In this document: positions 1-64,000 of the stretch, in pieces
Position numbering within the stretch: position 1 is the first letter of the stretch
How the letters are laid out: the number at the start of each line of letters is the position of its first letter
NCBI GenBank assembly: GCA_964020155.1
Contig: OZ026551.1
Location: 2,906,018-2,970,017, forward strand
Direction of reading: 5' to 3'
Length of the DNA stretch: 64,000 nt
Origin: Chondrilla cf. caribensis
Lineage: Eukaryota; Porifera; Demospongiae; Chondrillida; Chondrillidae
Made by a program: the position numbers and the translations under genes
Notes under the pieces: generated by a model
Told to the model about the DNA's origin: nothing
The model's database searches: none
What the model saw: the letters and a program-made list of their open reading frames with translations, nothing else

Positions 1-121
1 ACAACCTACAAAATGTTGTACAAAATAATGTTGAGAAATCTCAATAGTACAGTAGTACAGAAGCATGTCTCCTTACAACTCATTTCCGTTGTTTGGAAAA
101 GGTACAATTTACCACAGAGAA

Positions 122-340
122 ATGATATTCTTCATCATTTATACTACGGCTATTGATTTATGCTGGAGCATTGGTAAGACCTTCAAAATAATTATGCATA
201 TATTGATTCAGTGAAGTGTACAATCTTTCTGCAATTATTCCAACAACTGTGATCAATTTTTCAATTACTATCATTGAACCATTTAAGGTACCATTAATAG
301 TGCTAAGCTAGGTAAGACAGAGCCACCACCACCCACCCAT
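122..340 (+). pseudogene. Relic receptor 5' end: signal-peptide exon and broken Ig exon (copy 1)
   Basis: Positions 122-173 encode an ATG-initiated hydrophobic stretch (MIFFIIYTTAIDLCWS) ending at a GTAAG donor, with the same structure as the signal exons of genes A (3760-3805) and B (29872-29917). It is 52 nt, leaving the same phase 1. The matching acceptor (AAG then GTACCATTAATAGTGC, near 290) starts an Ig-like exon that loses the Ig sequence after about 15 codons and reaches a stop near 368. The position aligned to the gene A TATA box reads TACAGAAG. I read this as the 5' end of a decayed small receptor gene. A nearly identical copy lies at 25656. Confidence 0.6.
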
Positions 341-899
341 ATTATTATTGTACACATATACCTTGAATAATAGTACTCTATCCTATGGGTATAGGTATAT
401 ACTGAAGTGATTGTAGTGTGATTAATATTATAATAAGTCAATTACCTCTAAGCCATACACATGTTGACCTGGGAAACCATTCAACAGTTGTTTTGTGTTT
501 TATCATAATCTCTTCTATTAGGCTGTATACAGAATGCTCAGCTTTGGATTATTTCTGTACCCACCTTGATGTTATTGTTTTTCTGTATGCAACTTATAAT
601 ATCACTGTTTCAAACAAACTGAGCACAATTTGCATGAAATGTACATTTACACAATGAGATATCTTTTGTAATAATAATAATAATACTGTATTTATGGTCT
701 GTTAGTAGTCAAAACAAAACTCTCACTTTTTATAACCAAATCATCTTGAATGGAGTGACAAATAGTTTAATTTATTAACAGTGCATTACACCATATTATC
801 TATCCATTGTAGCCAGGTGAAACAGATTTACCTTATTTTTTTCAAGCAGTGATGTACCAATGTATACGGGGATATTTCCAAATACTGATTATTATGAGC

Positions 900-1790
900 A
901 GCTGAATATATTCACAGATACAGATTCCGGATCCAATACCAGCATCTTTGCAATGTGTAGGTGGTTGTAAACACTATTCGAAAGGATGTAAATACAAGTA
1001 TGTACAATATTGCCACCATAGAATAGCTCAATACTCTAGTAGATGTGGACATTGCTAATAGTCAGTCTAAGAGTCACCATCAATTGAAAAAAACATAATA
1101 TTATTGTATGGAATCTGATCTAACTCTAAGGGTTATTCTTAGTCCAATCACCAATAATAAGCAGATACTTAAAATCAGCTCTGATACAGATACAGCACCC
1201 TGCAATGTGCTTAGTATGTTGGTAACCTGTCTAATACACTTCATATGATCCCTATTTCATGAACACTATGTCAGCCAATACTGATAGTGAGTACCACTAA
1301 TGAGTACAGATTTGGTATGTCTTCAGATATGTACATGTATGATTGGGTGTGTGTGTTAAATGAAATGAAAATGTGGGAAGCCCTTGTTATAGACAATATA
1401 CTTTCTATGGTTGCTTGTTCTCGTAACGATCTTAGTGTATGTAGCATTAATCAATTAACTGACTAGCATATTACTCTACTAATACTGATAGAAAGTGCTG
1501 CTGATGAGAAATACAGAATTGGTAAGCCCTTCAGATATGTACATCATAGATGTACTTAATAAGTAAGTTTGACTTGACTGTATGTGTGTTAAATGAAATG
1601 AAAATGTACAAATGTGATGAGTTCTTAAAGTGGTTAGTCTATTCCAGTAAGTGGGAAGCCCTTCTTATTGACAACATACTTTCTATGGCTGCTTGTTCTC
1701 GTAACATTTTCAGTGTCTGTAGCATTTATTATTCAACAGACCAGCATGTCATACTACATGTAGTAAGCACAATGCAACAAATGTGAAGTG
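900..1790 (+). repeat. Dispersed repeat block with fossil reading frame (copies at 5560, 26400 and 31370)
   Basis: This block recurs at 5560-6110 (partly), 26400-27300 and 31370-31930. It ends in a 250-300 bp unit, usually in two tandem versions (about 1270-1480 and 1490-1745 here), containing a frame that begins MKMYKCDEFLEWLVYSSKW. Most copies carry frameshifts or stops after about 45 codons. The longer upstream part reads, in its best copy (31441), as a 68-codon open frame with no relative I recognise. The copies lie in the relic units and in the long Ig-FN3 introns of both genes, so they spread with the segmental duplications. Confidence 0.6.
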
Positions 1791-1984
1791 AATGAAAAAA
1801 TATAATAACAATAATAGTGATATAGACCAATTTTATTTCAAATTGGTGTTCCATTACTTCTTTACCTCATAGTATAATACCAATATGTGGATCCATAGTT
1901 GTTCAATTTGTACTTACAGAAATGAATAATATAGTGAATCCCCTTGTTAAACCCTTCATAGAATAATAAAGTACATATGATGTG

Positions 1985-2051
1985 AGGTCTTCTGTTAGTG
2001 ATTGCTCTAATACTGGTCATTACCATCACAACAGTTGTCTACCTCACAAGG
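1985..2051 (+). pseudogene. Relic transmembrane exon (copy 1)
   Basis: The frame beginning CTGTTAGTGATTGCTC reads LLVIALILVITITTVVYLTR, ending at AG|GTATGT. It resembles the membrane exon of gene A (18386-18515), which ends in ITITAVVYCKK. No functional signal or Ig exon lies upstream, so it is scored as a remnant. A second copy is at 27520-27583. Confidence 0.55.
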
Positions 2052-2282
2052 TATGTAGATTAATGATATACTAGCAGTAACTGTATTTGACTGTTATAAT
2101 GTCTATCTGTGGGAAGAGTGTACTTGTTTTGTGTTCTTTGTGCATGCACATACATGTGCATAAGCTGTATATGGACTGTAAGTATATGTACCACATCAGG
2201 TTGTATGTGATGAACGTACATGGACATGTATGGCAGGTCTTGCAGAAACTCACACATTGCCGCCATGCATGCATACTTTACT

Positions 2283-2380
2283 GGTTGAAGACACAGTCTA
2301 CGTATATTCTGGCACAATCACAAAAGTGGCTCTCCCCAACATGTCGTGTAGCAATGAAGACATCAAAACAGCAGAAATAG
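2283..2380 (+). repeat. Conserved block downstream of relic membrane exon (copies at 24898 and 28420)
   Basis: A roughly 100-bp block beginning GTTGAAGACACAGTC recurs at 24898 and 28420. This copy reads VEDTVYVYSGTITKVALPN in frame; the others carry indels. It follows a membrane-exon relic or a decayed receptor each time, so it may be an old cytoplasmic-tail exon, but no splice pairing can be shown. Confidence 0.35.
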
Positions 2381-2947
2381 GTGAACACTTAGCTATGAAC
2401 CATGCAATGTCATATCATGCAGTAGTTACATGCCTGTACATTTGTATAAGCAGTTAGCTAAGTTAGTAAAGTGTTAAGTGTTATGTAACAATACTAAATT
2501 AAATGAAATAGAATATACACTAATGAAATATGAAAACTGGTGAGTTCGTCAACTTCTGTCAGCATGAAATGGACTAATTTGGATCCCCCCAACTCCAGGA
2601 CTGAGGATCATCACTCAACGCTGACCTAAATTTGGAAAGCAACAGGTGTGCTGAATGAATATTTTCTGGAGACCACATTTAGGCCCTAACAAGGATCAAA
2701 ACCACATACAATGGAACATGTATTCTGCAGTATTCACCCTACACCCTATAACATCTCTGTAAATATAGATGACATGTACATGCATGTGATTCTGCACAAC
2801 GTGAGCACATGTGGGGTACATTGGCACAGGTCTGTGCTTGGCATCAAACTTGGCCCCATAGCTCCAAATCTGCACCCTTGAAGTAAGCATATATATGCAG
2901 CACAGCATACATTTGTTGTTATTCATGTACCAGCAGTTCGTACTCAC

Positions 2948-3105
2948 TTCCAACAAAGTGAACACTGGAAATGTAGATGCTTGGGCCATGGTTAATATGA
3001 TCCTTTCTTTTGAAAGCATAAAGCCACAGACGTTACAGTTCGGCATACTTTGGGACTCTTTAGAAGTGTAAGCCTGTGTTGTTGACTTCCTCCTCGGATC
3101 TGTTC
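2948..3105 (-). CDS. Candidate minus-strand internal exon with CxxC motif (copy 1)
   Basis: On the minus strand this 158-nt segment has a good acceptor (pyrimidine-rich, ending TTTTTGTAG) and a consensus donor (GAA|GTGAGT). One frame is open throughout and includes MPNCNVCGFMLSKERIILT, with a C-x2-C pair. The homologous segment at 29119-29276 has the same length and both splice sites but an in-frame TAG near its start. I cannot assign a function. It may belong to a gene running left from the divergent promoter near 3540; the copy is judged candidate coding, not proven. Confidence 0.35.
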
Positions 3106-3394
3106 CTACAAAAAGGTGCACAGGAGGAATAGCCATCTTCTCGCGTACAACATGTAGACCTTTTGTCACGCGGAAGTAAAATCACATCTGGACGGAAGAA
3201 AGAAAACTCTCGATCCATTGCTCAGATGAAGACATTATATTAACTGTCTTGTTCAGATACGTAGCCTATGTTCAGATGTAGGGTTCGTATGGAGATCAGA
3301 GGAGCGATTCTCTTCCCTTCCGAAGCTGTTAGGCGAAATAGGTTCATCACAATAATACGGTCTGAGTGACGTCGAGCAATGATTCAATGTGGAC

Positions 3395-3537
3395 GACGGT
3401 AGGCAGTTAAGGCAAGATTAATCAGATTGAAACGGCGACAGTTAGTGCATCGATCGCTGCTGTTACACCTGAAGCAGATTGACATCTTGTACGATAAAAA
3501 GAGATTTCCTGAGTCACACATGTTCACTATCGGCCAT
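3395..3537 (-). CDS. Divergent Cys-rich reading frame, head-to-head with gene A
   Basis: Read leftward from the promoter, this stretch contains ICFRCNSSDRCTNC, a dense cysteine pattern also present at 25390-25500 (ICCRCNSSGRCINCSC) and 29500-29647 (ICCRCNSCDRCTR). From memory this resembles a Cys-rich motif common in sponge and cnidarian predicted proteins, often linked to mobile DNA. The best-preserved copy starts MADSEQSD at 29647. In this copy that start is frameshifted and an alternative ATG lies a few bases inside. Each copy lies about 150-250 bp upstream of a receptor signal exon on the other strand. Confidence 0.35.
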
Positions 3538-3759
3538 TTTTTTCTGCATCCTCTCGCATGATAATACAGTAATCATGAGCGAACTTCAAACGACCTACAC
3601 TGTACAGAAACAACCCAGCAAGTGGTTAGAATGACGTCATACGTCATGTGGCGCGAGATCCATTGAGAAATCTCAAAATTAAAGTACAGTAGTATAAAAG
3701 CATGTCTACTTCCCATTTGTTTTCGTTGTTCGGAATAAGGTACGATTCACCACAGTGGA
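3500..3759 (+). promoter_or_regulatory. Gene A promoter region with TATA box
   Basis: TATAAAA at 3693-3699 lies 61 bp upstream of the signal-peptide ATG at 3760. The gene B counterpart is a weaker TATAAGA at 29805; both relic units read TACAGAAG at this position. Further up, CGGCCATTTT at 3531-3540 is the reverse complement of an AAAATGGCCG motif resembling YY1-type sites and is conserved in gene B (29641). An out-of-frame ATG at 3702 should lie upstream of a TATA-directed start site. Confidence 0.5.
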
Positions 3760-18894
<15,135 letters not shown>

Positions 18895-19256
18895 TCAATG
18901 CGTTTCCTAATATACTTTTTGAAAATGTGTGCAAAGTTTGTGCGATCAGAATTTCATTATTTTCCATTTTTTTGGTTTTTAACTTTATCATTTGAAATAC
19001 ACAACACTTTGGAGTCTAGCCAGTTTGTTATGACACAGTTCACTCTTTAGTATGTAGAAATGTATATATGGTACTGTATACCACTAAGCTATTAATAACA
19101 TTACGTCTTGCCTAAGGCACACATACATAATATGTACAAATTAGTATTATGTATGTATTCATATATTATGTGTTCATCATGTTCAGCAATAACACATTGA
19201 TCTAAGAAGTTCATTAAACGCAGCTCCCACAGTGTAAGGACATGCATATATGTAAT

Positions 19257-19363
19257 AGTTATATCCTGCCTAGGTGTGCTGCAGCAGAAAGTGCTAATTG
19301 AGCAATTGTGCAGTATTCTGTTAGCACTTTATTTGCTGCAGCACACTTAGGCTGGATATAACT
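19257..19363. repeat. Long perfect-arm hairpin (possible small-RNA precursor or tiny foldback element)
   Basis: AGTTATATCCTGCCTAGGTG at the left pairs with CACTTAGGCTGGATATAACT at the right; the arms of about 42 nt continue through GTGTGCTGCAGCA and AAGTGCTAA with few mismatches around a 23-nt loop. It lies in the spacer 360 bp after the gene A stop. Confidence 0.7.
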
Positions 19364-20161
19364 ACCTTGTATCCTGGCATGGTGAATGATAGACAATTTA
19401 TACTGCAAATACACGCATAGCTCAATACAACATATTATAGGCAATAGAAATGCGTTTACCAATTTCCTGCCTTAATTGTTCTCACGCAATTAATCCTAAC
19501 AATGAAACCTGTCTGGTGACCTGTGCTGTATCACTGACCTGTGCTACAGGCTTATGTATGCACAGTTTTCCTTTGATCCACCTCTCAACCCTGCAGGATA
19601 CAAATAATAATATGTATAATATACAAATAAGTATAGGCAATTTTTATATAGCTGTAAGAATAATAATAATAGGCAACTTCAAAATTCTGTTTGCTGATTA
19701 TACCAGTCATCTCAGAGAGGATGGTATCACTGTAACAGTATGTGATATCTCGAGACTATTGATATGTTTTGTACTCTATATAGCTCAAATTTTGATGTTG
19801 AGTGCCTCCTGTTCAATATCACTTTTAATATAATAAACCATGCACCATGCATGTATACAAAGTTGAAGTGTTTACCAAAAAGGCCTATTACCTATATGCA
19901 CTGTAACATGATATTCTGTCATATCATAATACTTTAGTATTATAAGAAGCACAACACTATAATACTTGAAGATTTGTGTTGCATGCACGTGTACTGCATG
20001 ACTTTATCATGTGTAAGCATGTGCAGTGCAGTAATCAAATATATATATATATACATGCATATACGTATAGAACTATTGTGCATAATATTGTATGTATTTC
20101 GTGTGATTAAATTGATTTATGGCTAGCTAATTATCATTAAGTTTGATATAAGCATCAAAAT

Positions 20162-20494
20162 TAGTGCTGGGACGATTAATCAATTTCAAAGCTGATTATC
20201 GTTAACGGTGCAAGCAAATCAATTAATCACAGGAAGTAATTAAGAGAGTAGAACAGAAAGCCACCCCACCTTATTATCCAGAACCTTCACTCCATGGGTT
20301 CAGTATTATACCTGAAATGCAAAAAAGACTATGGACTTCACTTCACGTCTATATATTATTGGATGACTTCTCAGTCTAATAAAGCAAGAGTGGTTTCCAG
20401 TTACACCCACTTAATTACTTCCAGTGATTAGTCGATTAATCACTCGCTTAATATGTATTGATAATTTGAATATTACAGCCGATTCCCAGCCCTA
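20162..20494. mobile_element. hAT-type MITE, second copy, perfect 8-bp target duplication
   Basis: Begins TAGTGCTGGGACGATTAATC and ends GATTCCCAGCCCTA. ATCAAAAT is duplicated on both sides (20154-20161 and 20495-20502). At 333 bp it is shorter than the 15732 copy but closely related over its length. Confidence 0.85.
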
Positions 20495-20520
20495 ATCAAA
20501 ATGTCAATCCTTAAAAATAG

Positions 20521-22003
20521 TTCCTTCAAAGGTTAGCTCTCATCCTACCATCACCAATGTAGCAAGATCAGGGAAACCAGTTCTTAGAGTAATTTGGACT
20601 GCTCCTCAAAGTGAGCTTTCCCATCATTAAATACCAAGTGCAGTACAGAAGAAGTGGTACCACTAGTTGGAGTACAAAGGATGTGACATCAAGATCCACC
20701 ACCCTGGAGAACCTCCCTGCTGGTACTGGTTATCAAGTTCAAGTGAGATCTGTTTCTGATGTTGGAGCTGGTCCATACAGTGATGTGGGGACACAGATTA
20801 CACATCAGCATATAACTACTACTACTACTAAATTGCTAGGAAAACATGCTTGTATAGTGGAGAGCCACAAGCAAAACTCCAGAAACCCTGACTTTGGCAC
20901 TCAATAAGACCCTGGAATTTGAATATGTTTTTTTGTGTATGTCCATGTAAATCAAGGATGCCAAATTTTATGACTATTAATTTTACATAAAAAGGTTCAT
21001 ACTAACTTTATCGTATTTTGTTGATATTTCAGGTATGAATTGTGTATGTATATGTAGGTATATATCTACTAGTATAGAAATCAGAAAATAGAATAATATT
21101 CTGTAGTTAATATCGTAGACATCAGCTTTTTACCATTACATCCATTTTTACATAGTTCCTTCCCCGGTAAGCGTTCATCCTGTACTCACCAAAGCAGCAA
21201 GATAGGGAAAATCAGCCCTTATAGTAACTTGGACTGTGCCTGTAAGTGAGCAAAGGATCCTCAGATACCAAGTGCAGTACAGAAGAAGTGGTGCACCAAG
21301 TTGGAGTACAAAGAATGCAACATTGAGGTACATTGTCCTGGGGAACCTTTCTGCTGGTACTAGTTATCAAGTTCGAGTGAGAGCTGTTTCTGATGTTGGA
21401 GCTGGTCCATACAGTGATGTGGGGACACAAATTATTCAGCAAGGTATCAATGGTATCAATCTCGAGGTATGAATGCCACAACTGCTATTGATATGTAGAT
21501 ATAAGGAGAGTTGTCTACTGCAAGGAGTGAGTATGTACGTAGATAGTATACTAGCAGCAACTGTATTCCACAGTTATAATGCCCATCTCTCTTTGTTATG
21601 TGTTCTTCATGCATGTACATACATGTATATAAGGTGTATATATATATAATATTAGTATTATATAATAATAATAATCATCATCATTGGTCTCCAAGCCATA
21701 TATATATATAATAATATTGCAAATGACGTACAACTATAGGTTCATTCATAAACCATAGTACATACGTATGCATTAAAATTCACAGAATAATAATTATTCA
21801 TAACAAATTTCAATTAATGTTACAAATGCCAATGTGATTTATCACTTTGACTATTTAATTGCCCCTCATTTTCTGACATTATATTATAGGAAGTACAAGA
21901 GTAGAGAGAATATTGAGACCAAGATAATGCTAAGAATGAGTGTGTACAGTTGGAGGATAATTCTGCTGATGGAGAAGTGAATATTTAGAATGAGATCCAG
22001 TAA
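20521..22003 (+). pseudogene. Decayed partial receptor: two gene B-type FN3 exons, membrane and tail remnants
   Basis: FN3 exon 20521-about 20809 matches the gene B array exons (KYQVQYRRSGTTSWSTKDVT) but a one-base insertion near 20618 shifts the frame to a stop. FN3 exon 21156-21443 has an in-frame TAG where gene B has AARSGRP. Near 21515 a remnant reads VVYCKE like the gene A membrane exon end, and 21889-22003 resembles the gene A tail exon with the NPAY and YEEI regions destroyed. It therefore combines B-type ectodomain exons with an A-type tail. Confidence 0.65.
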
Positions 22004-23720
22004 TCACTATCTCCAGTAGTGTGCACTGGGTGTATTTATCATAACAAATTCAATGATTCACATGTTTTGGATATTGCATACCTCACATACAGAGATACAA
22101 TACAAGTGTGAAATATTAAAATAATCCTGGATACTACGCAATCCTTGATTAACACATAATTACACCTGACACTGTCCTAAGCTTGCATGTGTGTAATGTC
22201 AAAAAGTGCAATATTTTTGTTTACTAAACAATTTATACTCTATTAAAATAATCTGCATAGTGTTCCTCCATCAGATTGATGGACCAGGAGTGCTAATACG
22301 TAATAGGTGATATAAGTGTAGAATAAAAAACATTAATTATGATTATAATGTCCATGTAAGTGATTTATCCAGTATTAGTAGTCTGTACAATAATATACTG
22401 CGTGGTATAATTATAGAAAGCACTATAAATATACATGTATGTACGGTACATTTATACCATTATTATAGAACTGTTGACAAAATAGTAATTATTATGAATA
22501 ATTTGGTATACATAAGACAAATTATTCTCTTAGCAAATCCCATTGCACAGTCGAATATCACAGCATGCACCTTAATTATTATTAATAAGGCAACAAGGAC
22601 AATATGCAGGAAGTGTTTTTATCTCTCTTTTAATACCTTGTACTGTGGGAACCTGCCAATTGCCACCTACACAAGCATGATATCATATTATAATGATTAA
22701 GTTTAATGTAATAGTGACTATCAATTCATATTATTTAACACAAATACAAGAACTAAGTTAATAATATTATTTAATTGTATTCTATCATATTTCATTATTG
22801 CTCCTGCTGCCAGATATTAGGAGCTACTGTTCTTGTCTCCCAACTACAACACATCGTAACACACACACAAAATACCCGGGTCAAATGGCCCAGCAAATAC
22901 ACCTTCAGTGGTATGCAATTTGTTTATTATGTTGCATAAAATAATATTTGATTCAGAGGTTTAATACTTATTATACACCTCACACCAATCAATTCTCCAT
23001 CATCTAGCTCTGTTATGTGCATATATATGGGAATTCAAACATCTATGTATAATACGTACATTGTATCTTCATCAAATTATCCAATGTCCCTGCATGATCA
23101 ATAAAATTACAATACGAATGACGTATTATTAATATTATTATGGAAATAATCTGATTAGTACATGTTCCAGGTTACCACTTGACACGCCTCCTAGACTGTG
23201 TGCTCCATATCAACAAGGATGTGAATAGCAAAGGGATGGGATATATTACGGCTATAATGTTATGTATGCTATACTAGACAAGTTCCATTTATTATAATAA
23301 TCTACGTACATAGTGTTTTTCAATAAATTTGGAGGACCAGTTGTATAAAGTCAATAGCATTACATGCAGCATATGAAAGATAATATACCGCAAGTGGCAC
23401 AAGAATTGCTTTAACATGAATTTGTAGTTGTATTATATTATTATTATAACACATATTTACTTACACTTAATTAAATAAAATGCACATAAAGTATGCGTAT
23501 ATGCATATTTTACAATCAAATAAAAATAAAAATAATAATAATTACAATAATTATACAATAGATAACAATATAATTAATATTACATGCATATTATACCTTA
23601 CATGCATATTATACCATACATGTTATGTATACATTATATATGATATAATAATAATAGTAATAATGATAATAATAAGTGTAAATAGGAAATTAGAAGATAA
23701 GGAAATCATTGTGGAAGTCA
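22004..23720 (+). other. AT-rich spacer
   Basis: About 1.7 kb of very AT-rich sequence with many short A/T runs and ATA/TAAT simple repeats (especially 23400-23700). I see no exon, RNA gene or bounded element. Confidence 0.5.
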
Positions 23721-23723
23721 TCA

Positions 23724-24292
23724 CTTGACCCCAGGACTGATGCCGCATTCCCCCTTTGAACAGCCACGGCAATTCTTTGTAGCAGGTAGTGGTGTGATCT
23801 CCGCTCTCCTGTCTCTGCCTTGAGTCGTAGGGCCAGCTCGTGCAGGAATTAAGTTCCTGGCCTCGGAGCCTAAAACCCCTGTGGTTTCAATTCTAATGGG
23901 GACAAAAAGATGGGTAGCAGCGATGTCCTTGTACTTTTCTATCATTAGCCGTTTCGCATGGTTGGCTACGGCACCAGGCCCATTTAGGATGATGGAGGAA
24001 TGTGATGGGGCGAAGGTGTCTGGGCATGTTGTATATCCCACACTAAAATACGGCCTCTCTTCCAAGGAATAGTGGTAGTACCATCGGGTCGCTTTCCATC
24101 TGACCGGGAGATTCCTGATGGCTCAAGAAGGGATGGCACCTTAGCTGTTGCAAGAGAACATTTAATGATGTCATTGATGGCAGTATGTCCAGAAAAACGA
24201 CCTTGACTTTTCCCGCAACTCAACCCATGAATAGCCAAATGGTCCACCTGAGTGCCGCATTGATGGCACTTGTGAGGATGGCAAAGTGACAC
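23724..24292 (-). pseudogene. 3' fragment of a retroelement ORF, frameshifted
   Basis: On the minus strand, 24292 to about 24040 reads CHQCGTQVDHLAIHGLSCG, then EPSGISRSDGKRPDG and PWKRGRILVWD; after a frameshift it continues as TTCPDTFAPSH, KYKDIAATHLFVPIRIETTG to about 23800. From memory this pattern is the C-terminal part of reverse-transcriptase polyproteins common in cnidarian and sponge genomes. No RT core or ends are present. GC content is clearly higher than the flanks, fitting an insertion. Confidence 0.6.
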
Positions 24293-25380
24293 CCCTTTTA
24301 TTATAATATGTACGTATAGCTGATTTGTGCTAAATATCTATGTTTTAACTGGATATGTTAGTACAATAATATTATAAATAATACATCACATTAAAAAGAT
24401 TACCAGTATACTAAATATGTTCCATGGTATTAATGCCAGAAAGTACAATATGCAACTGAATTCAAGGGTGCATGTATTGTAATGTTTCAATGGACCTGAT
24501 GGTATATGATCAGTATGTGTATACCAATAGTTTGTACAGTGTATTAGCATTGGTGTACAGATTTGCTATCATATTTACCTCATAATCTCTAATAATTTTT
24601 GGAGGCAGGCAATCAGGCAGTTCACTTGCATTGGATTTATGTGTCCTGGCATTTATGCTAACTCATACAATTACAGTGCTTGTTGAGAAGGGGAAGAGTG
24701 AAATATACTGTCCTTTTTATACCACTCCCATCATTTGGTCCCCGTGACTTTGGAAACCTTTGATGTTCTCAGCCATGAAGCTCCAGTGTTACTGGCTAAT
24801 CAGGTTGGTAGCTGGCGTTAAAATGTCCTAATTTTTATATTATATATATTATATTACAATGTCATGGATACACAATAATATAAATACAATAACATGGAGA
24901 CATGGTTGAAGACACAGTCCACATACATTCTGGCACAATCACAAAAGTGGCTCTCCCCAATACGTCATGCAGCAATGAAGACATCAAATCAGCGAAAAAG
25001 TGATCACTTAGCTATGAACCATACATTGTCAAGTCATGCAGTAATCACATGCCTGCACATTTGTATAAACAGAAAGTTAGCTAAGTTAGTAACATCAGTA
25101 AAGTGTTAAGTGTTATGTAACAATACTAATTAGATAGAATAAGTATAAGAACTTCTTTCTGCATGAGATGGAACCCTCAACCTCTCGCTCCATTGCTCGG
25201 ATTAAGATGTTTACTGTACGTCTTGTTTAGTCGTCTCGTCTGTGTGGAGATCAGAGGAACAAATCTCATCCCTTCCAATAGTGCTAGGCGAAATTAAGTT
25301 CATCAGATATAATCTGAGCATTGTTTGAGCACTGATTCAATCTGGATGGTAGACAGTTGCATGAGGCACTCTTCATTCCA
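24293..25380 (+). other. Spacer before the second relic unit
   Basis: AT-rich sequence, with a copy of the conserved 100-bp block at 24898-25000 (GTTGAAGACACAGTCC...). From about 25140 onward the sequence matches the minus-strand/promoter block at 3200-3600 in diverged form. No exon claimed. Confidence 0.4.
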
Positions 25381-25389
25381 GTTCACACA

Positions 25390-25500
25390 TGAACAGTTAA
25401 TGCATCGACCACTACTGTTACACCTGCAGCAGATCGGCAACTTGTACGATCAAAGTACAAGACACAATTTCACCGTCAACCATTCTTGCATTATCTCGCA
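25390..25500 (-). pseudogene. Divergent Cys-rich frame, copy 2
   Basis: Read on the minus strand, this holds ICCRCNSSGRCINCSC, the fullest version of the Cys pattern, but the frame around it carries shifts relative to the copy at 29500-29647 and no clean start. It sits upstream of the relic signal exon at 25656. Confidence 0.4.
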
Positions 25501-25655
25501 TGATATTGATGATTATTACGTATTCAAACTCTAAACAACCTACAAAATGTTGTACAAAATAATGTTGAGAAATCTCAAAAGTACAGTAGTACAGAAGCAT
25601 GTCTCCTTACAACTCATTTCCGTTGTTCGGAAAAGGTACAATTTACCACAGAGAA

Positions 25656-25875
25656 ATGACATTCTTCATCATTTATACTACGGCTATTGATTTATGCTGG
25701 AGCATTGGTAAGACCTTCAAAATAATTATGTATATATTGATTCAGTGAAGTGTACAATCTTTCTGCAATTATTCCAACAACTGTGATCCATTTTTCAATT
25801 ACTATCATTGAACCATTTAAGGTACCACTAGTAGTGCTAAGCTAGGTAAGACAGAGCCACCATCACCCACCCATA
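25656..25875 (+). pseudogene. Relic receptor 5' end: signal exon and broken Ig exon (copy 2)
   Basis: ATG at 25656 opens MTFFIIYTTAIDLCWSI with a GTAAG donor after 25707 (52 nt), nearly identical to 122-173. The Ig exon that should follow, at about 25820, has the same early decay as copy 1. The sequence from 25538 onward tracks that from position 1, so the relic unit was duplicated together with the receptor gene. Confidence 0.6.
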
Positions 25876-26399
25876 TTATTATTGTACACATATGCCTTGA
25901 ATAATAGTACTCTATCCTATGGGTATAGGTACATACTGAAGTGATTGTAGTGTGATTAATATTATTAGTCAATTACCTCTAAGCCATATACATGTCGACC
26001 TGGGAAACCTTTCAACAGTTGTTTTGTGTTTTATCATAATATCTTCTATTAGGCTGTGTACAGAATGCTCAGCTTTGGATTATTTCTGTATGCAAGTTAT
26101 AATATCACTGTTTTAAACAAACTGAGCACAATTTGCATGAAATGTGCATTTACACAATTAGATGTCTTTTGTAAAAATAATAATAATACTGTATTTATGG
26201 TCTGTTAGTAGTCAAAACAAAACTCTCACTTTTTATAACCAAATCATCTTGAATGGAGTGATGAATAGTTTAATTTATTAACAGCGCATTTCACCATATT
26301 ATCTATCCATTGTAGCCAGGTGAAACAGATTTACCTTATTTTTTTCAAGCAGTGGTGTACCAATGTATACGGGGATATTTCCAAATACTGATTATTATG

Positions 26400-27300
26400 A
26401 GCAGCTGAATATATTCAAAGATACAGATTACAGATCCAATACCAGCATCTTTGCAATCTGTAGGTGGTTGTAAACACTATTTGAAAGGAGACAAATGCAA
26501 GTATGTAAAATATTGCCACCATAGAATAGCTGAATACTATAGTAGATGTGGATATTGCTAATAGTCAGTCTAAGAGACACCATCAATTGAAGACAACATA
26601 ATACTATTGTATGGAATCTGATCTAACTCTAAGGGTTGTTCTTAGTCCAATCACCAATAATAAGCAGATACTTAAAATCAGCACTGATACAGATACAGCA
26701 CCCTGCAATGTGCTTAGTATGTTGGTAACCTGGCTAATACACTTCATATGATCCTTATTTCATGAACACTATGTCAGCCAATACTGCTAGTGAGTACCAC
26801 TAATGAGTACAGATTTGGTATGTCTTAAGATATGTACATGTATGATTGTGTGTGTGTGTGTGTGTTAAATGAAATGAAAATGTACAAATGTGATGAGTTC
26901 TTAGAGTGGTTAGTATATTCCAGTAAGTGGGAAGCCTTGTTATAGACAACATACTTTATACCGCTGCTTGTTCTCATAACAATCTTAGTGTATGTAGCAT
27001 TAATCAATTTACTGACTAGCATATTACTCTACTAATACTGATAGTAAGTGCTGCTGATGAGAAATACAGATTTGGTATGCCCTTCAGATATGAACATGTA
27101 CTTACTAAGTAAGTTTGACTTGGCTGTGTGTGTGTGTGTGTAAAATGAAATGAAAATGTACAAATGTGATGAGTTCTTAGAGTGGCTTGTCTATTCCAGA
27201 AAGTGGGAAGCCCTTCTTATAGACTTAACATACTTTCTGTGGTTGCTGGTTCTTGTAACATTTTCAGTGTCTGTAGCATTCAGACTAGCTACTATGTGTG
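26400..27300 (+). repeat. Second copy of the fossil-frame repeat block
   Basis: Matches 900-1790 along its length, with the two MYKCDEFLEW units at about 26870 and 27150. The first loses frame at GAAGCCTTG; the second frameshifts after about 25 codons. Confidence 0.6.
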
Positions 27301-27519
27301 GTAAGCACAATGCAACAAATGTGAAGTATATGAAAATGTACAATAAAAATAATAGTGATTTAGACCAATTTTATTGGGGTTTCATTACTTATTTACCTCA
27401 TAATATTATACCAATATGTGGATCTATAGTTGTTCAATTTGCACTTACAGAAATGAATAATATAGTGAATCCCCCTGTTAAACCCTGTATAGAATAATAC
27501 AGTACATATAAGTGTGAGG

Positions 27520-27583
27520 TCTTCTGTTAGTGATTGCTCTAATACTGGTCATTACCATCACAACAGTTGTCTACCTCACAAGG
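27520..27583 (+). pseudogene. Relic transmembrane exon (copy 2)
   Basis: Encodes the same LLVIALILVITITTVVYLTR run as 1985-2051, ending AG|GTATGG. It has no intact partner exons. Confidence 0.5.
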
Positions 27584-27599
27584 TATGGAGATTAATGAT

Positions 27600-29100
27600 A
27601 TACTAGCAGCAACTGTATTTGACTGTTATAATGTCTATCTGACAGTGTGGGAAGAGTGTACTGTGTTGTGCTCTTTGTGCATGCACATACATGTGCATAA
27701 GGTGTATATGGACTGTAGGTATATGTACCGACATCAAGTTGTATGTGATGAATGTACATGCATGTATGTAAATATGTTGATACGCTGATGCAAATGATTT
27801 ATGACTATAGGTTCATTCATATACCGTACACACATAATGTATGTGTTAAAATTCAAAGAATAATTCATAACATATTCCAATAAATTTACAAATATCAATA
27901 CGAGCTCTAAATTCTGCAATCTTACTGCCCCTCACTCTCTGACATTCTATAGAAAGCACAAGAGAAATGCAATAAGAAGGTACTATTATCTCATGTTTTT
28001 CCAACATTCCTGCGAGCAGACTCAAGTGAATCCGTTAATGGAGACAAATACTTACTGTCTTACGTACTAGTCTAAGAGTCTATCAACTATAGAGCAGCTG
28101 CACATGGTGTCACTGTTCGGCCTACTTAATTTTCACATGTCAAAAATGTATGTTGGCCATTGGCATTTCTAGCTGCAGTGACTATTTACTCTCCTGCAAT
28201 ACCACGAGCAAGAAAGTATTTTGCGAAAGTGTCCTTCATCAGTGGAAAGTATCCTTACACCTCTAAGAGAGGTGATTCTTCACAGGATAATAGTGATTTC
28301 TCGAATTTTTAGTAAGTACATTGATGATGATGTACACAGTGCTTTCAGTATGAGCATTGGACATGTATGGCAGGCCTTGCAGAAACCTGCTAACACATTG
28401 CTGCCATACTTTACTGGTTGAAGACCACAGTCCATGCATATTCTGGCACAATCACAAAAGTGGCTTTCCCCAACATGTCATGCAGCAATGAAGACATCAA
28501 AACAGCAGAAAAGAGTGAACACTTATAAGCTATGAACCATACAATGTCATATTATGCAGTAATTACATGCCTGTACATTTGTATAAGCAGAAAGTTAGCT
28601 AAGCTAGTAATGTTAGTAAAGTGTCAAGTGTTATGTAATAATACTAAAATTAAATGAAATAGAATATAAACTAATAAAAATTATATGCAAACTGGTGAGT
28701 TTGTCAACTTCTTCCAGCATGCAATGGACTAATTTGGATCCCCCCACCCTCAGGACTGCGGATCATCACTCAACGCTGACCTAAATTTGGAAATCAACAG
28801 GGGTGCTGAATGATTTTTTTTTTCTGGAGACCACATTTAGGCCCTAACAAGGATCAAAACCACAGTAAATGGGACATGTTCTGCAATATTCACCCTACAC
28901 CCTATAACATCTCTGTAAATATAGATGACATGTACATGTATGTGATTCTGCACAACGTGAGCACATGTTGGGGCCAATAAATATATTCAGATTGGTACAG
29001 GTCTGTCCTTGGCATCAAACTTGGCCCCATAGCTCCAAATCCACACCCTTGAAGTAAGCATACATAGGCAGCACAGCATACATATGTTGTTATTCATGTA
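27600..29100 (+). other. Second relic unit, 3' part
   Basis: Follows 2100-2950 with indels. An insertion of about 400 bp relative to copy 1 (about 27960-28340) includes TCCTGCAATACCACGAGC and shows no gene. The conserved 100-bp block is at 28420-28520. No exon claimed on the plus strand. Confidence 0.4.
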
Positions 29101-29118
29101 CCAGCAGTTCGTACTCAC

Positions 29119-29276
29119 CTCTAACAAAATGAACACTGGAAATGTAGGTGTTTCGGTCGTGGTTAATATAATCCTTTCTTGTGATAGCACAAAGCCACAG
29201 ACGTCGCAGTTCAGCATCCTTAGGGATTCTTTAGAAGTACAAGCCTATGCTCTTGACTTCCTTCTCGGATCTGTTC
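29119..29276 (-). pseudogene. Minus-strand CxxC exon, copy 2
   Basis: Same 158-nt length, acceptor (TTTGTAG) and donor (GAG|GTGAGT) as 2948-3105, and the frame MLNCDVCGFVLSQERIILT is preserved, but an in-frame TAG lies upstream in the exon. Either the reading starts at the inner Met or this copy is dead. Confidence 0.35.
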
Positions 29277-29499
29277 CTACAAAGAGGTGCACACCACGAA
29301 TAGCCATCTTCTCACGTACAACATGTAGATTGCCATGCGGAGGTAAACATCACGTCTAGATGGAAGAAAGAAACTCTAGTTCCATGGCTGAGATGAAGAC
29401 GTTAATTATAACTGTCTTGTAGGGTCCGTATGGAGATCAGAGGAACGATTCTCTTCTCTTCCGAAGCTGATAGGCGGAATATGTTCATCATAATAGTAT

Positions 29500-29647
29500 A
29501 GTCTGAGTGACGTTTGAGTAATGATTCAATGTGGACGGTAGGAAGTCTAGTGCATCGATCGCAGCTGTTACACCGACAACAGATTGACACCTTGCACGAT
29601 AAAAAGAAATTTCCTGAGTCGTGATCACTCTGTTCACTATCGGCCAT
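29500..29647 (-). CDS. Divergent Cys-rich reading frame, head-to-head with gene B
   Basis: An ATG on the minus strand at 29647 opens MADSEQSDHDSGNFFLSCK and runs through ICCRCNSCDRCTR. The frame stays open to about 29402, but coding beyond the Cys cluster is unsupported. The start lies 225 bp from the gene B signal-exon ATG on the opposite strand, so both could fire from one bidirectional promoter. Function unknown; the Cys cluster suggests zinc binding. Confidence 0.4.
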
Positions 29648-29871
29648 TTTTCTTCTGCATCCTCTCGCATGATAATACAGTGGTGATAATTGAGCGAACT
29701 TCAAACGACCTACTGTACAAAAACAACCCGCAGCAAATGGTTAGAATTACGTCACAAGTCAAGTGTGGCGCGAGATCCATTGAGAAATCTTAAAAATACA
29801 GTAGTATAAGAGCATGTCTACTTCTCATTTGTTTCCGTTGTTCGGAATAAGGTACGATTCACCACAGTGGA
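29640..29871 (+). promoter_or_regulatory. Gene B promoter region
   Basis: Closely similar to the gene A promoter. A TATAAGA at 29805-29811 stands where gene A has TATAAAA, 67 bp upstream of the ATG at 29872. The CGGCCATTTT motif is at 29641-29650, overlapping the minus-strand ATG. Confidence 0.45.
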
Positions 29872-30352
29872 ATGTCATTCTTCATCATTACAACTATTGT
29901 TTTATGCTGGAGCGTTGGTGAGACCCTTTAATAGAAATGACGTATTTATCGACATTTTAGTGAAGTGTACCTGTCTTTCTGCAATGATTCTAATAACGGT
30001 GGTAGGTGTGTGCATTATTTTCAATTATTACCATTGAACCGTTCTAAAGGTACCACTACTAGTGCTCGGATAGGAAAGTCTCAGCCAGCACCACCCACTC
30101 TCCTGACCAGTCCTGCTACTGTCACTGCTATTGTTGGTAAGGCTGTGATTGTGTTTTGTCATGAACCAGGTGGTACTGTACAGTGGTATGGTCCTGATGG
30201 AGGAGTAGTACCATCAAGTGGAGATGTTAGACAGGAGGAACCTAGCAGTGGAAGACAACTTCTGTTCACTAGCTACCAGCCATCTCAGGGAGGACAATAT
30301 CAGTGTAAAACAAGTAAAGATGGTACCACCAGTACACTGTATGTGATATTTG
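29872..30352 (+). CDS. Gene B exons 1-2: signal peptide and Ig domain
   Basis: Exon 29872-29917 encodes MSFFIITTIVLCWSV, with a GTGAGA donor. Exon 30050-30352 (303 nt, phase 1-1) encodes an Ig domain with Cys in IVFCHEPGG, Trp in VQWYGPDGG and the GGQYQCKT strand-F motif. Lengths and phases match gene A exactly. Confidence 0.8.
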
Positions 30353-33300
30353 GTGAGTGAAAAGTGTAGTATCTTTGAAAAGGGAGTTGTTCGACTAGGT
30401 AGCATCTTATGTATCTTACCACTGACAAAGGTAGCAGTCAGCTGCCGAAACATTAATTTTGGTGAAATAAATCATTTATGGCTGGTGATATTCCAATGAA
30501 CTTATCCACAAGTGCAGTATCTGTAGTAATCACCACCTTACCTATTTCCAACATTAATACATACCTCCTGTCATATTAATACTACGTGAAAATAAATGTC
30601 TATAAATGTGAGCGTGCAAGCGAAAAGGGCCCTTAGCCATTGTTATCATAATGTTCAGAATGTATCAAAACAGCCAAATAACACAAAATTTTCGGTTTTC
30701 GTTTTATTCGATCAAATTGCTTATATAGTGATAAAGAATAAGTTCTGAAAGCGTCCCGCCGATATGATTTGTACTTTTCGAGAACGAAGCCTTTTCGTCA
30801 AGCATTCAAAGTCGCCATTTTAAATTATACGGAGTTATGCGGTTCCATCTTGAGTGTGGATTCGCCTTGAATGACGTCATGAATTTCCATTGGTCAGTAT
30901 ACTTTACATCTTCAGTATACGGATCCAGGGCCAAAAACGGAAATGAGCTTGTTATCCGTTATAACGTTGCGCGGAGGGACTCAAACAAAGACCCGTAGCG
31001 CATAAATAGTCGCTCCTATGCTCTATATGATAGCGCCATCGTCTGCAGTGTGGAATAGGCTATCGAACAATACCAAAAACGCGCATTCGACAAAAAATCG
31101 CTAAGGGCCCTTTTCGCTTGCACATACACAAATGTCTTTATAGTTCTACTCATTAATAGAGTGAATGTAGCTCCAAGTTGATGTATTGACTTTTCATGAT
31201 GACACACAATTTCTTTTATGAATTTTAGATAGTTATTGATTATCTGGATTAAAAAATGGAAATTAGGAAGATATAATATTCAATTCAATTCAATTCAATT
31301 CAAATATAATATAATTATACAATACTATTCAATTATAATAGTATCTATAACTTTGTAATTTGTTGGTGGTTGTAAACACTATTCATAAATACATTATGTA
31401 AAATATTGCCACCATAGAACAGCTCAATACTCTAGTAGATGTGGACATTGTTAATAGTCATTATAAGACATCAGACTCACCATTAATTAATGAAATCATA
31501 GAATATAATCCAGTCCTAAGGGTTATTATTGGTGCAAGCACCATTAATAAACAGATACGTACTTTAATATCAGCACTGATACAGATACAAAACCGTGCAA
31601 CTGTCTCATGCACTTCACTTGATCCCTACCTCATGTACACTATGTGAGCCAATACTGATAGTCAATGCCACTGATAAGAAGTGCAGCTTTGGTATGCCTT
31701 TCAGATATGTACATCAGTACATGTACTTGGTAACTAAGTAAGTTTGACTTGTCTGTGTGTGTGTGTGTTAAATGAAATGAAAATGTACAAATGTGATGAG
31801 TTCTTAGAGTGGTTAGTCTATTCCAGTAAGTGGGAAGCCCTTCTTATAGACAACATACATTATTTTGGCTGCTTGTTCTCATAACAATTTTAGTGTCTTT
31901 TACACTTATCAATTAACAGACTAGCATACATACTAGTTGTGATAGGCACAGTAATTAATTTGGTGGTAGTATTCTGAATGGTGTTGAAAGTTTCAACTTA
32001 TTACATACTGGAGTTTACATTGAAACGCAACAGCTTCACTTGAAAGCAGGCACATGATATAAATATGATTGTGTGCTAGGACATTATGTAAGGCATACAT
32101 TATGTATGGCAGTATATAACAAGGGAATGGCTGCAGGTGGTTCCAATGTATCTCTTGTTAACTTGCTGCATGGGATGAGCTGTGGCTGTAGTGGCCAGGG
32201 AAGAATTGAGCATATAGTGTAGCAACAGTTGATCATCTAGGGTGTTTTTGAGCAAATAGATATTGGAAAGTAGACTCTGATGTGTCACAATTACACATTG
32301 CACTATGAATTTACATGTGGTTTCGCTAATGTATGTAAATATTTGTACTTTGTATCAGCTACTTTAACTTTGCCCATTGTGTTTCAGAGATGATTGTTGG
32401 ACCTGCATCTCAACTAAGAAATGGCATATATAGTTGTCAAAAGTTCAATGTTATGGATATAATAATATATGCATACTTAGATACATACAAGCATACTGCA
32501 ACTCGAACACCAAAATTACTTGTTTCGCTTTTCAGCATGGCAATAATCATTATTTATATCAAAGATTATAAGCATGATACTGAATTTAGAATGTGTTTTA
32601 CCCGTGATTATTACAGCAATGGATGTTTGAGTTGGAATATAATAGTCCCCTCACCTACATGGCTTTCATTGAATGGCTTCTTATAGAAATGACTCCACAT
32701 TATAGCACAACATAGGCATATGTACAACAATGTAATGCACACACTTTACAATGTACATGTGCTTATGCTGTGCTATAATGAGGAGGTTTGCTTTTAAGAA
32801 GCTACAACAATTCATACAACTACTATTGCACAACAATATAGTTGATTGTTGTGATTAGCTAGCACTGTTGTCTGCCCACCATACAATATGTAGGGCATGT
32901 CCAACTTGATATTGTAAATTATGATTAAAATTGTACTTTCTATTTAATTTCCTTACATTGACATATTTTAATAATGAATGTTTCATGAATTGTATTTTGT
33001 GGTATTCATTGCAGAACCAAATAATATATCCACTACAAGAGTAACAACTGTGACCACATCAACCACACAGACAGCATCCACGGCACCAAAACCTAACACA
33101 CCAACGCAATCACCTTCACCATCGCCTACACCACAACTGCCCACCAAGGTAGAAGGTGTTAGAGTTACTAGAACTGTACAAGGTTCATCTCCAGCTTTGA
33201 GAGTGTCATGGACTGCAGTCAGTGGAAGTGGTATCACCTACACTGTATGTTACAGTACGACTAGTGGAACACGTTCTGGGTCACCATCTGGTGCCAACTG

Positions 33301-33974
33301 TGGTACTAGGGGAATCACTGGTACATCTACCACACTGGGTCCACTTGGTAAAGGAACGGCCTACTACATCTGGGTAGCTGCTGTGTCATCAGGTGGACGA
33401 GGAGCATACAGTGATAGACGACAGGCAAGAACCTACAATAGTAAGTTCCAAACTTTATCAAGTACCTATAGTGCTGATATGCACTACATACTGGGGACTG
33501 GGACTCTTGGTGCACTGATCTTAGGTGTTTTGTATAATGTGTATGAATCACCATATTAATGTTGTCTGCTACTCTAATGGTAATCCATATTTCAACTCTA
33601 AATTTGTGTCAGACAATTCAAAGTCAGACTGACTCAATCTACAATAATTGCTGTTGATGAGTTATTTGTACTCTCCTTCTCTGGCCTCCTTGTCTATTTT
33701 CCTTGATACTTTGGTGTTTAATTTCTATGCGTGATTTTGTTATGTTATGATGTGTTACCACTGCCCTGCGTCTATTCTAATTAGATGGGTAATGTTTGAG
33801 ATGGTTGATAAGCTTTATTCCAGCAATTTAATTGATTTTTTTTCAAAATACGTATGTTAGTTTGGACTCTTTAAATTCAGTACACGCAGAACCCCAAAAA
33901 ATGGAGTACTGAAATGGTACCTACAAAATCCTGGACTTGCTGAATTCTGTACTCATTAAAATTGGTAGCTCTAA

Positions 33975-34007
<33 letters not shown>

Positions 34008-37000
34008 TTCCTAATTATATACCTACGGTACCTACTGTGACATCACATTAGATTTGTGTCACCTTTGAATGTTTGTAATTTCACCCATCCAGAAGACATG
34101 CTAAGATGCATATCAAACCTGAGGGAATCCCAAATTATGAACTTTGTCAGTAGTCTTTTAAATCTACATCTACATAGAAAACTGTTTAACATAACAAATA
34201 GAAGTCTATTGAATTGATTTATAGCTAATTATCATGGATATTAAGTATTCACCACTCTATCAATCCTTCACATAGTACCTTCAAAGGTTAGTCGTCTTAC
34301 CCTCACCAAAGCAGCAAGATCAGGAAGACCAGCTCTTACAATGACCTGGACTGCACCTCAGAGTGACCGTACCATCACTAAATACCAAGTGCAGTACAGA
34401 AGAAGTGGTACCACCAGTTGGAGTACAAAGGATGTGACATCAAGATCCACCACCCTGGAGAACCTCCCTGCTGGTACTGGTTATCAAGTTCAAGTGAGAG
34501 CTGTTTCTGATGTTGGAGGTGGTCCATACAGTGATGTGGGGACACAAATTACACCTCGAGGTATGAATGCCACAACTGCTTCTGATGTAGTCAGATCTGG
34601 GGTGGATGCAGAAAAGAATTATTCAAAATTCCTATTTTGACATGCTGATATTGTGTAGAAGTGAAAAAAAAACGAAAAAACTTGCCTTTGACCCTCAATA
34701 GGACCCTGGATTTTGATTATGTGTATGTATAGTTTAGCGATAAGTAACAAGAATGCCTAATTTCACAACCTTTTTCGCAAGAAGTTTTGTATGTACATTT
34801 ACCCTTACTTGAACACATATGCCAGGACTAGTAGTCTTGTTTTGTTGATTTTTCAGGTACAACGTTTTTATGTATGTATGTATTAATTCATAGAAATCAG
34901 TAAATGGTATATTCAAGTATGATGGACAACAATTTATTGACTGCTACATTCCATTCTTTCACATAGTACCTTCAAAGGTTATCCCTCGTCCTGTCCTCAC
35001 CAAAACAGCAACAGCAGGAAGACCAGCTCTGAGAGTAACTTGGACTGCACCAGGAAGTGAACGAAGGATCATCAGATACCAAGTGCAGTACAGAAGAAGT
35101 GGTACCACTAGTTGGAGTACAAAGTATGTGACATCAAGATCCACCACCCTGGAGAACCTCCCTGCTGGTACTGGTTATCAGGTTCGAGTGAGAGCTGTTT
35201 CTGATGTTGGAACTGGTCCATACAGTGATATGAGAACACAAATTACACCTCGAGGTATGAATGTCACAACTTCTTTTGATGTATTCAGATCTGCATGGGG
35301 TGGATGCATGAAAGGGATATTCAAATTTTCTATTTTAACATGCTAAAACAGTGTAAAAACAAAACAACATCAAAAATCCTGTCTTTGACCCTCAATAGGA
35401 CCCTTGAGTTTGATTATGTGTATGTATATTTTAGCTATATATAAGTAACAAGGATGCCAAACTTACAAGAAGTTTTGTATGTACATTTACCTTCATTGGA
35501 ATACATACTTATTAGTCTTGTTTTGTTGATATTTCAGGTATAAATGTTGTATTTATATTTATGTATGTTTGTAATAATTCATAGAAATCAGTAAATGGAT
35601 TATTCAAATATCATGGACAACAATTTTTGACTGCTGTACTCCATTCCTTCACGTAGTACCTTCAAAGGTTGGTCCTCTTACCCTCAGCAAAGCAGCAAGA
35701 TCAGGAAGACCAGCTCTTACAGTGACCTGGAATGCACCTCAGAGTGACCGTACCATCACTAAATACCAAGTGCAGTACAGAAGAAGTGGTACCACCAGTT
35801 GGAATACAAAGGATGTGACATCAACATCCACCACCCTGGAGTACCTCTCTGCTGGTACTAGTTATCAAGTTCAAGTGAGAGCTGTTTCTGATGTTGGAGG
35901 TGGTCCATACAGTGATGTGAGGACCCAAATTACACCTCGAGGTATGAATGTCACAACTGTTTTTGATGTAGTCATATCTGGGGTGAATGCATAAAAGTGG
36001 TATTCATAATTCCTAATTTAACATGCTGATAAATTGTAGAAGATAGAAAACATTAAAAAACTGTCTGTGACCCTCAATAGGGCCCTGGATTTCGATTATG
36101 TGTATGTATATTTTAGCTATAAGTAAGAAGGTTGCCTAATCGTACAACCGTTTATACAAGAAGTTTTGTATGTACATTTACCTTCATCGGAACACATACT
36201 TATTAGTCTTGTTTTGTTGATGTTTCAGGTATTAATGTTGCATGTATATGTATTTATCGCCCGATGATGTCATGCATCATAGGGACTGGTGTGCTGGTAA
36301 ACTGGTTACCAGGACTGTACTAACCTTCAAGCGCCCCCTAAAACCTAGCGCAACCACACAATTATAACATCAATCAACACTTTCGAAGGTCATTGTCAAT
36401 CTCGTACTGGTGAATAACTTTCTTCCTTGGCTTGATATGTTTCACTCTGTTTTTATGGTAAAAAGGTGCCCTGATCCCCAAACTCTTCCTAATTTTGGAC
36501 ACTTTGAATTGCTGCAAAGAATTTTCGTGAACCATTTTTCTGATCAAGTTTATCAAACCGATCTAAAACCTACAAAACAATGTTTAAAAGTTTTAGATAA
36601 CGTAGTAACCATTTATCATACTTGATGTTCGAAAGTAGAAAGCATCCAGAATTGAGGCACCACACCATACTCGGTTCTTGGAAATCGTCATCTTCCGTGT
36701 TGAAATCAAATCTCTCAGTAGCTAGTTCCTGGTTTTCCATACTGCTGGAAGGCTGCTTATGATGGGCCATTTTTATAGGAAGAGAAACAAAATATTATTA
36801 CCGGAATTCTAGGCAACTGTTTTGAGATAAACCACTAACTACACACCCTTCATGCCGTATTGCTTTGTTTACTGCATGGAGAACGTGTAGTAACTACTAT
36901 TATCGCCCAATGCGTCATACATCAAAGAGACCGGTATACGTACAGGTTACCAGCACTGGAGTAATCTGCAAGCGTCCCCTAAACCGTACAATTATCACAT

Positions 37001-40000
37001 CAATCAACACTTTGGAAGACCATTGTCAATCAATCAATCAGTCTTACTAGTGAGGTGCCCTGACGCTTCCTAATTTTGGACACTTTGGATTGCAAAATGT
37101 TCTCTTCGCGAACCGGCCGTTTATCGGATCAAGTTTGGTATCAAACTGATCCTTAATCCACGAAAAAACACATTCAAAGATTTGAAAAAATTAAATCTGA
37201 TTATCGTACTTGATGTTCAAAAGTAGAAAGCGTCCAGAATTGGGGCACCACACCATACTCAATTATTGGAACTTGTCATCTTCCACGTCAAAAAATCAAA
37301 TCGCTTACTCAATAGCTAGTGGTTGGCTTTCCTCACTGCTGGAAGGCTGCTAATGCTTATGATAGACCATTTTATTGAATGAAAATCAAAATTACGGGAA
37401 ATATCGAAGGGAGGAGAGAAAAGTATTTGAATTCAAACATACGGCATATTTTTAGGTGGCTACTTTGCAATAAGCCACTTACTACATGCTCTCCTTGCCG
37501 TATTTATATTTTGTTTTCTGCACTTGCCCTCGGGCACTTGGCGCCCTCGGGTCTCAAGCAGTAAGCGCAATAAGGCACAGAGAGCGTGTAGTAACTAGTA
37601 CGTATGTATGTAATCATTCATAGTAATTAGTAAATGGAATATTCAAATATCATGGACAACAATTTATTGACTACTGCACTCCATTCCTTTTCACAGTACC
37701 TTCAAAGGTTGGTCCTCTTACCCTCACCAAAGCAGCAAGATCAGGAAGACCAGCTCTTACAGTGACCTGGACTGCACCTCAGAGTGATCGTCCCATCACT
37801 AAATACCAAGTGCAGTACAGAAGAAGTGGTACCACCAGTTGGGGAACAAAGGATGTGACATCAACATCCACCACCCTGGAGAACCTCTCTGCTGGTACTG
37901 GTTATCAAGTTCAAGTAAGAGCTGTTTCTGATGTTGGAAGTGGTCCATACAGTGATTTGGGGACACAAAGTACACATCGAGGTATGAATGTCACAACTGC
38001 TTTTGATGTAGTCATATTGGGGGGGATGCATGAAGGGTATTCAAAATTACTAATTTAACATGCTGATGCAGAATAGAAGCAAGAAAACATTTGAAAAAAA
38101 CTGACTTTGACCCTCAATAGGACCCTGGATTTTGATTGTGTGTATGTATATTTTAGCTAAGTTAAATAATAAAATATTCAATATTCACGGACAACAATTT
38201 TTTTTGACTGCTGCACTCCATTCTTTAACACAGTACCTTCGAAGGTTGGTCCTCTTACCCTCACCAAAGCAGCAAGATCAGGAAGACCAGCTCTTACAGT
38301 GACCTGGACTGCACCTCAGAGTGACCGTCCCATCACTAAATACCAAGTGCAGTACAGAAGAAGTGGTACCACCAGTTGGAGTACAAAGGATGTGACATCA
38401 AGATCCACCACCCTGGAGAACCTCTCTCCTGGTACTAGTTATCAAGTTCAAGTCAGAGCTGTTTCTGATGTTGGAGGTGGTCCATACAGTGATGTGGGGA
38501 CACAAAGTACACATCGAGGTATGAATGTCACAACTGCTTTTATGTAGTCGTATCCGGGGTGCATGCATGAAAGGGGTATTCAAAATTACTAATTTAACAT
38601 GCTGCTACAGTGTAAAAGCTAGAAAACATAATCAAAACTTACTTTGACCCTCAATAGGACCCTGGATTTCGATTATGTGTATGTATATTTTAGCTATAAG
38701 TAAGAAGGATGCCTAATTGTACAACCATTTATACAAGAAGTTTTGTATGTACATTTACCTTCATCGGAACACATACTTATTAGTCTTATTTTGTTGATGT
38801 TTCAGGTATTAATGTTGCATGTATATGTATTTATCGCCCGATGATGTCATGCATCATAGGGACTGGTGTGCTGGTAAACTGGTTACCAGGACTGTACTAA
38901 CCTTCAAGCGCCCCCTAAAACCTAGCGCAACCACACAATTATAACATCAATCAACACTTTCGAAGGTCATTGTCAATCTCGTACTGGTGAATAACTTTCT
39001 TCCTTGGCTTGATATGTTTCACTCTGTTTTTATGGTAAAAAGGTGCCCTGATCCCCAAACTCTTCCTAATTTTGGACACTTTGAATTGCTGCAAAGAATT
39101 TTCGTGAACCATTTTTCTGATCAAGTTTATCAAACTGATCTTCAATCTGAAAAACAACATTTAAAAGTTTGGAATAAGTTAATACCGTATACGTTCCAAT
39201 TTTTGGTCAGGGCAACCTTCTGAAAACCTTCGTTATTTGGAGCTGCTTAGAACAGTTGGCAGAGCATGATGAAATATTAGAATGTTTTGACGAAAAATTG
39301 GAATGAAAGACGAATAATTCGAACGATGATAAATGGCCATTCACAGTGTAAAAGTTGTCGCGCCCATTCGTTGATACCACGTATATCAAGACATTTGGAC
39401 CCCAGCTTCCCAATATAGGCTCCTTTTCAAACATGAGAATGGTGAGTGTATTCAGGAATAGTCCATAATTGTCATTGACAGTCGACCAGCATTTTTCTGT
39501 TCTGCATAGTAGGTAATTTACACGATAGATACGCCATTGCTGCATATCCAGCTGAAGATGATGAAAACAACATCATTGTTCGACATATTCCGAAAGAATT
39601 TTCATGATGAAACTCCTTTTTCATCGACCACAGTGGTTTAATTGAGGAAATTGTGACAGGTGCTAGGAAGTATTCTCAAGAACCTGCAGGAATGGAGATA
39701 CCTTGTGAGCTTACTTTCACTGGAAAGAGGTCCCATGTATCAAAGTTAAAGAGACTTATAGAGAACCTGAACAGTATGGTAATACAAGTTTCAGACTACT
39801 AAATTAAATACATCTTGTAATTCTGAATCAGTATCATTAGCTGCTTCTGGAGCTACAGATCAAATATTAATCATTAATACTAATTAATTATATTAATATT
39901 AATCAAATATTATTATCAAAATAATTATAAAGAATGAACACAGCAAAGTCAAACACTACTGTCGAATTAAGACAGTCCTCATCAGAAATGTAATAAACTG

Positions 40001-43000
40001 GTATGCACTGTCACTGAATGTGATCGCTGGCTTTGTCATCACTGTCACTCCCATCATCATTGTTGTCGTCACTTGACCCAGTATCCGAGCTGGCCAAAGG
40101 GTCCTCATCATCATCTTCGCCATATAGTATCTCAAATGATGGCAAATCTTCCTGGACTTGGATGAGGTGATTCTCACTGTCATTAGGTTTATTTGAAATA
40201 CCACACACAAGAAATGCTTTCTTAGCCATCTCTGTTTGAGAATGCAGACACTGAGTGGCTGCTATATAATCCAAGTTATGATCTGATCCTTGGATGCCGT
40301 CTGTATTGAATGTCCAGCAGCTTCACAGGTGGCTTCCAGCATGTACTCCTTCCATGCTCCTCTAAGGTAGGCCTTGAGGAGATGGTTGAGGCTTACATCC
40401 AGTGGTTGTATCTTGGTGGTACAACTACCAGGGATAATGACATGGGAAATATTACATTTCTGCAATTTGGCTATCACGTCTGCTTTCAGATGTCCACTGA
40501 AGGTGTCAAATACAAAGAGTACATGTTGGGCTTTTGTGTGTTTGATCTGAACATAAGGGATCCTTCCATCCACCCCTTTGGTTGTACAGTGATGATCACA
40601 TCAGACTGACTGCAGCGGATGTCCTCTATTGTCCGATCAGTCTTTGCCTTAAAAGTCACGAAAGGCTGTAACATTTTCCCAGATGCAGTTGATGTGAGGG
40701 TAACTGTGAAGTGTCACTTGTGGGTCCCTGTTCCTCGCACAATTTCTTCTCTGACTCCACGTCTCTCAACTGTTGTATTTGATGTCATGTCGAAACACAC
40801 TGGGGTTTCGTCCATGTTGATAATCAAATCCAATGGGAACTTGTGTTGCTCCCTGAGGGCCTTCAGCTCAAATGCAAACTTGGTGAGCTCACCTTCCCAC
40901 TGTGCTGGTAGCCTTTGCTGGATTGATGTTTGCCACCACAGGGTCAGCGAGTGTCTGGTCATAAATTTGGCAAGCCACCCATCCAATGCGTTAAAGGAAG
41001 GGTTGGACAGTTGGATAATTACCTGAGCTTGCCATTGGATTGCTTTTTGATGCACAGGGATGTGCAGAGCCCTCATCTCCAAGACCAGACCATTGGCAGA
41101 GTTGTTGATCTGAATTCTGGCTGTATGAGAGAGGGCGTCCAGCTCGAGCTTTATTTTTGCCTTTTGACAAAGTTCTCTCGACTGGACGCTTGTCCATGTC
41201 TTTCCACTCCCTCAGGGTTGTTCTGGGGATTCCAAAGTGATGGGCAGCCTCTGTTTCAGAGTAGTTTTTCACGTATTTGACCACTTCCAATTTTCTAGCA
41301 ATTGTTGATCGCACTACTCTTTGCTTTCCCTTTTATTATCCTTTGGTGGCTTTGGTTGGGTGTAGATTTGGAAAATCCAGAATCTCCTGAAGCAGGGGTA
41401 GCTGTTGCCTCATGACGTCGTGGGCTTCTTCCTGGTTGCGGATTATATCTCTGTAAAAAGTACAGCATCTGATGTACTTACTGGCTTGAAATAAGCCGTC
41501 AATTTCTTCTTTTTGACAGTAGGTGGTTCTGGCTCTGTGAGGGCAACAACATCGTCCGTGTCACTAAAATGGGCACAATCGTCTTCTTCGTTAAACAATT
41601 CTCAAATGGGGGTTGTGGGAGTCAATGAAGAGGGGCTTTCCGGCAAACAAGGAGAACGCAAAACTTCTTCGTCCATAATCCGACCACGTGGATGCAAAAT
41701 GAATGAATACAGAATATCCCTTCACTATACCTAACAGGAGAAATTTGTATTTGTATAGTGACGAATAATTAGAACGGAAACTTTGTAGATCTCAATTAGA
41801 ACATTTCTGGGCTCTTCCGCAAGAATGCCGAAAAATTAGAACAAATACCGTAACGTACTGCCACTAACTACACGCCCTCAGTGCCATATAGATTTGTTTA
41901 CTGCACGGAGAACGTGTAGTAACTAGTATGTATGTAATAATTCATAGAAATCAGTAAATAGAATATTCAAATATCGTGGACAACAATATTTTGACTACTG
42001 CACTCCATTCCTTTTCACAGTACCTTCAAAGGTTGGTCCTCTTACCCTCAACAAAGCAGCAAGATCAGGAAGACCAGCTCTTACAGTGACCTGGACTGTA
42101 CCTCAGAGTGACCGTCCCATCACTAAATACCAAATGCAGTACAGAAGAAGTGGTACCACTAGTTGGAGTACAAAGGATGTGACATCAACATCCACCACCC
42201 TGGAGAACCTCCCTGCTGGTACTAGTTATCAAGTTCAAGTGAGAGCTGTTTCTGATGTTGGAACTGGTCCATACAGTGATGTGCGGACACAAATTACACC
42301 TCGAGGTATGAATGTCACAACTGCTTTTGATTTAGTCATATCTGAGGTAGATGCATTAAAGAGGTATTCAAAATTACTAATTTAACATGCTGATACAGTG
42401 TAGAAGTAAAAATACATCAAAAAACCTGACTTTGACCCTCAATAGGACCCTGGATTTAGATTATGTGTATGTATAGTTTGGCTATAAGTAACAAGGATGC
42501 CTAATTTCACAACCAGAAGAAGTTTTGTATGTACATTTACCTTCATTGGAACACATGCTTATTAGTCTTGTTTTGTTGATATTTCAGGTATGAATGTTGT
42601 ATGTATATGTATGTATGTATTAATTCATAGAAATCAGTAAATGGGATATTCAAATATCACGGACAACATTTTTTTGACTGCTGCACTCCATTCCTTTACA
42701 TAGTACCTTCAAAGGTTGGTCGTCTTACCGTCACCAAAGCAGCAAGATCAGGAAGACCAGCCCTTACTGTGACCTGGACTGTACCTCAGAGTGACCGTCC
42801 CATCACTAAATACCAAGTACAGTACAGAAGAAGTGGTACCACTAGTTGGAGTACAAAGGATGTGACATCAATATCCACCACCCTGGAGAACCTCCCTGCT
42901 GGTACTAGTTATCAAGTTCAAGTGAGAGCTGTTTCTGATGTTGGAGCTGGTCCATACAGTGATGTGCGGACACAAATTACACCTCGAGGTATGAATGTCA

Positions 43001-46000
43001 CAACTGCTTTTGATGTAGTCAAATCTTTGAATTCATTTGTTCACAAGTATTTCTTACCCATTTACATACGTATGTGCCATACATTTAATTTGTAGAATTG
43101 AAAACAACTCATTTTAATCTTCAAGCAATTAAAGCAGCACAAATGTTATTATTTCTCATTGTCCTAAATTCTTTTCAATAGTTCCCCACCAAGTGACAGG
43201 AGTACAATCTAGGGATGTACGATATAAAAATAATCTGTCTTTGAATATCACTTGGAACCGTCCATCCAGTGAAGCTCATATCTTGTACTATGAGGTACAG
43301 TATTGGGAGGACCGTAGACTACAACCTACAGCTAAAGCATATGGTGAACAGATAACTCTAAATGGAACTGTCGGAAGAACATACAGTGTAAGAGTGAGAG
43401 CAGTGTCTACTGTTGGGAGAGGACCATGGAGTGAATCAGATGGACGTAAGTTCATGGATGAAATCAGCTTGCTACCTTCCCTGTTTATGTAATCCTTTCC
43501 TCCAGCTCCTGAAAAGCCATCCAATATAATCATCACTAACTATACTAGTTCACTAACTGTGCGATGGGATGAAGAAAGAGAAACACAATATATGATGTAT
43601 ATTCAGAATGAAGCTTCCATGGAGACCATTGCATTTAAAGATGTTACAACACCCTACAATATAACCGGACTGGAATCAAACACAGAATACACTGTGGTTG
43701 TTGAGGCTTACAACTCACTAGGGAGTGCCAATGGCAGCACAATGGGATGTACTTTACCAGAAGGTTAGAGGGATTAAGAATACATAAACATCATCTATAC
43801 ACGTGTGGATGTGTCTATTGGTGTAAATTTCTTCCTATTCCATATTTAATAATATATTTCCATAAGTTTGAAGCTAACGTATCATTCATCTTTCTTTCAT
43901 AATATCTACTCTCCTCCATTCAGTTCCTGGTAACTTGATTCTACAAGTAGTATCATCCACCTCCATCAGAGTGACATGGACTCCTCCTCCCAATGCTGAA
44001 CGTCTACCTCTCACCTATCATGTTGGCTACTCCTCAGAGTTTACTATTAGGATGTCTACATCCACCACAGAACTATCAATGATCCTCAGTGATCTACATC
44101 CATTTGATGAGTACACAGTAACTGTTGAGGCGGAGAATAATGGAGGAAGAGGGCATCCTGTTGTGAAGAAGGCTACTACTTTGAGTGCTGGTATGTGTTT
44201 TTTGCATGCAGATAATGCTACAATCTTAAGTGTTTTCCAGTCTAATCTTTGCTGATATTACAGAATTCCGTAATTGTTGTCACTCTACATACCTGCATTA
44301 CAATGTTTCATTATACCTACAGTAGCATTTAAACTGCTACCATTCCAAGCAGACATGCATAGATCTGTAAACATGTATGCACACTATTTTCGGGGCAGCC
44401 AATCAGGAACTGGTATCTTGGTAATTCTGGGGAATTACTACAATGTAACTATTATCTTTCTTTTAACAATAGTGGTGTGGATGTACGTACACTGTGCACA
44501 TCTTATATTTTGGTGTTATAACTTAATGTCTACTAGCCCCAGTACTGGCTCCAGTGGTGACATCTCCTGTTGAACCCAGATCAAGAAGTGCTCCTCTTCA
44601 GTGGTCGTTGCCACCAAAGAAGGGTAGAAATGGGATCATAACCCAGTACATAGTGGAACTGTGGGTGTATGTCACAGAGGACAGAGAGTTCAGGAACATA
44701 AGGAATATCACAGTACCCAATGACCAACCTCCTGACATAACATACAATGTGACTGGTCTAACACCTTATACAAGATATGGTTGGAAGGTGGCAGCTGTCA
44801 ATGATGCTGGAGTGGGTGTTTTGACAAGTTCATATGTTTTCAAAACATTGGATGATGGTGAGGAAATATTGTTGTTATGTTACACAATATAGCTACTAGT
44901 CTTCCTTCCAATGTGTCTACCCAGTTCCTGGTCCAGTGTCAAACTTGTCCTACAACATAACATCGAACACTTCAGCAGTGATAATGTGGAGTGAACCTGA
45001 AGAACCAAATGGAGTCATTACTGGATATGATGTGGTGTATGGTGTGTATGAGGAAGATAATAGCACTACAGTCAATGTGGAAGAATTGATAAGAACAATT
45101 AAGAATTTGAGTGAGTATAACAATATCTTACATTAAATAGACATACTGATGTATAATCGGCCATCAGCAATGTTAAATTTTTGTAGGCGACATAATTTCA
45201 CTATAGTTACATTCTACTTCTGTTTGGTTGAGAACACGGCCCAAGGGTAATATATTCCCAGCACTTACATTCTGTAACAATTTTTCAATGAATGAAAATT
45301 AGTTTTATGCTTTCATTTTATTGTTATTAGTTCCTGAGAAGCCAATAGAGGTGTCAGTTAGTGCAAGGACTAAAATTGGAAAAGGAAAAAATGTGTCCAA
45401 AGTCTTCTTCACATCAGAAGGAGGTGAGTCTTCAACAGCATTTTAATTTATTATGATACAGCACTTATGTATGTATATGCACATGCAACTTTACTAATGT
45501 ACACACAGTGAATTTTTGTTAATATGCCACTAGTGTATCTGCCAAATCTTTTAATTGCCACATATTCCCTATACCAATATACAGTAATATGCAAGGTCTA
45601 ATGAATAGCCAGTTAATTTGTCAAACTTGTTAATCGGCCATATTTATGGAATGTGAATTGTGGCAGATGAACAAGAATTTGCTGTATGTGCATACATACG
45701 TAGTCATTTTTGAGTAGTATAGCATGTACATAAGTGTGATTCATTTCTTCCAATCAAAATAAACATAAATATATCACCCATGGTATCATCCAGGGAGGGT
45801 AGGGCGAGGGAACGTTCACCTCCTGGCCCAAATTTCATCCTTATTACAGAATTTTACTGATCAATACTATTTTTAGTATAATTGTAATATTGCACCCCTT
45901 TGAAGAATTCAAATTGACCTGTCACCCTTTGTGTCATTATGGCAAATATATGTCATTTTCGAATGTCCATTGCTTCTTAACATTAATGCATGTACACACA

Positions 46001-46030
46001 TACACACACACACACGCGCGCGCGCGTGCG

Positions 46031-46067
<37 letters not shown>

Positions 46068-49000
46068 CCCCTTCAGTCAAAGTACAGAATGTGGTCACCA
46101 ATTGGATCAATGACAACAGTGCAGTTCATGTCAGTTGGACTCCACTAACACTCCATGAAGCAAGAGGTTTTCCACTCTATGTTGTGACCTACTGGCCTTC
46201 ATCACTGAACAGAGTATCTCGTGACATCAACAGTGTCACTACTACTGACTCTAGTGTTGTTATTGGAGGACTGGATCCAACTACTTCATACAGTATTACT
46301 GTAGATGTGTACACTGGAAATGGTACCATCAAAGGGAGTGTTACTGCTGGTGCGTATGAGATATGCATGCGTGTGAATGACTGTGTATGTGGTGCTATGT
46401 ATTTTGTGTGCTGCACAAGTGTACAAGTACTATTATTAGCACATGGCAACAAAGTAAAAATTCAATACCTGATTATTCATGCGTAGCTATCAGTATTTGT
46501 ATTATTATTGCAATATTATACGTACACTGAATATTCATCAACCCGTGCACCTCAAGTAATCCACCAAACCGTTTTATCTGCCATATTATTATGAAAAGAA
46601 TTCGCTTGTATGGCCATGTTATACAAATAATCGGCCTTTCATGTGCTTACCAATTTGCACTTTTGTATGGGCGTCAATATAAGATAATCTGCCAAGAGTT
46701 GAGAAGTTGCTTTGATGTAGAGCGAAAAGGCAGCATAGTGTTATAGGGTGGCATGACAATGGAGAAGAAAGAGATTTGCAATTTCAGAGGAATCCGATGA
46801 CAATTTGAGAAATACTTTCAGACCGTTTCTTAAAGAAACAGAATGTATAAATTCTGCGACGAATGGTAGGATTATAACATACATATATAATATCTATCAT
46901 TAACCTAGCAAAATTTCCCCTATTTGCAGCGGATTAAAAAAATATTCTCTTAATGAGTGTATAGTGTTTGTTCACTCTGCACTGTTACACTATTGATGGC
47001 TTAAACAAACCATCTCATGCATATAATATACAGTATTATTCTTTACTGAGCATACCTTGCATAACTACATGGTTCTACCTTGCCTTCCATGGTTTTGCCT
47101 TATACCATGCAAACCTCACTATTGCATGCATGTTTACACGCTTGCAGCAGGTGCCTAGCTGATTGGTATGATAGATGCCTTCTATAATCCTCCAGTTAAC
47201 ATGACATAACCTTTTTCCCTTAGACATACATTCGGTAGATCCACCAGTTAATACCAGTGCAACAGTAGGAGCAATAGTTGCTGTTCTAGCAGCTGCAGTG
47301 ATCATTGTCATCATCATCTCCATTGTTATCGTCCTTTACAAAAGGTACATTCTGTGGTTTGTATATGTACGTATGTGTATAACATTGCAGAGTCCTCCAA
47401 AGAGCAGTGCCCAAGTGAACCATTTACAGTCCCACCAATTATATGAACAATTACATGTACACTACCATTGTGTAATTATCACAAAATTGGAAGCTGACAA
47501 TGAGTGTAGCCACAAGGTTTGCCACATTTAGAGGAAACTAATCTGTTGCCTAGCAACCAAACAATAGCAATTGTTAGCAATTACCGCTTTTCCAAACCAG
47601 CCCTTTACACCCAAATATCTGACACACAACCAAGCAAACTACAGTATCATGAGCAATTTTCCTAGAAGTGCAGTTAGTGAAAAGAATTCCCTTATCACAT
47701 TACTTTATATTAAGTACATAATATTATGTACATTCTCATACACTTAGTATATCTATGTGTATTCATTAATGCTCGATTTATCCTCTTTAATATATTTGTA
47801 CTGGAAAACAATATCAACTTTTACTTCTATCTTTACATAACTGTTTTTCCAACAACAATTTTATTAAGGGGTATGTACTGTAACAATAACAATAATATGA
47901 ATTTTGCATCATCCCATATGAAATATAGGAAGAAAAAGTACTCTGAATCCTTCAAACCATCAAAAACAGAAAGTGGCAAAGATGGCAAACTTGTGAAAAA
48001 TGACATGGAAATGTTTCCTGTCAAAAATGAAGACAGCATCAGAGGTGATCAAGTCTGTGTGGTTTTGTCCATCCAGTATGTGGGTGTGTATTATAATTCG
48101 GCCTACTACAAAGTCCAGCACTGCAAGACAAGTAAAACCAAGTCTAGCACGTTATGAATTGACTCACAGTTATCTTATCTATCTATTTATTCAACTAGAC
48201 TCTTGTTTAAATTTATAGTATTCTGATTGGTGGCAGTAATAATACCCAAATATTCTACTGTTCACGGTAATCTCTGTGTTATAATCAATATTTGATGTTC
48301 GGTAGCCGTAAGAGGAGCAATTAGAAACCTCATTCCTAATTTAAAGACTAATTCCTTCAAGAAATACTCCTTTAGCAAGTTGAAATTAATGAAGCCTCAA
48401 TACATTGCTTATATATTATAGTATATATGATTGGTGACTATAATTGTTATGTAACTCATATTTAGATTTTATAGTATTCCATCCACAGTATGTTTGCATG
48501 CCCTACACCTGCATTTTTTTTTCCACCATAGCTGCCAAAGTATCTAGCTAAAATAATTGTCTTCACATACCAAATTGCATGTCGTAGATTTTTCTGCACC
48601 TATACCAAAGGACAATTTCTCAGAGCATGTCAGTGCATTGCATGCTGAGGCAGATGAAGGGTTTGAAGAGGAATACGATGTGAGGGAAAATGGTTTTAAG
48701 AAAGATTTACATAATATGCATGTTTGCTTTCAACTAAGCATCTGTGTGCATAAATCTTGTATAATGATTTCAAACCATAAGTACATATATTATACATAAG
48801 TACATGATTTATCGTAGTTGTTCTGTACCGAAGTAAATTATGTACATGCCTATGTTTGAAAGTGGAAATGAGTTCTTTTATCATACAATTATATACATTT
48901 TGCTGTGTAGACCATAGTGAATGATCCCAATGGAGTGGATGATATTGCTCAAGATCATCGTCACAAGAATCGCTATCTGAACATTTACACATGTAAGAGC

Positions 49001-52000
49001 TGCTGATACTAGCTGTGTGTGTGTGTGGGGGGGGGGGGGGTCGTACATGTATTGTATATGTAATGCATGTTTGTGTAATACATTTTGCAGACAATCATTC
49101 CAGAGTGACCCTTTCTGTTACTGATGAGAATGGAAGTGACTACATCAATGCCTCTTACATTGACGTGGGTTTGGCTTGTAGTACTGTACATCTTCTCTAC
49201 CATTCCACATTTCTTCCGTGATTTTTCTGTAATGCCTTCCTTGGTTGCAGGGGTACAAAGTGAACAAGCAATATATAGCTGCTCAGGGTTAGTATAAGCT
49301 ACGTATGTACATATGTATATGCAATTTCTTTGTACTACAAATGTTGGTGTCAGCACCACTCACGTATGCTAAATGATATACTTTATACTGTACATACGTA
49401 CATACGTAGGTCCCACACGAACCACCAAAGCTGACTTCATTCAAATGATTTGGGATCACAAGTCTCCAGTGATAGTGATGCTAACAAGACTGACTGAAAA
49501 TGGAAAGGTAAGCTCATGCATGTGCATATGTATATTGCAATGGATCTTGTTATAAACACTTCTTGTGCTGTTCATGAGAATCCTGTGGGTGATACTAGAA
49601 CTAAACCTTATGTGTCACACTTTATTTGCTAATTGCTAATGTAAGAATATATGTCTGTGTTAATCACAGCCAAAGTGTGAACAGTACTGGAATGATGAAT
49701 TGAATACTCCTCTGGAGCTGTCAGATAGTCTGACTGTGACTACTACTGACTTAAAGTCATACAATGGATATGAGATAAGGACACTGCATATCAAAAATGT
49801 ACATTAATGTGACATGTGTTTATGCCTTGGAGTTGTAAGCTTGAAATACTTGAATTGCCTGCCTACAAGTAAAGCCTTATTCATTGTTGTAGGCTGTAGA
49901 TGACGGTGGTAAGCCACATTATGTCAAGCACTTCTACTACACTGCTTGGCCAGATCATGGAGTGCCCAGTTGTCCTTCATCCATTGTGAGGTTTGTACAA
50001 CATGTGAGGAGACTTTTTGGAGACAACCAGTCACCACTAGTGGTACACTGTAGGTACGTATGTACATATACAGGCATTTGTGCTGTACATATTGGAATTC
50101 AGTGAATGCTACAGGTTCATGCTTATTTATGAAGAAGAACTGTTTAATAATAATAGTTATTATATTTGCCTCGTTCCAGTGCTGGTGTTGGTCGTACTGG
50201 TACTTTCCTTGCCATTGATACAATGATGCAGAGATTGGAGGAGAAAGATGATCTGAACATTTACGAGTTTGTAACTTACATGAGGACAAGAAGGACCTTC
50301 ATGGTACAGAACCAGGTACACAAACTGCAGACATTATTAGTACCTCATCCAGCTCAGTTTCACAGGCTATCTTTGCTACTCTCTCCTACTGGCAATAGGA
50401 TCAGTACTCCTTCATACACGATGCCATTGCTGACTACATCACATGTGGTCACACCACACTTGTTGCTCATGAGCTGAGGAGGGCTATGGCTGAGCTGGAC
50501 GCCACAGATGCCCATACAGGAGTAACAGGATTTCAGAAACAATTTAATGTTAGTTAATGTACCATTTTCTGTATCCTTTTATGTTATCAAGTGTTTAATG
50601 TTGTTATTTCACTTATGCTGCTATTCAATTGCACTCATTTTCAGGTTTTGGTACAAACATCAAAATATCCCAGTCAAGAGGATGCAGCCATTTTCGATAA
50701 ACCTGTAATTGTCAAGAAGAACAGATTTGAGGACAAGTACCCTTGTAAGTCAAACAGGTTGATCCACTGCATATACAGACTATAATCTTATGTAGTGTAG
50801 TATTAATGTTATAGACATTTGGGCAGTATCTGCAGAATCACTTCATTATAACTCTTTTTATGATGGTCATATTTGTTTATACCAAAATTACATGTATACA
50901 TTGAAGTAATAGTGTGAACCTACGTACTCTTGTAAATAACATTGAAGTTTGTGGTAATGTACAAACCTGTTTGATATTCCCTCATTCAGACTCTTCTGGC
51001 TACCTTCATCTTCCTGGAAAAACAGGTGGAGTTGGAGCTGATTACTATAATGCTTCCTTTGTTGATGTGAGTAAACCTATTCTTGATTTATGGTTGTCTT
51101 TGGTAAGGAAGGGAGAGTTAGTACGTGTGTAGGTATGTACGTATGTGTAGCGAGCTCATGTCATTATTGCATGTATCTATTGTGCATTTTTTTACATTTA
51201 ATGTTCAGTTTTACATTCATGAGTTTAGGGTAATGTGAGGCTTCACTTTTAGTAAATATGTATGTGTAATAGGTATGTCTGTATGTTGTGGATTTACAGC
51301 AGTATATGTGCTATATGTACTACATTTACATCAATAATTTTTGTATAATGATATTAAATGTATTTTCCACTTGTAGAGTTTCTACTCTCAGAAAGCATTC
51401 ATTGCTGCACAGTCTCCGCTGACAAACACTAGAGGTGACCTCTGGGAGCTAGTGTGGTCCTTCAAGACTCCAACGATTGTACTGTTGTGTGACTTTAAGG
51501 AAGGAGAAGAGGTGTGTCCCAGTGTGATCATACAGTCATTCACAAATTGTTGTGTTTTCGAGGGATCCAATGTAATGCAGCCATAGAACATCATGATTTA
51601 TGTTCACACTAATTGTATGGAAAACAGTTGTTGCACATTTTAAGATGTTATGAATGATCAAAGGAAGCGACACAAGAAGCATGACTTGTACATTAGCTCC
51701 AAATTAAACCTCCACTTTACAGGATTCCTGCTGTAAGTTCTGGCCTGATGAACATCAGCACTCTATCGATTTTGGGAGCCTCTCAATCACATTCAATGGC
51801 TGTGCTCAGTTTGATGGATATAGCAGATTTGGATTTGATGTCAAAGACAATAATCGAGTGAGTTCATCCTTACCCACTAAGTTTTATAATTAGCACATCA
51901 CAGTGTGTATTTTTACTATTGTCACTCTCTAGAAGAACCGTCCACCTCATCCTGTCACACTGTTCCACTTCAAGGAGTGGCCTATGGATGGTGGTCCTCC

Positions 52001-55000
52001 TGTAGATGCCCTTCTGGCTATGATGGGAGAAATTGAAAAATGCCAGGCCGGTAAAGAGAAGACACCTATTGTCATGTGCAAGTAAGATTTTGTGTAACTG
52101 TACGGTAAATGCAGGAATAACTGCCAAGTCTGTAGACAATTTTTAGAAAGACGGGTTCCTATCTGATAAACAATAATTGGAAAAAGGAACAGTATGAAGT
52201 GTTGGCAAATCTGCCTCCAACCACAATAAGGTCATAGGTCCTTGTAAGTAGTCCTGGCGATGACCTTCTTGGTAGTAGTTAGCTAAGTTTAATAGACCCA
52301 TATCTATTTATCGACCCGATATAACTAAATATGTCAATATTCTCTTGCTCGGATCTTCAACTATATTACTTACTCACACATTTCTACACCTCTCTATAGA
52401 CGTAGCAATGACTTCACATGGTTAAGATCTGAATATACAATAGTAGAATGTAGTTATAATTAATTTTATCACTACTGTAACATACTTGGAAATGCTGAAT
52501 CTTTAACATGGAATATATCTAATATGGCAATAAAATTTTGTGTGCAATAACTTCTGAGATACTGATCAAACATACACAATAAAGTATCATTATCCTCAAA
52601 ATAGCTACATATATATGTCATTCAGTACAGGCGGATTTGGTTCTTGCAAACACCTACTAAGCCTTGCCTAAAACGTTAGACAATTGTAGAGTGTCACTGG
52701 GGAGTGTCGTATGGGTAAACAGAGAACTATTTACTGTGATTGAGAAGAGAACTCATTGATCTCCTCCATCACTAGAATGACAGCATGCTTTCTCAAATTT
52801 ATGGACAAGGCACTCTATATTAGACTCAGCCTTTCTTGATGCATAAAAGGCTTGATATCCAAGATACGCATGTTGCTCGAATTGCCAATTTCTTTCAACA
52901 GTTACAATTGATGCATCTCTTTCCACTTGTACTACATGTTAAATTTATTACCTTTGTTGCTGAGAATACTGAGTGTATATGCTTTCAGAAATCCATCCCT
53001 TTTACTCATATTCACACAATTACAGCATCATTACACCCTTTCCCTATAGGGAGGTTGATTTAGCAAGTCATAAATGACTATTTGTATATAATATAATATA
53101 TATTATAATATATATAATATATATATAATATATAATATATATTTTCGCACCTGCGCGAGTGGGTAAGACGAAATCGCCGGCAGTTTTCCATCATTAGAAG
53201 CCTTCTTCGTGGCCGTGAAACCCTACTACTGCGGTGTGGTGATGTCGAGAGGAACCCTGGGCCAGCAGCTCCTGTCGAGAAGAAGCAGAAGATGGATTTT
53301 CTGACTGTGATCCACGTGAACGCCCGCAGTCTTCTCAGACACCTTGACGATGTTGCCGCTCTCGTTGCTGCGGAACGTCCTCACATTCTGGCCCTGTCCG
53401 AAACCTGGTTGGATGCATCAGTTACTAATGGAGAGATTCATATTCCTGGCTACAACCTGTTCAGGTTTGACCGAAATCGCTGCGGTGGTGGAGTTGCTGT
53501 GTTCTGTGTTGACAACCTGCCGTCTTCTTTGCTAAAATGTAGTGTTACTTCTTCTGGTGCTCAGTTCTTGTGGGTCTCTGTTGCTTGTGGTTCCTTTCAT
53601 CAATCTCTTGCTGTTGGTTGTTTCTATCGTCCCCCTAGTGCTCCATCACAGTCCATCAGTGATGTTTGTGATAACATTGAAACGATGATGCTGAGTAGAA
53701 AGTACATGATAGCCTGTGGTGACTTCAACATCAACATGCGTGACCCAAGCACTAGACACTCCAAGACTTTCCAGAACTTCATCACTTCACATTCCCTCAT
53801 TCAACCAATCTCTGTTCCAACTCATTACTCCTCTTCTTCGGCTTCCATCCTTGATCTCTTCCTTACCACTCCTGACATTCCTGTTGTCCAGTCTTCTGTT
53901 CTTGATGCTGCCTTCTCGGATCATCTCCCCATCTTGCTACGGATAAACTCATCTATCACCCGTCCTCAACCCACCCTCATCACTCACCGCTCATTCAAAC
54001 ACTTCTCCAAGGCCAGTTTTGAGGAAGACCTTAGTGCTGCCCCCTGGTGTGTAATGGATGTCTTCGAGGATCCCGATGACAAGGCAGAGGTGTTCAACCT
54101 CCTCTTCTTGGACATCCTCGATCAGCATGCCCCGGCTAGTACAGTTAGAGTCAAAAAGAAGCCATCACCTTGGATCACTAAAGCGATATGCAAAGAAATG
54201 GACAGAAGGGACAGGCTCTTCCGGTTTTACCGCCGCAACCCCACTTGTGGTACCTGGGACATCTACAAGGCACAACGAAACCGTGTGGTCTGGCTCCAGC
54301 GCAAGGCCAAGTTTGATTATTTCCATCGTCTGCTGCTCAAGAAGCCACATCCATCAGCCATTTGGCGAACACTCAAGCTGGCTACCTCTGCTACACTGTG
54401 TAGAGATAACTGGTCTTCTGTTGCTTCCAATCTAAACTCCTTTGCTGACAATCTTAACAGACACTTTGCTTCAGTTAGTTCCAACAATATGACTACTGCT
54501 CCTCTCACACCTGCTTCTTCTTCTGATTCTACTTCTCCCTCACTTATTGATAACTCTGCTCCCGTACCCACCCTTTCACTCTCTCTCACTACTCCTGAAT
54601 GGTGTGAAGAAGCTCTTTCATCACTAAAACCTAGGTGTGCTACAGGCCTTGATCGTATACCATCATCTGCACTCATTAATGGACGTTCAGTCATCTGCTA
54701 CCCACTATCATCCATCATCAACTCATCTATCACCTCCTCACGCTTTCCCTGCCAATGGAAATGTGCCTCCATCCGACCACTCCACAAAGGTGGTGACCAT
54801 ACAAACCCATCCAACTTTAGGCCCATCTCCGTTTTACCTGTCCCAAGCAAAGTTTTGGAAAGACATGTCCATCTTCAGCTGTCTTCTCATCTTAACTCCA
54901 ACAACCTTCTCTTTCCTCTCCAGTCCGGTTTTCGTCCCTCCCACTCTACACAAACTCTTCTTCTTCACTGCTTAGACTTGTGGTACAAGGCCCTTGATAA

Positions 55001-57233
55001 CAAGAAATTTGTAGGAGTCGTCTTCCTTGACATCACCAAGGCCTTCGACACTGTCAACCATGAACTTCTGTTATCCAAACTATCCAACCTCGGCCTTTCT
55101 GCTTCAGCTGTCTCCTGGTTTCAATCATATTTTTCCAATCGTTCCCATATCACTCATGTTGCCGACTCTTATTCTTCTCCCGGCTTCCCTTCCTCCGGTG
55201 TTCCTCAAGGCTCTGTACTTGGTCCCACCCTCTTCTCTGTCTTAATCAATGATCTTCCTTCAATCCTTCCTCCAGACTCTACAGTTCTGTTTGCTGATGA
55301 TACCACCATCTACATTGTCAGTGACAGTGTTTCCTCCATCCAGTCATCACTTCAGCTCTGTCTAGACCTTGCTAATCTGTGGCTCAAAAGAAATGGTCTG
55401 AAAATAAATGTGGGCAAAACAAAGTCGATGCTGATTCATTCCAGAAAGAAGATTGTGGATGGTGATTTAACACTGAAAATTGATGATAGAACCATTGATT
55501 GTGTTCAGAGCTTCAAATTTCTTGGAGTTATTATCAACGACACCCTCACTTGGGTGGATCACATTAACATGGTGTGTGTCTCCCGTAGTCTGAACTTGCT
55601 TCGTCGGCTCTCTTGGTTTCTGCCTCGCCCCCTCCTACTTCTTTTTCTCAAGTCCTATATACTTCCGCACTTTGACTATTGTGATGTTGTTTGGTTTGGA
55701 TGCACCAAACAAGAAGCACACCATTTGGAAACCCTCCTCAACTTCTCTTGCCGTACAGTTCTACGCAGGCACTACGACTATTCTGCCACTGCTGCCCGTA
55801 GAGAACTGGGTCTGTCCACTCTAACAACACGGAGGAAACTTCACACTGCCCAAATGGTATTTAAGTGCCTGACTTCAAATTCTCCCCCCTATCTCTCCCA
55901 GCTTTTCTCTTGCCCTCCTTCTCATTACAACACTCGCTCTTCCTCATCTTCTCAACTTAATCTGCCTCCTCTTCGTACTTCTCTGGGTCAAAGGTGTTTC
56001 AGTTTCGTGGGTGCTTCTGTTTGGAGGTCATTACCAGTACATGTCCAAGGAGCCATGGATTTCAAAAATTTTTCAATTCTTTGTAATCAATATTTCTCTT
56101 ATTGAACATCTACGTATGTACTTTTATATTTTGTTCATTGCATGTGCATGTACAAATGTTAATTATATAGTGATTCTTAATTTTTAATTTTTAATTTTTA
56201 ATATCCATTTATTTATTCATTTATTTATTTATTTATTTCAATCTCAATGTTGTGATATTACTTATGCATTTGCTGACTCCATTTATATTTGAAATTTCTG
56301 CAAATTTTATTTATTTATTTTATTTATTTTATCCCATTTTATTTCATATTCATTCTTTTTACTTTGTATACACCTTTTCTTTTCTTTTTCTTTTCTTTGT
56401 GGGTGCCACTTAAATAGCCTATGGCTAACGGTTCCCCACATTAAATAAGAATACCCGATACCCGATATATATGTACGTATGTATAAAATTATCACCCAAC
56501 AATCTTTGTACAAACTATACTGTAGTACTATATTAGTGTATTGTTACTACAAACCATACAGTAAGCAACCTGAAAGCAAACTTATCATGCATGATTTGTG
56601 TATATTATGATTGTTTCTGTGTATGAAAGCTGGAAGTAGTTCTAGTGTGCCATACATAACCATGGCTCCTTTGGTTACATATGGCACACTAATACTACTT
56701 TCGTACAAAACAATGGAAACAATGTACTAACAAATTCATCACCTCTGTGTACGTAATGCAATAGATTCTTGATAGTTTGGCTGGTATGTACTTACACACA
56801 TACCCATAAGTAATACCTGTTTGTTTTTAGATTTGAAGTATGGCATGTTGCCAGTATATTATCATACTAAGAGATTTTGATAGATATATAACACAAATTT
56901 CATGTGTTTTTATTAATGTACAATATTTTGTGTAGTGATGGCATGGGAAGAACTGGAGTGTTCACCACGGCAATGTCCGAAATAGAAAGAGTCAAACTGG
57001 AGGGAGAAGTTGACATATTCAATGCAGTCAAGTCATCCAGGAATAAGAGACCTCACATGGTCTGCACTGTGGTTAGTACTGAGTAGCCTTCATAGTGTAT
57101 ACATATATTCTGAGAGATGTTAACAGTCATTTATGTCTCCACCTATATACAGGATCAGTACAGATTGTGCTTTGAGCTACTCCAGGCATACCTGGACTCC
57201 TTTGATACTTATGCTAACTTCAAAGCTGTGTGA
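29872..57233 (+). CDS. Gene B: receptor-type protein tyrosine phosphatase with Ig, FN3 repeats and tandem PTP domains (35 exons)
   Basis: Exons: 29872-29917, 30050-30352, 33015-33440, 34276-34560, 34967-35254, 35657-35941, 37697-37981, 38234-38518, 42021-42305, 42704-42988, 43182-43445, 43506-43763, 43924-44190, 44537-44857, 44925-45110, 45331-45423, 46068-46349, 47224-47344, 47929-48044, 48588-48679, 48911-48992, 49091-49164, 49251-49287, 49410-49507, 49670-49798, 49893-50053, 50180-50315, 50399-50548, 50645-50744, 50990-51066, 51377-51511, 51723-51857, 51933-52081, 56936-57071, 57153-57233. Sum 6453 nt, 2150 aa, one open frame. Order: signal, Ig, 14 FN3, membrane, D1 (about 1561-1880), D2 (about 1881-2150). 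It should dephosphorylate phosphotyrosine at the membrane in response to ectodomain contacts. One Ig plus many FN3 plus tandem PTP recalls LAR/R2-type receptors, without implying orthology. Confidence 0.85.
30375..30522. mobile_element. Short SINE-like insertion
   Basis: Gene A lacks this stretch: its intron runs AGTATCAGTAGTAATC directly. In gene B, TGTAGTATCT precedes and TGCAGTATCT ends the insert, a near-perfect target duplication. The interior includes GACAAAGGTAGCAGTCAGCT followed by GCCGAAACATT and AATAAA, resembling short retroposon tails. Family not identified. Confidence 0.5.
30615..31122. mobile_element. MITE with 23-bp perfect terminal inverted repeats
   Basis: TGCAAGCGAAAAGGGCCCTT (30615 onward) is exactly inverted at 31100-31122. 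Gene A lacks it at the corresponding place. AAATGTCT occurs on both sides (about 30595 and 31131), which may be an 8-bp target duplication slightly outside the repeats. No coding sequence; higher GC than its surroundings. Confidence 0.75.
33015..33440 (+). CDS. Gene B exon 3: Ser/Thr/Pro stalk plus first FN3 domain
   Basis: A 426-nt phase 1-1 exon. The linker is Thr/Ser/Pro-rich and five codons longer than in gene A. The FN3 part has LRVSWTAV, TYTVCYST and AYYIWVAAVSS and the same two Cys. It ends ATA|GTAAGT, so the next residue is Ile rather than Val. Confidence 0.8.
33441..34275 (+). other. Gene B intron after first FN3 exon
   Basis: An 835-bp intron with an AT dinucleotide run at 33985-34008; otherwise no feature seen. 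Confidence 0.5.
34276..42988 (+). CDS. Gene B FN3 array: seven tandem single-exon units (exons 4-10)
   Basis: Exons 34276-34560, 34967-35254, 35657-35941, 37697-37981, 38234-38518, 42021-42305 and 42704-42988: six of 285 nt and one of 288, all phase 1-1. Each is an FN3 with SGRPALTVTWTAPQSD, KYQVQYRRSGTTSW and YQVQVRAVSDVG. Nearly all differences between units are single residues; the second (34967) is the most diverged. The flanking intron segments are also repeated, so whole exon-plus-intron units duplicated recently. Gene A has no such exon, but the decayed gene at 20521 has two. Confidence 0.8.
36257..37598. mobile_element. Two tandem Helitron-like non-autonomous elements
   Basis: Copy one (36257 to about 36900) and copy two (36903-37598) start TCGCCC; copy two ends CTAG. 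The end of each carries a foldback around CGTGTAGTAACTA. The host has A before TC and T after CTAG, and the intron at 35552-35570 gives the matching empty site TTTATGTATG with no target duplication, as Helitrons leave. Short minus-strand frames inside look like decayed captured sequence. No Rep/helicase. Confidence 0.5.
39185..41850 (-). mobile_element. Decayed pogo/Tigger-like DNA transposon
   Basis: The ends CCGTATACGTTCCAATTTTT and (reverse complement of the right end) CGGTATTTGTTCTAATTTTT form imperfect inverted repeats, flanked by TA at 39183-39184 and 41851-41852. The transposase lies on the minus strand and is broken. The same ends occur in the MITE at 6140-6723. Confidence 0.75.
40011..41690 (-). 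pseudogene. pogo-like transposase, frameshifted
   Basis: Minus-strand fragments in three frames. 41314-40991 has a psq-type helix-turn-helix (IARKLEVVKYVKNYSETEAA, PRTTLREWK). 41082-40714 has a CENP-B-type DNA-binding segment and the first catalytic Asp in IINMDETPV. 40573-40262 has VLFVFDTFSGHLK and TKIQPLDVSLNHLLK with the second and third Asp. 40274-40011 is an acidic Asp/Ser-rich tail. Upstream, to about 41690, an N-terminal stretch starting MDEEVLRSPCLPESP hits a stop. Domain order fits pogo/Tigger transposases; at least two frameshifts rule out an active protein. Confidence 0.75.
43182..45423 (+). CDS. Gene B C-terminal FN3 block, exons 11-16
   Basis: Exons 43182-43445, 43506-43763, 43924-44190, 44537-44857, 44925-45110 and 45331-45423 match gene A exons 10-15 in length, phase and most residues. 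FN3 marks: LNITWNRP, LTVRWDEE, IRVTWTPPP, PLQWSLPP, VIMWSEPEEP. Small differences include Asp for Gly in ILSDLHPFDEY. The 60-bp intron 43446-43505 is as short as its gene A partner. Confidence 0.85.
45424..46067 (+). other. Gene B intron before the last FN3 exon, ending in a CA/CG repeat
   Basis: A 644-bp intron. At 45996-46066 an imperfect CA tract with a CGCGCGCGCGTGCGCACG core runs directly into the acceptor CACACAG. The MITEs of the gene A intron are absent. Confidence 0.6.
46068..46349 (+). CDS. Gene B exon 17: membrane-proximal FN3 domain
   Basis: 282 nt, phase 1-1, nearly identical to gene A 17464-17745: VHVSWTPL, YVVTYWPS, YSITVDVYTGNG. The donor is GTGCGT instead of GTGAGT, a weaker consensus. 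Confidence 0.75.
46350..47223 (+). other. Gene B intron before the membrane exon
   Basis: An 874-bp intron with no recognisable element or exon. The plus-strand frame simply continues past the donor to a stop at 46486. Confidence 0.45.
47224..48044 (+). CDS. Gene B exons 18-19: transmembrane and juxtamembrane
   Basis: Exon 47224-47344 reads DIHSVDPPVNTSATVGAIV followed by a run of about 25 hydrophobic residues and the stop-transfer YKR. Exon 47929-48044 encodes a basic, Lys-rich juxtamembrane segment (KKKYSESFKPSKTE, PVKNEDSIR). The intron between them (47345-47928) holds nothing recognised. If the GTGATC donor at 48045 is not used, the frame runs on to TGA 48155-48157, adding a Tyr-rich tail with YVGVYYNSAYYKV; an alternative short-tailed product is possible. 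Confidence 0.7.
48588..50548 (+). CDS. Gene B PTP domain D1, exons 20-28 (catalytic)
   Basis: Nine exons encode residues about 1561-1880. In order: the D1 lead-in with PIPKDNFSEHVSALHAEADE, GFEEEYD; KNRYLNIYT then YNHSRVTL (phosphotyrosine-loop region); DYINASYID; KADFIQMIWDHKSPVIVMLT; KCEQYW; the acid loop WPDHGVP (Asp 1752); and the signature VHCSAGVGRTGTF with Cys 1784 and Arg 1790, split by the intron after 50053. QNQDQYSFIHDAI follows as the Q-loop region. All residues needed for catalysis are present, so D1 should be active. The exon 26 to 27 intron divides the signature after VHC. Confidence 0.9.
50645..57233 (+). CDS. Gene B PTP domain D2, exons 29-35 (degenerate)
   Basis: Seven exons encode residues 1881-2150. 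The fold marks are present: NRFEDKYP, DYYNASFVD, DLWELVWSFKTPTIVLL, FHFKEWPMDGGPP, IVMC and DGMGRTGVF. The signature keeps Cys 2078 and Arg 2084 in a C-x5-R loop (CNDGMGR), but His before Cys is Met, and the WPD loop reads WPMDG, so the general acid is displaced; the KNRY Tyr is lost. This fits a regulatory, weakly active or inactive D2. The intron inside the signature (52082-56935) carries a LINE. The last exon ends FKAV and TGA at 57231-57233. Confidence 0.85.
52082..53135 (+). other. Gene B intron 33, part before the LINE
   Basis: No exon. Reading through the donor gives TGC AAG TAA, an immediate stop. The stretch 52140-53090 is closely matched by 61820-62690 in the downstream copy. It ends in an AT dinucleotide run (53085-53141) into which the LINE inserted. 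Confidence 0.5.
53136..56105 (+). CDS. LINE endonuclease/reverse transcriptase, with 2A-like peptide in frame upstream
   Basis: From the ATG at 53292 there are 937 codons. The N-terminal endonuclease has HVNARSLL, ALSETWLD, GDFNIN (about residue 143) and SDHLPIL (about 208). The reverse transcriptase starts near residue 495 with NPSNFRPISVL, then LDITKAFDTVNH, GVPQGSVLGP and the catalytic LFADDTTIY (Asp about 669-670). The C-terminal part has LKSYILPHFDYCDVVW and LNFSCRTVLRR, typical of CR1/L2-like LINEs. The frame is also open upstream to 53136 without an ATG; codons 53238-53264 read GDVERNPGP, a 2A ribosome-skipping consensus. The element may therefore be 5'-truncated or use an unusual start. 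No disabling mutation is visible in the ORF. Confidence 0.85.
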   Translation, partial: YIFSHLREWVRRNRRQFSIIRSLLRGRETLLLRCGDVERNPGPAAPVEKKQKMDFLTVIHVNARSLLRHLDDVAALVAAERPHILALSETWLDASVTNGEIHIPGYNLFRFDRNRCGGGVAVFCVDNLPSSLLKCSVTSSGAQFLWVSVACGSFHQSLAVGCFYRPPSAPSQSISDVCDNIETMMLSRKYMIACGDFNINMRDPSTRHSKTFQNFITSHSLIQPISVPTHYSSSSASILDLFLTTPDIPVVQSSVLDAAFSDHLPILLRINSSITRPQPTLITHRSFKHFSKASFEEDLSAAPWCVMDVFEDPDDKAEVFNLLFLDILDQHAPASTVRVKKKPSPWITKAICKEMDRRDRLFRFYRRNPTCGTWDIYKAQRNRVVWLQRKAKFDYFHRLLLKKPHPSAIWRTLKLATSATLCRDNWSSVASNLNSFADNLNRHFASVSSNNMTTAPLTPASSSDSTSPSLIDNSAPVPTLSLSLTTPEWCEEALSSLKPRCATGLDRIPSSALINGRSVICYPLSSIINSSITSSRFPCQWKCASIRPLHKGGDHTNPSNFRPISVLPVPSKVLERHVHLQLSSHLNSNNLLFPLQSGFRPSHSTQTLLLHCLDLWYKALDNKKFVGVVFLDITKAFDTVNHELLLSKLSNLGLSASAVSWFQSYFSNRSHITHVADSYSSPGFPSSGVPQGSVLGPTLFSVLINDLPSILPPDSTVLFADDTTIYIVSDSVSSIQSSLQLCLDLANLWLKRNGLKINVGKTKSMLIHSRKKIVDGDLTLKIDDRTIDCVQSFKFLGVIINDTLTWVDHINMVCVSRSLNLLRRLSWFLPRPLLLLFLKSYILPHFDYCDVVWFGCTKQEAHHLETLLNFSCRTVLRRHYDYSATAARRELGLSTLTTRRKLHTAQMVFKCLTSNSPPYLSQLFSCPPSHYNTRSSSSSQLNLPPLRTSLGQRCFSFVGASVWRSLPVHVQGAMDFKNFSILCNQYFSY
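53142..56463 (+). mobile_element. APE-type non-LTR retrotransposon (LINE) with intact ORF
   Basis: Inserted in an AT repeat inside gene B intron 33, sense orientation. The left limit is taken where AT repeat gives way to TTTTCGCACCTGCGCG. The 3' part has TTTAATTTTTAATTTTTAAT, (ATTT)n, a GTGCCACTT/AAATAAGAATACCCG stretch and ends in two ATACCCG repeats. No poly(A) tail. The coding part is GC-richer than the host intron. The downstream duplicate has no LINE at this site, so insertion followed duplication or was lost there. Confidence 0.8.
53238..53264 (+). other. 2A-like translational recoding motif in the LINE
   Basis: The codons GGT GAT GTC GAG AGG AAC CCT GGG CCA are in frame with the LINE ORF, 18 codons upstream of its first Met. 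The preceding residues LLRGRETLLLRC have the Leu-rich, helix-forming character common before 2A motifs. In known 2A sequences ribosomes skip the Gly-Pro bond. 2A-like motifs have been reported in other APE-type LINEs. Confidence 0.75.
56464..56935 (+). other. Gene B intron 33, part after the LINE, with hairpin
   Basis: Sequence after the LINE tail matches 63105-63345 in the downstream copy. It contains the hairpin at 56633-56702. The downstream copy then jumps, lacking what corresponds to 56716-57230. Confidence 0.55.
56633..56702. repeat. Short hairpin conserved in both gene copies (copy 1)
   Basis: AAGTAGTTCTAGTGTGCCAT pairs with ATGGCACACTAATACTACTT; the arms continue through ATACATAACCA/TTGGTTACAT around an 8-nt loop. 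The same hairpin with two or so substitutions is at 63271-63337. It has the size and shape of a pre-miRNA, but this alone does not prove expression. Confidence 0.6.
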
Positions 57234-57556
57234 TATTAACTTGTGTGCTATTAACTTGTGTGCTATAGACTGTGTGCTATAGACTACGTACTCTAGGCTG
57301 TGTGTTTGAAGATTGTGTGCTAATTGACTAGTGTGGAATGTATCCTTTTCACTGTGTGATTGACCGTGTGCTATTAGAAATGTACCATTGAAAGAATTGA
57401 ATAAGCAAGGTGTTACACCTTCAACTACAGGTACAGCATATGTAATAATGCTAAACTCAAGCTTAATCGCAAGTACTGTATTATACATGATAGTATTATT
57501 ATTGTATTTATAAAATATCGGCAGAATTAATTCGAAGATAGCAATGATTGCAATTG
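57234..57556 (+). other. Gene B 3' flank
   Basis: Contains repeats of GTGTGCTAT (57240-57320) that recur at 63355-63430, marking the end of the duplicated unit. The sequence from 57557 resumes homology to the juxtamembrane exon of gene B. Confidence 0.5.
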
Positions 57557-60500
57557 CATGGTAAACTTGTGAAAAAGACATGGAAATGCATGTTTCCTGT
57601 CAAGAATGAAGATAGCATCAGAGGTAATCCAGTCGATCTGCATCCATACAGTATGCGAGCGTATATATGTTATAACTTGGCCTGCTATGAAGTCAAGCAC
57701 TGCAAGAAAAGTAAAGTAAAGCCCGTGACCAGTTCAGCAGGACTGTGAATTAACACATGTACAGCTATCTAGCTAATTAAAGACATTGAACTAGGCTCTT
57801 GTCATAATTTATTGCTGTCTGATTGACAAGAACAAGAAGCAAGAACTGACTATTCTACTGTACGTTCACAGTAATCTTCGTGTTTTCATCAATGTTTGAT
57901 GTTGGTAGCCATTACAGAAGCATGCAATTGGAAACCTTGAACTCCCCTTGATTGAGAGACTAATTTCTTCAAGAAATTAAATAGTCATTTTGCATGTTGA
58001 AATTAATCAACCCTTGTTACAATGTTTATGCATAATAATTATTATCTATATTATATGATTGGAGACTATTGTAAGTAAACCAATTTTAGATGTTATAGTA
58101 TTCCATCCATGGTATGTTTAATTTGCATGGCCCTACAACTACATTTTTCCATCATAGCTGCCCAAATATACACTTAGCTATAAAAGATTTAATTGTCTTC
58201 ACAAACCAACTTGCGTAGTCATGCTTATAGTATACAATTGATTGGTATTTTCAAACCATCTCTTTAATCTCTTGGGAGTACCTACATCATTCATTGTTTA
58301 TTGTTTTGTAGATTTTTCTACACCTATACCAAAGACAATTTCTCAAAGCATGTCAGTGCATTACATGCTGAGTTGAATAGGAATATGATGTAAGGGAAAA
58401 CGGTTTTAAGATATCTGGATGCATGTAAACTTACAAACAAGCGTCTGTGTATGTAAATCTTGTATAAAGATTCCATTGAATGAAAAGCATACATATGAAT
58501 ATGTAAGTACATAATTTTCCCAGTTGTTCTGTACCAAAGTACGTAATACATGCCTATGCTTGAAAATGAAAATGATTGCTTCTGTCATACAAACATATGC
58601 ATGTTTCCATATGCATGTTGATTGTAGTTAATGATCCCAATGGAATGGAAGATATTGCTCAAGATTATCGTCACAAGAATCACTATCTAAAAGTTTACAC
58701 ATGTAAGAGCTGCTAATACAATGTCCACCTTGTACAATATGCACATGTGCAGGGAGGTACATGCATTGTATGTAAATTTGGTGTTTGTACATTCTGAAGA
58801 CAATCATTCCAGAGTGACTCTGTCTGTTACTGATGAAAATGGAAGTGATCTACATCAATTCCTCTTACATTGATGTGGGTTGGGCTTGTAGTGCTTGTAT
58901 ACTGTATCAGTGTCAAGTTGTTACAAAGCTGCATTGCTTTTGGCTACAAGTGAGCAAACAATATAATTATAGCTACTCATGATCAGTATAAGTTATCTAT
59001 ATTTATACAATTTCTTTGTACTACGAATGTTGCTACCAGCACTACCCAGGTGTGCTATATAATAAATTTCATACTGTACATTCATAGGTTCCACTCGAAC
59101 CACCAAAGCTGACTTCATTCAAATGATTTGGGATCACAAGTCTCCAGTGATAGTGATGCTGACAAGATTGATTGAAAATGGGAAGGTATGCTCATGCATA
59201 TGCATAATATGTATACTGCAGTAGAACTTGATATAAACACTTCTTGTGCTGTTCATGAGAATCCTGTGGGTGATACTAGAGCTAAACATTATCTGTCACA
59301 CTTTATTTGCTAATTGCTAATGTACATATATAATGTCTGTGTCACTCTCAGCCGAAGTATGTAATGGTACTGGAATGATGAATTGAATACTCCATTGGAG
59401 CTGTCAGATTGACTGATTGTGACTATAGCTACTACTGACTTGAAGTCATACAATGGATATGAGATAAGGACACTGCATATCAAGAATGTACGTTAATGTG
59501 GCATGTGTTTAAGCCATGGAGTTGTCAGCTTGAAATACTCAAATGGACTGCCTACAAGTGAAGCCTTATTCCTTGTTGTAGGCTGTAGATGATGGTGGTA
59601 AGCCACATTATGTCAAGCACTTCTACTACACTGCTTTGCCAGATCATGGGGTGCCTGAGTGTCCCTCATCCATTGTGAGGTTTGTACAACATGTGAGGAG
59701 ACGTTTTGGAGACAACCAGTCACCACTAGTGGTTCACTGTAGGTATGTACATATTCAAGCATTGTACTGTATATATTGGAATTCAGTGAATGTTATAGGT
59801 TCTTACATTCATGAAGGAGAACTGTTTAATAATAATAGCTATTTACATTTGCCTCATTTCAGTGCTGGTGTTGGTCGTACTGGTACATTCATTGCCATTG
59901 ATACAATGATGCAGAGATTGGAGGAGAAAGATTATCTTAACATTTACGAGTTTGTAACTTACATGAGGACAAGAAGGACCTTCATGGTACAGAACCAGGT
60001 ACATAAACTGCAGACATTATCAGTACCTCACTCAGCTTGGATTCACAGGCTATCTTTTGCTACTCTCTCCTACTGACAATAGGATCAGTACTCCTTCATA
60101 CACAATGCCATTGCTGACTACATCACATGTGGTCACACTACACTTTCTGCTCATGAGCTGAGGAGGGCTATGGCTGAGCTGGACGCCACAGATGCCCATA
60201 CAGGAGTAACAGGATTTCAGAAGCAATTTAATGTTAGTTAATGTACCATTTTCTGTATCCTTTTATGTGATCAAGTGTTTAATGTTGTTATTTCACTTAT
60301 GCTGCTATTCAATTGCATTCATTTTCAGGTTTTAGTGCAAACATCAAAATATCCCAGTCAAGAGGATGCAGCCATTTTCAATAAACCTGTAATTGTCAAG
60401 AAGAACAGATTTGAGGACAAGTACCCTTGTAAGTCAAGCAGGTTGATCCACTGCATATACAGACTATAATATTATGTATTGTAGTATTCATTTTATAGAC

Positions 60501-61784
60501 ATTTGGGCAGTATCTGCAGAATCACTCATTATAACTATCTAAATATTATTTTTATGGTGGTCATGTTTGTTTATACCAAAATTACATGTATACACTGAAG
60601 TAATGGTGTGAACCTACTCTTGTAAACAACATTGAAGTTTGTGGTAATGTACAAACCTGTTTGATATTCCCTCATTCAGACTCTTCTGGCTACCTTCATC
60701 TTCCTGGAAAAACAGGTGGAGTTGGAGCTGATTACTATAATGTTTCCTATGTTGATGTGAGTGAACCTATTCTTGATTTATGGTTGTCTTTGGTAAGGAA
60801 GGGAGAGTTAGTACGTGTGTAGGTATGTACGTATGTGTAGTGAGCTCATGTCATTATTGCATGTATCTATTGTGCATTTTACATTTAATGTTCAGTTTTA
60901 CATTCATGATTTTAGGGTAATGTGAGGCTTCACTTTTAGTAAATATATGTGTGTAATAGGTATGTCTGTATGTTCTGGATTTACAGCAGTATGTGCTATA
61001 TGTACTACATCAATAATTTTGTATAATGATATTATAAATATTATATATAATATTATATGTATTTTCCACTTGTAGAGTTTCTACTCTCAGAAAGCATTCA
61101 TTGCTGCACAGCCTCCGCTGACTAACACTAGAGGTGACCTCTGGGAGCTAGTGTGGTCCTTCAAGACTCCAACTATTGTACTGCTGTGTGACTTTAAGGA
61201 AGGAGAAGAGGTGTGTCCCAGTGTGATCATACGATCATTCACAAATTGTTATGCTTTGGAGTGATGCAATGAAGTGCAGCCATAGAACATCATGATTTAT
61301 GTTCACACTAATAATAAGGAAAACAGTTGTTGCACCTTTTAAGATGTTATGAATAATCAAAGGGAGCGACACAAGAAGTGTGACTTGTACATTAGCTCCA
61401 AATTTAACCTCCACTTTACAGGATTCCTGCTGTAAGTTCTGGCCTGATGAACAGCTACACGCTATGGAATTTGGGAGCCTCTCAATCTCATTCAATGGCT
61501 GTGCTCAGTTTGATGGATATAGCAGATTTGGATTTGATGTCAAAGACAATAATCGAGTGAGTTCATCCTTACCCACTAAGTTTTATAATTAGCACATCAC
61601 AGTGTGTATTTTTACTATTGTCACTCTCTAGAAGAACCGTCCACCTCATCCTGTCACACTGTTCCACTTCAAGGAGTGGCCTATGGATGGTGGTCCTCCT
61701 GTAGATGCCCTTCTGGCTATGATGGGAGAAATTGAGAAGTGCTAGGCTGGTAAAGAGAAGCCACCTATTGTCATGTGCAAGTAA
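57557..61784 (+). pseudogene. Tandem copy of the gene B phosphatase half, disrupted
   Basis: Homology to gene B begins inside the juxtamembrane exon (57557 matches about 47975) and runs through most D1 and D2 exons. Damage: a one-base deletion in the PIPKDNF exon (58333 area); KNRY changed to KNHY; a frameshift at GTGATCTACATC (about 58848); the GYKVNKQ exon lost; a stop in the KCEQYW exon (CAGATTGACTG, about 59406); WPD changed to LPD (59636); and TAG at 61743-61745 in the WPMDG exon. The last two D2 exons are absent. Some exons (59876-59998 AGVGRTGTFIAI, 61077-61211) are intact. There is no membrane exon or promoter, so it is a pseudogene. Confidence 0.85.
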
Positions 61785-62693
61785 GATTATGTGTAACTGT
61801 ACAGTAAGTGCAGGAATAACCACAAAGTCCATAGACAATTTTTTAGAAAGAAGGGGTTCCTATCTGATAAACAATAATTGGAAAAAGGAACAGTATGAAG
61901 TATTGGCAAATCAACCTCCAAACACAATAAGGTCATAGGTCCTTGTAAGTAGTCCTGGCGATGACCTTCTTGGTAGTAGTTAGCTAAGTTTAATAGTCCC
62001 ATATCTATATATCGACATGATATAACTTAATATACAATAGTAGAATTTATATAGTTATAATTAATTTTATCACTACTGTAACGTACTTGGTAATGCTGAA
62101 TCTTTAACATGGAATATATCTAATATGGCAATAAAATTTTGTGTGCAATAACTTCAGAGATCCTGATCAGACATACACAATACAATATAATTATCCTCAA
62201 AATAGCTACATATATATGTCATTCAGTACAGGCGGATTTGGCTCTTTGCAAACACCTACTAAGCCTTGCCTAAAACGTTAGACAATTGTAGAGTGTCACA
62301 GGGGAGTGTCCTATGGGTAAACAGAGAAATATTCACTGTGATTGAGAAGAGAACTCATTGATCTCCTCCATCACTAGAATGACAGCATGCTTTCTCAAAT
62401 TTATGGACGAGGCACTCTATATTAGACTCGGCCTTTCCTGATACATTGAAAGGCTTGATATCCAAGATATGTATGTTGCTTGAAATGCCATTTTCTTTCA
62501 ACAGTTACAATTGATGCATCTCTTTCCACTTGTACTACATGTTAAATTTATTACCTTTGTTGCTGAGAATACTGAGTGTACATGCTTTCAGAAATCCATT
62601 CCCTTTTACTCATATTCACACAATTACAGCATCATTACACCCTTTCCCAATAGGGAGGTTGATTCAGCAATCATAAATATTTATTAGTATATA

Positions 62694-62741
<48 letters not shown>

Positions 62742-62750
62742 ATATTATAT
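61785..62750 (+). other. Duplicated intron sequence downstream of the pseudogene
   Basis: Matches 52085-53090 of gene B intron 33 with small indels (about 80 bp missing near 62025). It ends in the AT run at 62690-62750. No gene. Confidence 0.55.
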
Positions 62751-62918
62751 AGATTCCTGAAGCGTCTTGCAAGCCGTCTCTGCAGCCAATCAGGGAACCC
62801 ATTGGCATACCAGCACCTCATTCAGAGATTGTCCGTCACTATCCAACGCGGCAACACAATGGCAGTTCGAGGAACACTACAATGTGATCCCACCTCGATT
62901 GATTTTGAGGACTACTGA
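62751..62918 (+). pseudogene. C-terminal fragment of a retroelement or transposon protein
   Basis: An open frame without a start inside the AT repeat reads RFLKRLASRLCSQSGNPLA, YQHLIQRLSVTIQRGNTMAV, ending FEDY and TGA at 62916-62918. Base composition is much less AT-rich than the flanks, and the gene B intron has the LINE here instead. It looks like a 5'-truncated insertion; I cannot name the family. Confidence 0.5.
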
Positions 62919-62979
62919 CTTATTTTATGTGTCTAATGATGTACTATTAGGTAGAGTTTTCTTTTGTCTTCTCTGATAT

Positions 62980-63034
62980 GTACATATTTACTATATATAT
63001 ATATATTTTTTTTTTCAATCAATCATTATTAATG

Positions 63035-63100
<66 letters not shown>
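62980..63100 (+). repeat. AT dinucleotide microsatellites
   Basis: AT runs at 62989-63006 and 63040-63100 flank a short stretch with TTTTTTTTTCAATCAATC. Together with 62690-62750 they bracket the inserted fragment. Confidence 0.9.
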
Positions 63101-63103
<3 letters not shown>

Positions 63104-63104
63104 T

Positions 63105-63530
63105 ATTATTTCGGTATAAAATTATCACCCAACAATCTTTGTACAAACTATACTGTAGTACTATAACTATTAGTGTATTGTTACTACAAACCATACAGTA
63201 AGCAACCTGAAAGCAAACTTATCATGCATGATTTGTGTATATTATGATTTTTACAGTGTATGAAAGCTGGAAGTAGTTCTAGTGTGCCATACATAACCAT
63301 GGCTCCCTTGGTTACATATGGCACACTAAAACTACTTTCGTACAAAACAATATTAACTTGTGTGCTATTAGACTGTGTGCTATAGACTGTGTACTCTAGG
63401 CTGTGTGTTTGAAGATTGTGTGCTAATTGACTAGTGTGGAATGTATCCATTTCACTCTGTGATTTATTATACTGCACTTGATTGTGTGCTATTACAAATG
63501 TATCATTGAATGAATTGAATTAGCAAGGTT
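63105..63530 (+). other. Duplicated 3' flank with hairpin (copy 2) and GTGTGCTAT repeats
   Basis: 63105-63345 matches 56475-56715 and includes the hairpin (63271-63337). At about 63350 it jumps to sequence matching 57233-57420, so the two last D2 exons and their introns have been deleted in this copy. Confidence 0.6.
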
Positions 63531-63895
63531 TTGCTTCTTTAAATTGAAATATTGTTGGTATTGTTCACACCCTCTGACTCAAAATAATGGTACAGTACCT
63601 GTATACTATATACATGACATAATATATATAATATTACATGTCATAATATGACAACTTCATATTATAGAGAATAATAATAATATAATATATATATATATAT
63701 AGTTATCAATAATTATAGATGAAATAATAAATATTAATCCTGACAGTGTATGCATATGTACTCAAGCAAGACACTATCATAGCCGAAATTTCTCCTTGCG
63801 ATTTTTTTCCTTTTTTATTTTTGTCATTATAGTTATTATTAGTTAGTTTAGCCATTATTATAATATATTATGCATATCATATTTACTGTATACTG
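63531..63895 (+). other. AT-rich spacer
   Basis: AT-rich sequence with TA repeats (63620-63710). Nothing else supported. Confidence 0.4.
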
Positions 63896-63910
63896 TATAT
63901 GAATGCCTCA

Positions 63911-64000
63911 GTGATGCCTACGTTAATGTATGGATGCAAGACATGGAGCCTGTCAAAGCGGCAACAATCAAAGATATACAGGCCACACAAATGAATGTAT
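63911..64000 (+). pseudogene. Fragment of a LINE reverse transcriptase C-terminus, cut by the window edge
   Basis: The frame reads VMPTLMYGCKTWSLSKRQQ, the LxYGCETW-type motif found near the C-terminus of many non-LTR reverse transcriptases; a one-base shift then gives KDIQATQMN. It continues beyond 64000. Too short to assign to a clade, and distinct in sequence from the LINE at 53142. Confidence 0.6.

Follow-up and report, generated by a model that had tools for sequence, protein, structure and literature searches.

2A-bearing LINEs of the APE type, reportedly found by Odon et al. in 2013 in the Rex1, Crack, L2, CR1 and Ingi clades, are said to possess often only one ORF. To our knowledge, neither the nature of the part split off by the 2A of these elements nor the ability of the latter to manage without an ORF1 has been explained. 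The process itself (2A/StopGo) involves a nascent chain that halts the ribosome at NPG, release of this chain and resumption of translation with proline, as outlined in PMC12846837. 2A-like sequences in LINEs are cited as known in PMC4981915 and PMC12846837, the former describing 26-aa signal-like 2As on sea-urchin NLRs, the relation of which to the 2As of LINEs is left without speculation in that paper. A precedent for SRP-bound translation of retrotransposon RNA is Ty1 (abstract of PMC3945221).

The LINE studied here resides in the window, i.e., the whole stretch of 64,000 nucleotides that was analysed, and agrees with known 2A-LINEs in carrying a D(V/I)ExNPGP motif near the N-terminus of an endonuclease-RT protein. 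Set against these known 2A-LINEs, its family may differ in that a signal-like leader precedes the 2A, starting from the very 5' end of the element. We read the window element as a 5'-truncated, intronic copy of a LINE whose signal-like leader would be cut off by 2A skipping, and assign a probability of about 0.7 to this model as a whole, within which we infer skipping, SRP targeting and purpose. With regard to the open-licence literature searched, the coupling of signal and 2A is what is new; LINEs with 2As and sea-urchin NLRs with signal-like 2As have been described before. With a signal-like leader as the part to be split off, the purpose of the 2A becomes testable, the options being ER-directed translation of the element's RNA, dual targeting or secretion of a peptide.

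The first-pass annotation had proposed a 2A-type motif that precedes an APE endonuclease-RT in the same frame, a Leu-rich stretch before the motif and membership of the element in the 2A-carrying APE-type LINEs; all three proposals were borne out (Table 1). The motif GDVERNPGP, with DVERNPGP (53241-53264) matching the D(V/I)ExNPGP core, directly follows TLLLRC and belongs to the frame of an ORF which extends over 989 aa from stop to stop and over 937 codons from its first Met at 53292. Exo_endo_phos (ORF residues 64-263) and RVT_1 (ORF residues 553-800) were both detected by Pfam in this one ORF, as is characteristic of APE-type LINEs, and the best PDB match by sequence for the reverse transcriptase is the LINE-1 ORF2 protein. 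The window element is filed as a 2A-bearing one-ORF APE-type LINE. Similar to the L-rich classes of viral 2A/StopGo sequences in PMC12846837, it displays the core octapeptide, a hexapeptide (LLLRCG) ending in (A/S/C)G before D, and D at position 12; it differs from them by R at the variable position, where the classes of that source prefer S, and by not belonging to a virus.

Table 1. Features of the LINE copy and its surroundings in the window, and further loci of the same layout
Feature	Position or loci	Strand	Basis
Intron of protein tyrosine phosphatase-type gene, LINE inside in sense orientation	52082..56935	+	splice sites by eye
AT-rich sequence, 5' junction of truncated insertion	53060..53140	.	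no credible L039 homology
LINE open frame, 989 aa	53136..56105	+	ORF list
N-terminal leader remnant FSHLREWVRRNRRQFSIIRSLLRGRETLLLRC	53141..53237	+	comparison with L039 and P0001
2A/StopGo motif GDVERNPGP	53238..53264	+	genome-wide motif counts, 42 versus 0 in controls
Apurinic-type endonuclease domain	53325..53924	+	PF03372, E 2.6e-13
Reverse transcriptase domain	54792..55535	+	PF00078, E 3e-35
3' UTR, terminal part common to L039, short tail (ATACCCG twice)	56106..56466	+	comparison with L039
NLR-type signal-2A loci on C23	L055, L056, L059, L063-L067		

Alignment with the full-length paralogue L039 (69 % identity over the piece searched) reveals homology to begin at ~53141, and the AT-rich sequence upstream of this position has no credible counterpart in L039. 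The leaders of L039 and of P0001, which among the database proteins is closest to the window element (86 % identity, 84 % query coverage), comprise 98 aa each and end in the 2A. Compared to both, the window copy lacks the start codon, the hydrophobic core and ~56 leader codons, retaining approximately the last 41 leader residues, 2A included; from 53136 up to 53292, the ORF frame is devoid of ATG. In the window copy, the 5' truncation falls inside the leader. With its 5' part gone and no ATG left before the 2A, this copy will hardly be able to express the motif from an initiation site of its own. The observation in the first-pass annotation of an upstream frame without ATG stands, while the missing ORF1, posed there as an open question, gives way to 5' truncation in a class that has no ORF1. 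The interpretation given there is thus supported in part; it did not include the signal-like nature of the leader or the recurrence of the layout on a Helitron and on NLR-type genes. The tail of the copy consists of two repeat units only, and a target-site duplication is not readable in the AT-rich flank. Assignment of the host gene is based on PF00102 matches to two exon stretches downstream of the LINE, and on an upstream exon called by eye only.

Full-length relatives possess one ORF, encoding a leader that ends in the 2A, a PHD finger in some families, the endonuclease and the RT. When 12 copy pairs representing six families of LINEs were compared in the region preceding the ATG, identity dropped to chance within ~2-20 nt (weakest case L041-L042, with only 2 nt identical), which places the start codon ~2-20 nt from the 5' end of the element. 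Because the copies stop matching at this short distance, the leader represents the first item on the element and no ORF1 exists; an ORF1 missing upstream of the 2A is ruled out by copy matching that ends within ~20 nt of the ATG. The genome search for copies with complete 5' ends, as recommended in the first-pass annotation, thus located the starts with the 2A in frame. Among 24 distinct rows (including NLR-type L055 and L056 as well as Helitron L006 and L007), 18 begin with ATGGC (17 of these with ATGGCG), three with another ATG (L003, L023, L055) and three have no ATG ahead of the 2A (window, L002, L054), the script for finding starts being biased to ATGGC by favouring an in-frame ATG followed by GC. 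The start context is mostly A-rich, followed by ATGGCGGC; L068 has CAAGATGGCGGC. We take this A-rich ATGGCG context to resemble the YY1/TISU element that occurs where 5' UTRs are very short, and a 5' end of this type could provide promoter and start site in one. YY1/TISU-like 5' ends were noted in L022, L026-L030, L039, L040, L045-L047 and L068; no paper combining TISU, YY1 and retrotransposon was found in the open-licence literature.

Leaders with an MA start and at least 85 aa were regarded as full (n = 20; 11 genome loci and 9 of 116 database proteins), 19 being LINE-type and one from a Helitron (L052). L045 and L046 are near-copies, L049 and L051 have a common leader type, and P0062 is a partial element with PHD finger. 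Owing to other predicted starts or insufficient length, P0002, P0008-P0011, P0015, P0020, P0021, P0024, P0059, P0085, P0092 and P0093 were left out; core scoring also excluded L054, L057 and the window. The full leaders are 88-138 aa long, and each of the 20 contains within its first 40 residues a 13-residue stretch with a mean hydropathy of at least 1.88. This core ends near residue 15-28 and is followed by a part in which K+R exceeds D+E (20/20). Scored by hydropathy only, with a cut-off of 1.8 set post hoc after inspection of the 2A set and with the N-termini of all database proteins being predicted, none of 18 LINE relatives without 2A reached this value; as background, 2 of 42 sequence windows of P0001 did so. 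Within-sequence shuffling yielded p < 0.05 for 16 of the 20 leaders, the four not clearly above their own shuffles being L049 (p 0.053), P0013 (0.07), L026 (0.17) and P0006 (0.19). Judged by hydropathy, the N-terminal hydrophobic core typical of a secretory signal is thus present in 20/20 full leaders of relatives and lost in the window copy. On the level of such predicted features, the comparison shows signal-like core and 2A to occur together in the LINE relatives.

The leader could also be a mere handle of the 2A, in that an L-rich chain stalls the ribosome, the hydrophobic peptide is degraded and the 2A sets the level of endonuclease-RT. Such a role, which we regard as unlikely, would agree with the fast divergence of the leader bodies: once the last 14 aa are removed, profile comparison of the leader families, in 36 pairings, reveals a clear relation only for A with BC (probability 89 %) and D with F (86 %), the other 34 attaining about 11 % or less. 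It would also agree with reduced synthesis downstream of 2A-type sequences, discussed in PMC4981915 and PMC5009743. However, a handle would hardly account for a core at the N-terminus, far from the 2A, in all 20 otherwise differing leaders and in none of the 18 relatives devoid of 2A. Moreover, the cut-off is reached by just two of 60 long proteins that lack NPGP, namely P0031, having a degenerate 2A (GDVHPCPGP), and P0089, having none. P0031 is itself a related LINE with a hydrophobic N-terminus, in which the 2A is perhaps lost or a variant.

In case of the preferred reading, a leader cut off by skipping, the ribosome would initiate within ~20 nt of the 5' end, mostly at ATGGCG, and first make a leader of ~90-120 aa in the order signal-peptide-like core, net basic stretch and L-rich 2A. 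The distance from core to NPG amounts to 63-113 residues in the 20 full leaders, and the ribosome exit tunnel holds roughly 30-40 residues; since the former exceeds the latter, the core should be clear of the ribosome and open to SRP before the skip. At the junction of NPG and P the peptide bond would then be skipped, releasing the leader and leaving the endonuclease-RT as a separate protein starting with Pro. The leader may bring the translating LINE RNA and its ribosome to the ER surface, or may itself be secreted, and the 2A would spare the enzyme from fusion to an ER signal, such that it stays free. As proposed for the present case, the likeness to Ty1 would lie in a nascent chain that guides the mRNA of a retrotransposon to the ER; Ty1 differs in being an LTR element whose Gag itself enters the ER, and the abstract of PMC3945221 contains no 2A. 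A risk for the model is that the protein after the 2A may not be kept out of the ER once the ribosome has docked.

A further possibility, to which we give little credence, is dual targeting as proposed for the sea-urchin NLR 2As, with an unskipped share carrying endonuclease-RT into the secretory path. Reporter fusions of SpNLR2A6 do behave in this way according to PMC4981915, but a secreted endonuclease-RT would be of no evident use to a LINE and the geometry differs. SpNLR2A, as described in that paper, comprises 26 aa with the 2A itself serving as signal, whereas the leaders studied here, not being of this short type, measure 88-138 aa, have a separate core 63-113 residues from NPG and occur also on LINEs and a Helitron.

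Conservation of the motif was followed by a genome-wide census and an RT phylogeny. D(V/I)ExNPGP was translated back into two degenerate DNA patterns, which, applied as exact matches to the 137 Mb genome, yielded 28 (GAYGTNGARNNNAAYCCNGGNCC) and 14 (GAYATHGARNNNAAYCCNGGNCC) sites, and the reversed patterns used as controls yielded none each in the same genome; given 42 sites versus 0, the motif is not due to chance. Pairing of coordinates by eye located 25 of the 42 sites inside, or at most ~0.5 kb upstream of, a LINE endonuclease match, and the other 17 comprise seven NLR-type exons on C23, five sites with the Helitron codon variant, one remnant (L057) and four further sites. Full leader, 2A and PHD are found in L070, 2A and PHD with a shortened leader in L071, and full leader and 2A followed by a broken frame in L068; L069 is a remnant.

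The RT tree was built from 52 of 96 rows (26 with 2A, 18 without, 8 in neither group). Left out were 44 rows with non-assessable N-terminus, including the close relatives P0004, P0007, P0017 and P0018, the latter two having predicted starts downstream of the expected place of the 2A. In this phylogeny, a check also named in the first-pass annotation, the window element falls into a clade of 27 with a support of 99, in which the 2A is present in 24/24 assessable rows, several of them near-copies. L060, L061 and L062, the N-termini of which are not assessable, are positioned inside this clade; P0059 (NIEFNPGP) and P0093, both with 2A-type motifs, branch outside on long branches. Instead of being out of frame or not conserved in full-length relatives, as would have spoken against the first-pass annotation, the 2A is kept in frame between two coding parts in all 24 assessable clade rows, the upstream part being truncated in the window. 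A chance or decayed motif without function, hardly credible in view of 42 motifs versus 0 in controls and the preserved frame in the clade, is excluded in practice at the family level, and applies to the window copy in the sense that it has no start for its leader and can hardly be expressed with it.

Codon changes, as point estimates of dN/dS from Nei-Gojobori counts with synonymous sites near saturation in L043-L044 and L039-L041, appear mostly consistent with constraint. Between window and L039, dN/dS is 0.31 in the leader (23 codons), 0.37 in the 2A stretch (19 codons) and 0.22 in the next 250 codons; for L049-L051 the values are 0.45, 0.06 and 0.17 for leader, 2A and following part, respectively. 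No constraint was seen in the leaders of two young pairs, i.e., L045-L046 (dN/dS 1.3; 4 nonsynonymous and 1 synonymous changes) and L052-L058 (6 nonsynonymous, 0 synonymous).

L049/L050 and L051 belong to different subgroups of the RT tree. At third codon positions, L049 and L050 are 76-82 % identical to L051 through residue 150 (leader, 2A, PHD), 64 % in residues 151-200 and 24-50 % over the rest including endonuclease and RT; no such step in identity occurs in the closer pair L045-L046 used for comparison. On a plain reading, it looks as if two LINE families had exchanged their 5' module of leader, 2A and PHD. Alternatively, L049/L050 and L051 could have remained similar in the 5' part because its RNA is under strong constraint. 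In P0013, a leader-2A-PHD part is joined to the RT of window kin, which themselves are without PHD; in this protein, either the module was swapped or the contig is chimaeric.

The same layout is encountered in a Helitron. Two loci, L052 (C3:2888952-2895952) and L058 (C3:3210192-3217192), of the five genome sites with the Helitron codon variant were read, and both encode a signal-like leader, GDVELNPGP and a PHD finger in what appears to be the first exon, followed by a frame of more than 1500 aa. In L052, the sole copy scanned, the PHD finger (E 4.9e-9) precedes Helitron_like_N (E 2.4e-28) and PIF1 helicase (E 2.3e-29) matches in the long frame, and GTAAGT...AAACAG between the two frames, as read from the sequence, marks a candidate intron. 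L070 and L071 look alike as far as the PHD. The Helitron finger starts within ~2 residues of its position in the PHD-bearing 2A-LINEs, with which it is 31-35 % identical. The finger is nevertheless weak evidence for a relationship of the Helitron with 2A-LINEs, since among the compared proteins, apart from the second copy of the Helitron, it is best matched by P0066, a LINE protein without 2A. The open-licence literature searched contained no paper joining 'Helitron' with '2A-like'.

A third context is provided by C23, where GDVEINPGP occurs in seven NLR-type first exons between 155 kb and 779 kb (Table 1). Six of the seven exons have an uninterrupted frame across signal-like start, basic stretch and 2A, and a stop removes the start in L063. 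In L059, the only locus read further, the strand of the exon also encodes a NACHT domain (E 1.9e-19), located ~3 kb downstream; splicing of the signal-2A exon to the NACHT exon is assumed. A database search with the leader alone as query retrieved 11 proteins, ten with D(V/I)ExNPGP and one (P0244) with a changed residue; at least one of the 11 overlaps with the genome exons, P0237 being identical to one of the seven. For L055-L056, dN/dS amounts to 0.35 in the leader and 0.08 in the 2A stretch. Origin of the NLR-type leader from a LINE leader is unsupported, as the profile without the last 14 aa matches no LINE family (best 1.7 %). As far as can be judged from sequence, NLR-type and LINE leaders are alike only in their 2A end and layout. 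SpNLR2A, as described in PMC4981915, resembles the C23 genes in being N-terminal, signal-like, ending in the 2A and residing on NACHT proteins. In the open-licence literature searched, only PMC4981915 combines 2A-like, NOD-like receptor and NACHT, and the text of the sponge NLR paper PMC12909245 mentions neither NPGP nor skipping.

Recurrence of the layout on a Helitron and on NLR-type genes suggests a device that is either shared or has evolved repeatedly. It is also relevant to how the 2As of LINEs and NLRs are related, a matter left aside in PMC4981915. One may tentatively speculate, though we consider it somewhat doubtful, that a portable leader of signal plus 2A is distributed among three unrelated kinds of genes in this genome, i.e., the LINE clade, the Helitron and the NLR-type cluster, that ER-directed translation with release by 2A is a general strategy, and that the leader, together with the PHD finger in LINEs and Helitron, moved between elements, as seems to have happened between two LINE families, and perhaps into host genes. 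If true, a cytosolic or nuclear protein would each time be made behind an ER-type signal that is removed by skipping.

Two LINE endonuclease matches reside in particularly long open frames, namely C7:3869409-3869726 (L062; 2449 aa) and C2:1020215-1020826 (2287 aa). Just upstream of L062, a long frame of other make-up is present on the same strand.
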